Shown here piece by piece: positions 1 through 64,000 of a DNA stretch of 64,000 nucleotides. The notes below the pieces were generated by a model. It was given only the letters and a program-made list of their open reading frames with translations, was not told the origin of the DNA and did no database searches. The stretch lies in contig JAJFHQ010000068.1 in the NCBI GenBank assembly GCA_021775525.1, positions 24,208 through 88,207 on the forward strand. Reading direction: 5' to 3'. Source of the DNA: Hyphomicrobiales bacterium (GTDB lineage: Bacteria; Pseudomonadota; Alphaproteobacteria; Rhizobiales; Methyloligellaceae). The translations under genes and the position numbers were made by a program. Position 1 is the first letter of the stretch. Every line of letters begins with the position of its first letter.

Positions 1-1
1 G

Positions 2-1195
2 GCATACGCTAAATCACCAACCTCGCAGGCTCAACGCCGGGTGAGCATTCTTGGAGCGACCGGTTCGGTCGGTTGCTCAACGCTGGACCTGATTGGCCGC
101 CATCCCAATCGATATGACGTGGTTGCCCTAACGGCCAATTCCAATGCGGAGTTGCTCGCTAAACAGGCTATTGCACATGATGCGGAGTTAGCCGTATTGG
201 CTGACCCGGCCGGATTGGACGAACTGAAATCCGCACTTTCGGGAACATCAGTTGAGGCCGCGGCAGGCCAGGAAGCGCTTATGGAAGCTGTCGCCCGGCC
301 CGCAGACTGGACCATGGCCGCGATTGTCGGCTCTGCTGGTTTAAGGCCCACACTGGAAGCTGTGAGGCAGGGCAAGTCAGTGGCTCTGGCGAACAAGGAA
401 TGTCTTGTTTCTGCGGGAGACATTTTCATGGAAACCGTGGCGAGTTCCGGAACCCGGCTTCTGCCTGTCGATTCGGAACATTCCGCCGGTTTTCAATCCA
501 TTGATCCAAATGCCAGCGATGCCATTGAAAAAATAACGCTGACAGCGTCGGGTGGGCCGTTTCGCACTTGGACGCGTGAACAAATTAAAACTGCCACCCC
601 TGAGGACGCATTAAATCATCCGACCTGGTCGATGGGCGACAAGTTGACGATTGATTCTGCAACCCTCATGAACAAGGGGCTGGAACTGATTGAGGCATTT
701 TTCCTGTTTCCCGTTGAGCCGGATCAGCTTGGTGTTGTTGTCCATCCGCAATCTATCGTTCACTGCCTCGTTGAATATTCGGATGGTTCCGTCCTGGCCC
801 AATTAAGTTCACCTGACATGCGCACACCCATTGCCTATTCGCTGGCCTGGCCGGAGCGCATGTGGGCACCGACGGAACGGCTCGATCTGGCCAAAATAGG
901 ATCGCTCGATTTTGAAGCGCCCGACAATGATCGTTTTCCCGCTCCGCGCATGGCCATTGAGGCCCTGAAAGCCAATAATGGTTCAACGACAGTTTTGAAC
1001 GCTGCCAATGAAATCGCTGTTGACGCGTTTCTCAATCGCAGGATAGGACTCCCCTCAATCTGCACACTAGTAGCGGATACCCTTGAAGCTGTGGCCCGCG
1101 ATGGGCTTACCAAGCCGAAAACACTGGATGATGTATTGGCCCTGGACGCGTTAAGCCGAACACTGGCACGCTCATTGCTACCGGAATTGGTCTAG
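2..1195 (+). CDS. dxr: 1-deoxy-D-xylulose 5-phosphate reductoisomerase (5' end outside window)
   Basis: SILGATGSVGCSTLDLI NADP-binding start, ALANKECLVSAG, LPVDSEHSA, HPTWSMGDKLTIDSATLMNKGLE. The frame is open to base 2, so the ORF-track GTG at 41 is probably not the true start. Confidence 0.95.
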   Translation, partial: AYAKSPTSQAQRRVSILGATGSVGCSTLDLIGRHPNRYDVVALTANSNAELLAKQAIAHDAELAVLADPAGLDELKSALSGTSVEAAAGQEALMEAVARPADWTMAAIVGSAGLRPTLEAVRQGKSVALANKECLVSAGDIFMETVASSGTRLLPVDSEHSAGFQSIDPNASDAIEKITLTASGGPFRTWTREQIKTATPEDALNHPTWSMGDKLTIDSATLMNKGLELIEAFFLFPVEPDQLGVVVHPQSIVHCLVEYSDGSVLAQLSSPDMRTPIAYSLAWPERMWAPTERLDLAKIGSLDFEAPDNDRFPAPRMAIEALKANNGSTTVLNAANEIAVDAFLNRRIGLPSICTLVADTLEAVARDGLTKPKTLDDVLALDALSRTLARSLLPELV

Positions 1196-1242
1196 TCCTT
1201 TGAGTGCGATATCAGCCGAGATCGAACAGGAGACCTGAATTT

Positions 1243-2388
1243 ATGGAAATGCTCACGAAAATGGCCGGTTATGGGGAATCATTCTTTTCCTACCTGCTTC
1301 CGTTTCTGTTCGTTCTGACCGTGGTCGTGTTTTTTCACGAGCTTGGTCATTTCATTGTGGCACGCTGGTGCAAGGTAACAGTTCGCGTGTTTTCACTAGG
1401 CTTTGGCCGGGAAATTTACGGATTTAATGACAAGCATGGAACACGGTGGCGCCTCTCGTGGATTCCACTTGGCGGGTATGTTAAATTTCTTGGCGATGAG
1501 AATGCGGCAAGCGTTCCTGACCAGGACGCCATGAAAAAGATGACAGAGGATGAGCGTACAGGAAGTTTTCACAGCAAATCTCTGAGTCAGCGCGCTGCGG
1601 TGGTGGCGGCGGGTCCCATCGCCAATTTTCTGCTGGCAATCGTCATCTTCGCCTTCATGTTCACCTTTATTGGCCAGCGCCAGACACTTCCGATAGTTGA
1701 TGCGGTATCTGCAGGCAGCGCGGCGGAGGAAGCCGGGTTCAAGGCCGGCGACCGCGTCCTGAGTATCGATGGTGAAGCCATTGAAAGCTTTGGGGAAATG
1801 CAGAGAATTGTGAGCACTAGCGCAGATCAGTTGCTCAATATCATGGTCAATCGTTCGGGCGCTGAACTTGCCTTGAAAGCAACCCCCCGCAAGCAGGAAA
1901 CCAAGGATGTTTTCGGTAATGTCTTACGTAGGGGCCTCCTAGGCATAAGGCGCAGCGCATCTCCCGATGATTGGGTCTTGAAGAAACACGATCCTCTCAC
2001 ATCCGTCTGGATGGGGACAAAGGAGACCTATTTTGTTATCACGAGGACACTCCATTATCTCTACGAAGTGGTGACTGGCCGGGAAAAGGCCGATCAGCTC
2101 GGCGGACCCATCCGAATCGCACAGGTTTCCGGGCAGGTGGCCTCTGCGGGCTTCCTGGCGCTGATGAATCTCGCCGCAATATTATCTGTCAGCATCGGTC
2201 TCATTAACCTCTTCCCCATTCCAATGTTGGATGGAGGCCATTTAGTGTTCTATGCCATAGAAGCGGTACGGGGCAGGCCACTGAGTGAACGCACCCAGGA
2301 AATAGGCTTTAGAATTGGCTTGGCGCTGGTGCTTATGCTAATGATTTTTGCCACTTGGAATGATCTGATTCATTTGAGTTCGCTGTAA
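1243..2388 (+). CDS. rseP: RIP site-2 zinc metalloprotease RseP
   Basis: HELGHF zinc site, PDZ domain (AGFKAGDRVLSIDG), C-terminal NLFPIPMLDGGHL. Start ATG placed at MEMLTKM. Confidence 0.93.
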   Translation: MEMLTKMAGYGESFFSYLLPFLFVLTVVVFFHELGHFIVARWCKVTVRVFSLGFGREIYGFNDKHGTRWRLSWIPLGGYVKFLGDENAASVPDQDAMKKMTEDERTGSFHSKSLSQRAAVVAAGPIANFLLAIVIFAFMFTFIGQRQTLPIVDAVSAGSAAEEAGFKAGDRVLSIDGEAIESFGEMQRIVSTSADQLLNIMVNRSGAELALKATPRKQETKDVFGNVLRRGLLGIRRSASPDDWVLKKHDPLTSVWMGTKETYFVITRTLHYLYEVVTGREKADQLGGPIRIAQVSGQVASAGFLALMNLAAILSVSIGLINLFPIPMLDGGHLVFYAIEAVRGRPLSERTQEIGFRIGLALVLMLMIFATWNDLIHLSSL

Positions 2389-2544
2389 TCTCGCCAGTTC
2401 CAATATGGCAAGCCAGACAAATGGACAACCACTTGTCTTGACTGGGAAAAACGAACAAAAAACGGCCACAAAAGGATGTCCTTCTGGTCAACGTTTCGTA
2501 CTGCGTATATGGGGTTTAGCGTAGCCAGGGAAAATATAATAAAA

Positions 2545-4875
2545 ATGCGCGTTGGGAATCTTGGAGTGAGGGGGCTGATAACACTCCTGCTGCTGTTTGT
2601 CGCTGCGCCGGTTACGGCGTTGATCGGCATCTCGGCGGGAGGGTCTGGCGCGTGGGCACAGTCCGCGCCGGTTATTCGCTCGATTCAAGTGCAAGGTAAT
2701 CGCCGTGTCGAGCCCGAAACAGTCCGCTCTTATCTCCAGTTTTCGCCCGGCAGTCGCTACAATCCGCTCAAGGTCAATGAATCTCTCAAATCGCTGTTCG
2801 CTACTGGATTGTTTTCCGACGTCAGAATCGGGCGCAAGGGCAGCACCGTTATCGTCAAGGTGGTTGAAAACCCGATCGTTCGTCAGGTCGCATTTGAAGG
2901 CAACGCGGAGATTAAGAGCGAAACGCTAGAAACTGAACTCCAGATGAAATCCCGTGCCGTGTTTACCCGGGCCCGCGTGAAGGCAGATGTCCAGCGCATC
3001 CTGAACGTCTACCGACGTTCGGGACGATTCGCAGCCCGTGTCGAGCCTAAGATCATCAACCAGGAACAAAATCGTGTTGATCTTGTTTTCGAAATCGATG
3101 AGGGGCCGAAAACTACCGTCCGCAGCATCAGTTTCGTTGGCAACGACTCTTTTTCTGATTCTCAATTAAGAGATATTGTGACGACCTCCGAAACCGGTCT
3201 TCTCAGTTTCCTGAATCCCACGAATATTTACGACCCAGACCGGCTTAATCTCGATCGCGAACTGTTACGGCAGTTCTATCTGAAGAATGGTTACGCTGAT
3301 GCCCGTGTCGTTGCCGCAACGGCAGACCTGGACCGGGATGGGCAGGGCTTTTTCATCTCGTTCACAATCGATGAGGGAGAGCAATACAAATTTGGAAACA
3401 TCGATATTGAGACCAATCTGGTATCACTAGACCCGGAAGCTGTTCGTGAAAAAATCGAGACTAAAACCGGCAAGATTTATGACGCTTCAAAAGTCGACAA
3501 ATCACTTGAGAACATCACTACTGAAGTTGCCGCATTTGGTTATGCATTCGCCCGGGTGCGCCCGCGCGTTGACCGGGATACCGTGGCTCGGGTCATCTCC
3601 ATCACATACACTATCGAGGAAGGTCCCCGGGTCTACATCGAACGTATCGATATTGTCGGCAATGTTCGTACACTGGACAAAGTCATCCGCCGTGAATTCC
3701 GTCTTGCCGAAGGTGATGCCTATAACCGTTTACTTGTAGAAGCCGCCCGCAGACGCCTGACTCGTCTTCAATATTTCAAAACAGTATCGATCAACAGCGA
3801 ACCTGGCAGCGCCCCGGACCGGCTTATCATAATTGTGCAAGTCCAAGAGCAGCCGACTGGTGAGCTTTCCCTTGGTGGCGGCTACTCAAGCGCTGATGGT
3901 CCTATAGTCGACATCACACTGTCCGAACGTAATTTACTTGGCCGGGGTCAGTTTGTGCGGTTGAAGATGACCGGTGGATTTGAAAGCCTTAATGCGGAAT
4001 TCTCATTCACCGAGCCAAAATTCATGGGCCGGAACATGTCTGCAGGTATAGATCTTTTCGTGTCCGAACGAGATCGCTCTGATGAGTCTTCCTTCAGTTC
4101 GAAGCGGGTTGGCGGCGGCGTGAGATTCGGCGTGCCGTTAAATGAGGATTGGCGCTTCAACACTGGTTACCGCCTTGTTCAGGAAGAAATATTTGATGTT
4201 CAGAGCGATGCATCTCCTGCCATTAAAGGTGCCGAGGGCGAGACGCTGGTTTCATCCATCAACTACTCGTTCGTATACGATACTCGCAATCATCCCAAAA
4301 ATCCTTCACGGGGTATCTTGTTTCACATTGGGCAGGATCTGGCCGGGCTTGGTGGCGATGTGAATTTCGTACGCACAACATCAGAAGTACGTGGCTTTTA
4401 TCCCCTGCCCAAGAAAATGGTGCTCGCGGGGCGTGTGCAGGGGGGCCATATCGCAGGATTTGGTGGCGATGAGGTTCGGATTTTGGATCTCTTCTTCAAA
4501 GGCTCCGAGACCATTCGCGGCTTTGATAATTCGGGTATAGGCCCTCGCGACCTTGCGACAAAAGACGCATTGGGCGGCAAAATATTTGCTGCTAGTTCAC
4601 TTGAGTTGAGATTTCCCATACCCAAGCTACCTGAAAAAATGGGTTTGTCCGCAGCCGTATTTTTCGATGCCGCCACACTTTACGATACGGGTGACTTAAG
4701 CGGCTTGTCCGTCTCCAGCGTTGGCGATGATAAAACTATAAGAACTTCTGTCGGCGCCAGTTTGATCTGGCAATCCCCCTTGGGACCTTTACGTGCAGAT
4801 TTTGCAACTGCACTTTCAAAAGAATCCTATGATGAAGAGAAATTTTTCCATTTCGGCGCCGCGGCCCGGTTCTAA
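2545..4875 (+). CDS. bamA: Outer membrane protein assembly factor BamA
   Basis: Signal peptide, POTRA repeats (IRSIQVQGNRRVEPETVRSYL), C-terminal beta-barrel ending HFGAAARF; located rseP-bamA-lpxD. An upstream in-frame ATG at 2476 is also possible. Confidence 0.95.
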   Translation: MRVGNLGVRGLITLLLLFVAAPVTALIGISAGGSGAWAQSAPVIRSIQVQGNRRVEPETVRSYLQFSPGSRYNPLKVNESLKSLFATGLFSDVRIGRKGSTVIVKVVENPIVRQVAFEGNAEIKSETLETELQMKSRAVFTRARVKADVQRILNVYRRSGRFAARVEPKIINQEQNRVDLVFEIDEGPKTTVRSISFVGNDSFSDSQLRDIVTTSETGLLSFLNPTNIYDPDRLNLDRELLRQFYLKNGYADARVVAATADLDRDGQGFFISFTIDEGEQYKFGNIDIETNLVSLDPEAVREKIETKTGKIYDASKVDKSLENITTEVAAFGYAFARVRPRVDRDTVARVISITYTIEEGPRVYIERIDIVGNVRTLDKVIRREFRLAEGDAYNRLLVEAARRRLTRLQYFKTVSINSEPGSAPDRLIIIVQVQEQPTGELSLGGGYSSADGPIVDITLSERNLLGRGQFVRLKMTGGFESLNAEFSFTEPKFMGRNMSAGIDLFVSERDRSDESSFSSKRVGGGVRFGVPLNEDWRFNTGYRLVQEEIFDVQSDASPAIKGAEGETLVSSINYSFVYDTRNHPKNPSRGILFHIGQDLAGLGGDVNFVRTTSEVRGFYPLPKKMVLAGRVQGGHIAGFGGDEVRILDLFFKGSETIRGFDNSGIGPRDLATKDALGGKIFAASSLELRFPIPKLPEKMGLSAAVFFDAATLYDTGDLSGLSVSSVGDDKTIRTSVGASLIWQSPLGPLRADFATALSKESYDEEKFFHFGAAARF

Positions 4876-4951
4876 TTTGCACAATTGCCAGTCCATCTGC
4901 TCCAAAATCCAGTAATTGATTGAAGACCTCTTAGGGTAGAGAATAAATGCT

Positions 4952-6019
4952 ATGGAACATCCTGGATTCTTCAAACGGGCAGGACCCTTTACGCTGGGTG
5001 AATTGATCACTCGCGCCGAGGCGCAACCATCCCCAAAACTGGATACGTCACTCGAGATCACTGATGTGTTGCCGCTTGATGAAGCGGGCGATACGCATCT
5101 GTCATTTTTTGATAACACCAAATATCTGAAAAGCTTTGAGAAATGCGGTGCGACGGCGTGCTTTGTCGCGGAACGATATGCCGAACGTGCACCAGAGAAG
5201 GTAGCCGTTCTGGTGGCGGATAATCCTTATCGCTCCTTTGCCTTGTCTCTGGCGATGTTTTATCCCGAGGCCCTCAGCCCCCGCACCATTGGAGCTGAGG
5301 ATACCGGGTTTACAGGGGGCGTGCATTCTTCGGCCATGCTTGAAGAAGGTGTCATCGTGGAGCCGGGCGCCTCCATTGGACCCGAGGCACATATTGGCAA
5401 GGGAACTGTGATCTGCGCTGGTACATGCATTGGTTACAGGGTGTGTGTGGGGCGTGATTGCTTTATAAGCCCCAATGTCACGATTACGAATGCACTTGTT
5501 GGCAACAACGTTATTGTCCATCCCGGCGTATGCATCGGGCAAGACGGGTTTGGTTTTTCGATGGGCCCGCAGGGTCATTTGAAAGTCCCGCAAATAGGGC
5601 GTGTTATCATCCAGGACTCAGTTGAAATTGGCAGCAGCACGACCATTGATCGGGGTGCCCTCAAAGACACGATTATCGGTGAAGGAACAAAAATTGATAA
5701 TCAGGTCCAAATCGGGCACAACGTCGTCATGGGCCGGGGCTGTATCATCGTTGCGCAGGTTGGAATTTCAGGCTCGGTCGAAATGGGTGATGGTGTAGTT
5801 CTAGGCGGGCAAGTCGGCGTGGTTGGCCACGTCAAGATCGGTTCTGGCGCTCAAATAGCAGCCTCAAGTAATGTAAATGGTGATGTTCCCCCAGGGGCTA
5901 AATGGGGCGGCACTCCCGCCAAACCTATTTCCAAGTGGTTCCGGGAAATCGCTCTTGTACAGAAGCTCGCCGAGAACCGCAGTGAATTATTGAAGAAAGA
6001 TGATCGTACCAAATCTTAG
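4952..6019 (+). CDS. lpxD: UDP-3-O-(3-hydroxymyristoyl)glucosamine N-acyltransferase
   Basis: Left-handed beta-helix hexapeptide repeats, [33 protein letters not shown]; lipid A cluster context. Confidence 0.95.
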
Positions 6020-6060
6020 AACAGGTTCTGAATTGGTTACGTGAAGATGGAGAACTTGGG

Positions 6061-6528
6061 ATGAACGATACGACTGGGGCAAAACAGGACAATGCCCTCG
6101 ACATCAAGCAGATCATGGATCTTCTTCCGCATCGGTACCCTTTTTTACTGGTTGATCGAATTATTGAAATTAACGGCGACCAGTCTGCTATCGGCATCAA
6201 AAATGTCACCGCCAACGAGCATTATTTTCAGGGCCACTTTCCGACGCATCCTGTAATGCCGGGTGTGCTTCTGATTGAGGGAATGGCACAAACCGCAGGT
6301 GCTCTTTGTGTTTCCTTCCTCGATGATGAATTTGACAACAGTCTGGTCTATTTCATGGCAATTGACCGAGCCAGGTTCCGCAAACCTGTCATGCCCGGCG
6401 ACACCGTCTACTATCATATGGAAAAAATTCGCAATCGCGGCCGCGTCTGGCGGTTCAAGGGCGAGGCCAAGGTTGATGGACATATCGTAGCAGAGGCTGA
6501 AATCAGCGCTACGATTGTGGATATTTGA
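6061..6528 (+). CDS. fabZ: 3-hydroxyacyl-[acyl-carrier-protein] dehydratase FabZ
   Basis: [33 protein letters not shown]. Confidence 0.96.
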
Positions 6529-6541
6529 TCCGACGGTTCCC

Positions 6542-7339
6542 ATGAGCAATATTCATTCGAGCGCTATTGTCGACCCCGATGCAAAATTGGGATCTGGTGT
6601 AAAAATCGGCCCATATTGCGTGATTGGTCCTCATGTCGTGTTGGGAGATGGGTGCAAACTCCACTCCCATGTCGTGATTGAGGGTCACACCACGATCGGC
6701 GCAAATTGTGAAATTTTTCCGTTCGCCTCTCTTGGTAATCCGCCCCAGGACTTGAAATTCCGAGGAGAAAAAAGCCAGGTCATCATTGGCACAGACAACA
6801 TCATCCGTGAATATGTAACCATTCACCCAGGCACGGAAAGCGGCGGTCTTGTTACCAGGATCGGTTCCCAGTGCCTGCTGATGGGGCAAGTCCATATCGC
6901 CCATGATTGCCAAATCGGTGATCATGTGGTGCTTGCCAATGGCGCCGCCATAGCCGGTCACTGCGTCATTGGAGACCATGCCATTCTTGGAGGTCTGGCT
7001 GCCGTTCATCAATTTGTACGCATCGGTGAATATGCCTTTATTGGCGGCATGTCGGGTGTGGAAAGCGACATCATCCCCTATGGCATGGCCGTAGGCCCTC
7101 GCGCATCGCTTAAGGGCCTCAATATCATCGGTATAAAAAGAAGCGGTCTCGACCGCGCACAACTGAAACATTTACGCAGCGCCTATGATCTCCTGTTTGC
7201 CGACGAAGGAACTCTGTCAGAGAGGACCCTGATGGTGGAGAAAACCATGCCAGATGATGAACGGGTAGGTCGAATAGTGGAATTTATTCGCGAAGACTCA
7301 TCGCGTGCGCTTTCGGTCCCGAAGCAGGACTCCGCTTAA
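6542..7339 (+). CDS. lpxA: Acyl-ACP--UDP-N-acetylglucosamine O-acyltransferase
   Basis: Hexapeptide repeats, FASLGNPPQDLKFRGEKSQVIIG, IREYVTIHPGT, HIAHDCQIG. Confidence 0.95.
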   Translation: MSNIHSSAIVDPDAKLGSGVKIGPYCVIGPHVVLGDGCKLHSHVVIEGHTTIGANCEIFPFASLGNPPQDLKFRGEKSQVIIGTDNIIREYVTIHPGTESGGLVTRIGSQCLLMGQVHIAHDCQIGDHVVLANGAAIAGHCVIGDHAILGGLAAVHQFVRIGEYAFIGGMSGVESDIIPYGMAVGPRASLKGLNIIGIKRSGLDRAQLKHLRSAYDLLFADEGTLSERTLMVEKTMPDDERVGRIVEFIREDSSRALSVPKQDSA

Positions 7340-7368
7340 GGCGTCCCTACTGTCAAAGCAATGGTCAC

Positions 7369-8223
7369 ATGGCCAGGACAAAACATAAATCGCCAGTCGG
7401 TTTGGGAATAATCGCCTGCAGCGGGAACATGCCGCTTGAGGTTGCCAGAGCAGCCGAGGACACCGGTCTGCCAGTCCATATCATCGCGATAGAAGGGGCT
7501 GCAAGCAAAGGTGTGGAAGCATTCCCCCATAGCTGGGTTCAACTCAGCAAAATCGGGCGCATGCTGAAGCTCTTGAGAGAAAACAATTGCCAGCAACTGG
7601 TGATCGTCGGGGCAATGAAGCGCCCGGATTACGCGCGCCTGAGACCCGATTTCGGGGCCATTATAAATCTTCCAACCATTTTGAATTTAACCGTGGGTGG
7701 CGATAATTCGATCTTGAGCGTAATCGTCAATTTCTTCGACAAAAAGGGGTTTGAAGTGGTTGGAGCACAGGATATAGCCAAAGATTTGCTCGTGGGCGTT
7801 GGTCCCATGGGACGTCACCGGCCAAACAAGAAAGATTTGAGAGACATCCAGACCGGCCTCAACGTTGTTGAGAAGCTCGGTGCTCTCGATGTCGGGCAGG
7901 CCGCTGTCGTTGCATCACAATATGTGTTGGCAGTTGAAGCTGCCGAGGGCACCGATCTTATGCTGGACCGATGCAGGGACTTGCGGCAATCGGGTTCCAG
8001 AAAAGTTGGCAAGCAAAGCGGCGTACTCGTCAAAGGTCCCAAGCCCGGGCAGGAGCGACGGATTGATCTGCCGACCGTGGGACCACAAACGGTACGAAAG
8101 GCCGCAGAGGCCGGATTGAAAGGAATTGCTTTAGCCGCGAACAATGTCCTGGTGATAGATCGCGATGAAGTTGTCAAATTGGCGGATGACGCCGGGATTT
8201 TTATTTTCGGCGTGGAGGCATGA
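7369..8223 (+). CDS. lpxI: UDP-2,3-diacylglucosamine pyrophosphatase LpxI (DUF1009)
   Basis: LGIIACSGNMPLEVARAAEDTG; position between lpxA and lpxB; alphaproteobacterial LpxI replaces LpxH. Confidence 0.92.
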   Translation: MARTKHKSPVGLGIIACSGNMPLEVARAAEDTGLPVHIIAIEGAASKGVEAFPHSWVQLSKIGRMLKLLRENNCQQLVIVGAMKRPDYARLRPDFGAIINLPTILNLTVGGDNSILSVIVNFFDKKGFEVVGAQDIAKDLLVGVGPMGRHRPNKKDLRDIQTGLNVVEKLGALDVGQAAVVASQYVLAVEAAEGTDLMLDRCRDLRQSGSRKVGKQSGVLVKGPKPGQERRIDLPTVGPQTVRKAAEAGLKGIALAANNVLVIDRDEVVKLADDAGIFIFGVEA

Positions 8224-9404
8224 TCCAGAAACCCGACAAGATTAAACCACTTAGCATCTTTGTGGTTTCCGGCGAGCCTTCCGGAGACCAGCTCGGTGGC
8301 AATCTGATAAAGGCTATCCGGCGCGCGGTCACGGGCCCGGTACGCTTTCAAGGGGTTGGCGCAGAGGCCATGGAGCGGGAAGGGTGCACGTCCCTGTTTC
8401 CCCTTTCCGATGTCGCTGTCATGGGTCCGATCGCCATATTGGCGCGGCTGCCAAAACTTGTGCGGCGGGTTTACCAGACGGTAGATGCAATTCTTGAGGC
8501 AAATCCGGATGTGCTCGTTATTATTGATAGTCCGGAATTCACTCATCCAATCGCCAAACGTGTGCGCAAGCGAAATCCTTCAATACCAATCATCGATTAT
8601 GTCTCTCCCACAGTCTGGATCTGGCGTTCCGGGCGCTCCCGCAAAATGCGCAGCTATGTAGATCATGTACTTGCCTTGCTGCCGTTCGAGCCCGCTGTTC
8701 ACAAGCGACTGGAAGGCCCGCCCTGCACATATGTGGGTCACCCTTTAATCGAACGCTCAGACTGGATCAGGAGCCTCAAGCCGCGCGAACTGGCAAACAC
8801 GCATGGTCTGAAAAAGGGGCGCAAGATTCTTACCGTTCTGCCCGGAAGCCGACAAAATGAAATCACCTTGCTCATGGAATGCTTTGGCGGTGCCCTTGAG
8901 AGGGTTATCGAGGCCATTGGTGAGATTGAGGTCATGGTGCCAGTCGTTCCATCGGTACGGCATCTAGTAGAAGAGAAGCTGGAGAGCTGGCCCATCAAAC
9001 CTCATCTCGTAGAGGGAGAAACAGCCAAATTTCAAGCTTTCAGGCTATCGGATGCAGCCTTGGCCGCTTCAGGGACCGTCACGCTTGAACTTGCATTGAG
9101 CGGAACGCCCATGGTGGTCGCCTATCGCCTGGAATTTATTGCATCGCTTGCGCGCATTCTTGCGACATTTCCCTCGATCGTGTTGCCAAATCTCATACTT
9201 GAAAAAAATGCCTTTCCCGAATTCCTGGAAGAGACTTGTACATCTGAGAATCTTGCCGCCGCACTGCTGCCATTGCTCAAAGGTGGGAAAGCCCGCGAGA
9301 TACAATTGACCGCAATAAAGGGGCTTGAGAAAAAAATGCGCCTGGCGTGCGGCCAACCAAGTGATCTCGCGGCCAAGATCGTGCTCGAACACGTCAGAAA
9401 ATAG
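8220..9404 (+). CDS. lpxB: Lipid-A-disaccharide synthase
   Basis: VVSGEPSGDQLGGNLI, VLPGSRQNEI, SGTVTLELALSGTPMVVAYR; ATGA overlap with lpxI. Confidence 0.95.
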   Translation: MIQKPDKIKPLSIFVVSGEPSGDQLGGNLIKAIRRAVTGPVRFQGVGAEAMEREGCTSLFPLSDVAVMGPIAILARLPKLVRRVYQTVDAILEANPDVLVIIDSPEFTHPIAKRVRKRNPSIPIIDYVSPTVWIWRSGRSRKMRSYVDHVLALLPFEPAVHKRLEGPPCTYVGHPLIERSDWIRSLKPRELANTHGLKKGRKILTVLPGSRQNEITLLMECFGGALERVIEAIGEIEVMVPVVPSVRHLVEEKLESWPIKPHLVEGETAKFQAFRLSDAALAASGTVTLELALSGTPMVVAYRLEFIASLARILATFPSIVLPNLILEKNAFPEFLEETCTSENLAAALLPLLKGGKAREIQLTAIKGLEKKMRLACGQPSDLAAKIVLEHVRK

Positions 9405-9450
9405 TGACCCTAGAATTCGGACGGGATCACAGTCACCAACCTTCTGGAGC

Positions 9451-10785
9451 CTATTTGCGGTCCTCGATTTTTACATAGGGGCGTTTATCGGGCCCGGTAT
9501 AGAGTTGGCGGGGCCGCCCGATACGTTGATCAGGATCCTCGATCATCTCTTTCCATTGAGCAATCCAGCCGACCGTGCGCGCCAAAGCAAATAGCACGGT
9601 GAACATCGAGGTTGGGAAGCCAAGAGCCCGCAGAGTGATTCCGGAATAAAAATCGATATTCGGATAAAGTTTTCGTTCTACGAAATATTCGTCTTCCAAC
9701 GCGATTTTTTCCAGCGCCATCGCGACTGGTAGTGCCGGGTCCTTGTCCGCGCCAACGGCCTCAAGCACTTCATGGCAATTTTTCTGCATGATCTTGGCGC
9801 GCGGGTCGTAATTTTTATACACCCGGTGTCCAAAGCCCATGAGACGGAACGGATCGTCCTTGTCTTTGGCCTTTTTCACATATTCAGGGATGTTATCGAC
9901 GCTGCCTATCTCTTCAAGCATTTGCAGGGCCGCTTCATTAGCGCCTCCATGCGCCGGCCCCCACAGACAAGCGATGCCCGCAGAAATGCATGCAAACGGA
10001 TTGGCTCCTGAAGACCCTGCCAGCCTTACCGTAGATGTTGAGGCATTCTGTTCATGGTCGGCATGGAGGATGAATATGTTGTCCATGGCCGCTGCCAATA
10101 TCGGATCTGGCTCATATTTTTCACAAGGAACTGAAAAACACATATGCAGAAAGTTGGAGGCGTAATCCAGATCATTGCGCGGGTATGTGAAGGGCTGGCC
10201 AATGGAATATTTAAATGCCATGGCGGCGATAGTTGGCATCTTTGCGATCATACGAATTGAAGCAATGTCGCGCTGAATCGGATCCGTGATGTCAGTTGAA
10301 TCATGATAGAAGGCGGACAACGCGCCGACTACACCCACCATAATCGCCATGGGATGGGCGTCACGGCGAAAACCCGTGAAAATCCGGTGCATTTGCTCAT
10401 GCACCATCGTGTGCATGGTCACACGCTGCTGGAAATCCTCAAATTGCGCCGCGTTAGGCAATTCGCCGTAAAGAAGCAGGTGGCAGGTTTCAAGAAAATT
10501 ACCATTATCAGCCAATTCCTCGATCGGAAATCCGCGATGAAGCAGCAATCCCTCATCGCCATCGATATAAGTCAGTTTGGATTCACAACTCGCCGTGGAG
10601 GTAAACCCCGGATCGAAGGTGAAGCACCCCGTATCACCATACAAACGGGTAATATCGATGACATCAGGACCAATGCTGCCCTGATAAACAGGCAACGTGT
10701 GATCCTTTTCGTCTAACCTTAATGTCGCTGATTTCTGATTATCTGTCGCAGGTGCAGAACCTTGCGACTCGCCGGATGTGCTCAT
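9451..10785 (-). CDS. gltA: Citrate synthase
   Basis: [63 protein letters not shown]. Confidence 0.97.
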
Positions 10786-10972
10786 GCACGACCTCCATCG
10801 TCTGGCCCAAACGCTATCCCATTACGGAGACAGCTATAAGTTGAATTGAAGAGTTGCCCCCTGCCTAATCGATTTCAGACTTTGGAGCAAGATCACCAAA
10901 GGACGCATTGACGTAATGCTTGGTATTTTAATGTGCAAAACGTGGATAACTCACCGGATTCAAGCTGTACAT

Positions 10973-12394
10973 TCAAATGGCCTGATCACGGATTCGTGCA
11001 ATTGCCTCATCTTTGCCCAAGGCCAGTAGCACATCAAAGATTCCCGGGGATGTCGTGCCCCCCGTCAAAACTGCACGCAGGGGTTGTGCTACCTTGCCAA
11101 GTTTTAAATTAGCCATTTCTGCAAAACCACGAACGGCTTGCTCAATGGTATCTATTTTCCAGTCATCCAGCGTTTCCAACGACTCTAATAAAGCGCCTAG
11201 AGTTCTCAGCGCCTCATCATCTAGCAATTTTCCGGCTTTCTCATCCATTTCCAGAGGACGCGACACGAACACAAAACGTCCATTGTCAAGAATATCGACA
11301 AGGGTTTTGGCGCGCTCTTTAAGGCCCGGCATGGCCAGGGCCAATTTCTGCCAGCACACTTCATCATCCACGTTGGGGGGAAGTTGTGTCTTGTCCAATT
11401 CAGGGATCAAAGCCCTTGTGAGGCCTGCCAGTTCCTCATCACCACTGTTCTTGATGTATTGCGCATTGAGGTTGGAAAGCTTGTCAAAATCAAACCGGGA
11501 AGGGGAGCGGCCAATACCAGGCAGATCAAACCATTCGATCATCTGCGCGGTGGTGAAAATCTCATCGTCGCCGTGGCTCCACCCCAATCTCGCGAGATAG
11601 TTGCGCAAGGCTGCAGGCAGGTATCCCAACGCACGGTAAGCTTCAACGCCAAGAGCGCCGTGGCGCTTTGAGAGCTTGGCTCCATCAGGTCCGTGAATCA
11701 ATGGAACATGGGCAAATATGGGCACCTGCCATTCGAGCGCATTATAAATTTGCGCCTGGCGGCTGGCATTGGTGAGATGGTCAGCACCACGTATGGCATG
11801 GGTTACGCCCATATCATGATCATCTACCACCACGGCCAGATTGTAGGTTGGGCTTCCATCACTACGTGAGATGATGAGGTCGTCCAGATCCTTGTTGGCC
11901 ACGGTAACGGTGCCCTGCACCTGATCGTCAATGACAGTCTCACCTTCATTTGGAGCCTTGAAGCGGATGACCGGATCAACCCCAGCCGGCGCGTCTGAAG
12001 GGTCACGATCACGCCACATACCGTCATAGACGGCGCTGCGGCCTTCTGCATGGGCGCTCTCGCGCATCTTCTCCAACTCATCGGGCTTAGCGTAGCATTT
12101 GTAGGCAAGACTCTTGTCTAGCAGTTTCTTGACGACCTCACCGTGCCGTTCAGCCCTGGCGTGCTGGTAAAATGGCTCTCCATCCCATTCCAGGCCAAGC
12201 CATCTCAGGCCATCCAGGATTGCATCGATGGCGTCAGCGCTTGATCGTTTCCGATCTGTGTCCTCAATGCGTAAAAGCATCTTGCCGCCATTGGCTTTGG
12301 CATAGAGCCAATTGAACAGCGCCGTGCGCGCCCCTCCAATATGCAGATAACCTGTGGGTGAGGGGGCAAACCTTGTAACCACGCGTTCGCTCAT
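10973..12394 (-). CDS. gltX: Glutamyl-tRNA synthetase
   Basis: [36 protein letters not shown] (KMSKS-like). Confidence 0.95.
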
Positions 12395-12527
12395 AGAAAA
12401 GAATCCAATCTTGGATTTATATTTTCACGAAACAAAATTATTTCGGGCTTCACCGCGCGCTCATGTACCATAAGAGCCGGGTCTGCGTTAAGTGCGGAAC
12501 CCTGATAAATTGGAGGGACAGTGGACC

Positions 12528-14720
12528 ATGTCGGTATGGTCCTGGGAAAACCGGCAAGCAAATGGCAGCAGCCTGGTTCATCGGGCTGTCGGGCTGATCG
12601 CGCGGCAGGTTGAAGAAGAAAATGATCGCTGGTTCCTGTGGATTCCAGTCTATTTTGCTGCTGGCATCGGTCTGTATTTTGCGCTGCCGGGTGAACCAGC
12701 ACTTCATTCCATCATTGCCGCACTCATCATCACGCTCTCATTATGCTTTGCCACCCGGCGAATCCCCTTGTTCTGGCTACTCAGCGTGGCTTCTTTTTGC
12801 ATGAGCCTTGGCTTTGCCGACATTTCATTTCGAACCTATTCGATGAAACAACCCACTTTGGAGCAATCAGGCGGCTTCATGAAGCTAACTGGCTGGGTTG
12901 AAAAAATCGAAGCACGTCTTCCGCGGGGATACAGAGTAACGCTCAGGCCGTTCGACTCAACAAACAAGAAGACCAAATCCTTACCATACCGGGTACGTTT
13001 CACCAGCCGTTTTGACGCGGTTCCTCATACTGGAAGCGCAGTCGAGGTGCGCTTGCGCCTGCGCCCGGTCCCCGAACCCGTCATGCCCGGAGGATTCGAT
13101 TTTTCACGCAAAGCTTATTATGTAGGCTTGGGGGCCGTGGGTTTTGCGCTTGCACCTGCCAAACCGCTTGATCCCGCCCCGGCAGCACCACTCGATATCC
13201 GACTGCGTGCAAAGATTGATGGCCTGCGCCACCAAATTGAGCAGCGTATTTTAAAAATCACACCCGGTGAGCGCGGAGCAGTAGTGGTCGCGTTGATAAC
13301 GGGAGAACGCGGACGAATTCCTGAAGCGACCCTGCGAGCGCTCAGACATTCAGGTCTTGCACATATGCTGGCAATATCTGGCCTGCATATGGCACTGATG
13401 GCCGGATCCCTGTTCTGGTTGTTGCGCATGGGTGCTGCCGCTGTACCCTTCCTCGCATTGCGCTGCCCTATCAAGAAATGGGCAGCCATCCTGGCACTCC
13501 TGGGTGGCGGGTTTTATTTTGTCATCTCGGGTGGATCCATTGCCACTCAGCGCGCCTTCCTGATGATGTGTATCGTATTCACCGCCATTCTGCTCGACCG
13601 TCCCGCACTCACCCTGCGTAACGTTGCCCTTGCCGCTTGCGTGATACTGATACTTTTTCCTGAAAGCTTACTCGATGTCTCATTCCAGATGTCATTTGCA
13701 GCAGTGACGGCACTGGTGGCCGTTTACGAGCGTACCAGTAAACGCAAATCCTCCACGACAACTCTCTCCATCTGGGGCAATCTCATGAGGAAAGGCTTCT
13801 GGTACCTGGGTGGTATTGCATTGACCACACTCGTGGCGGGGATCGCTGTTGCACCATTTGCCGCGTACCATTTCCACCATCTTGCACAATTCTCACTGCT
13901 CGCCAACTTGGGTGCGATGCCGCCTTTTGGTCTCATCGTGATGCCTGCTGCACTGGTTTCATTAATAACCATGCCGTTCGGATTTGAGGCTCTGCCATTG
14001 CAGATCATGGCATGGGGCATCGATCAGGTTGTCGGCGTTGCCAAGGAAGTCTCCAGCTGGCCCTCTGCAAGCGTGCGCGTGGCCACAATGCCGGTAGCCT
14101 CGCTGCTGGCTTTGTCTGTTGGCGGTCTATGGCTTTGCCTGTGGCGCACGCCCTGGCGGTTCGCAGGGCTAGGTATTGCCAGCCTCGGCCTGTTGATGGC
14201 CGGGAGCGCTCCACGACCGGATTTGCTTGTTGGGCGTGATGGCAAACTGCTCGCCGTTCGCACACAGGATGACACGCTCTCTGTTACGGGTGGCAAGAAA
14301 GCCAGCTATTCCCTGGAACAATGGCTGAGCGCCGATGGTGACTCGCGTGATCCAGTCCTGGCGCTGAAGGGGGATAATTTCAAATGCGATGAATTGGCCT
14401 GCATCGCTAAAGTGAAAGGGAAAACCGTTGCTTTTGTCCGACACCCGGCAGCTCTCGCCGAGGAGTGTTCCCGGGCTGATATTATCATTGCACAAATCCC
14501 CATCAACCACCGTTGTCCTAAAGTTCGCGTGAAGGTCGACCGAATTGATTTGTGGTCCGATGGTGCGCACGCGCTCTATTTAGATGGACAGTCCATCCGC
14601 ATTGAAACGGTTGCGCAGAGCAGGGGAGAACGTCCCTGGTCTCGCACGATCACAAGACGACGCAAGCGGTCAGCACCTGATGGTAATGCCTATGCAGATG
14701 AAGACAATGCGCCTGAATGA
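12528..14720 (+). CDS. comEC: ComEC/Rec2 family DNA uptake channel protein
   Basis: Multi-TM protein with the Competence domain (LRHSGLAHMLAISGLHMALMAG, SGGSIATQRAFLMM); divergent from gltX, convergent with lexA. Confidence 0.85.
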   Translation: MSVWSWENRQANGSSLVHRAVGLIARQVEEENDRWFLWIPVYFAAGIGLYFALPGEPALHSIIAALIITLSLCFATRRIPLFWLLSVASFCMSLGFADISFRTYSMKQPTLEQSGGFMKLTGWVEKIEARLPRGYRVTLRPFDSTNKKTKSLPYRVRFTSRFDAVPHTGSAVEVRLRLRPVPEPVMPGGFDFSRKAYYVGLGAVGFALAPAKPLDPAPAAPLDIRLRAKIDGLRHQIEQRILKITPGERGAVVVALITGERGRIPEATLRALRHSGLAHMLAISGLHMALMAGSLFWLLRMGAAAVPFLALRCPIKKWAAILALLGGGFYFVISGGSIATQRAFLMMCIVFTAILLDRPALTLRNVALAACVILILFPESLLDVSFQMSFAAVTALVAVYERTSKRKSSTTTLSIWGNLMRKGFWYLGGIALTTLVAGIAVAPFAAYHFHHLAQFSLLANLGAMPPFGLIVMPAALVSLITMPFGFEALPLQIMAWGIDQVVGVAKEVSSWPSASVRVATMPVASLLALSVGGLWLCLWRTPWRFAGLGIASLGLLMAGSAPRPDLLVGRDGKLLAVRTQDDTLSVTGGKKASYSLEQWLSADGDSRDPVLALKGDNFKCDELACIAKVKGKTVAFVRHPAALAEECSRADIIIAQIPINHRCPKVRVKVDRIDLWSDGAHALYLDGQSIRIETVAQSRGERPWSRTITRRRKRSAPDGNAYADEDNAPE

Positions 14721-14731
14721 GAGCGGTTGAG

Positions 14732-15433
14732 TTAGTAAACCCGTATTAGCCCTACCAGCGTGCCTTGCACATCAACCCTGTCAGGCCCGAAAATACGGGT
14801 CTCATATGCCGGATTGGCGGCTTCCAGCGCGATGGAGTCGCCACGCCGGCGCAAGCGCTTGAGCGTCGCTTCTTCCTTGTCGACAAGGGCAACGACGATG
14901 TCACCGGTATTGGCTGTATCGCCACGCCGGACAATGATGGTGTCGCCTTCAAGAATACCGGCCTCTATCATTGAGTCGCCTTTGACCTCGAGCGCAAAAT
15001 GCTCGCCCTTGGTCAGCAACTCCGGGGGCACTTCGATAGAACGGCTGCTGTGCTGAATGGCCTCGATGGGCACGCCGGCAGCGATCTGACCCATGACAGG
15101 AATTTCAACATTAGCCGGCAGGGCTTCGCCGTCATCTCTCTCTCGCACGCGGCCAAGGCTGCCTTCGATAACGCTGGGTGAAAAGCCGCGCCCGCCGCTG
15201 CCCGTCGCGTAGCCGACAGATTCAGGCAGTTTGAGAATTTCCAGCGCCCGCGCCCGGTGGGGCAGGCGGCGAATAAATCCACGCTCTTCGAGTGCAGTTA
15301 TAAGCCGGTGAATACCCGACTTGGACTTGAGATCGAGCGCTTCCTTCATTTCGTCGAATGACGGCGGAACACCGCTTTCCTTCACCCGCTCATGGATGAA
15401 CATCAGCAATTCTTTTTGCTTGCGCGTCAGCAT
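14732..15433 (-). CDS. lexA: SOS repressor LexA
   Basis: [46 protein letters not shown]-terminal HTH; C-terminal S24 peptidase GDSMIEAGI. Confidence 0.97.
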
Positions 15434-15525
15434 CTAAGCCCCTCGCTTGTTATCACCGTCATTGATCTGGTTGTCCCGAATCAAACTAGACACCAGATAT
15501 GGACAAATCATGAACATTTATACAT

Positions 15526-15540
15526 GTTCTAGTTGTGTTC
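15526..15540. promoter_or_regulatory. Candidate LexA operator GTTC-N7-GTTC upstream of lexA
   Basis: GTTC(15526-15529) TAGTTGT GTTC(15537-15540), the alphaproteobacterial LexA box form, about 90 bp upstream of the lexA start. Confidence 0.75.
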
Positions 15541-15592
15541 TGCAAGGGTAGGTCCAGGGGGTGTAAACGCGGAGATGCGAACGGGCGCAATC

Positions 15593-16813
15593 TCAAAAAT
15601 CCAGATGCAATATCGGCACGGCTTCGCCTGACTCGGCCGCAGGTGCACCGGGTGCCCGGACAATCAGGCAGTCTGCCTGGGACAGGGGGGAGAGCAGGGA
15701 GCTGTCCTGTGAGCGGACCGGTGTCACCACATCCTGCCCCTCATCGCCCTTATCAATCGTGGCGCGCATATAATGCTGACGCGGTCCGTTTTTTTTCACT
15801 CCGGCGCCAAGCATGGCTGTTTTCTGGTCAACGGAAGCACCTTCAATTCCGAGCATTTTATCCAGCATTGGCAGCAGGAATATCCGTGAGCACACCATGG
15901 CCGAAACCGGATTCCCGGGCAGGCCCAGTACGCGTTGATCCCCCAATTGCCCGAACATCAAGGGCTTGCCGGGACGCATGGCGATTTTCCAGAAATCGAG
16001 CGTCATGCCGGCTGCTTCAAGGGCCGGCTGTACAAGATCATGATCGCCCACCGATGCCCCACCGATGGTCAGGAGAATATCCGCATCGCTGGCGCGGGCA
16101 ATGTGCTCAGCCAGGCTCTCTTTTGTATCCCTCGCGATACCCAGCCTCACTGGCTGCCCACCGGCACTTTCGATCATGGCGGCAAGACCAAAGGAGTTGG
16201 AGGAAATGATCTGTCCCGGATTCAGCTCTTCACCTGGCATGACCAGTTCATCTCCCGTTGCCAGGATTGCAACAACCGGTTTCCGGCGCACCCTGAACTG
16301 CGTCACGTTCATGGAGGCCGCAAGCGACAGATCCCGCGCTAGAATTTTACGCCCGGTTTTGAGCAGAACTTCGCCTTCAGAAAAATCAAATCCACGAGGC
16401 CGAACATAGGTGCCATGTGCCGCCCCCTCATTCACGGTGACTACATCACCCTCGCGCGATGTGTCTTCCTGGATAATGATGGTGTCGGCGCCCTCCGGAA
16501 CTGCGCCGCCAGTGAAAATGCGTACGGCCTGACCATTGCCGGCCTTTCCCTCAAAAGGATGACCCGCCGCAGCTTCCCCGATGATCTTCAATTCACGGGG
16601 TATCTCAGTCAGATCACTGGCGCGTACCGCGTAGCCATCCATGGCCGAGGCGTTAAAAGGCGGTTGGGTAATGCGGGCGGCAACGCCCTCTGCCAGCACG
16701 CGGCCATGACCGTCTTCGAGTGGGATAGTTTCTGCTTCACACAGACCAAGCCCATCCACCACGCGCGCGAGGGCTTCGTCTACGCTCAGCATTGAATTGG
16801 CAAGCTCCCTCAC
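15593..16813 (-). CDS. moeA: Molybdopterin molybdenumtransferase MoeA/Glp
   Basis: [53 protein letters not shown]. Confidence 0.94.
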
Positions 16814-17295
16814 GCGTCCGCCACGTAATGACCTGATCTCCCGCCGGATTTTTCAACCAGCCGGATGCCGGAAAAGGACATGCCCCGATCAACCGCTTTC
16901 ACCATGTCGTAGATGGTAAGGCAGGCGACCGATACGGCCGTCATGGCTTCCATCTCAACGCCGGTCTGACCGGACACTTTCACCCGCGCTGTGACACGGA
17001 TTCCAACGGGCTCTGAACTGAGTTCAAAATCCACCGTGACCTGAGATAGTGCCAGGGGGTGGCACAACGGGATGAGCTCATGGGTACGCTTGGCCGCCAT
17101 GATTCCGGCAAGACGCGCGGTCGCAAGCACGTCGCCCTTCTTGGCGTCGCCTTCCTCAATAAGCTGTAGAGTTTCGGCATCCATGGAGACAAAACCTTCC
17201 GCCACTGCAACGCGATTGGTCACTTCCTTGTCCGCCACGTCAACCATATGCGCTTCACCGCGCTCATTCAGATGAGTGAGAGTCTTCTTTGTCAT
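16810..17295 (-). CDS. moaC: Cyclic pyranopterin monophosphate synthase MoaC
   Basis: [52 protein letters not shown]. Confidence 0.96.
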
Positions 17296-18113
17296 TGCGC
17301 AACGGCTCCCTGTTCCCGGGCAGGTGCACTGAGGAGTGCGCGCGTTGCTTTCTCAACATCCCCTTGCCGCATCAGGCTTTCACCAACCAGAAACGTGCGC
17401 ACGCCATAAAGCTCGAGCCGCGCCAGGTCGCTGGGCGTGCTGATACCACTTTCAGACACGGTGATCCGGTCACTCGGGACCATCGGGGCGAGACGGCCAG
17501 TCGTCAAAAGCTTGGTCTCAAAAGTCTTCAGGTCACGATTGTTAATACCGATGAGTGAAGTGTGAAGGCTGAGGGCGCGCTCCATCTCCTCCTCGTTATG
17601 GACTTCGGCCAGCACATCCATGTTCCAGTCTTTTGCAGCAGAGCAAAGCTCCTGCGCTTGGGCATCACTGACACCCGCCAGGATGATAAGAATGCAATCC
17701 GCGCCCCAGCCCCGCGCTTGCGGCACCTGGTAGGGGTCCAGCATAAAATCTTTGCGCAAAATGGGCAGGGAACAGGCCTCGCGTGCTTCACCCAGGTAAT
17801 CGGGGTGACCCTGAAAGGAGGGCTCATCTGTGAGCACGGACAGGCAGGCCGCTCCACCAGCCTCATAGGCACGGGCAAGCGCGGCAGGAGCAAAATCTTC
17901 GCGGATCAAACCCTTGGAGGGACTGGCCTTCTTGATTTCCGCAATCAGAGCGAACGACCCGCTGCCAGATTTTTGCGCAATCGCATCTGCAAAGCCACGT
18001 GGGGGCTTTGCGCTACGGGCCTGCTCCTCAACTCTCGCGAGTGGATGCTCAGCCTTGGCGGCGGAAATTTCTTCGCGCTTGTAGTCGTTTATCTTGTCGA
18101 GAATATTGGCCAT
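17292..18113 (-). CDS. trpC: Indole-3-glycerol phosphate synthase
   Basis: [45 protein letters not shown]; start placed at [10 protein letters not shown]. Confidence 0.95.
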
Positions 18114-18117
18114 GGTC

Positions 18118-19137
18118 TCAAGCGTTGGTGATGCGCACAAGATCGTCAAGGCTTTTACGCGCCGCCCCATTGTCGATAGCCTCAGCGGCCAGCTTCGCCC
18201 CCTCGCCAAGCTCTTCAGCCTTGCCGGTCACGACCAATGCGGCGGCGGCGTTCAAGACCACAATATCGCGGAAGGCCGCGTGCTGACCGGCGAGGACATC
18301 TTCTATCGCCTTGGCATTTTCATCCGCTTCGCCACCAACCAGATCATTTGGGTTTGCCTGCCGCAAACCCGCATCTTCGGGAATGACCTCAAACGTGCTC
18401 ACCGATCCGTCCTTCAATTCAGCCACATAAGTGGGGCCGGTGGTTGTGAGTTCATCAAGCCCATCGCTGCCATGAACAACCCAAACGCGTTTCGAACCCA
18501 GGTTGGAGAGTACTTCGGCCAGAGGCACAATCCAGTCACGCGAGAAAACACCAATCACCTGATATTTTGCATCCGCCGGGTTGGCCAGAGGTCCGAGCAA
18601 ATTGAATATGGTCCGCATACCAAGTTCTGCCCGCACGGGCCCGACATGGCGCATTGCGGAATGATGTTTGGGGGCAAACATGAATCCCACACCGGCTTCT
18701 TCAATTGCTTTTGTAACAATCTCCGGGCCGACATCCAGATTGACGCCGAGTGCTGCCAGAACGTCTGCGGAGCCTGATTTCGACGACACAGACTTGTTGC
18801 CATGCTTGGCAACTGGCACACCTGCGCCCGCTACCACGAAAGCCGTGCATGTTGAAATATTATAGGTGCCCTTGGCATCACCGCCCGTGCCGCATGTATC
18901 AACGGCTCCGTCAGGCGCAGAAACGCCCGTTGCCTTGGCTCGCATTGCTTGCGCCGCGCCGGTGATTTCCTCAACCGTTTCACCGCGCACGCGCAGGCCC
19001 ATAAGAAACGCGCCCATCTGTGCTGGGCTGGCATCACCGGACATCATGATGGCGAAGGCGTCCGCGGCTTCATCGGAGGACAGGGATTGGCCTTCGGAAA
19101 CCTTTGAAATAAATTGGGAAAAACCGGACATCCTCAA
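18118..19137 (-). CDS. trpD: Anthranilate phosphoribosyltransferase
   Basis: [52 protein letters not shown]. Confidence 0.96.
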
Positions 19138-19143
19138 TGCTCG

Positions 19144-19791
19144 CTATACCGCTGCCATGGCTTCATCGAATGGCCCGGCCGGCTCATGTTGAATACCAGC
19201 CAGATCGAGGAAATTTGCCAGCAAGGCATGACCATGTTGAGAAGCGATGCTTTCAGGATGAAATTGAACTCCGTACAGGGGCAACGCTTTATGTTGTAGC
19301 CCCATGATAACGCCACCATCAGTTTCAGCAGTGATCTCAAAACAGTCCGGCAAACTATCGCGCTCAACAGTGAGGGAGTGATAGCGGGTCGCCTCGAATT
19401 CTGCCGGTAACCCGGCGAAAATGCCCGCGCCGGTGTTGCGCGCCGATGAAGCGCCAGCTCCCAGAACTCGAACCGTGGAAAGTTTCCCGTGCATGAGGGT
19501 TGGAGCGCGTACTACTTTGCCACCAAACGCCTGGCCGATGGATTGATGCCCCAGGCATACACCCAGGATTGGCACATCGGCGCCAGCGTGCTTCACCAGT
19601 TCAAGGCAAATCCCGGCCTCGTTCGGTGTGCAGGGGCCGGGCGAGAGTACGATGGCCTGTGGACTCTCCTCCAGCACCTGCTCGACGCTTACCTTGTCGT
19701 TGCGGTAAACACGGCACTGCGCTCCCAACTCGCCCAGAAAGTGGACGAGGTTGTAGGTGAAGCTGTCATAATTATCGATAAGGGTCAGCAT
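19144..19791 (-). CDS. trpG: Anthranilate synthase component II (glutamine amidotransferase)
   Basis: [55 protein letters not shown]. Confidence 0.95.
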
Positions 19792-19863
19792 GAGAGTGTT
19801 CTAACCTGTGCGTGCCCCAAGCCTCAAGTGATGTCGCAAAGTGGTTAAAGCCGAAAGAGGCAA

Positions 19864-20385
19864 TTAGGCAGGATCCAGGAGTTTTCTAGGAACGATAAAG
19901 CGCTGCAAATGACCCGCTTCCGGGGCAAGAGACGTCCAATCTCCTTCAAAATTTATCACGGCAAGCGCGGCCGTCGGAAAGTTGGATTCAAGCTCATCAA
20001 ATGCATCGGCCTCTCCATCCCCGGATAGGGACGCGGTGAGAGAATACATACCCGGATTGTGCCCAATTACCATCGCATGGCCACAACTTGCAGGCAGACC
20101 CCGCAATATCTGCAACATTTGGGCAGGACCCGAATGATAGAGCCCTTCCTCAAAACGGATTTCTGGCTCGGCTTTCCATTCAGCTTGTGCAAGTTCCAGT
20201 GTCTGGCGGGCGCGTTTGGCGGTCGAGCACAATACCAAGGCCGGGACAAGCCCCTCCTGTTCCATATAAACGCCCATGCGCGGTGCGGCTTTTTCACCGC
20301 GCGGGGCAAGGGGGCGCTCAAAATCGTTGAAACCGGGCTTGTTCCATGACGATTTGGCATGGCGGAACAACGAAAGGGTCACCAT
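19864..20385 (-). CDS. SixA-like phosphohistidine phosphatase (histidine phosphatase superfamily)
   Basis: LFRHAKSSWNKPGFNDFERPLAPRGEKAAPRMG (RHG-type motif RHAKSSW), VIGHNPG. Confidence 0.85.
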   Translation of the reverse strand: MVTLSLFRHAKSSWNKPGFNDFERPLAPRGEKAAPRMGVYMEQEGLVPALVLCSTAKRARQTLELAQAEWKAEPEIRFEEGLYHSGPAQMLQILRGLPASCGHAMVIGHNPGMYSLTASLSGDGEADAFDELESNFPTAALAVINFEGDWTSLAPEAGHLQRFIVPRKLLDPA

Positions 20386-20391
20386 GACGCT

Positions 20392-21924
20392 TCAACCATC
20401 ATTTGAGCCGGTGGCGAAGCGGACCGCTTCTTCCGCCGCACGGAACAACGCCTTGGCTTTGTTCTGGCATTCGGTTTGTTCTGACAGTGGTACGGAATCG
20501 GCCACAATGCCGGCCCCGGCCTGCACATGCATCACCCCGTCTTTTACCAGCGAAGTACGAAGCACGATGCAACTGTCCATGTCTCCGTTTGCGGAGAAAT
20601 AGCCGACACAACCGGCATAGATGCCACGTTTCTCCTGCTCCAGCTCATCAATTATTTCCATGGCGCGCACTTTCGGCGCACCGGACACCGTACCCGCAGG
20701 GAACCCGGCCATCAGGGCATCAATTGCATCATGATCAGGATCAAGTTCCCCGACCACATTTGAGACGATGTGCATCACCTGGGAGTAATATTCGAGGAAG
20801 AAACTGTCGGTTACACGAATCGTTCCAACCTTGGCCACGCGGCCCACGTCGTTGCGCCCCAGGTCGAGCAGCATCAGGTGTTCCGCTAGCTCCTTCTGGT
20901 CCGCCAACAACTCTTTCGACAGGGCAGCATCTTCTGCCTTAGTGCTCCCGCGCGGACGTGTCCCGGCAATGGGGCGAATGGTCACTTCCCCGCCGCGCGC
21001 GCGCACCAGGATTTCCGGGCTGGAGCCGACAACAGAGAACCCGTCGAGATTGAGAAAATAAAGAAAAGGAGAGGGGTTCACGCGCCGCAATGCCCGGTAA
21101 AGCGAGAAGGGGGGCAGTGTGAAGGGTGCGGAAAAACGCTGGCTGAGCACGACCTGGAAGATGTCCCCGGCGCCAATATACTCTTTGGCGCGTTCAACCT
21201 TCGCCATGTAATCATCAGGAGACGTGTTTGACTTTGGATCGGGCCGAGGCACATCGGAATAATCGAGCCTTGCCGAATGGGGCAGGGGGGAATCAAGACG
21301 AAGCAACGCACCGCGCAGGCGTTCAGCAGCCCGGTTATAAGCGTTTTCCGCAGTTACGCCCTCTGCCGGGTGAACCGGCGTGACGGCCGTTATTTCATCG
21401 GTGACCGCGTCGAAGATGACCATGATGGTTGGCCGGATCATGATGGCATCGGGCGTGCCTATCGGGTCAGGATGACTGCTGGGCAAATGCTCAACGAGCC
21501 TTACGGTGTCATATCCCATATAGCCGAACACACCGGCGGCCATCGGTGGCAGTTCTTCAGGCAATTCGATGCGCGATTGTGCCAAGAGCTTACGCAGGGC
21601 CTCCAGCGGGCCACCTTCGCAAGGAGTATAATCTGAACCTTCGAGGGGAGCCTCGTTGATTTCCGCATTGTCCCCATTGGCACGCCATACAAGGTCTGGA
21701 TCAAATCCGATGATCGAATAGCGCCCCCTAACCGCGCCGCCTTCCACCGATTCAAACAGAAATGAATAGGGACGCCCGTCGGCCAGCTTGAGAAAGGCAG
21801 AGACGGGCGTTTCCAGATCGGCCACCAGCCGCGTCCACACGACCTGTGGCTGGTCCTTGTCATAGGTCCTGGAAAAGAGTTCTGAAGACGGTTCTACCCG
21901 TCCGATACCGGGCTTTTGTGACAT
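20392..21924 (-). CDS. trpE: Anthranilate synthase component I
   Basis: SFLFESVEGGAVRGRYSIIG, SSPEILVRARGGEVTIRPIAGTRPRG, GRNDVGRVAKVGTIRV, FPAGTVSGAPKVRAMEIIDELE. Confidence 0.95.
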   Translation of the reverse strand: MSQKPGIGRVEPSSELFSRTYDKDQPQVVWTRLVADLETPVSAFLKLADGRPYSFLFESVEGGAVRGRYSIIGFDPDLVWRANGDNAEINEAPLEGSDYTPCEGGPLEALRKLLAQSRIELPEELPPMAAGVFGYMGYDTVRLVEHLPSSHPDPIGTPDAIMIRPTIMVIFDAVTDEITAVTPVHPAEGVTAENAYNRAAERLRGALLRLDSPLPHSARLDYSDVPRPDPKSNTSPDDYMAKVERAKEYIGAGDIFQVVLSQRFSAPFTLPPFSLYRALRRVNPSPFLYFLNLDGFSVVGSSPEILVRARGGEVTIRPIAGTRPRGSTKAEDAALSKELLADQKELAEHLMLLDLGRNDVGRVAKVGTIRVTDSFFLEYYSQVMHIVSNVVGELDPDHDAIDALMAGFPAGTVSGAPKVRAMEIIDELEQEKRGIYAGCVGYFSANGDMDSCIVLRTSLVKDGVMHVQAGAGIVADSVPLSEQTECQNKAKALFRAAEEAVRFATGSNDG

Positions 21925-21949
21925 GGCGGTCTCTCAGCCCGAGGCCGCT

Positions 21950-23857
21950 TTAGCGGCGATCCGCGGAATATTGGCGCCCGGTAATCGCATCGTCCAAGAC
22001 AATCTGGTTGATTGTAACGCCGTAATCTTGTCGCAGGGCGCGTACATACTGGGCAATGAGATCATCTCCGATTTCTGGAGCAACCGACTTCTCCAGTGCT
22101 TCGCGCGCCTTGCTGTCGAGTGATGCTGGAGCGTTTGCCTCAGTGACCTGAAAGACCAGACGACCCTTGCCCTCCGCTGCAATGCTTGAACCATAATCAC
22201 CTTTTTTGAGCGCGAAGGCCTGCTGCAATGTTGCTAGCGGTATTTTGGCATCCTGATCGTTACGCTTCAGTGGCTTGCTCTCCATAACCTCAAGCTCAAA
22301 ACCCGACGCAAGAACGGCGAGTGTCTCACCGTTACGCAATTTGTCGACGAGTTCCTGTCCCTTTTTGGCAAGAAGCGCACGCTCTTCGGTTTCGCGCAAT
22401 TTCTTTGCCGCCTCGTCCTTGACGTCATCAAATGGTTTCAGACGCTGCGGCGTCACCTTCTGCACCTCGTACCAGATAAAGCCCCTATCACTTGTCTCTT
22501 CCGGATCTGTCTCAAGGTTTACTTCGGCCGCAAAGATTGCTCTCAAAGTCCCTGCTTGCCTGGCCAAGAGTTCGACCGGTTTGCCATCACTTCCCATCCC
22601 GCGCGCGTCGATGTCCACGATCTCGGAATATTTCAAACCCAGTTTCTTGCCAATTTCTGCCAAAGTCGCCCCACCGGCGCGTTCGTCCTCGATTTTATCG
22701 TAGGAATCCAAAATGGTCTCGGCAGCCTTTTCCGCAGCCAAACCCGTGGAAATGGTGACGCGCATATCATCAAGCGTCTTGACTATGGCGGGTTCGATCT
22801 TCGTGACCTTGGCGATCACGGTCGCGAGAGCACCGTTGATAGGCTTGCTGACTTCATCCTTGGGCAACGAAAAGACAGCATCCGCCACTGTTTCGTCGGA
22901 GAGACCGGTCTTGGCGATAAGCCCTAGGTCGACATCTTCCTTCGTCAGGCCGCGCCCTTTGGCAACTTCCATGAAATCAGCGCCATTCTGTATTTTCTCA
23001 TAGGCCGCATCGGCCATTGCTTTGTCAGGAAACGGTAACTGCAGTACGGCGCGTCGTTCAGGTGTGTTGAAGCGGGCTTTGTTGTGCTCGAAGTAAGCCT
23101 TGATGTCCTCGTCGCTGATCTTGATGTCTTTGGCCAGGGCCGATGGAGTCAGTACGATAGCGCCAACCTTACGAGACTCAGGCGCCCTGAATTCACTGTT
23201 GTGGGTGTTGTAATAGTTGCGGGCATTTTCCTCTGTCGGCTCGTTGACCTCACCAAACTTCGAGAGCGGTACATTGATATAACTTAATTTACGCGTCTCG
23301 TTTCGGAACTTGTTGGTAGCGTCGAGCATGACCTTGGGAACCTGGTGCGTTGATGTAACCGTCCCCGTAATCTGTTGCAGTATGACTGCGCGCTGCTGGC
23401 GTTGCATAAATGCCTGTTCACTCAGGCTGTTGGCCTGCAACAACTGGTAAAATCTTGCCTGGGAGAAATTACCGTCGGATCCCTTGAACGCAGCTTCCCG
23501 TTTGATCCTCGCTGCGACCGCATTTCCTGTTACGCCAAGCCCCATGGTGTTGGCCTGGGATTCAATCGCGGCATCGCCGATGAGGCGCAGAAGTATCTGC
23601 TGATCGAGGCCCAGCGAACGGGCATCGCTGAAGGTGATATTACGGCCCAGCCGCGTGCTGAGCGTACGCATTTCACGCTGGAACTCGTTTTGAAAGTCTT
23701 GGGACGATATTTCCGTATCACCAACTTTGGCGACTGTCTGCGTGCCATAGCCACCAAAGATATCGGCAACCCCCCAAACGGCAAAGCTCATCACCAGCAA
23801 ACCGATGAAGATTTTGGCTATCCAGGTTCCAGTGCCCTTGCGCAGTGCTTCCAGCAT
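21950..23857 (-). CDS. ppiD: SurA N-terminal/PpiD-like peptidylprolyl isomerase
   Basis: MLEALRKGTGTWIAKIFIGLLVMSFAVWGVADIFGG single N-terminal TM; SurA_N and rotamase-like segments; position upstream of trpE. Confidence 0.85.
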   Translation of the reverse strand: MLEALRKGTGTWIAKIFIGLLVMSFAVWGVADIFGGYGTQTVAKVGDTEISSQDFQNEFQREMRTLSTRLGRNITFSDARSLGLDQQILLRLIGDAAIESQANTMGLGVTGNAVAARIKREAAFKGSDGNFSQARFYQLLQANSLSEQAFMQRQQRAVILQQITGTVTSTHQVPKVMLDATNKFRNETRKLSYINVPLSKFGEVNEPTEENARNYYNTHNSEFRAPESRKVGAIVLTPSALAKDIKISDEDIKAYFEHNKARFNTPERRAVLQLPFPDKAMADAAYEKIQNGADFMEVAKGRGLTKEDVDLGLIAKTGLSDETVADAVFSLPKDEVSKPINGALATVIAKVTKIEPAIVKTLDDMRVTISTGLAAEKAAETILDSYDKIEDERAGGATLAEIGKKLGLKYSEIVDIDARGMGSDGKPVELLARQAGTLRAIFAAEVNLETDPEETSDRGFIWYEVQKVTPQRLKPFDDVKDEAAKKLRETEERALLAKKGQELVDKLRNGETLAVLASGFELEVMESKPLKRNDQDAKIPLATLQQAFALKKGDYGSSIAAEGKGRLVFQVTEANAPASLDSKAREALEKSVAPEIGDDLIAQYVRALRQDYGVTINQIVLDDAITGRQYSADRR

Positions 23858-24066
23858 GATGGTTTCTTTTGCCTCAGGTTATATTTGATGCCTTGATATG
23901 CGCATCGATTTGGTAAAACTTGCCAAGCGCGGGCATCATATGGACCAGAGCCTCATGCGGCAAGGCGGCTCTGCGACATCTCTTCACTGCGTTAACGGGC
24001 CGGCTCGCACGATGCTAAGCAATTCATTATTATGACGTTTCCTTGCCTATATATGGAGTTACTTTA

Positions 24067-24831
24067 ATGACGCAACCACGCCCACTCGTCGCCGGTAACT
24101 GGAAAATGAACGGGGAGCAAGCTTCATGGAAAGAAGCCGAAAGCCTGGCTGGATTACTGGCCGCAGAAACGGCGGTACGCGCCGAGGTCATGCTCTGTCC
24201 CCCGGCCACGCTGATCACCTCGTTTGGACACCAGTTAGAAGGCTCAAAACTCATGGTTGGCGGTCAGGATTGCCATGGTGAGTTATCCGGGGCGCACACG
24301 GGCGATATCTCTGCGGAGATGCTGGCCGATGCGGGCGCTAGTGCCGTGATCGTCGGCCATTCGGAGAGACGTACAGACCATGGTGAAACCAGTGAAGCTG
24401 TCCGCATCAAGGCTGAAGCAGCACACAGGGCAGGGCTGGTTGCTATCATTTGCGTGGGAGAAACCGAAACCGAGCGAAAGCAGGGCGACACCCTCAATGT
24501 CATATGTGAACAGCTTTCCGGATCACTTCCACAGAATGCGAAAGCCGGGAATACGGTCATTGCTTATGAGCCTGTCTGGGCCATCGGGACGGGGCTAACG
24601 CCAACTCTGGACGATGTGGGCGAGGTTCATCGGCATATTCGTGCAGAGTTGACCGGGAAGCTCGGGGAGGACGAGGCTTCAGGTATGCGTATTCTCTATG
24701 GCGGCTCCGTAAAGCCAGACAATGCCGCGGATTTAATGGCCGTTGCGGATGTTAACGGCGCACTCGTCGGTGGCGCCAGCCTGAAAGCAGATGATTTCTG
24801 GGGCATTGTTTCGGTATATTCCGAAAAGTGA
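24067..24831 (+). CDS. tpiA: Triosephosphate isomerase
   Basis: [43 protein letters not shown]. Confidence 0.96.
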
Positions 24832-24936
24832 CATACCGTCACCGTTTCCATCCTATTGCCACTGGCAACTGAAGCATCAAACAGTTAGTTTGGCGCCGCC
24901 CACCAAGAATCCCACCCGATAGCGAGAGCTAATTTA

Positions 24937-25356
24937 GTGACGAGCTGTTTGAAACGAATTTGCGCAACGTTTCTTGGCCTCATGGCGTTTGCGCTGTCAC
25001 TTTCACCGGCAGCGGCAAAGCCGTTGCTCAGTGAAACCTGCGTCAAGTTGGCAGGCGAGCATGTTGAGCTTCGCAAGGCCGGCATTGAGGAGGCCATGGA
25101 CCAGCAGGACCCGCAAAAAGCCGGCGAGGCGCTGAAACCGGACGATCTTGCAAAAATCGAACGCTATCTCTTCATCGAGGGTCAAATTCGCTTTCGCTGC
25201 CCCGAAATCAAGCTGCCAAGCATCAAGAATCCAAAAAATGACAAATCGAAGGAGAGTGGGAGTGGAGCGGCAAAAAAGAAACCCGCCAAAAAATCTCGAG
25301 GCACTCCGTCGCCAACCAATCAAAATTTATTCACTCAACTTGAAGACAGGGGTTAA
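24937..25356 (+). CDS. Hypothetical exported protein with Lys-rich C-terminus
   Basis: N-terminal signal-like hydrophobic segment (ICATFLGLMAFALSLSPAAAKP), basic tail KKKPAKKSRGTPSP; lies between tpiA and secG on the same strand. Confidence 0.6.
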   Translation: MTSCLKRICATFLGLMAFALSLSPAAAKPLLSETCVKLAGEHVELRKAGIEEAMDQQDPQKAGEALKPDDLAKIERYLFIEGQIRFRCPEIKLPSIKNPKNDKSKESGSGAAKKKPAKKSRGTPSPTNQNLFTQLEDRG

Positions 25357-25471
25357 AGGACAGCTATAAACCCTGTATCGCCCCGTACTGTGTAAGGGCT
25401 GGCCAAAATGCAAGCGCTCCTGTAAAAGGCGAACCGCATAAACACCCGATTACTTGAACTGGAATAATTCT

Positions 25472-25837
25472 ATGGCAACTGTGCTTTTGGTCATTCACAT
25501 CATGGTGGCCGCCGCGCTTGTTGGACTGGTGCTGCTGCAACGCTCGGAAGGCGGTGCGCTGGGCATTGGTGGCAGTGGAGGCAGCGGCGGCGGATTAATG
25601 TCGGGCCGTGGTGCAGCCAATCTGCTCACACGGGTGACGGCTGTGTTTGCAGCCGCATTTTTCGCGACTAGCATTTTATTGACACTCATCGCCCAGCAGG
25701 GTTCCGGGCCATCAAGCGGGTTGGAGGGTTTTACTATTCAGGGTGATCAGGGCCAGACAGGCTCAGGCAATCCTCTTGAAGGTATGCAGCTGCCAACGAA
25801 GCCGCCATCAGGACCGCAAGTCCCGCAATCTCAATAG
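25472..25837 (+). CDS. secG: Preprotein translocase subunit SecG
   Basis: VLLVIHIMVAAALVGLVLLQRSEGGALGIGGSGG...LTRVTAVFAAAFFATSI; tpiA-secG-pyrG context. Confidence 0.93.
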   Translation: MATVLLVIHIMVAAALVGLVLLQRSEGGALGIGGSGGSGGGLMSGRGAANLLTRVTAVFAAAFFATSILLTLIAQQGSGPSSGLEGFTIQGDQGQTGSGNPLEGMQLPTKPPSGPQVPQSQ

Positions 25838-25871
25838 CCGTTAATTGCTTGGGCAAAAAGTGTCACAGGCA

Positions 25872-25895
25872 CGCTGATTCTGCTTCGAATCAGTG
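25872..25895. repeat. Stem-loop CTGATTC-TGCTTC-GAATCAG between secG and pyrG
   Basis: Perfect 7-bp arms, 6-nt loop, extendable by a G-T and a C-G pair. Confidence 0.4.
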
Positions 25896-25896
25896 A

Positions 25897-27549
<1,653 letters not shown>

Positions 27550-27551
27550 CC

Positions 27552-28379
27552 ATGATCCCAAACAGTGTTGTCAAAATTGGTCCCGTGACTGTCTCCAATA
27601 CCTCACCCATTGCGGTGTTTGCCGGCCCTTGTGCCCTTGAATCACGTGCCCACGCTCTGGAAACCGCATCCGCTCTGAAAGAAATAGCCGAGCGGCTGAA
27701 TATCGGCCTCGTCTACAAATCCTCATTCGACAAGGCCAATCGCACCAGCATGTCGAGCGCACGCGGGTTGGGACTGAAAGAAGCTCTACCCATATTCGCG
27801 GAAATCCGAGAGACGCTTGGTGTGCCTGTCGTCACCGACGTTCATGAGCGTGAGCAATGTGCCGCTGTTGCAGAAGCCGTCGATGTCCTGCAGATCCCGG
27901 CATTTCTCTGTCGCCAGACAGATCTGCTTGTTGCAGCGGCCAAGACGGGCAAGGTGGTCAAGGTCAAGAAGGGCCAGTTCCTTGCCCCTTGGGACATGAA
28001 GAATGTGGTTGAGAAAATCTTTGAAGCTGGAAACCCGAATGTCCTCGTGACCGAGCGTGGCGCCAGTTTCGGTTACAACACGCTTGTGTCCGACATGCGC
28101 GCGCTGCCTATACTGGCCGAGACCGGTTGTCCGGTCGTGTTTGATGCGACACATTCCGTGCAACAACCGGGAGGGCAGGGCGCAACAAGCGGTGGCCAAC
28201 GCGAATTCGTACCCGTCCTGGCGCGCGCCGCCGTTGCGGTCGGCGTAGCGGCGCTATTTATCGAAACCCACGCAGACCCAGACAAGGCGCCCTCCGATGG
28301 TCCCAACATGGTGCCTCTCAACGAATTTGAAGCACTGCTGAAAGAGCTTCAGGCCATTGATGCAGTTGTGAAGGCCTAG
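27552..28379 (+). CDS. kdsA: 3-deoxy-8-phosphooctulonate synthase
   Basis: [68 protein letters not shown]. Confidence 0.97.
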
Positions 28380-28445
28380 AATAACTGGCAAATTCAGTTG
28401 CCTCGGCAAGAGCAATTTTTGGCCCTCGGTTAGTGAGTCTGATAC

Positions 28446-29858
28446 ATGGCAACGCCCCCTCGACCAGCAGTTGACACAACGCTTGCCGAAGCGATCTCAA
28501 ATCATAAGGTTGGGCGCATCGAGAAGGCATTAAAAGGGTATCGCCGGGTTCTGAAACGCAATCCGGTACACTTCGATGCCCTGGTGCTTGGTGGACAGGC
28601 GGCGTACGCCGCGGGCAATCAGAAAGATGCGCTGCGCTGGCTCAAGAGAGCTTCGGAAAAATACCCGGATGACCCGCAAGGTTCCTATAATCTTGGTGTC
28701 TTGCAGCAAGCACTTGGCAACACCCTGGAAGCTCTGAACGCTTTCAGGCTTGCCGGGAAAGCCGGGCCGGATTTCGCACCAGCCCAGTACAATCTGGCAG
28801 TCACCCTGTTCGAAACTGGCGCGAATGACGAGGCGCTGGACTATTTTGACCGAACGATTGAAATTGATCCCAACCACGCAGATGCATACGCAGGCAAGGC
28901 ATTTGTACTCAGAGGCCAAGGTAAAATTGATGACGCCATTGCGACTTACAAAGTGGCTGTCGGCCTGACACCCGGCAATGCAAAAACATGGTCAGGGCTT
29001 GGGATATCCCTTCAAATGGCTGAAGAGATGGAACTGGCTCTCGAGGCTCATCGCAATGCGATATCCGCTGATCGGGATTATCCCGATGCCACCGGCAATC
29101 TGTCCGATGCCCTCGTCCAAATGAAAAAACCGGCAGAGGCAATCGCGGCGTGTGACGAATTTCTTGCCCGTCACCCGGTGGATGCTGGCGTTCTTGCCGT
29201 CAAATCAATCGCCCTGAATGAAGCGGGGGATGCGAAAAATTACCAAGCCCTTATTGACCTTGATCGACTAGTCCAGCCAATAAAACAGTCAGCTCCTTTG
29301 GGCTTTACAGACATGGAGACGTTTAACAAGGCACTCGGGACCCATGTCCTCAACCATCCGACCTTGATCACATCTCCTTCGAGCCACGCGACGAGAAAGG
29401 GGAAACACACGGGCCATATCAATGAAGGCGTTAAAGGCCCAGTCGCTGAATTCGAACATCTTATTGCAAGTGCCATCGACAGTTATCTGGATGATATTCA
29501 GGATTTGAAGCACCATCCGATTTGCGTTCACCGGCCGGAAAACTACGAATTGGCCGTTTGGGCCGTGGTGCTTGAGGGGGAGGGTTACCAAGTGCCTCAC
29601 ATCCACCCCGCGGCATGGCTTAGTGGAGTCTATTATGTCCAGGTTCCGGACATTGCCAACGCAGGCGGTCATGATGGCTGGATTGAATTCGGGCAGCCCG
29701 GCCCTGAATATCACTTCTCGGCCAAACCAACGCTCAGGCTTGTCAAACCCGAACCTGGATTGATGGTCATGTTCCCAAGCTACCTCTTCCACCGCACCGT
29801 GCCTTTCGAGTCGGAAGAGACGCGCATCAGCATCGCATTCGATGTCATGCCGGCATAA
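28446..29858 (+). CDS. TPR-repeat protein with C-terminal putative 2OG-Fe(II) oxygenase domain
   Basis: Repeated TPR pattern (PDDPQGSYNLGVLQQALGNTLEALNAFRLAGKAGPDFAPAQYNLAVTLFETG...); C-terminal EGYQVPHIHPAAWLSGVYYVQVPD...GLMVMFPSYLFHRTVPF...RISIAFDV. Confidence 0.85.
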   Translation: MATPPRPAVDTTLAEAISNHKVGRIEKALKGYRRVLKRNPVHFDALVLGGQAAYAAGNQKDALRWLKRASEKYPDDPQGSYNLGVLQQALGNTLEALNAFRLAGKAGPDFAPAQYNLAVTLFETGANDEALDYFDRTIEIDPNHADAYAGKAFVLRGQGKIDDAIATYKVAVGLTPGNAKTWSGLGISLQMAEEMELALEAHRNAISADRDYPDATGNLSDALVQMKKPAEAIAACDEFLARHPVDAGVLAVKSIALNEAGDAKNYQALIDLDRLVQPIKQSAPLGFTDMETFNKALGTHVLNHPTLITSPSSHATRKGKHTGHINEGVKGPVAEFEHLIASAIDSYLDDIQDLKHHPICVHRPENYELAVWAVVLEGEGYQVPHIHPAAWLSGVYYVQVPDIANAGGHDGWIEFGQPGPEYHFSAKPTLRLVKPEPGLMVMFPSYLFHRTVPFESEETRISIAFDVMPA

Positions 29859-29900
29859 ATGATAATTTTATTTTATTTGAATGAGTAAAACCGGAGACGC

Positions 29901-30902
29901 TTAGGCTGGTGCGACCAGTTCATTTTTCTGATTGTCCCATCGCCACAAATTATTACTTGTCAGGTGGGTGCCGCCAATCCAGCGATCAATCCGCGCCGTT
30001 TCCGCATAATCCGCCCCGCCGCCAAGAACTTGCAAACCCAATGCCGTCAGGCGCAGGGAGCTTGCTACATAGGCCTTGAACTCATCTTCGCCCATCTCGG
30101 GGCTAAACCGTCCTTCAAGTTGCTCAATCAAGGCGCCCGGGCCTGCCGCCATGCCGTCCAGCCAAACCCAGAAACTCCAGTCGCCCATAAAGGCGGCCTC
30201 TTCCATTTTCTCGACGGCACCGAACAGTTTGCGCGGCTCGCGAATGCCCTCATTTATGGCCAAGAGAATCTGGTGCTGTGTTCGGGCAAGACCGGATTTT
30301 GCGCCCGGCAATTCCTGGAGCATTCGGAGTATCGCCTGTTCGAGATAGGGGAGTGCAGCAAGGTCCTGCTTCAATAGCGCTGACAAGTCGGCGGGTTCTG
30401 ACTGACGAAACGCTGCCCATGCCGCACTCGCAAGTGACAATTGCTCATCGCTGACGGAGTTTGACTTGTCCTTGAACTTGACGATGCTTTGTTCATTTTG
30501 AGTGCCGAGAAAGTCATCGGCCTGCACCAGTCGCAATCCCTCACGACCCCCTGGATTTTCATGAAACCAGTCGAGTATCTGGATCAATTGGAGCTGGTCA
30601 TACAGGTCATGTTCAAACCACAGGGTCACCGTCTCGAACAGTTCGTGATGGGCCAGACCCCGGTCGCGGGCCTGGAAATTTTCCCGCAATATGTCGGGGT
30701 CGCCCCAGTTGCGTTCGGCCAGGAAATCCGCACGCAACTCGGAAAGCTCTTCAAATGTGCCGGTCAATGGCACAGGACCGTCATGCAGCACGTCGCGCCA
30801 TGGCAGCACTTCGGTGCTGGTGAAAGCCTTGCGCAACAGTTCCCCGGCGGAATCGCCGTTGGTGATAATGAGATCGTAACCCTGTTGCAGTGACTGGCCC
30901 AA
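29901..30902 (-). CDS. DUF1835-type conserved hypothetical protein
   Basis: GYDLIITNGDSAGELLRKAFTSTEVLPWRDVLHDGPVP and ...HDLYDQLQLIQILDWF. The ORF-track start (31106) overlaps queF; a TTG start at 30902 just after the queF stop is more plausible. Confidence 0.8.
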   Translation of the reverse strand: MGQSLQQGYDLIITNGDSAGELLRKAFTSTEVLPWRDVLHDGPVPLTGTFEELSELRADFLAERNWGDPDILRENFQARDRGLAHHELFETVTLWFEHDLYDQLQLIQILDWFHENPGGREGLRLVQADDFLGTQNEQSIVKFKDKSNSVSDEQLSLASAAWAAFRQSEPADLSALLKQDLAALPYLEQAILRMLQELPGAKSGLARTQHQILLAINEGIREPRKLFGAVEKMEEAAFMGDWSFWVWLDGMAAGPGALIEQLEGRFSPEMGEDEFKAYVASSLRLTALGLQVLGGGADYAETARIDRWIGGTHLTSNNLWRWDNQKNELVAPA

Positions 30903-30906
30903 TGTC

Positions 30907-31368
30907 TCAACCGCGCCCGCGATAGGGGGGCACGCCTTGATCAGGCACCCACAACCCTTCGGGCAACATGCCTTCCTGCCAGAATACATCGATGGGCATT
31001 CCGCCGCGCGGATACCAGTAGCCTCCAATCCGTAACCACTGTGGTTCAAGCTCCGCCACGATGCGCTTGCCAATGGCCACCGTGCAGTCTTCGTGGAAAG
31101 CACCATGGTTGCGAAAGCTGGCGAGGTAAAGCTTCAGGGATTTGGATTCAAGAATCCATTCAGCTGGTGCGTAGTCAATTACCAGATGCGCAAAATCAGG
31201 CTGGCCCGTCACCGGGCATAGCGATGTAAATTCTGGGCAAGTGAATCGCGCCAGATACAGCGTGTCAGAGTGCGGGTTTGTCACACGTTCCAGCGTCGCT
31301 TCATCGGGAGAAGCCGGGACGGGTACTTCAACACCCAGTTGAGTGAGCTTTTCCTCGCTGTCGGTCAT
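30907..31368 (-). CDS. queF: NADPH-dependent 7-cyano-7-deazaguanine reductase
   Basis: [49 protein letters not shown]; start MTDSEEK overlaps the queD stop. Confidence 0.95.
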
Positions 31369-31748
31369 CAAGATTGATCCGCAGTGCGGTCCGGTCCGGT
31401 GTAAACGCAACCCTCCTGACAGGTGTCACGGGAAATGACAATTTCCGCCAAACCTGGAACACGATTGTGCAGCCGGTCCCATAGCCATTTTGAAATCAGC
31501 TCAAGGGTCGGATTTTCAAGCCCCTCGATCTTGTTCAGAAAATTATGATCGAGCGTGCCACGCAGCTCATCTATGGCGCTTTTCAGATCATCAAGCGGGA
31601 ATACGAGGCCGGATTCTGCCTCCGGCTCCCCGTCAATACTCACGCGCACACGGAATGAATGACCGTGAATCCGGGCGTTCGGATGGCCTTCGGGTGCGGA
31701 GGGCAGGTAGTGCGCGCCCTCGAATGTAAATTCCTTATAAATACGCAT
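31368..31748 (-). CDS. queD: 6-carboxy-5,6,7,8-tetrahydropterin synthase
   Basis: [35 protein letters not shown]. Confidence 0.93.
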
Positions 31749-31792
31749 GGGCCGCTCTTTACGGGATTTTTCGCTGCAATACCAGATGGCTT

Positions 31793-32425
31793 TCAGGCAA
31801 TTCCGATGAGTTTATGCGTTTGCAGGCTGAGCCGCCATTGCGGATGCTCAAGACAGTAGTCGAGGGCGGCCTGCGTGTTTTCGGTCCGGGCCTGGCTATC
31901 CATTGGCTGCAGCAGGAATGTGCCGAAATCCAGCCCCGCTAAATCTTCCAGTGAAATGCCTTCCTGCGGATAGACGAGCTTCAACTCATCTCCCCATGTC
32001 TGTACCAGGTCAGCGCCTGCCTTGGGACTGATGCAAATCCAGTCAATGGTACGTGGCACTGGTAGAGTCCCGTTGGATTCTATTGCGATTTCGAAGCCGG
32101 CCATGTGAAGAGCCTCGATGAGCGCATCATCCACCTGCAGCATGGGTTCACCGCCGGTCAACACCACCAATGGCTTTTCGTTATGCTGCGCGCCCAAGTG
32201 GCCCATGCAGGCATTCGCCAGAGTGTCCGCCCTTTCAAACTGTCCGCCACCTGGCCCGTCCGTTCCGACGAACTGCGTATCGCAGAACCGGCAGACTGCA
32301 TTTGCTCGGTCTTGTTCGCGCCCGGACCACAGATTGCAGCCCGCGAAGCGGCAAAAAACCGCACGACGGCCCGTTTGTGCGCCTTCGCCCTGCAAAGTGA
32401 GATAGATTTCTTTGACCGAGTACAT
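31793..32425 (-). CDS. queE: 7-carboxy-7-deazaguanine synthase
   Basis: IYLTLQGEGAQTGRRAVFCRFAGCNLWSGREQDRANAVCRFCDTQFVGTDG radical SAM motif. Confidence 0.94.
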   Translation of the reverse strand: MYSVKEIYLTLQGEGAQTGRRAVFCRFAGCNLWSGREQDRANAVCRFCDTQFVGTDGPGGGQFERADTLANACMGHLGAQHNEKPLVVLTGGEPMLQVDDALIEALHMAGFEIAIESNGTLPVPRTIDWICISPKAGADLVQTWGDELKLVYPQEGISLEDLAGLDFGTFLLQPMDSQARTENTQAALDYCLEHPQWRLSLQTHKLIGIA

Positions 32426-32427
32426 TT

Positions 32428-34581
<2,154 letters not shown>

Positions 34582-34673
34582 CCTCCGCTTAAGACAATGG
34601 CCATAGCCTGAAGGTCCGGCTTGGAGTGAATTCACACCGGCTCACTCCGCGCGCAACAACTGACGGCACCAGA

Positions 34674-34985
34674 ATGACAGTTCGCAAAGCACTCTTTCCA
34701 CTCACTTGCCTGGGTCTCATGGGCTACTTCACCTATCACCTGATCGTCGGTGATCATGGTCTGGATTCGCGCGCACGTCTCCAGACACAAATCAAAACCG
34801 TTGAAGGGGAACTCAAGGGATTGCAGGCCGTACGCGAACGCCTCGACCGCGATGTGGCGCTCATGCGCGCTGACAAGCTAGATCCAGACATGCTTGATGA
34901 GCGCGCGCGGACTATCCTCAATTTCTCCCACCCTGATGACATCGTGATCATGGACAAACCGTCCGCATCGGCCACAAAGCCCTGA
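34674..34985 (+). CDS. ftsB: FtsB/DivIC septum formation initiator family protein
   Basis: N-terminal TM (LCLGLMGYFTYHLI-like) followed by a coiled coil; eno-ftsB-pdhA context. Confidence 0.8.
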   Translation: MTVRKALFPLTCLGLMGYFTYHLIVGDHGLDSRARLQTQIKTVEGELKGLQAVRERLDRDVALMRADKLDPDMLDERARTILNFSHPDDIVIMDKPSASATKP

Positions 34986-35044
34986 GCCACCCACCGCGTA
35001 GCAGATCATCAAATCTTGCATAGCTTATATTTTGTTTGTTTTTC

Positions 35045-35060
35045 AAATCACTGGTGATTT
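35045..35060. promoter_or_regulatory. Inverted repeat AAATCAC-N2-GTGATTT upstream of pdhA
   Basis: 7-bp perfect arms about 84 bp upstream of the pdhA start. Confidence 0.45.
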
Positions 35061-35143
35061 TTATTAATCCCTCAAGCGATGTGGCATATGGCCAACAGTT
35101 CGTGTTACTTTTTCCTTTGAGGGAAGTAGTACAGGGAGGCTTG

Positions 35144-36199
35144 ATGACCGCGTCTGAAGAACACGCTAGTGTCCACGCTGACGAAGATATCATGAACATC
35201 GTGGAGACCGCCGGGTCCAACGCCTCTGTTCCAGATTTTAATGCCGAGCAGGAACGTCACGCATATCGCGAGATGCTTCTTATCCGCCGTTTCGAGGAAA
35301 AGGCGGGCCAGCTCTACGGAATGGGGTTTATTGGCGGCTTTTGTCATCTTTATATTGGCCAGGAAGCCGTTGTTACCGGCATGCAGATGGCCATCAAGAA
35401 GGGTGACCAGCTGATCACAACCTACCGCGACCACGGCCACATGCTGAGCGCCGGCATGGACCCGAAAGGCGTCATGGCAGAGCTGACTGGCCGTGAGAGT
35501 GGGTATTCACGCGGCAAGGGCGGCTCCATGCACATGTTTTCCATCGAGGCCAACTTTTATGGCGGACATGGCATCGTCGGGGCTTCCACACCCTTGGGCA
35601 GCGGGCTTGCATTCGCAAACAAATATCGTGGCAATGACAATGTGTGCCTGTCATATTTCGGTGACGGATCAGCCAACCAGGGTCAGGTCTACGAAGCCTT
35701 CAATATGGCCAAGCTGTGGAGCCTTCCGGTCATCTACATCATTGAAAACAACAAATACGCCATGGGCACGAGTATCGACCGCTCATCCTCCACCACGGAT
35801 CTCTCACAACGCGGCGCGAGCTTCGACATCCCGGGTGAACAGATTGACGGCATGGATGTACGCGCCGTGAAGGCGGCTGGCGACATGGCAGTTGCACGGG
35901 CGCGCGAGGGCAAAGGTCCGTATATCCTGGAAATGCTCACATACCGCTACCGCGGTCATTCCATGTCCGATCCGGCTAAATACCGCACCAAAGAGGAGGT
36001 GCAGAAGATGCGAACCGAACATGACCCGATTGAACAGGTGCGGGCACGTATGCTGGACAAGGGGATTGCCGGCGAAGACGAATTGAAACAGATAGACAAG
36101 GATGTCCGCGCCATTGTCAATGAGGCGGCTGAATATGCACAAAATGCTCCTGAACCAGCGGCATCGGAGCTTTATACGGACATATTGAAGGAAACGTAG
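35144..36199 (+). CDS. pdhA: Pyruvate dehydrogenase E1 alpha subunit
   Basis: [78 protein letters not shown] before ATG 35144. Confidence 0.96.
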
Positions 36200-36242
36200 G
36201 CGGCGTATAGCGCACCGCCAGGGGGAGGCTTTAGTACATATT

Positions 36243-37619
36243 ATGGCGACCGAAATTCTGATGCCGGCTCTCTCGCCGACGATGGAAGAGGGCAAGCTCT
36301 CAAAGTGGCTTGTCAAAGAAGGGGACAGCGTTCAGTCCGGCGATGTCATTGCCGAGATTGAAACCGACAAGGCCACCATGGAAGTGGAGGCGGTCGATGA
36401 AGGCACGCTTGCCAAAATTCTGGTTGAGGAAGGTACCGAGAGCGTAAAGGTCAATACGCCGATCGCAGTTATTGCCGAAGAGGGCGAAGAGGTTTCAGCT
36501 GAAGCGCCATCAGCAGCCCCGGTTGAAGCAGCGGCCCCACCTCCAGAGGCAAAGCCAGCCTCATCCCCTGAACCCGCACCCGCTGCCCCGGCAGTGATGG
36601 CGGCGGCGGATCCTGAAATTTCCCCGGACACCGAAAGCTCACCCTTGACCGTGCGCGAAGCTCTGCGCGATGCCATGGCGGAAGAAATGCGCCGGGATGG
36701 CGATGTCTTCCTGATGGGTGAGGAAGTGGCGCAATATCAGGGCGCCTACAAGGTAAGTCAGGGGTTGCTGGATGAGTTTGGCGACCGGCGCGTCATCGAT
36801 ACACCCATCACCGAGCATGGCTTTTGCGGCATCGGCGTGGGTGCTGCATTGGCTGGCTTGAAACCCATTGTCGAGTTCATGACCTGGAATTTCGCCATGC
36901 AGGCGATCGACCACATCATTAATTCCGCCGCCAAGACACTGTATATGTCAGGTGGCCAGATGGGATGCCCGATCGTGTTCCGCGGCGCCAATGGCGCAGC
37001 TGCGCGCGTGGCCGCCCAGCACAGCCAATGCTACTCGGCCTGGTATGCCCATGTTCCGGGTCTGAAGGTAATTGCACCTTACACGGCCTCTGACGCCAAG
37101 GGCCTGCTAAAGGCTGCAATCCGCGACCCGAATCCAATCGTGTTCCTGGAAAATGAACTCCTCTACGGCCAGAGCTTCGATGTGCCCAAGGATGACGATT
37201 GGGTCTTGCCTATTGGCAAGGCCAAGGTGGTCCGGGAGGGAAGCGATGTGACACTGGTCTCTTTCTCTCATGGCATGGCCTACACGTTGGAAGCCGCGGA
37301 AGTTTTAAGCGGGGAGGGCATCAAAGCAGAAGTCATTGATTTGCGCACCCTACGCCCACTCGACATGGCAACAATTATAGATTCGGTGAAAAAGACCAAC
37401 CGGATCGTGACGGTCGAGGAAGCCTGGCCGGTCTGCTCCATCGGCTCCGAAATATGTTCCTCAGTTGCACGGGATGCGTTCGATTATCTCGACGCGCCCC
37501 CAACACAAGTATCGGGTGCAGATGTTCCCATGCCTTATGCCGCCAACCTTGAAGCGCTTGCATTGCCGAGCGCAGGGCAAGTGGCCGATGCCGCGCGTGC
37601 AGTTTGTTACGCGAAGTGA
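36243..37619 (+). CDS. pdhB: Pyruvate dehydrogenase E1 beta subunit with N-terminal lipoyl domain
   Basis: Lipoyl domain [16 protein letters not shown] followed by TPP-dependent E1 beta [42 protein letters not shown]. Confidence 0.96.
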
Positions 37620-37667
37620 ATACAGGCTGTGGTCCGGAAGAATTCCAGGAATTAAAGAGAGGCCCCG

Positions 37668-39035
37668 ATGCCCATTGAAATTTTGATGCCAGCGCTCTCG
37701 CCGACCATGGAAGATGGCAAACTTGCCAAATGGATGGTCAAGGAAGGCGATACGGTTTCTTCCGGTGATGTTCTGGCTGAGATCGAGACCGACAAGGCAA
37801 CCATGGAAGTCGAGGCGGTCGATGAGGGCGTCATTGGAAAAATCCTCATCGGCGAAGGCACCGAACACGTGGCCGTGAACAAGCCCATTGCTGTTCTGCT
37901 TGAAGAAGGGGAGGACAACAGCGCTCTGGAAGGTTTTGAAGGGGGCGGCGTACAGCCTGCAGCCGCAACTCCCGAGACGCAAACACCCACTCCGACGGCA
38001 GGTCCTGCACCTGAACCAGAACCGGCAACCTCATCCCAACCGACGGCAGCCCCTGCATCTAGCACGTCCAATGGCCAGGGTGGGCGCGTCATCGCTTCAC
38101 CGCTCGCGCGCAGATTGGCGAGAGACGGCAATCTGGACCTCTCAGGCTTGAAGGGCAGTGGGCCAAACGGACGCATCGTCAAGCAGGATGTTGAAAAAGC
38201 ACTTGCTGGCGGAGCAGCACCGGCTGCTCCTGCTGCTGAGGCGACTTCGGCCGGGCAGGTCATGCCCGCCACAATGCCTTCGTCTGCTTCGATCCCCGCC
38301 ATGGCGGACGATGAAATTCTGGCGCTTTATGAGCCCGGCACATATGAAGTCGTGCCTCATGACAATATGCGCCGCATCATCGCCACGCGTCTGACACAAG
38401 CAAAATCGACAATCCCGCATTTTTATCTGTCGCTGGATTGCAGGCTCGATGCGCTGCTCGCCGCGCGCCAGCGCCTCAACGCAATGAGCGCGCCGGAGGG
38501 ACCGAACGCCTTCAAGATTTCCGTCAATGATATGATCATCAAGGCCATGGCCATGGCGCTTCAGAAGGTGCCGGATGCGAATGCCACCTGGACGGAGCAG
38601 GGGGTCCTGCGCCACCGCTCGTCCGATGTCGGCGTTGCGGTTGCCATTGATGGTGGGCTGTTCACCCCGGTCATCCGCCATGGTGAAGTCAAAAGCCTGT
38701 CGGAAATTTCCAACGAGATGAAAGATCTTGCAGGTCGCGCCCGTAACCGCCGTTTGGCGCCCCACGAATATCAGGGCGGCACCACGTCGATTTCCAATCT
38801 CGGAATGATGGGCATCAAGTCGTTCGACGCGGTTATTAATCCGCCGCACTCGTCAATCCTGGCTGTAGGGGCGGGTGAGAAACGACCAATCATCAAAAAT
38901 GACAGCATTGAAGTCGCAACCATGATGAGTTGCACCCTGTCTTGTGACCATCGTGTTGTCGATGGCGCACTAGGCGCAGAACTTCTCGATGCCTTCAAGG
39001 GATTCATCGAAGAGCCTGTAACGATGCTGGTTTAA
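37668..39035 (+). CDS. pdhC: Pyruvate dehydrogenase E2, dihydrolipoamide acetyltransferase
   Basis: Lipoyl domain, Ala/Pro linker, peripheral-subunit-binding motif, catalytic domain ending [31 protein letters not shown]. Confidence 0.96.
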
Positions 39036-39092
39036 GGCGGAGCGTCAACCACCACTTCTTGTCTGTGCAGCAACCCCTATTGGAGAGGCCAA

Positions 39093-40499
39093 ATGTCTGA
39101 AAACACCTTCGATCTGGCCGTCATCGGAGGCGGACCTGGCGGTTATGTCGCCGCCATTCGCGCAGCCCAACTGGGCATGAACGCTTGCGTCATTGAACGC
39201 GAGCATCTTGGCGGCATTTGTCTGAACTGGGGATGCATTCCGACGAAAGCGCTCCTGCGCAGTTCGGAGCTCTATCATCTGTTCAACCATGCGGACGAAT
39301 TCGGATTGTCTGCCAGTAATATAGAGTTTGATATTGAGAAAATAATCAAACGTAGCCGCACGGTCTCAAAAAGGCTGACAGGCGGTGTTGGTTACCTCAT
39401 GAAAAAGAACAAAATTACAGTCTTTGACGGCACGGCAAAACTCAAGGGTAAGGGTGTTATTGGTGTGTCTGGGCAGGACGGCGAAGCGCAGCCTGATGTG
39501 CAGGCAAAACACATCATCGTCGCCACGGGCGCTCGGGCACGCTCACTGCCAAACCTTGAGGGAGATGGCAAGCTGGTCTGGACCTACAAGGAAGCCATGA
39601 TCCCTGACCATATGCCCAAATCGCTGCTGGTGGTGGGCTCAGGCGCCATTGGCATCGAGTTCGCGAGTTTCTACCGCACGCTGGGCGCTGAAGTGACGGT
39701 CGTCGAGGTCATGGACCGGGTGCTGCCGGTCGAGGATGAAGAGATCTCTGACCTTGCCCAAAAAGCGTTTGAGAAACAAGGCATGAATATTTTCACTGGC
39801 ACGACCGTGGAAGGTCTGGTGAAGGGCGAGAACAGTGTCACGGCAACGCTCAAAAAGGCCGATGGCTCATCTGAAGCCATCACTGTAGAACGGGTCATCC
39901 TCGCTATCGGCATTACCGGCAATGTGGAAGACATCGGCCTCGAGGAGGCCGGCGTCAAAGTTGATCGTGGGCATGTTGTCATCGATGAGTGGTGCCGCAC
40001 AGACGTTGATGGCGTTTATGCTATTGGCGATGTCGCAGGCCCGCCATGGCTCGCGCACAAGGCAAGCCATGAAGGTGTAATATGCGTTGAAAAAATAGCC
40101 GGCGTTGATGGAGTCCACCCGCTGGACACCTCGAACATACCGGGCTGCACCTATTGCTGGCCGCAGGTCGCCAGCATCGGTATGACAGAACAGAAGGCTA
40201 AGGAAGAAGGGCGTGAAGTAAAGGTCGGCCGCTTCCCCTACCAGGGCAATGGTAAGGCCATCGCCCTTGGCGAGACTGACGGACTGGTCAAAACCATTTT
40301 CGATGCAAAGACCGGCGAGTTGCTCGGAGCGCATATGATCGGTGCAGAAGTGACTGAACTGATTCAGGGTTACGGCGTGGCCAAAACGCTGGAAACCACG
40401 GAAGCGGAACTCATGCACACCGTCTTCCCCCATCCCACGCTGTCAGAAATGATGCATGAATCCGTCCTCGACGCCTACGGGCGAGTAATGCATATTTAG
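39093..40499 (+). CDS. lpdA: Dihydrolipoyl dehydrogenase
   Basis: GGGPGGYVAAIRAAQLG, GGICLNWGCIPTKALL, HPHPTLSE-type interface (HTVFPHPTLSEMMHES). Confidence 0.96.
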   Translation: MSENTFDLAVIGGGPGGYVAAIRAAQLGMNACVIEREHLGGICLNWGCIPTKALLRSSELYHLFNHADEFGLSASNIEFDIEKIIKRSRTVSKRLTGGVGYLMKKNKITVFDGTAKLKGKGVIGVSGQDGEAQPDVQAKHIIVATGARARSLPNLEGDGKLVWTYKEAMIPDHMPKSLLVVGSGAIGIEFASFYRTLGAEVTVVEVMDRVLPVEDEEISDLAQKAFEKQGMNIFTGTTVEGLVKGENSVTATLKKADGSSEAITVERVILAIGITGNVEDIGLEEAGVKVDRGHVVIDEWCRTDVDGVYAIGDVAGPPWLAHKASHEGVICVEKIAGVDGVHPLDTSNIPGCTYCWPQVASIGMTEQKAKEEGREVKVGRFPYQGNGKAIALGETDGLVKTIFDAKTGELLGAHMIGAEVTELIQGYGVAKTLETTEAELMHTVFPHPTLSEMMHESVLDAYGRVMHI

Positions 40500-40538
40500 C
40501 GGTCACAGTCAGGACTGGACAAAGAAGGGTCAGTACAG

Positions 40539-40811
40539 ATGGAATCACATGGTTTGCTAGGAATGCCGGGAGTTGGATTTTTCGGCATGTTGTTTATCGG
40601 GATCATTGCCGGATACGTGGCTGAAAAAATTACCGCCAGCGACCACGGCCTGTTCACAAACCTTCTGGTCGGCATTGCCGGCGCATTTGTCGGCGGAACA
40701 TTGGCCACGACACTTGGCGTTCATGTCTACGGGTTCCTGGGCTCGCTGCTCACCGCGTCTGTTGGCGCGGTGATCGTGTTGTGGGTCTGGCGCCGCGTCA
40801 CATCGGGTTAA
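40539..40811 (+). CDS. GlsB/YeaQ/YmgE-like small membrane protein (1 of 3)
   Basis: Three hydrophobic segments, Gly-rich: GMLFIGIIAGYVAEKI...LLVGIAGAFVGGTLA...VIVLWVWRRV. Confidence 0.7.
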   Translation: MESHGLLGMPGVGFFGMLFIGIIAGYVAEKITASDHGLFTNLLVGIAGAFVGGTLATTLGVHVYGFLGSLLTASVGAVIVLWVWRRVTSG

Positions 40812-40825
40812 AAGGAGACACGCAC

Positions 40826-41065
40826 ATGGAACTGATTATTTTTCTGGTCGTCGGCCTGATTGCCGGGTTTATCGCCGCCCATTTCATGGGAGCAAAGCAG
40901 GATTTGGTCACCAATCTGATTGTTGGTGTAGTGGGAGCTGTTATTGGCGGGATCATCGCCGGCGTGCTTGGTATTGCAGCCTATGGACTTATCGGACGCA
41001 TTGTTATTGCAACGCTTGGCGCAATGCTGACCCTGTTCGTCTGGCGGAAATATAAAAGCCGTTAG
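40826..41065 (+). CDS. GlsB/YeaQ/YmgE-like small membrane protein (2 of 3)
   Basis: MELIIFLVVGLIAGFIAAHFMG...LIVGVVGAVIGGIIAGVLG...LTLFVWRKYKSR; start at MELI after AGGAGA. Confidence 0.75.
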   Translation: MELIIFLVVGLIAGFIAAHFMGAKQDLVTNLIVGVVGAVIGGIIAGVLGIAAYGLIGRIVIATLGAMLTLFVWRKYKSR

Positions 41066-41097
41066 GCTTATCAGATCCGCAGATCAGGAACACACGA

Positions 41098-41343
41098 ATG
41101 GACCCCTTCAGCATCCTCATGTTCGTGGCCGTCGGGCTGATCGCAAGTCATGTGGCGCATAAAACCAGCGAAGGCGAGATAACGCTTCCCCCGGCACTTT
41201 CGTTCGGGCTTGCGGGGGCGCTTGTTGGTGGCATTGCCGCGGTGGAAGCCGGTATGGAATTCTATGCCATTCTCGGCCCGATGGTTGTTGCAACCGGATG
41301 TGCCACTGTGTGCCTCCTGACATGGCGGCAATTGCAGGCTTAA
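41098..41343 (+). CDS. Small membrane protein, divergent GlsB-like (3 of 3)
   Basis: MDPFSILMFVAVGLIASHVAHKT...SFGLAGALVGGIAAVEAG...CLLTWRQLQA; same strand and spacing as its two neighbours. Confidence 0.6.
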   Translation: MDPFSILMFVAVGLIASHVAHKTSEGEITLPPALSFGLAGALVGGIAAVEAGMEFYAILGPMVVATGCATVCLLTWRQLQA

Positions 41344-41361
41344 GGCACGGACAGGTTTTCC

Positions 41362-42327
41362 ATGGTGACGATCCTCGATACGGTCTCGAAAGCAAAGCAG
41401 GAGCGACCGCGCCATCCTGAAAAACTCGGGAATCCTGATACGCCCCTGTTGCGTAAGCCGTCGTGGATTCGGGTCAAGGCACCCGGATCGCCGGTCTATA
41501 ACGAAACCCGGGCGATCATGCGCGAAAACGGGCTGCACACGGTGTGCGAAGAAGCAGGATGCCCCAACATCGGCGAATGCTGGTCCAAGAAACACGCCAC
41601 CATGATGATCATGGGCGACACCTGCACGCGCGCCTGCGCATTCTGCAATGTGCGCACGGGCCAGCCGGAACCGCTTGATGCATCGGAACCTGAGAATGTG
41701 GGGCGCGCCGTTTCCAAGCTGGGGCTCAACCACGTAGTCATCACATCAGTTGACCGCGATGACCTTGAAGATGGCGGTGCTACACATTTTGCCAAAGTTA
41801 TTGCCGCCACGCGAAAGCTATCACCGGGCACTACCATCGAAGTTCTGACACCCGATTTCCTGCGCAAGGATGGGGCTATCGAAACCGTGGCCGACGCGAA
41901 GCCCGATGTGTTCAACCACAATCTTGAAACCGTGCCCTCGCTTTATATTTCAATACGTCCCGGCGCGCGTTACTTCCATTCGCTCAGGTTGCTGCAGCAG
42001 GTAAAGGAACGCGACACGAGCATGTTCACCAAATCAGGCATCATGGTGGGGCTGGGCGAGGAGCGTCACGAAGTGCTGCAGGTGATGGACGATTTGCGCG
42101 CCGCAAATGTCGATTTCCTGACCATTGGCCAATATCTCCAACCGACCCGGAAGCATGCAGCCGTTGAACGCTTCGTCACGCCCGATGAATTCAAGGCCTA
42201 TGAACGCATGGCTTACGGCAAGGGTTTTCTGCTTGTATCCTCAAGCCCACTGACCCGCTCGTCTTATCATGCGGGTGACGATTTTGCCCGCTTGCGGGAT
42301 GCTCGCACCTCTTCAATGGCAGGCTAG
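41362..42327 (+). CDS. lipA: Lipoyl synthase
   Basis: [22 protein letters not shown] radical SAM motif, [17 protein letters not shown]. Confidence 0.97.
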
Positions 42328-42343
42328 AAAGCACATACCCATC

Positions 42344-42829
42344 ATGAAGACGTTCCAGAGCTCGCGCCGGGTCGCACACTCGGCCAATGACATGTACGCA
42401 CTGGTGGCCGATGTCGAGCGGTACCCTGAGTTTTTACCGCTTTGCAAGGCGCTGAAATTACGCTCCCGTGACACAATTGAGGGCAAAGACATCCTCACTG
42501 CCGACATGACGGTCGCTTACAAGATTTTCAGTGAAACTTTTACCAGCCGCGTGACGCTTGAGCCTAACGGCCCGAAGATTCTCGTTGAATATATGAACGG
42601 CCCATTCAGCCACATGGAAAACCGGTGGGATTTCCGTGCTGTTGGTGAGAGTGAGTGCGAGGTTGATTTCTATATCGCCTACGAATTTAACGCCGGGCCG
42701 TTGGGGCTGATGATGGGGACGATGTTTGACCAGGCGTTTGGCAAGTTCGCCGAGGCTTTCGAAAAACGAGCCGATGTCGTTTACGGCAAAAACGATGTCA
42801 CAAATCATGCCCGCCTGGGCGGTTGCTAG
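42344..42829 (+). CDS. Coenzyme Q-binding protein COQ10 / RatA-like START-domain protein
   Basis: HSANDMYALVADVERYPEFLPLCKAL, ...VDFYIAYEFNAGPLGLMMGTMFDQAFGKFAEAFEKRA. Confidence 0.88.
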   Translation: MKTFQSSRRVAHSANDMYALVADVERYPEFLPLCKALKLRSRDTIEGKDILTADMTVAYKIFSETFTSRVTLEPNGPKILVEYMNGPFSHMENRWDFRAVGESECEVDFYIAYEFNAGPLGLMMGTMFDQAFGKFAEAFEKRADVVYGKNDVTNHARLGGC

Positions 42830-42836
42830 CTCCAGC

Positions 42837-43325
42837 TTAAATCATTGAGCGAACAAGCCTCAAAGCCTCCACCACCGACCGCTGACGGATCTGGCTGCGA
42901 CCAACATCACCGAATGTGCAGCAAAGATGGTTGACAGTGCCGCCACGGCGTGCGGTGGCTATGTGGACAAGGCCAACGGGTTTCTCCGAGCTCCCGCCAC
43001 CAGGACCCGCGACACCGGTTACCGACACTGATAATCCGGCAGGTGAATAGGCCAGTGCACCCTCTGCCATGGCGCAAGCGACTTCCATGCTTACTGCCCC
43101 ATGCGCCTCGATTAATTCTTCCGGCACGCCCAACATTTGCGTTTTTGCTGAGTTGGAATAGGTCACGAACCCGCGCTCGAACACGTCAGATGATCCCGCG
43201 ACTTCGGTCAGGCAGGCACTGATCAGCCCTCCAGTACAGGATTCGGCTGTTGTCAGAGTCAGCTCCTCTGCCCGCAACTCCTCGAGCAGCAGGGTCGCAG
43301 TTTGAATCAGATCAGGTGTTGGCAT
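42837..43325 (-). CDS. CinA C-terminal family nicotinamide-nucleotide amidohydrolase
   Basis: LTTAESCTGGLISACLTEVAGSSDVFERGFVTYSNSAKTQMLGV, VTGVAGPGGGSSEKPVGLVH. Confidence 0.92.
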   Translation of the reverse strand: MPTPDLIQTATLLLEELRAEELTLTTAESCTGGLISACLTEVAGSSDVFERGFVTYSNSAKTQMLGVPEELIEAHGAVSMEVACAMAEGALAYSPAGLSVSVTGVAGPGGGSSEKPVGLVHIATARRGGTVNHLCCTFGDVGRSQIRQRSVVEALRLVRSMI

Positions 43326-43337
43326 AAGGCATCCCCC

Positions 43338-44516
43338 TTAGCCGAATTGAATCATGGCCGTTGCCTGCGCCGCTATACCTTCACCGCGCCCGGTGAACCC
43401 CAAACCTTCCGTGGTTGTTGCCTTAACGCTCACCCGCTCCAGTTCAATTTTGAGAATATCGGCTACGCAGGCCCGCATCCTTTCGCGATGCGGACCAATT
43501 TTTGGCGTTTCACAAATGAGAGTGATGTCCACATTGACAATCCGCCCCCCCCGCGCACTGACCCGTTCCGCGGCATTGCTCAAGAACTGATCCGAGGCCG
43601 CATCCTTCCATTTGGGATCACCTGGCGGAAAATGCGCGCCAATATCGCCATCGCCAATGCTGCCAAGCAGCGCATCTGTCAGGGCGTGCAAGCCCACATC
43701 CGCGTCCGAGTGCCCGGCGAGTGAATTATCGTGAGGAATTTTCAGTCCGCACAACATCACATGGTCGCCATTGGTAAAGGCATGCACGTCAAAACCCTGT
43801 CCGATGCGGCATTCACCTGATTGCTCAGCATCTGACTTCAGCATGCGATCCTCAGCCAGAATGAAATCAGCCTCCGTTGTCAGCTTGATATTAGCGGGTG
43901 AACCCTCAACCAGCGCCACTTTCATCCCGTGCCACTCAGCGAGGGATGAATCATCGGTGAACTCAGTCCCTTTTGCGCGCTCCGCTACCCTGTGCGCCTC
44001 GAGCAGTTTTTCATAGTGAAATCCCTGGGGCGTTTGCACACCCCACAGGTTTGATCTGTCGACGGTTCCCTCAATGAAACCATCACTGCTTTTTTTCAGT
44101 GTGTCGGTAACGGCGAGTGCAGGGGCCGCACCTTCATTATCAGCCAGCGCGCTGATAACTCGTCCGACAAGCTCATGATCAACGAACGGTCTCGCTGCAT
44201 CATGAATTAATATGTTTCGAGGCTTCTGCCCATCAAGTCTCTCAAGCCCTGCGTGCACTGATTCTTGACGCGTAGCGCCTCCCAGGGCCGGCTCCAGAAT
44301 CTGCCCCGCAAAAGTTGAGGTGGCTTCATGATAAAGATTTCGGTCATCACCATGAATGACAATCTGAACCGCATCTACCTTGTCATGGGTTACAAATTTT
44401 TCCAGTGTGCGCGTCAGAACCGGTACGCCGCCAAGCGCGCGATATTGCTTTGGCAAGTCGCCCCCAGGGGCTCTTACACCACGCCCGCCCGCGACTATGA
44501 CCACTGCTGTTTCCAC
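43338..44516 (-). CDS. ispDF: Bifunctional IspD/IspF (MEP cytidylyltransferase / MEcPP synthase)
   Basis: N-terminal Isp[29 protein letters not shown]-terminal Isp[49 protein letters not shown]. Confidence 0.95.
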
Positions 44517-44697
44517 TGCTTTATTTTGCTCCTGAAGTGCTTCGCCGGTCAGACTTGCATGATCCTACCGGCACATAGTCCCGCTTGCCAGCCTCAGCCC
44601 CAATGAGAAAGTGAGCTAGTGTATTGCTTAACGGGGTAATTCCAACTAGTTTGCTTACTGGATATGCATTTTTTTAACTGACTATATTTTATGCACA

Positions 44698-45732
44698 ATG
44701 TCGCAGAAAGCCAACAAATCTCAGTATCAAGCGCCTCCTGAGCCCATACGCATCGGGCCGGTGCAATTGCCCAACCGTGTTCTGCTTGCGCCCATGTCCG
44801 GGATCACAGATCTACCATTTCGTAAGCTGGCACAAGACCTTGGGGCAGGGCTTGTGGTGAGCGAGATGATAGCCAGTAAATTGCTCATCACCAACAGACG
44901 TGAGGAATTACGTCGCATTCAAAAGGGGGATGAGCGTCCCTTTGTCGTTCAGCTTGCCGGGCGCGAAGCTCAATGGATGGCGGAAGGTGCAAGGATTGCC
45001 GCTGACAATGGCGCTGACAACATCGACATAAATATGGGTTGCCCTGCCAAGCAGGTGACAAGAGGTGCTTCCGGCTCGGCGCTAATGCGCGATTTGGATC
45101 AAGCGCTCTCCTTGATAGAAGCCGTTGTAGGTGCGGTTGAATTACCGGTGACGCTCAAGATGCGCATGGGGTGGGATCACGGCAACCTGAACGCGCCTGA
45201 GTTAGCCCGGCGCGCCGAACAGGCCGGTATTAAAATGTTCACGGTCCACGGGCGCACACGCTGCCAATTCTTCAAGGGACAGGCCGACTGGGGTTTTATT
45301 TCCCAGGTCAAGAAGGCCGTCAGCGTTCCTGTTATTGCCAATGGCGATATGCGCTCCATGGCCGATATCCGCGATGCGCTTCATGCGTCTGGCGCGCATG
45401 GTGTGATGGTCGGGCGAGGATGTTATGGCAGACCCTGGTTTACAGGTCATGCTGCGAAAGCACTCGATGAGGGTGGGGTTGTCACTGCACCCTCCCTGAG
45501 CAAGCAAAAAGAAATCACGCTTCAGCACTTTGAAGACATGCTGGCTCATTACGGATTGCAGTCCGGCATCCGAAACGCGCGCAAACATCTCGGCTGGTAC
45601 GTGGAAGAATTTTTGGGGCAGGGCGATGCGGCCCGGCAGTGGCGCCGGCGCCTGTTCGAGGAAGGCGACGCTAGCCAGGTCCGATCACGTATCTCGGAAT
45701 TCTATGACCATCATATGCAAGAGGCCGCATGA
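44698..45732 (+). CDS. dusB: tRNA-dihydrouridine synthase (DusB/NifR3)
   Basis: [52 protein letters not shown]; upstream of ntrB. Confidence 0.94.
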
Positions 45733-46883
45733 GCGACGTAGCCGGAATAAGAATTGAACCAGCACGAATGACCGGTGACCGGCACTTGGCGGAACACCTG
45801 CTCGACGGCCTGCCGCATCCTGTTCTCCTACTCGGCGCCGGCAATGCGATCCAGTATGCCAACGCGCCAGCTGAAATTTTCTTCCAGGCAAGCGCCACGC
45901 TTCTCCAGCGCCAAACCATGGACGATATCGTCTCATTTGGAAGCCCGCTGCTCGCGCTGATCGATCATGTCCGGCGCACCGGGATTAATGTGAATGAATA
46001 TGGCGTCGATCTGGGCTCCATTAAGGATGGCAGCCACAGGCTGGTCGATGTGTATGGTGGCCCAATTGCGGAAGCCGACGGCCAGATCATGGTGATGCTG
46101 CAACAACGCACCATGGCGCAAATGATAGAACGGCAACTGACACATCGTGGCGCCGCGCGGTCTGTTTCGGGTCTTGCCGCAGTGCTCGCCCACGAAATCA
46201 AGAACCCGCTCTCAGGTATCCGTGGCGCAGCACAGCTTCTTGAGAGCTCCCTGAGTGATGAGGACCGCTCGCTCACCCAGCTTATTTGTGCTGAATCCGA
46301 TCGTATCTGCGATCTGGTTGACCGCATGGAAGTGTTCGGTGATGAGCGCCCGCTGTCCAAGGAACCGGTCAACATTCACGACGTCATGGACCATGTGAAG
46401 AAAATTGCGCAAGCGGGTTTTGCAAGTCATATCAAGCTTGTGGAGAGTTATGACCCATCGCTTCCCGCCATTCCCGGCTCCCGCGACAAACTTGTTCAGG
46501 CCTTCCTGAACTTGGTGAAAAATGCAGCTGAAGCAATTGGCGAAAAACGCACTGACGGGCAAATCTCTCTGAGCACGGCGTTTCGACCCGGCGTGCGGCT
46601 CTCCGTTCCTGGTTCAACTGCCCGTGTTTCGCTGCCGTTGCAAATTGAAATCAGGGACAACGGACCGGGCGTACCGAGTGATTTGAGGGCCCACCTGTTC
46701 GAACCCTTTGTGACCACGAAATCATCCGGAAGCGGTCTTGGACTGGCGCTCGTCGCAAAATTTGTTGGCGATCATGGCGGCATTATCGAATGTGACAGCA
46801 CACCGCGCGGCACCATATTTCGTGCGCTGATGCCCATGCATGAGGGCAAGTTCTCCGATGATGTTTATGGAGAGGCATCATGA
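45729..46883 (+). CDS. ntrB: Nitrogen regulation sensor histidine kinase NtrB
   Basis: [24 protein letters not shown]-box, [12 protein letters not shown]-box, ATPase domain. Confidence 0.95.
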
Positions 46884-48319
46884 CCAAGGGCAATATCCTG
46901 GTAGCCGATGACGACGCCGCTATCCGCACGATCCTGAACCAGGCTTTGGCGCGTGCAGGCTATTCGCCGCGTGCGACCGGTAATGCCGCAACGCTATGGC
47001 AGTGGGCGTCGCAAGGTCAGGGAGACCTGATTATTACCGATGTAGTGATGCCTGATGAAAATGCCTTCGACCTTATTCCGAAGATCAAGAAAATCCGGCC
47101 TGATTTACCAATAGTTGTCATGAGCGCGCAAAACACGCTGATGACCGCCATCACGGCAACAGAATGCGGGGCCTATGAGTATCTGCCCAAACCGTTTGAT
47201 CTGAACGAGCTTATTTCCATCGTTGCACGTGCATTGGCCGAACCAAGGTCTGCTCCATTGCCTCAGCGAGACCCGCGTAGCGACGAGTTACCGCTGATCG
47301 GGCGTTCCGCGCCGATGCAGGAAATTTACCGCGTGTTGGCGCGCCTGACTCAAACCGACCTCACGGCGATGATCTCGGGAGAATCTGGGACCGGTAAGGA
47401 ACTCGTTGCGCGCGCTCTTCACGAATATGGCACACGACGCAATGGTCAGTTCGTGGCCATCAACATGGCGGCAATCCCTCGAGAACTCATCGAGTCCGAA
47501 CTGTTCGGTCATGAAAAGGGGGCTTTTACAGGAGCCCAGACACGCCACCATGGCCGGTTTGAACAGGCCGAAGGTGGAACGCTGTTCCTTGATGAGATCG
47601 GCGACATGCCGATGGAAGCTCAGACACGGCTGCTTCGTGTGCTTCAGGAGGGTGAATATACGACCGTAGGCGGGCGTACACCCATCAAAACCAATGTGCG
47701 CATCATTGCCGCCACCCATCGCGATCTTCAGCACCAGATAGACCAAGGCCTGTTCCGGGAGGATCTGTTTTATCGCCTCAATGTCGTGCCCCTGCGTATG
47801 CCGCCCCTACGGGAACGCAAAGAAGATCTGGCCGACCTGGCACGACACTTTATGAATCAGGCAGAAGCTGAAGGTTTGCCAGTCAAAAGCATAGATTCGG
47901 CAGCTCTTGAGCGGCTGAAACGACATCATTGGCCGGGCAATGTCCGGGAGCTCGAGAATCTGGTGCGCCGTATCGCTGCCCTGTATACTCAGGACACCAT
48001 AACGCTCGATCTGGTCGAGACCGAACTCTCTACCAACACATCGGTGAACTATGATGAGGGCGACCTGCAAAATCCGAACGTTGCCCAGTCACTCGAACTT
48101 TACCTGACGGAGTATTTTGCCAGTTTCGGAGAGGAATTACCGCCACCGGGTCTCTATCAGCGCATATTGCGAATGATCGAGCCCCCGCTCATCACCGCCG
48201 CGCTCACGTCAACTCGCGGCAACCAGATCCGAGCATCAAAACTGCTTGGTCTCAACCGCAACACCCTGCGGAAAAAGATCCGCGATCTGGAGATCAAAGT
48301 CGTTCGCACGTCAGGCTGA
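46880..48319 (+). CDS. ntrC: Nitrogen regulation response regulator NtrC
   Basis: Receiver domain, AAA+ with GESGTGKE and [14 protein letters not shown], Fis-type [20 protein letters not shown]. Confidence 0.96.
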
Positions 48320-48343
48320 CACGGAACACCAACTTTCCTCAAC

Positions 48344-48417
48344 TTGGCATTAGGATTGTTGTCCAATTTTCGCAACAATTTGTCGCCATTGTGCAACATT
48401 GTGATGAATTTGCATCA
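48344..48417. promoter_or_regulatory. Repeat-dense candidate control region upstream of ntrY
   Basis: ATTGTTG-N11-CAACAAT (48355-48379), CATTGTGcaaCATTGTG direct repeat (48387-48403), TGATG-N6-CATCA (48402-48417), overlapped by a sigma54-like TTGGCA-N6-TTGTT at 48344. Confidence 0.4.
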
Positions 48418-48572
48418 TGGCTAGGGTGCTCCGGGCTGATAAACAGGTAATTTTTGGCACAAAACCCCAAAAAATCATTGGCTTTACATTCCGGCATCTG
48501 CGCCTGAGTTCAATATGAAAAACGCGCACACCAATTGGCAAAGCACGTTTTTAGGCAGGAGACCCAATTATA

Positions 48573-50912
48573 ATGGTGTCTGAAACAGCGGGCCATTCCC
48601 AGAGTGACCAATCGCGCCTCCAGAGTTGGAGCGACACGACAGGTAAACCCTTATTTCTCTTTGGGCTGGTTCTTGTCGCCCTGTCCCTTATTTCGGGCCT
48701 TGCCACATACCTCATTCTCACCGGCCTGACGCCGATCCGCCCCACCCATTCGGTCGTGGTCACGGTTCTTCTGATCAATGGGGTCATGGCTCTGGGCATG
48801 ATCTCGCTCATTGCCTGGCAGGTCACCGGCTTATGGATTGCCCGGCGGCGTCAGGCGGCGGGTGCCAGGCTTCATGTTCGCATCGTCTCCTTATTCAGCA
48901 TTATTGCGGTGTTGCCGGCAATTCTTCTCGCAATATTTGCCAGTCTGTCACTCGATCGCGGTCTCGATCACTGGTTTTCCAAACGCACAAAATCCATCAT
49001 CAAGAATTCAGTGGACGTCGCCACCGCTTATTTGAACGAGCACGGCCAGGTGATCCGGACGGATGTTATCTCGATGGGGGACGATCTGGATGCCGCGGTT
49101 AATCTCATCAGCACCGATTCTCAAAAATTTGGAAGGTTCCTGACAGCGCAGGCCACGATACGCTCCATCCCTGTTGCCTATCTCATCGATGGCAAATCAG
49201 TTCTGCTGGCATCCGCCGGTCTTCTGTACGACGACCCTTATGTCAAGCCGCCAGAGGGCGCTATCGAGAAGGCTATTGAAGGTAAAGTAGTCATCATCGC
49301 GCCTGGAAAAACCAACAAGGTCGCGGCAATCAAGAAGCTTGATAACTTCGACGACACTTATCTCTACATTGTGCGCCCGGTGAACGAGAAGGTGCTGACG
49401 CATCTGCGCGCAACACGGGCGAGGGTGAAAGAATACCGGGCGCTGGCCAAGCGACGAACAGGGGTGCAGATCGCATTCGGATTGATGTATGTCGCCATTG
49501 CCCTGACGTTGCTGCTCGCGGCAATTTGGACTGGGCTCTGGTTTGCCAACCGCCTGGTCTCGCCAATCCGCCGCCTTATCGGTGCGGCCCAACAGGTTTC
49601 GGAAGGCAATCTCAATGTTCAGGTTACATCCAGCGCCTCTGAGGGGGACCTGAGACAGCTCGGCAGCACGTTCAACAATATGACCCAGGAGTTACGTGTC
49701 CAGCGGGATCAACTGGTCGACACCAATGCCATATTGGACGAGCGGCGGAGGTTTATTGAAACCGTGCTGTCTGGCGTCACCGCTGGTGTAATCGGTCTGG
49801 ATACAAAAGGCGTTGTCACCTTGGCCAATCCGTCCTCTGAACAGCTGCTGGGCGGAGGCAAAAAACAGCTTGTCGGCAAAGCCATCAAGAGCGCCGTGCC
49901 GGAATTCGCAAAATTGTTCGAGCGCGCGACGAAACAGGGAGGCAAACCTGTCCATGACCAGATCCACCTGGTACGCAATGCGCAAGAGCGCAATTTTGCA
50001 GTACGCGTAACCAGCGAGCGCTCTGATGAAAAGGAGTATGGTTATGTGATCACATTCGATGACATCACCGAGCTTGTCACGGCACAACGCTCCACCGCCT
50101 GGGCCGACGTTGCGCGGCGTATCGCACATGAAATCAAGAACCCGCTGACCCCCATACAGCTGTCTGCTGAACGTATCCGCCGCAAATATGGCGACTCCAT
50201 CACGGGTGACCGGGAAGTCTTCGACCGCTGCACCGATACGATTATCCGACAAGTGGAAGATATTGGACGCATGGTCGACGAATTCTCAGATTTTGCGCGC
50301 ATGCCCAAACCGGTCATGGAAAAAAGTGATTTACGCGAGATCGCGCGTGAAGCCGTTTTCCTGTTCCAGGTCAGCCATCCCGAAATCAGCTTTGAGCTGG
50401 ATTTACCCTCCAAACCGCTGACTATGAATTGCGACCGTCGGCTCATGTCCCAGGCAATTACGAACCTTGTCAAGAATGCCAGCGAGGCTATCGAGAGCGG
50501 AACGGGAGTGCGTGGCGAAATCATAACCCGTATACGCACGCGCGTCGGACGCGTCATCATCGAGGTGATTGATAACGGCAAGGGCCTGCCGAAGGAGAAT
50601 CGGAACCGACTGGTTGAGCCCTACATGACAACGCGTGAAAAAGGCACAGGTCTGGGACTGGCAATCGTCCAGAAAATTACGGAGCAACATGGCGGTCGCT
50701 TACAACTTCGCGATGCGCCCAAGCGCAATGGTCATGGCGGGGGAGCCTGCGTACGCATTGACTTTCCTCAAACCGAAGATGCATCTCCGGCCAAAGAGAC
50801 CAGAAATTCAGTCAAAAAAACGACACGCACACGTACGCAAAAAGCCTCAACCAAACGCAGAAAAGCTGGAAAACGCAGCACCGCACAATCAGGAGTGACC
50901 CATGGCGTCTGA
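48573..50912 (+). CDS. ntrY: Sensor histidine kinase NtrY
   Basis: N-terminal TMs, [33 protein letters not shown], ATPase domain; lies between ntrC and ntrX. Confidence 0.95.
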   Translation: MVSETAGHSQSDQSRLQSWSDTTGKPLFLFGLVLVALSLISGLATYLILTGLTPIRPTHSVVVTVLLINGVMALGMISLIAWQVTGLWIARRRQAAGARLHVRIVSLFSIIAVLPAILLAIFASLSLDRGLDHWFSKRTKSIIKNSVDVATAYLNEHGQVIRTDVISMGDDLDAAVNLISTDSQKFGRFLTAQATIRSIPVAYLIDGKSVLLASAGLLYDDPYVKPPEGAIEKAIEGKVVIIAPGKTNKVAAIKKLDNFDDTYLYIVRPVNEKVLTHLRATRARVKEYRALAKRRTGVQIAFGLMYVAIALTLLLAAIWTGLWFANRLVSPIRRLIGAAQQVSEGNLNVQVTSSASEGDLRQLGSTFNNMTQELRVQRDQLVDTNAILDERRRFIETVLSGVTAGVIGLDTKGVVTLANPSSEQLLGGGKKQLVGKAIKSAVPEFAKLFERATKQGGKPVHDQIHLVRNAQERNFAVRVTSERSDEKEYGYVITFDDITELVTAQRSTAWADVARRIAHEIKNPLTPIQLSAERIRRKYGDSITGDREVFDRCTDTIIRQVEDIGRMVDEFSDFARMPKPVMEKSDLREIAREAVFLFQVSHPEISFELDLPSKPLTMNCDRRLMSQAITNLVKNASEAIESGTGVRGEIITRIRTRVGRVIIEVIDNGKGLPKENRNRLVEPYMTTREKGTGLGLAIVQKITEQHGGRLQLRDAPKRNGHGGGACVRIDFPQTEDASPAKETRNSVKKTTRTRTQKASTKRRKAGKRSTAQSGVTHGV

Positions 50913-52293
50913 CATTCTCATTGTTGACGACGAGGCTGATATTCGAGAGCTCATATCCGGCATATTGGAAGATGAGGGCCACAACACGAGACTGGCCAAG
51001 GACAGCACGGAAGCCCTTAGCGCCATCGAGGAGCGGCGACCTTCACTCATCATACTGGATATCTGGCTTCAGGGCAGTGATCTGGACGGGCTTGAATTAC
51101 TGGACCGGATCAAGAAGTCCCATCCCGATCTGGCCATCGTGATTATTTCAGGACATGGCAATATTGAAACCGCGGTGGCTGCGATCAAGCGAGGCGCATA
51201 CGACTACATCGAAAAGCCGTTCAAGGCCGACCGGCTGGTTCTGATTACCGCCCGCGCGCTCGAAACGGCTGCGCTGCGCTGGGAAAACCGGCAGTTAAAG
51301 GAGCGCACAACGCAAAGCTCTGAAATGATCGGAAAATCTAGTTCTATCAATCACTTGCGCCAATCAATCGAACGTGTTGCCCCCACCAACAGCCGGGTTC
51401 TGATAAGCGGTCCCTCCGGAGCGGGCAAAGAACTCACCGCGCGCGTTCTGCATGACAGTTCAACGCGTAAAGATGCGCCTTTTGTCATATTGAATGCAGC
51501 TGCGATGGCCCCCGACCGGGTAGAAGTCGAATTGTTCGGCATCGAGGAGGGCAGCAGCGGCCAGCAAAAAGTTGGCGCACTGGAAGAGGCCCATGGCGGC
51601 ACTCTTTACATCGACGAAGTGGCCGACATGCCGATGGAAACCCAGGGCAAGGTATTGCGGGTTCTGGTCGATCAGAAATTCCAGCGTGTCGGCGGAGGAC
51701 CGATGGTCCATGTCGAAGTGCGCATCGTGTCGTCAACCAGCCGCGATCTGGAGCAGGAAATTGCGGAGGGTCGTTTTCGCGATGATCTGTTTCACCGGCT
51801 TGGCGTCGTCCCAATCCACGTGCCTTCACTGGCTGACAGGCGCGAAGACATCCCCGCGCTGGTCAAGTATTTTGTCAAACAACTCTCTGTCGCATCCGGT
51901 CTGCAGCCACGCCGCATCGGCGACGACGCGATGGCCGTCCTGCAATCCCATGACTGGCCAGGCAATATTCGTCAGTTACGCAACAATGTTGAACGCCTGC
52001 TCATTCTTAGTGGCGGCGACCCCAAGACGCCTATCTCTGTTGATATGTTGCCAGATGAAATCGCCAATCCGGTGCCGCTGTCTCATGAAGGCAATTCTGG
52101 AGAGCAACTCATGTCCCTTCCCTTAAGGGATGCGCGCGAAATATTCGAGCGGGAGTATCTGATTGCCCAGATCAACAGGTTCGGTGGCAACATTTCTCGC
52201 ACTGCTGAATTCGTCGGCATGGAGCGTTCGGCCCTGCATCGTAAACTTCGCGGCCTTGGAGTGCCCTCGGGTGATCGCGGCGTCTCCGCCTGA
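50902..52293 (+). CDS. ntrX: Response regulator NtrX
   Basis: MASDILIVDDEADIRELISGILEDEGH receiver, AAA+ (LISGPSGAGKE), Fis-type HTH FVGMERSALHRKLRGLGV; overlaps the ntrY end. Confidence 0.94.
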   Translation: MASDILIVDDEADIRELISGILEDEGHNTRLAKDSTEALSAIEERRPSLIILDIWLQGSDLDGLELLDRIKKSHPDLAIVIISGHGNIETAVAAIKRGAYDYIEKPFKADRLVLITARALETAALRWENRQLKERTTQSSEMIGKSSSINHLRQSIERVAPTNSRVLISGPSGAGKELTARVLHDSSTRKDAPFVILNAAAMAPDRVEVELFGIEEGSSGQQKVGALEEAHGGTLYIDEVADMPMETQGKVLRVLVDQKFQRVGGGPMVHVEVRIVSSTSRDLEQEIAEGRFRDDLFHRLGVVPIHVPSLADRREDIPALVKYFVKQLSVASGLQPRRIGDDAMAVLQSHDWPGNIRQLRNNVERLLILSGGDPKTPISVDMLPDEIANPVPLSHEGNSGEQLMSLPLRDAREIFEREYLIAQINRFGGNISRTAEFVGMERSALHRKLRGLGVPSGDRGVSA

Positions 52294-52425
52294 GCTTCTT
52301 GGGTGCAATAAATTAACTATATATTTCAGTGCAATAAAAAAATTTGACCCATTAGGTGCCTGTCCTGCGCTATACCTTGCGGCCTGCACGGGTTAAGCGG
52401 CTGAAAACCTTAGGGGCAAGGTGCA

Positions 52426-53802
52426 ATGAAGGTCCTCATTTGCGGGGCGGGGCAAGTCGGTTTCGGAATAGCGGAACGGCTGTCGGCGGAAAATAACGAC
52501 GTCTCGATTATCGATAATTCAGCTACCCTGGTTCAAAGGGTTAGCGACATTCTCGACGTGAGCGGTTTTGTCGGGCATGGCTCGCAACCCGACGTCCTTG
52601 ATGAAGCAGGGGCGCGCGATGCTGACATGATTATCGCCGTCACCTTGCATGACGAGGTGAACATGGTTGCCTGCCAGGTCGCCCACTCGCTATTCAACAT
52701 TCCCACCAAGATTGCCCGGATCCGGGCACAAAGCTATTTGGAGCCTCATTGGCGCGACCTGTTCTCCCGCGAGCACATGCCGATCGATGTCATTATCTCA
52801 CCCGAAATCGAGGTTGGCGACATGGTGCTGCGCCGTCTGAGCCTTCCTGGAGCTTTTGAAACGGTGAGTTTCGGCGACGGCGCCGTGAGTGTCGTTGGTG
52901 TAACCTGCGAGGAAGACTGTCCCGTTGTCGATACGCCGCTGCAACAATTGACGGAGTTGTTCCCTGACCTGCCTGCCGTTGTTGTCGCCGTGGTACGCGA
53001 GGGAAAATTGTTCGTTCCCCATGGTGGTGATCATCTACTTGCTGGCGACGACGCCTATTTTGTTGCCCCTAACGATCAGGTCGAGCGAACGCTCAAGATT
53101 TTTGGCCATGATGAGCAGCAGGCCCGCAGGGTCATCATAGCTGGCGGGGGAAATATTGGGCTATACGTGGCCAAGCGGCTGGAAGAGTTGCACAGCGCAA
53201 CACGCCTCAAGCTGATCGAGACGGACCGGGAGAGGGCGGTCTCGATTGCCGAACAATTAAACCGAACTGTTGTTCTGCATGGCAGTGCCCTGGATGAGGA
53301 AGTCCTCAAAGAGGCCGATATCGACAAATCCGACACTATGGTGGCCCTCACCAATGACGACCAGGTGAATATCCTGTCCTGCATTATGGGTAACCGCCTA
53401 GGGTGCGCCCGCTCACTTTGCCTTCTCAACAATGACGGATATACAGCGATGGTGCGCTCTTTGGGGATCGACGCCAGCATCAATCCACGTGGTATCACGG
53501 TGTCGCGCGTGCTGCAGCATGTACGTAGGGGGCGCATCCGGCAGGTCCATTCCATTCAGAACGGGGCAGGGGAGGTGATTGAGGCTGAAGCCCTTGAGAC
53601 ATCCCCGCTGGTCGGTAAACCATTACGCAAGATCGACCTGCCTGACGGTTTGCGCATCGGTGCAATCGTCCGCGATGGAGAAATTCTCATACCCGACGGC
53701 AGTATGCAGATCGGTGCGCATGACAGGGTCATCATGTTTGCCACGGCTGAAAATGTGCATGAGGTCGAACAGATGTTCCGCGTCAGCCTCGAATTCTTTT
53801 AG
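52426..53802 (+). CDS. trkA: Trk system potassium transporter peripheral subunit TrkA
   Basis: MKVLICGAGQVGFGIAERLSAENNDVSIID, second RCK GGGNIGLYVAKRLEE. Confidence 0.95.
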   Translation: MKVLICGAGQVGFGIAERLSAENNDVSIIDNSATLVQRVSDILDVSGFVGHGSQPDVLDEAGARDADMIIAVTLHDEVNMVACQVAHSLFNIPTKIARIRAQSYLEPHWRDLFSREHMPIDVIISPEIEVGDMVLRRLSLPGAFETVSFGDGAVSVVGVTCEEDCPVVDTPLQQLTELFPDLPAVVVAVVREGKLFVPHGGDHLLAGDDAYFVAPNDQVERTLKIFGHDEQQARRVIIAGGGNIGLYVAKRLEELHSATRLKLIETDRERAVSIAEQLNRTVVLHGSALDEEVLKEADIDKSDTMVALTNDDQVNILSCIMGNRLGCARSLCLLNNDGYTAMVRSLGIDASINPRGITVSRVLQHVRRGRIRQVHSIQNGAGEVIEAEALETSPLVGKPLRKIDLPDGLRIGAIVRDGEILIPDGSMQIGAHDRVIMFATAENVHEVEQMFRVSLEFF

Positions 53803-53816
53803 AAGGCCCGGCCGCT

Positions 53817-55289
53817 ATGAGATCAGTGGCAGTGCTGTACATTCTGGGCTGGGTTCTTGCGGCTATTTCAGCTGCCATGCTGATCCCCGCCAGCTTCGCA
53901 GTGGCGCTCGACTCAATTGCGCATGTACAGGCCTTTGTCGTTCCTGCCTTCGTCGTAGGATTTCTCGCCGGCGGCATGATCATTGCCTTTAAAAGCCGCG
54001 AGGTCTTTTCCGGACGCCGCCAAAGTCTGCTTCTTTTGGCGCTAGTGTGGGTGGTTGTTCCCCTGGCCGGGGCTCTCCCTTTTTATACATCCGGATTTCC
54101 AGGCAATGCGGTCGCGGCTTACTTCGAAGCGACATCCGGTTTCACGACCACCGGTGCAACGGTACTAACGGACCTCTCGCAGACACCGGCCAGCATCATC
54201 GTCTGGCGGGCACTGCTTCAGTGGCTGGGAGGTCTCATCACGCTCATTGCTCTTGCCACATTGCTTGGGCCATTGTCCGGCTCTGCCTCGACGGACAGAC
54301 AGTTGCGTTTCATCGGCCACAGCACCCATGGCACAGCGCTGCATATGAAAGAGGCCATCCGCTCGATCTCACCGCTATATTCCGCGCTCACAGCGGCCTG
54401 CTTCATCGCGCTATCGGTCTCCGGAATTCCGTCCTTTGATGCATTTTGCCTGTCACTTTCTACGATTTCGACAGGGGGCTTCATGCCGCGTGACGGTACA
54501 TTCGTGCTCTACGGCGCGCCGCTGGCTGAACTCATTCTTGCAATTTTCATGGTCATAGGTGCCATCAGCATCATCTGGATGCGCGCTATTTTCCAGATGC
54601 GATGGACGCTTGTGCGCGAAACACGTGAACCTGTCTGGATAGCGTGGGGCGTGTGTATATTCGGCATTGTGCTGGCAGGAGCCCTGGCGATCAAAACCGG
54701 TGAGTTGAGCGCAATAACGTTGCTCCACTCGCTCACGCTCGGTCTGGCATCTTCCGCTTCAATTCTTTCAACCAGCGGGCTGGCGATCTCCAATCAGACC
54801 ACCGACCTCATCCCCTACATGGTGCTGTTGAGCGTGTGCATCATCGGCGGCGGGCGTTTCTCGACTGCCGGTGGACTGAAAGTCTACCGCATCGCCTCCA
54901 TGTTGCGGCAGCTTGGCCGCGAATTCCGGTTGCTGATTTACCCCCATGGCGTGCGTCCATCCCGATTTGGCGCCGAGGCACTCGACAGCGAAATCGTCAA
55001 GGCAATCTGGATTACACTAACTGCCTTCATGCTGATCATCGGAGTCATCGCCATGATCATTGCATGGGCCGGCGTGCCATTTGCCGGGGCAATGCTGGCG
55101 GCGGCCGGTTCGGTCTCTAATATCGGGCCGGTATATGAATTTGCCAGGGTGGTAGATTTCCCCAATGCGCCCACTTACGCCGAGATGGGGTCCGTGGCGC
55201 AACTGGCCCTGTGCGCCGGCATGATTTTCGGAAGGGTGGAAATCCTGGCGCTTCTGTCCATCTTCAACGTCATGTTCTGGCGCGATTAG
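53817..55289 (+). CDS. trkH: TrkH family potassium uptake protein
   Basis: YFEATSGFTTTGATVLTDL selectivity-filter segment, LSTISTGGFMPRDGT, multi-TM. Confidence 0.92.
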   Translation: MRSVAVLYILGWVLAAISAAMLIPASFAVALDSIAHVQAFVVPAFVVGFLAGGMIIAFKSREVFSGRRQSLLLLALVWVVVPLAGALPFYTSGFPGNAVAAYFEATSGFTTTGATVLTDLSQTPASIIVWRALLQWLGGLITLIALATLLGPLSGSASTDRQLRFIGHSTHGTALHMKEAIRSISPLYSALTAACFIALSVSGIPSFDAFCLSLSTISTGGFMPRDGTFVLYGAPLAELILAIFMVIGAISIIWMRAIFQMRWTLVRETREPVWIAWGVCIFGIVLAGALAIKTGELSAITLLHSLTLGLASSASILSTSGLAISNQTTDLIPYMVLLSVCIIGGGRFSTAGGLKVYRIASMLRQLGREFRLLIYPHGVRPSRFGAEALDSEIVKAIWITLTAFMLIIGVIAMIIAWAGVPFAGAMLAAAGSVSNIGPVYEFARVVDFPNAPTYAEMGSVAQLALCAGMIFGRVEILALLSIFNVMFWRD

Positions 55290-55547
55290 GTCAGGAATTT
55301 TCTGAATGACAGCCATGTGAAATGCATGTGCGATATCACGAAACCACCATTGGAATACCGTCTCACACGATTCGCAACAAGCGTATCTAACCGTTTCTAT
55401 TTCAGGTTGCAGGGCGCGCGGACATGCTCTCATGAATATAATGACAAGCTGTTTCAACACTTTAGCATAGACGAGACTCTTGCGGCTTGCAGTGATCCAT
55501 AGGCATGGCGTCTAATGAAAGACGGTTGGTGTATCTGCACAATGCAA

Positions 55548-55561
55548 ATGTTTTAAAACAT
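55548..55561. promoter_or_regulatory. Perfect palindrome ATGTTTTAAAACAT upstream of hfq
   Basis: 14-bp self-complementary sequence with flanking CAATG (55540-55544) and CATTG (55566-55570), about 57 bp upstream of the hfq ATG. Confidence 0.5.
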
Positions 55562-55617
55562 GGTACATTGCCAATAAGCGGGCGAAATGTTCACCGCATA
55601 AAAAACACGGTACTCCC

Positions 55618-55875
55618 ATGGCGGCAGAAAGATCGCAAAGTCTTCAGGATATATTTCTAAATCACGTTAGAAAGAACAAGACACCACTTACGATCTTCCT
55701 AGTAAATGGCGTCAAACTACAAGGCGTGGTCACCTGGTTTGACAATTTCTGTGTCCTGCTTCGCCGTGACGGGCATTCCCAACTGGTCTACAAACACGCA
55801 ATCTCGACGATTATGCCGGGACAGCCTGTTCAATTGTTTGACGAGGAGGAGCCCGGAGAAGCCGTGCCGGAATAA
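55618..55875 (+). CDS. hfq: RNA chaperone Hfq
   Basis: [60 protein letters not shown]. Confidence 0.98.
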
Positions 55876-55878
55876 TCA

Positions 55879-57288
55879 TTGCGTAGCGCAGACCCGAAGA
55901 AGCTGAAATCAGAAACGACTGATACCGACCGCAAAGGCCTGGACACCGCTCTTGTGCCGATGCGGACGCTCGTGCTGTGCCCGGTGCTGCAGACCAGAGC
56001 CGCAACGACCAAATCTGGCGCGCCGGCCAAACCACAGACACGCGCCCCCGAAGCCCAGCTTGAAGAGGCGATCGGGCTGGCAAGCGCAATCGGGCTGGAG
56101 ATATGCAGCAGCGGGGTGGTGCAGATTGCCAAGCCACGGCCGGGTACATTGCTGGGGAGCGGCAAGGTCGAGGAGTTGCGCGGGCTCGTAGCCGCTGAAG
56201 ATATCGACCTGGTGATTGTCGACCACCCGCTGACGCCGGTACAGCAGCGCAACCTGGAAAAAGCCTGGAACGCCAAGATCCTCGACCGGACGGGATTGAT
56301 CCTGGAGATTTTCGGGGACCGGGCGCAGACGAGGGAAGGGCGCCTGCAGGTGGAACTGGCCCATCTCACTTACCAGAAAAGCCGGCTGGTGCGATCATGG
56401 ACCCATCTTGAGCGCCAGCGTGGCGGAGTGGGCTTTCTCGGTGGCCCCGGTGAAACCCAGATCGAATCTGACCGGCGCGCACTTCAAGTCAAGATCACCC
56501 GCATCCGACGTGAGCTGGACCAGGTGAAACGCACCCGGTCTCTCCACCGCGAGAGCCGCAAGCGGGTGCCGTATGCAATCATCGCGCTTGTTGGCTATAC
56601 TAATGCGGGAAAATCCACGCTTTTCAATCACGTAACGGGCGCTGACGTTTCCGCCAAGGACCAGCTGTTCGCCACCCTCGACCCCACCATGCGGGAAATC
56701 CAGTTGCCCGGAGGCACCAAGGCCATTCTTTCAGACACGGTCGGGTTTATCTCCAACCTGCCGACGGGTCTTATCGCTGCTTTCCGGGCCACGCTGGAAG
56801 AAGTGCTGGAAGCTGATCTCATCCTCCATGTGCGCGACATCGCCAGCGAGGAAAGCGACGCCCAGGCCCGGGACGTTGAGAATGTACTGGGTGAGCTGGG
56901 GATTGAAGCGTCAGAATCGCAGGAGCGCATGTTAGAGGTCTGGAACAAGGTGGATTTGCTCGATGAGGAGCGTTTGAGCGAACTCCGCAATGCCGCCGGC
57001 CGCACCGACGGCGGTGCATATTGTGTTTCGTCCATAACGGGCGAGGGGTTGCCGGAGTTGCTGGAAGCGCTGGAGACAAAGCTCAACGCATCGGACCGGG
57101 AGGTGGAAATCACGCTTGATCCGACTGAAGGCGCCCTCATGAACTGGCTGCATGAAAATACGCAAATTCTCTCAGCAGATACCGACAGTGAAGGCCGGAC
57201 CACATACCGGTTGAGGATTTCGCGCGCCCGGGAGCAGCAATTCACCAAGCGTTTTGCCAACAGGCCAAGCGCGAGCGCCGCGGAGTAG
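55879..57288 (+). CDS. hflX: GTPase HflX (TTG start)
   Basis: VVDHPLTPVQQRNLEKAW, GGPGETQIESDRR, VGYTNAGKSTLFNHVTGA, DTVGFISNLP; immediately after hfq. Confidence 0.95.
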   Translation: MRSADPKKLKSETTDTDRKGLDTALVPMRTLVLCPVLQTRAATTKSGAPAKPQTRAPEAQLEEAIGLASAIGLEICSSGVVQIAKPRPGTLLGSGKVEELRGLVAAEDIDLVIVDHPLTPVQQRNLEKAWNAKILDRTGLILEIFGDRAQTREGRLQVELAHLTYQKSRLVRSWTHLERQRGGVGFLGGPGETQIESDRRALQVKITRIRRELDQVKRTRSLHRESRKRVPYAIIALVGYTNAGKSTLFNHVTGADVSAKDQLFATLDPTMREIQLPGGTKAILSDTVGFISNLPTGLIAAFRATLEEVLEADLILHVRDIASEESDAQARDVENVLGELGIEASESQERMLEVWNKVDLLDEERLSELRNAAGRTDGGAYCVSSITGEGLPELLEALETKLNASDREVEITLDPTEGALMNWLHENTQILSADTDSEGRTTYRLRISRAREQQFTKRFANRPSASAAE

Positions 57289-57294
57289 GAACTA

Positions 57295-58116
57295 CTACGA
57301 GGCCTCTTCCTCGCCCGCCTTCACCTCGTCCCACAGCGCATCCATCTCTTTGAGGTCTGATTGCTCAGGCGTCTTGCCCCTGGCTTTCAGCAGCTCTTCG
57401 ACGCCTCCAAAGCGCCGGATGAATTTCGCATTGGCCTTGCGCAACACGTCTTCCGGATCAACCTGCAAATGCCGCCCGAGATTGGCGACGACAAACAGCA
57501 GGTCGCCATATTCCTCGGCGATTTTCTCCCGGCTGGGATTTTCCAGCGTCGTTGCATCTTCCAGCTCAGCAATCTCTTCGCGGATCTTGTCCAGCACCGG
57601 CTCCATATCAGGCCAGTCAAACCCGACGCGGGCGGCCTTGTCCTGCAACTTGATGGCGCGCACAAGCGCGGGTAGGGCGAGGGGCACACCGTCCAGCACG
57701 CTTTGCCCTGGTGAAGGCTTGCCTGATTTCTCCTCCGCCTTCGCCCGCTCCCAGAAGCCTTCCGGGTTAAAATTGGCGCGCTCTTCATCGCTGCCAAACA
57801 CATGGGGGTGGCGGCGGATCATTTTTTCTGAGATAGCCTGGACCACATCGTCAAAGGAGAAATGCCCATCCTCGCGCGCCATCTGTGAGTGGTAGACGAC
57901 CTGCAACAGCAGATCGCCAAGCTCTTCCTTCAGGTCGTCGAAATCGGAGCGTTGAATCGCATCGGCAACTTCGTAGGCTTCCTCAATGGTGTAGGGCGCG
58001 ATTGAACCGTAAGTCTGTATCACGTCCCACGGGCAGCCGGTTTCAGGCTCGCGTAGGGCCTCCATGATGCGCAAGAGGTCGGTGATGGATTTCTTTTCGG
58101 GAGGAGAGGGTGACAT
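57295..58116 (-). CDS. mazG: Nucleoside triphosphate pyrophosphohydrolase MazG
   Basis: LREPETGCPWDVIQTYGSIAPYTIEEAYEVADAI, ELGDLLLQVVYHSQMA, EEYGDLLFVVANLGRHL. Confidence 0.95.
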   Translation of the reverse strand: MSPSPPEKKSITDLLRIMEALREPETGCPWDVIQTYGSIAPYTIEEAYEVADAIQRSDFDDLKEELGDLLLQVVYHSQMAREDGHFSFDDVVQAISEKMIRRHPHVFGSDEERANFNPEGFWERAKAEEKSGKPSPGQSVLDGVPLALPALVRAIKLQDKAARVGFDWPDMEPVLDKIREEIAELEDATTLENPSREKIAEEYGDLLFVVANLGRHLQVDPEDVLRKANAKFIRRFGGVEELLKARGKTPEQSDLKEMDALWDEVKAGEEEAS

Positions 58117-58289
58117 ACCCGTCTGTTTAATCGAGTTCCACCTTTACGCAAAGTCTCACGCGCTGGCAGATCAATCCCGATGTGGAGAAGCCTCCAGCAC
58201 CAGCAAATAGATCAACTAAAATGGCCTCAGCCATGCCGCCAGGCACTCATCAGCAACCGCGACCAAGAAGGACACGTAAACGACGCGTC

Positions 58290-58985
58290 TCACCCGCTGG
58301 CAGGATCGCCAGGGGGCCCTTCAAACGCTCCTAAGGGAATAAACGGGTGCTGATCGTAGTGTGCCTCGAAGGTTTGTAACGGGCGCTCATCAGTGTCCGC
58401 GTGCAAACCGGCTAAACCTTGCAGCGGGAGATGTCCGTCGTGCTGATCATAATGTGCCTCGAAGTTTTGTAACTGGCGCCTACCAGTGCCTGCGTTCTCT
58501 GCATACCCGCCTATTTGCCCAAAACCGGCTAAACCTGGCAGCTGGGGATAGTCGTCGTGTTGATCGTAGTGTTCCTCGAAGGATTGTAACGGGCGCTCAG
58601 TGGAGGCTGGCGGCAGGACATCTCCATCGACCAAATAGCCTCCCGTCATGGAGGGTAACTCATTTTCGATGCCATGAAACTGTGGAACAGCTTCTAAGAT
58701 GGGACCCACGTCATTGACGTGAGTATGGTCGATCAATTTGTTGAGGCCCTTCGAGCCCACACGAGACACGAGAACGGAACAACAAATTGAAGGGCAAAAT
58801 ATGAGGAAAAATGAAGCTATGATCTGAATGTACGACATCGTGGGTATCGGGTAGTTCGCGACCAGAAATACAAGAAAAGTGCTAGACAAGACCGCGAACA
58901 ACGCAACCGAAATATTGTTCCACCAACTGGCGCGATACTTCACACGCGCGTTGTGAATCGCATCCCCTGTCTTCTGAGTGTGCAT
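58290..58985 (-). CDS. Two-TM protein (possible SLATT-like) with C-terminal tandem FEAHYDQH repeats
   Basis: KYRASWWNNISVALFAVLSSTFLVFLVANYPIPTMSYIQIIASFFLIFCPSICCSVLVS two hydrophobic helices; three RPLQxFE(E/A)HYDQH units. ATG 58985 has GGAG about 8 nt upstream; the ORF-track GTG at 59000 is the alternative. Confidence 0.6.
   Translation of the reverse strand: MHTQKTGDAIHNARVKYRASWWNNISVALFAVLSSTFLVFLVANYPIPTMSYIQIIASFFLIFCPSICCSVLVSRVGSKGLNKLIDHTHVNDVGPILEAVPQFHGIENELPSMTGGYLVDGDVLPPASTERPLQSFEEHYDQHDDYPQLPGLAGFGQIGGYAENAGTGRRQLQNFEAHYDQHDGHLPLQGLAGLHADTDERPLQTFEAHYDQHPFIPLGAFEGPPGDPASG
58348..58597. repeat. In-frame tandem coding repeat (two full units of 93 and 117 bp plus a partial third)
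   Basis: 'tgctgatcgtagtgtgcctcgaaggtttgtaacgggcgc' recurs at 58348, 58441 and 58558; unit lengths are multiples of 3; protein (R/Q)(P/Q)LQxFE(E/A)HYDQH. Confidence 0.9.
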
Positions 58986-59301
58986 TCTGTACTCCAACAC
59001 TCCAACTTCGAATCAACTGTTGTGCGGATAGGTTCACGTACAATTGTGGCAACTCTTTGCCAGACTTACTGTCTCCTATTTGGCTTCGCATAGTCGCCCG
59101 ATCGGACGCCTTGAGCGCGCGTTTTACGGTGCTCTTCGAGACGCCGTAGCGATCCGCGAGCCTCTGATTGGTGACACCGTTTTTTGCCTCACGCACGATA
59201 TCCCGGTCTCTCTGGCGGCGTGTCCGCTCGCCGGGTGTCTTCATGAAATGACTATAATGAGCTTCGACAAATTCGGGGAAGGTGTCCATCATCTCCGCCA
59301 T
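58882..59301 (-). CDS. HTH-domain protein (resolvase/Hin-like HTH), start uncertain (M1 at 59301 or M4 at 59292)
   Basis: RQRDRDIVREAKNGVTNQRLADRYGVSKSTVKRALKASD helix-turn-helix pattern; C-terminal part overlaps the 2TM gene in another frame. Confidence 0.55.
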   Translation of the reverse strand: MAEMMDTFPEFVEAHYSHFMKTPGERTRRQRDRDIVREAKNGVTNQRLADRYGVSKSTVKRALKASDRATMRSQIGDSKSGKELPQLYVNLSAQQLIRSWSVGVQNAHSEDRGCDSQRACEVSRQLVEQYFGCVVRGLV

Positions 59302-59494
59302 CTGGCCAAGAGATTGTTCAATCCCTCGGCCTTGAGCCGGTCCACGAGGTGCGGGGCGGTAGCGACATTGCGGCTCAAGCGCTGCCAGCTATGGGCGCTG
59401 TCGCGGTATGATTTGGCAATCTCAATAACCCCCTGAATAACCAAACACAAACACAAGGGGAGAGAGGGCTCACGCCGTTAACAATCGTCAACAA

Positions 59495-59547
59495 GCGTGT
59501 TTAATATCCACGCCTGTAATTCGCATAATGTATATTATGACAAATTA
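59495..59547. promoter_or_regulatory. Nested inverted repeats upstream of the HTH/2TM cassette
   Basis: GCGTG-N9-CACGC (59495-59513), CATAAT-N4-ATTATG (59524-59539), outer TAATT (59517-59521)/AATTA (59543-59547). Confidence 0.45.
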
Positions 59548-59603
59548 TAGATGGGCCGTTTGAGCGCGTGGTGGGGAGGACTGGGACACCAGATCGGCAG
59601 CTC

Positions 59604-61127
59604 TTATTTCTCCACCGTCTCGGCGATTAACCTGTTCAGCAGCCGCACGCCAAAGCCGGAGCCCCAGGAGGTGTTAACGTCTGTCTTGGGGGCGGACATG
59701 CCGGTGCCGGCAATGTCGAGATGCGCCCAGGGCGTGTCGTCCTTGATGAAGCGCTGCAGGAATTGCGCGGCGGTGATGGAACCGGCCCAGCGGTCACCGA
59801 TGTTTTTCATGTCCGCAACTTGAGACTTGATCATCTCGTCATACTTGGGGCCGAGGGGCAGGCGCCAGAGTTTCTCGTTGGTCTCCCCTCCTGCCTTCGT
59901 GAGTTTTTCACTCAAGTCATCATTGTTGGAAAACAGTCCCGCATGTTCCTTGCCGAGTGCCACGAGAATGGCGCCCGTTAACGTCGCCAGGTTCACGATC
60001 CATTTGGGCTGGAACTTCTTTTGCGCATAAGTGAGCATATCTGCCAGCACGAGGCGGCCTTCAGCGTCCGTGTTAAGAACCTCAATAGTCTGTCCGTCCA
60101 TGGAGCCGATGACATCGCCGGGGCGATAGGCATTTCCGCTCGGCATGTTTTCAACCAGACCGATCAGACCAACCACGTTGGCTTTGGCCTTGCGCGCCGC
60201 CAGCGCGTGCATCAGGCCGACGACGCAGGCCGCGCCCGCCATGTCGCCCTTCATGTCTCCCATGCCCGCTGATGGTTTGATGGAGATACCGCCGGTATCA
60301 AACGTAACCCCCTTCCCCACGATGGCGACCGGCTTGCCGCCCTTCGCGCCCGCCCCTTGCCATTGCATGATCGCGGCAAAAGAGGGTTTGTCACTGCCCC
60401 GCCCCACGGCCAGCAGCGCTTCCATCTTGTTGGCTTTCAGCGCCTTCTCATCGAGCAGCTGAACCTTGACGCCGAGCTTGGTGAGCGCCTTGGCCTTGGC
60501 TGCAAACTCCTTTGGCCCCAGTATGTTGGCTGGTTCGTTGACCAGGTCACGGGCGAGAATCACCCCCTCGCCCACCGCCTTGCCCGCCACAAATGCGCGT
60601 TTTGCGGCCGCGGCACTGGCGCATTGCACCGTGATCTTGCTCAAATCTGTGTCATTACTGCCACTGTCAGGATCTTTTTTGCCCGCCTTTGTCTTGTACT
60701 TGTCGAACTTGTAGCCCCGCAGCATCGCCCCGAGGGCTACTTGAGCTGCCTGTTCACCACTCACGTCAAAGGGGCTTTTGGCCCGCTCCAGCACCAGAAC
60801 GGTGGGGTTATCCTTGCCTGAGAGCCTCGCCCTGATCTGGCCGCCAAGCTCCAGCCAGTCATTGTCGTTATAGTCTTTCAGCTTTCCCGTACCGACGATG
60901 AGAAGACGCGAAAGACCCAGTTTCTCAGGCACCAAGATGTTCAGGGAGGATTTCTTTTTTCCCTTGAATTTCCGCAGCTTAACGGCTCGTGAAATGGCCC
61001 CGCCGCTGGTTTTGTCGAGCGCTTTCGCGGTTTTGGAAAGCAGCGCGCCTTCCTCGCTTAACAGGATCAAAACGCCGCTCTTTACGGGCGAAATATTGGC
61101 GAAGGAAAAGGCGGTTGGTTTGCTCAT
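59604..61127 (-). CDS. pepA: Leucyl aminopeptidase
   Basis: VAIVGKGVTFDTGGISIKPSAGMGDMKGDMAGAACVVGLMHALA, NTDAEGRLVLADMLTYA. Confidence 0.96.
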   Translation of the reverse strand: MSKPTAFSFANISPVKSGVLILLSEEGALLSKTAKALDKTSGGAISRAVKLRKFKGKKKSSLNILVPEKLGLSRLLIVGTGKLKDYNDNDWLELGGQIRARLSGKDNPTVLVLERAKSPFDVSGEQAAQVALGAMLRGYKFDKYKTKAGKKDPDSGSNDTDLSKITVQCASAAAAKRAFVAGKAVGEGVILARDLVNEPANILGPKEFAAKAKALTKLGVKVQLLDEKALKANKMEALLAVGRGSDKPSFAAIMQWQGAGAKGGKPVAIVGKGVTFDTGGISIKPSAGMGDMKGDMAGAACVVGLMHALAARKAKANVVGLIGLVENMPSGNAYRPGDVIGSMDGQTIEVLNTDAEGRLVLADMLTYAQKKFQPKWIVNLATLTGAILVALGKEHAGLFSNNDDLSEKLTKAGGETNEKLWRLPLGPKYDEMIKSQVADMKNIGDRWAGSITAAQFLQRFIKDDTPWAHLDIAGTGMSAPKTDVNTSWGSGFGVRLLNRLIAETVEK

Positions 61128-61398
61128 GAGGGCGTCCTTTTGGCGTCGATTTCTATGGCGAGTTTCAGGTGCAACGGCAGTCTTGCGACACCCTGATAAT
61201 CATGCAGCTTCAAAATCAGCTCGATTGGGGTAACTAAATCGTGCGCGCCGCGAAGGCAAGTGGCGCCCCTTTTGGTCGAATTTCCGCCATGTTGGGGTGG
61301 TGAAAATCTCAGTCATTACATGCTCATGGCGACCATGACGACGAGAATCACATATTGTGGCGTCACAGGGCAGACAACGGGGAGCGTAGAGCGTCTGA

Positions 61399-62604
61399 AT
61401 GGACCTCTTTAGTCGATATTTATTCAAGCAGCTTGCGGGGAGCTTTCTTCTGATCCTTGTCACGCTGACGACGATCATTTGGCTGTCCAGCGCGCTGGCC
61501 AAGCTCTCCCTGCTGACGACCAAGGGGCAGTCGGTGTTGATGCTGCTGAACATCACCGGCCTGGCGCTGCCCGCGCTGATCGGGATCATCGCCCCCAACG
61601 CCCTGCTGGTCGCCTGTATATACACGCTTGATCGTCTCAACGGCGACAGCGAACTGATCGTCATGTCGGCGTCCGGCGCGCGCGTCTGGAGATTTGCCGC
61701 TCCCTGCATAGCGCTCGCCAGCATCCTGTGTGTGAGCATTCTCATTCTCAACCTGGTTCTCGCGCCGGCAAGCCTTCGCAAGCTGCGGTCATTCATCACC
61801 CAGGTGCAGACGGACCTTGTGTCCCAGGTGTTGCAGCCCGGGCGGTTTTCTGCTGCTGAAGACGGCCTTACCTTCCACATTCGTGACCGCGATCTTAATG
61901 GCGAGCTGGTCGGACTGATCGTGCATGATTCACGCGCCAAGGATCTGACCATGACCTACCTGGCGAACCGCGGGCAGATCGTCTCCAACGATGACGGCTC
62001 ATACCTGGTGATGAAGGACGGGCATATTCATCGGCAGGAAACCGCGAAGAAGGAACAGGAAGTCCAGATCGTCGCTTTCGAGCAATATATTTTCGACATA
62101 TCCCAATACGGGCCCAAGTCCGATACCAACGCCCTGCGGCGCGGCGAGCTTTATTTGCCCGAGCTCATGAACCCGGACCCCAACAATCAGGATTACAAAC
62201 GCAACCCGGGCCGCTACCGGGCGGAGATCCATGAGCGCTTTTCATCAGCGCTCTATCCCCTCGCCTACGTCATGATCGTCATCCTCTTTCTTGGCCATCC
62301 GCGCACCGTTCGCGAAAACCGGATGACCAGCCTCGTGATGGCATTTGGCGTGGCGGTTGGACTGAGAGCTGCAGGGCTTGCAGCCACCAATTTACTGACA
62401 TTTCAACCCTCTGCTACGACTTTAGTATATGGCATCCCAATCGGTGCGATTCTCGTTGCAGGGATCACAGCACACGTTAGAATGGCACCTTACGCACGAC
62501 CTAGAATCAATCTGGATGCTCTAGCTAAGCTTCAGATATTAAACAATAAAATTCTGGTGGTGCTGGGGGTTAAGACCGAACAGAACGGCGGACGCGTGGG
62601 ATGA
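61399..62604 (+). CDS. lptF: LPS export ABC transporter permease LptF
   Basis: MDLFSRYLFKQLAGSFLLILVTLTTIIWLSSALAKL; YjgP/YjgQ family pattern; precedes lptG. Confidence 0.92.
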   Translation: MDLFSRYLFKQLAGSFLLILVTLTTIIWLSSALAKLSLLTTKGQSVLMLLNITGLALPALIGIIAPNALLVACIYTLDRLNGDSELIVMSASGARVWRFAAPCIALASILCVSILILNLVLAPASLRKLRSFITQVQTDLVSQVLQPGRFSAAEDGLTFHIRDRDLNGELVGLIVHDSRAKDLTMTYLANRGQIVSNDDGSYLVMKDGHIHRQETAKKEQEVQIVAFEQYIFDISQYGPKSDTNALRRGELYLPELMNPDPNNQDYKRNPGRYRAEIHERFSSALYPLAYVMIVILFLGHPRTVRENRMTSLVMAFGVAVGLRAAGLAATNLLTFQPSATTLVYGIPIGAILVAGITAHVRMAPYARPRINLDALAKLQILNNKILVVLGVKTEQNGGRVG

Positions 62605-63701
62605 CTGCTGCCGGTACCTTTGCGCGCTACGTATCGTGGCGATTTTTAACGGCGATTTTGGCCGTCACCGCGCTATGCGTGGTGCTGCTGTTTTTTGCCG
62701 ACATGATCGAATTGCTGCGCCGTTCCGGCAAGGACAACGCCAGTGACATCAGTGCCCTGCCGCTGGTCGCCATTGCGCTTTTGCGCCTCCCCTCCAGATC
62801 GGAAATCATCCTGCCCTTTACCGTCCTGATCGGTTCAATCGGGGCGTTTCTCATGCTCAGCCGGAAATCGGAACTTATCGTTGCGCGGGCGGCGGGCATG
62901 TCCGTATGGCAATTCATCATGCCCGGCATCGTCGTGGCCATAGTCCTCGGCATCACCATGGTCACCGTCGTCAACCCCCTGTCGGCCATGGCGAAAGCCG
63001 CATCTGAGCGCATGTACGCCGAGACCTTCGGCAAGGAATCATCATTGCTGGACACCAAGTCCGCGGGTGCATGGCTGCGCCAGGACGGCACCGATGGACA
63101 ATCGGTCATGCACGCAAATGTCGTCTCCAACCGCGGCCTGTCGCTCGGCGGTGTGAGCGTGTGGCATTACGGCAAGGACGGCAATTTCTCCGAGCGCATT
63201 GAGGCGGCTAAGGCCGACCTGCAAAAAGGCTACTGGGTTCTCAGCCAGGCAACCATCAGCGCCGTTGGCCGTGAACCCGCCCTTTACGACAAATACCTGG
63301 TGAGCACGCATCTCACTCCGACCCACGTCAACGACAGCCTCGGGTCAGTCTCATCTGTTTCCTTTTGGGAATTACCGGATTTTATCGATCTTGCGGACAA
63401 GGCCGGTCTGCCCGCCACCCGCCACAAGCTGCGTTACCAGATGCTTTTGTCGCTCCCGTGCCTGCTGGCCGTCATGGTGCTGCTGGCCGCGACCTGCTCC
63501 CTTGCGTCGTTCCGCTTCGGTAAGGTCCAGACAATGGCCATCATAGGCCTGGGATCGGGCTTTCTGTTTTTCCTGTTTCGCGAGGTTTCCCGGAATATCG
63601 GGATGTCGGGTCTTGCCGCGCCAGAGGTCGCGGCGTGGGCCCCTGCCGCGATTGGCACTCTCCTCACAGTCACAGTGCTGCTGCATCGGGAGGACGGATA
63701 A
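62601..63701 (+). CDS. lptG: LPS export ABC transporter permease LptG
   Basis: FARYVSWRFLTAILAVTALCVVLLFFADMIELLRR; ATGA overlap with lptF. Confidence 0.93.
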   Translation: MTAAGTFARYVSWRFLTAILAVTALCVVLLFFADMIELLRRSGKDNASDISALPLVAIALLRLPSRSEIILPFTVLIGSIGAFLMLSRKSELIVARAAGMSVWQFIMPGIVVAIVLGITMVTVVNPLSAMAKAASERMYAETFGKESSLLDTKSAGAWLRQDGTDGQSVMHANVVSNRGLSLGGVSVWHYGKDGNFSERIEAAKADLQKGYWVLSQATISAVGREPALYDKYLVSTHLTPTHVNDSLGSVSSVSFWELPDFIDLADKAGLPATRHKLRYQMLLSLPCLLAVMVLLAATCSLASFRFGKVQTMAIIGLGSGFLFFLFREVSRNIGMSGLAAPEVAAWAPAAIGTLLTVTVLLHREDG

Positions 63702-63706
63702 CCGTG

Positions 63707-64000
63707 ATGCAGATTAGGCACAGAAATAGCAGTGCGACCCGGGCCAGGACCCCTGCCCGGTTTACGCACGCTTGGGGCAGAAACTGGTTGGCGAATTCCA
63801 TCGCCAGCCTGCTTCTGCTCGCTCCGGCAACGTTGCTAGCTACAACGCTGCCAAAAACAGCCATGGCGCAGACTCAGTTCGAATCGGTAAACCGAACGGA
63901 CTCGAGCCTGCCCATGCTGCTGCAGGCCGACCAGATGATCTATGACAATCAGAACAACAGGGTCATCGCCCGGGGCAATGTGGAAATCTATTACAACAAC
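63707..64000 (+). CDS. lptD: LPS-assembly protein LptD (3' truncated by window end)
   Basis: Manual translation: MQIRHRNSSATRART...AMAQTQFESVNRTDSSLPMLLQADQMIYDNQNNRVIARGNVEIYYNN; OstA/LptD N-terminal signature after lptG. Confidence 0.9.
   Translation, partial: MQIRHRNSSATRARTPARFTHAWGRNWLANSIASLLLLAPATLLATTLPKTAMAQTQFESVNRTDSSLPMLLQADQMIYDNQNNRVIARGNVEIYYNN

Follow-up and report, generated by a model that had tools for sequence, protein, structure and literature searches.

The closest described counterparts of the protein analyzed here are the FtsN-like SPOR proteins. In S. meliloti such a protein, RgsS, is required for division, interacts with the GPR homolog RgsE and with RgsA, and carries a cytoplasmic domain of 600 residues, for which a further role was suggested (PMC7327166). 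RgsS locates to the septum and the growing pole (PMC7327166; PMC7822825). In E. coli the cytoplasmic tail of FtsN binds FtsA, and the FtsA-binding motif consists of R/KDY and a basic stretch (PMC7613929). A second set of comparable proteins consists of small proteins that act on the divisome, namely lambda Kil (PMC3961180) and SidA and DidA of Caulobacter, which are membrane inhibitors of the FtsW/I/N complex (PMC4211646). With regard to genomic setting, prophages of the tailless type have been described close to dif in Vibrio (PMC9966536, PMC11630473).

The gene considered here, encoding P0001 (Table 1), lies in the window, by which we mean the whole stretch of 64,000 nucleotides that was analyzed. 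The window belongs to an 86%-complete MAG (G000), and the genomes of the same family carry names of Hyphomicrobiales MAGs. The preliminary description of this DNA had recognized an ORF with two TM helices and three C-terminal repeats, and this holds: the frame is intact, and an AlphaFold model (12-sequence alignment) gave a confident two-helix hairpin (H4-44 and H52-87, block pLDDT 73–89), followed by a tail that is disordered or of low confidence from about residue 100, with short weak helices at two of the repeat copies. The repeats (at 58557, 58440 and 58347) are 56 nt each, show 79–84% identity at the DNA level and share the consensus LQxFE(A/E)HYDQH; the distances between them, 117 and 93 nt, are both divisible by 3, which places all three copies in frame. 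Positive charges are found at the N-terminus (K5, R14, K16, R18) and again after helix 2 (R, K, K), and the loop between the helices is uncharged. By the positive-inside rule, this distribution suggests that both termini, and hence the tail, are cytoplasmic (N-in/C-in). A GC content lower than that of the surroundings had also been remarked upon, and indeed the gene stands at 0.523 against 0.58 for mazG and pepA, but the difference is mild, other genes of the window ranging from 0.48 to 0.61. Sequence searches with the protein recovered no relatives among solved structures, phages or viral contigs, and the Pfam matches to OPT and DDE in the hmmscan run lay far under the cut-off. The single plasmid match was to a P-type ATPase and was judged a chance hit.

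The tail is built from two short motifs, which we term A (LPGLAGFGQMQGYA) and B (LQTFEAHYDQHPEIPLGAFEGP). The repeat had been taken to be novel, but its sequence is that of a motif which the FtsN-like SPOR protein carries in its cytoplasmic region. In a search of 60 relatives, the last 28 residues of P0001 matched ORFs of about 500–650 residues in every genome of the same genus, with identities of up to 85–95% and e-values of 3e-8 to 3e-9. The matching protein at one of these loci (L004) contains a SPOR domain (PF05036, 1.5e-10), and where the flanks of the gene were read (L009) it is bordered by argS and nagZ. Going by this domain layout and the gene order, rather than by a tree, we take the SPOR protein of the family to be a probable ortholog of RgsS. 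When nine such SPOR proteins were aligned, their N-terminal regions proved divergent except for two conserved islands, motifs A (in the form GLPGLAGFGQMQGYAP) and B (LQTFEAHYDQHPEIPLGAFEGP). A motif-B profile constructed from FtsN proteins only gave P0001 a score of 72.3 bits, while the best of 20,000 shuffles of the tail reached 12.9; with the corresponding motif-A profile the values were 18.6 and 15.7 bits. Of 30 genomes of the family that were searched with the motif-B profile, 26 gave a match at E<=1. Strong matches are found once per genome, in long ORFs, G000 alone having three, all of them in P0001. Wherever the one place per genome could be assigned, motif B sits in the SPOR protein, and this is likewise the case in another genus of the family, in which the motif reads LQAFDAIYDQPPQIPLGSTD. 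Among these genomes the array itself is seen in G000 alone. With P0001 as the query, no hits were seen outside the family below E=0.01. We regard it as virtually certain that the motifs of the P0001 tail and those of the FtsN-like SPOR protein are the same and of common origin. A look-alike of motif B in the neighboring HTH gene, FVEAHYSHF, was judged to be a coincidence, given that homologs vary at this point (FVESHYGHF, FIEAHYNYF).

The ftsN gene of G000 itself was not found in the assembly, and because argS and nagZ are missing from it too, the most plausible cause is a gap in the incomplete MAG. The likeness of P0001 to the RgsS/FtsN-like proteins lies in the cytoplasmic motifs A and B, as seen in the family's own SPOR protein. 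In other respects the two differ: the FtsN-like protein has a SPOR domain, one TM helix and motif B once, whereas P0001 has no SPOR domain (Pfam hmmscan), two TM helices and motif B repeated, and neither its AlphaFold model nor its charge distribution conforms to the FtsN-type arrangement of a single TM helix with a periplasmic C-terminus. P0001 is best read as a chimeric inner-membrane protein, in which a two-helix anchor is joined to a disordered cytoplasmic tail with FtsN motifs in the order B-A-B-A'-B.

Table 1. Features of the P0001 locus (positions in the window)
Feature	Positions	Strand	Basis or remark
mazG, flank of the variable interval	57295..58116	-	locus comparison
3' end of P0001, in DNA that is also present upstream of mazG in G006 and, on visual inspection, in G003; may mark a fusion junction	58289..58345	-	
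P0001, 231-aa two-TM protein with FtsN-motif tail	58290..58985	-	ATG, intact ORF; GGAG 6 nt before ATG
Motif B copy 3, full length, LQTFEAHYDQHPFIPLGAFEGP	58314..58379	-	matches to relatives, FtsN-only profile
Partial motif A', QGLAGL region	58406..58426	-	repeat comparison; with the FtsN-only profiles, GLAG is no more than a sub-threshold second match
Motif B copy 2, LQNFEAHYDQH	58440..58472	-	repeat analysis, FtsN-only profile
Motif A, LPGLAGFGQIGGYA	58500..58541	-	FtsN alignment, FtsN-only profile
Motif B copy 1, LQSFEEHYDQH	58557..58589	-	repeat analysis, FtsN-only profile
N-terminal helical hairpin, residues ~6-86	58728..58970	-	AlphaFold and family profile
P0002, HTH ORF	58882..59301	-	3' portion of a longer HTH gene that is complete in G001 and G006 and carries a frameshift in G000
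Chromosomal dif site (as read), TTCGCATAATGTATATTATGACAAAT	59522..59547	+	pattern count across genomes
pepA, other flank	59604..61127	-	locus comparison

We propose that P0001 may be a multivalent mimic of the cytoplasmic motifs of FtsN that competes for the cytoplasmic partner of FtsN, a reading to which we assign a probability of roughly 55%. It is grounded in the identity and distribution of the motifs, the variable interval close to dif and the predicted hairpin with its disordered tail, and from these we infer the cytoplasmic topology, binding, partner, localization and effect on division. On the predicted topology, the tail side would be the cytoplasm, the same side on which FtsN exposes its motifs (topology of RgsS: PMC7327166). 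Motif B, and also A, would dock on the cytoplasmic partner used by FtsN/RgsS, for which the candidates are FtsA or a growth-pole scaffold of the GPR/RgsE type. The FtsA-binding motif of E. coli FtsN is dissimilar to motif B, and this counts against the proposal. So do the occurrence of the chimera in a single MAG, whose own FtsN is not seen, and the decayed look of the HTH gene next to it. The extra motif copies would confer avidity, and P0001 would be drawn to the division site or the new pole, would compete with FtsN through its copy number and, when expressed, would act as a modulator or inhibitor of division. We hold it slightly more likely than not that P0001 binds the same partner as FtsN, while a net effect that is competitive or inhibitory, as opposed to mere localization, is put forward tentatively and is open to considerable doubt. 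In targeting the divisome as a small protein, P0001 would resemble SidA, DidA and Kil, but these have no known sequence relation to P0001 and do not mimic cytoplasmic motifs of FtsN, and the effect of P0001 is a proposal.

The sequence TTCGCATAATGTATATTATGACAAAT, 0.54 kb from the P0001 gene, has one match in the window and is a single-copy sequence in 33 of 41 related genomes, a control with the reversed pattern giving 0. Given its resemblance to the dif site of E. coli, we interpret it as the chromosomal dif site. The placement of P0001 between mazG and pepA given earlier is correct, but the HTH ORF also lies between P0001 and pepA, and dif is the more telling neighbor. Comparison across relatives showed the pepA–mazG interval to be variable, the two genes being just ~140 bp apart in four genomes (G002, G004, G005, G007) and separated by other cargo elsewhere. 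In G006 the interval holds an HTH gene together with a gene for a DUF6602 protein (PF20247, 1.3e-16; L079 2460-3240, G006:C16), and in G001 an HTH gene and about 10 kb with a PM2-type capsid (P2_N 1.6e-16, P2_C), Rep_1 and a packaging-ATPase-like ORF. The interval is a cargo site, and the dif-adjacent position of P0001 suggests a mobile origin. We noted that the G001 element has the appearance of a PM2/corticovirus-like prophage beside dif (L084 2400-12700, G001:C211), with a half dif at the mazG end; a search of G000 for a further dif, complete or half, gave none. The HTH gene beside P0001 extends upstream to about 59470, and in G000 it is frameshifted and its similarity is lost before its end, where P0001 follows; it looks decayed. 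At the opposite end, the terminal segment of the P0001 gene shares ~81% identity with the DNA that precedes mazG in G006, and the codons that follow GAFEGP seem to be a translation running into such DNA, suggesting that the fusion formed at this locus. A short stretch of mazG-upstream DNA is common to G006, G003 and the P0001 end (L079 3390-3500; L082 2690-2806), and could be the stub of a gene on the opposite strand (LTRWQDRQRALQTDEGYDAVASRLGKK).

The age of the tail was assessed over the 22 codons of copy 3, which gave pS values of 0.70–1.24 and pN values of 0.05–0.24 against nine FtsN genes; that is, copy 3 is saturated at synonymous sites relative to every sampled FtsN, with the protein nearly identical. 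Relative to ftsN of G006, the closest genome to G000 (mazG 90%), 13 of 21 codons identical in amino acid differ, as against 61 of 247 in mazG and 92 of 431 in pepA for the same pair of genomes. This greater synonymous change argues against a recent copying of the tail from the resident ftsN, on the assumption that the latter diverged like mazG and pepA. The tail would then either have evolved separately for longer than the G000–G006 split or have come from an unsampled relative. The three repeats differ little from one another, with a mix of 1–3 synonymous and 2–4 non-synonymous changes per pair.

These data bear on the alternative that survives best, according to which ftsN debris was duplicated and fused behind a 2TM fragment at a dif insertion site of fast turnover, yielding a chimera with no selected role. 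Its presence in one genome only, the frameshift in the adjoining HTH gene, the entry of the 3' end into DNA common to the mazG-upstream region of G006 and G003, and inter-repeat changes that are not clearly purifying are all in line with this alternative. Against it stand an intact frame of 231 codons with the repeats in frame and a good ribosome site, and the preservation of motif B at the protein level (pN 0.05–0.07 against the closest FtsN) despite saturated pS, although it may have been the donor FtsN, and not P0001, in which selection conserved the motif. We consider such a non-functional origin unlikely, if still a serious contender.

The N-terminal part bears on a further alternative. 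Residues 1–113 of P0001 had no strong relative among 398 genomes of the order, and a weak match (L106/L110, KFRASWLNGLSVATFAVG) led to an unnamed family of two-TM proteins of about 75 residues with the consensus NExIKLxAxxLNGLAIAxFAVGGLAP...LHxxARRxLxGL (loci L110-L129). This family appears to be widespread in the order Hyphomicrobiales. Against a family profile built without it P0001 scored 21.4 bits, compared with a maximum of 16.3 among 20,000 segment-preserving shuffles, and the assignment is partly circular, as the members were recruited using a profile that included P0001. Residues 10–39 alone align, spanning the N-terminal motif and the first helix, and the second-helix residues of the family (G, H, ARR; LHxxARR) are not kept in P0001. 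The KxxAxxxN motif, the first TM helix and the hairpin are shared, but the small proteins are tailless. We therefore have moderate confidence that the N-terminus is weakly related to this family, judging from the sequence comparison. No curated Pfam match was obtained for the members tested, the family to which G000 belongs yielded no standalone member, and no constant partner gene was seen among ten loci. Derivation of the N-terminus from the 2TM region of GPR/RgsE was rejected, the weakly matching ORFs of >1000 residues resembling, by sequence, an RND-type transporter (two) and a DNA polymerase III alpha-like protein (one), with no link to GPR. Given that the family members stand alone, the tail looks like an add-on, and it might be no more than a tag that directs the 2TM protein to the septum or to the new pole, with the 2TM part acting there and competition with FtsN absent; RgsS marks the septum and the growing pole in S. 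meliloti (PMC7327166, PMC7822825). A tag of this kind needs fewer than three motif copies, and the 2TM family is without known function; we hold this possibility to be quite improbable.

The preliminary description had likened P0001 to the SLATT-type pore-forming defense effectors, a comparison favored by the short polar N-terminus with two TM helices behind it and by the variable interval; but a two-TM hairpin is non-specific, hmmscan against Pfam, with filters on, detected no SLATT family either with the whole protein (E<=10) or with the N-terminus (E<=1), a SLATT_4 profile run over the whole genome had no match at the P0001 locus, PADLOC returned none, and the neighbors are mazG, the HTH ORF and pepA with no SMODS/SLOG partner gene, which makes this identity very improbable indeed. 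The same can be said of a self-contained His/Asp repeat for metal binding or oligomerization, which the three HYDQH clusters might bring to mind: the same residues are present once in FtsN, where there is no array, and metal binding is unnecessary as an explanation. The suggestion that two TM helices with a repeat tail could recruit a partner is, on the other hand, borne out as a reading, the tail consisting of FtsN motifs.

Returning to P0001 as a mimic of FtsN, a speculative and rather unlikely extension is that a dif-inserted mobile element evolved a multicopy FtsN-docking mimic that seizes the divisome or the growth-pole scaffold, which would reveal an undescribed cytoplasmic interaction of FtsN in Hyphomicrobiales. 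Our analysis draws attention to a pair of short motifs that are conserved within the extensive cytoplasmic part of the FtsN-like proteins of these polar-growing bacteria. If the proposal is true, it would represent linear-motif mimicry of the cytoplasmic side of FtsN by a dif-associated gene, and this natural multivalent copy of the motifs could be used as it stands to capture the missing partner and might be a naturally occurring dominant-negative factor in division.
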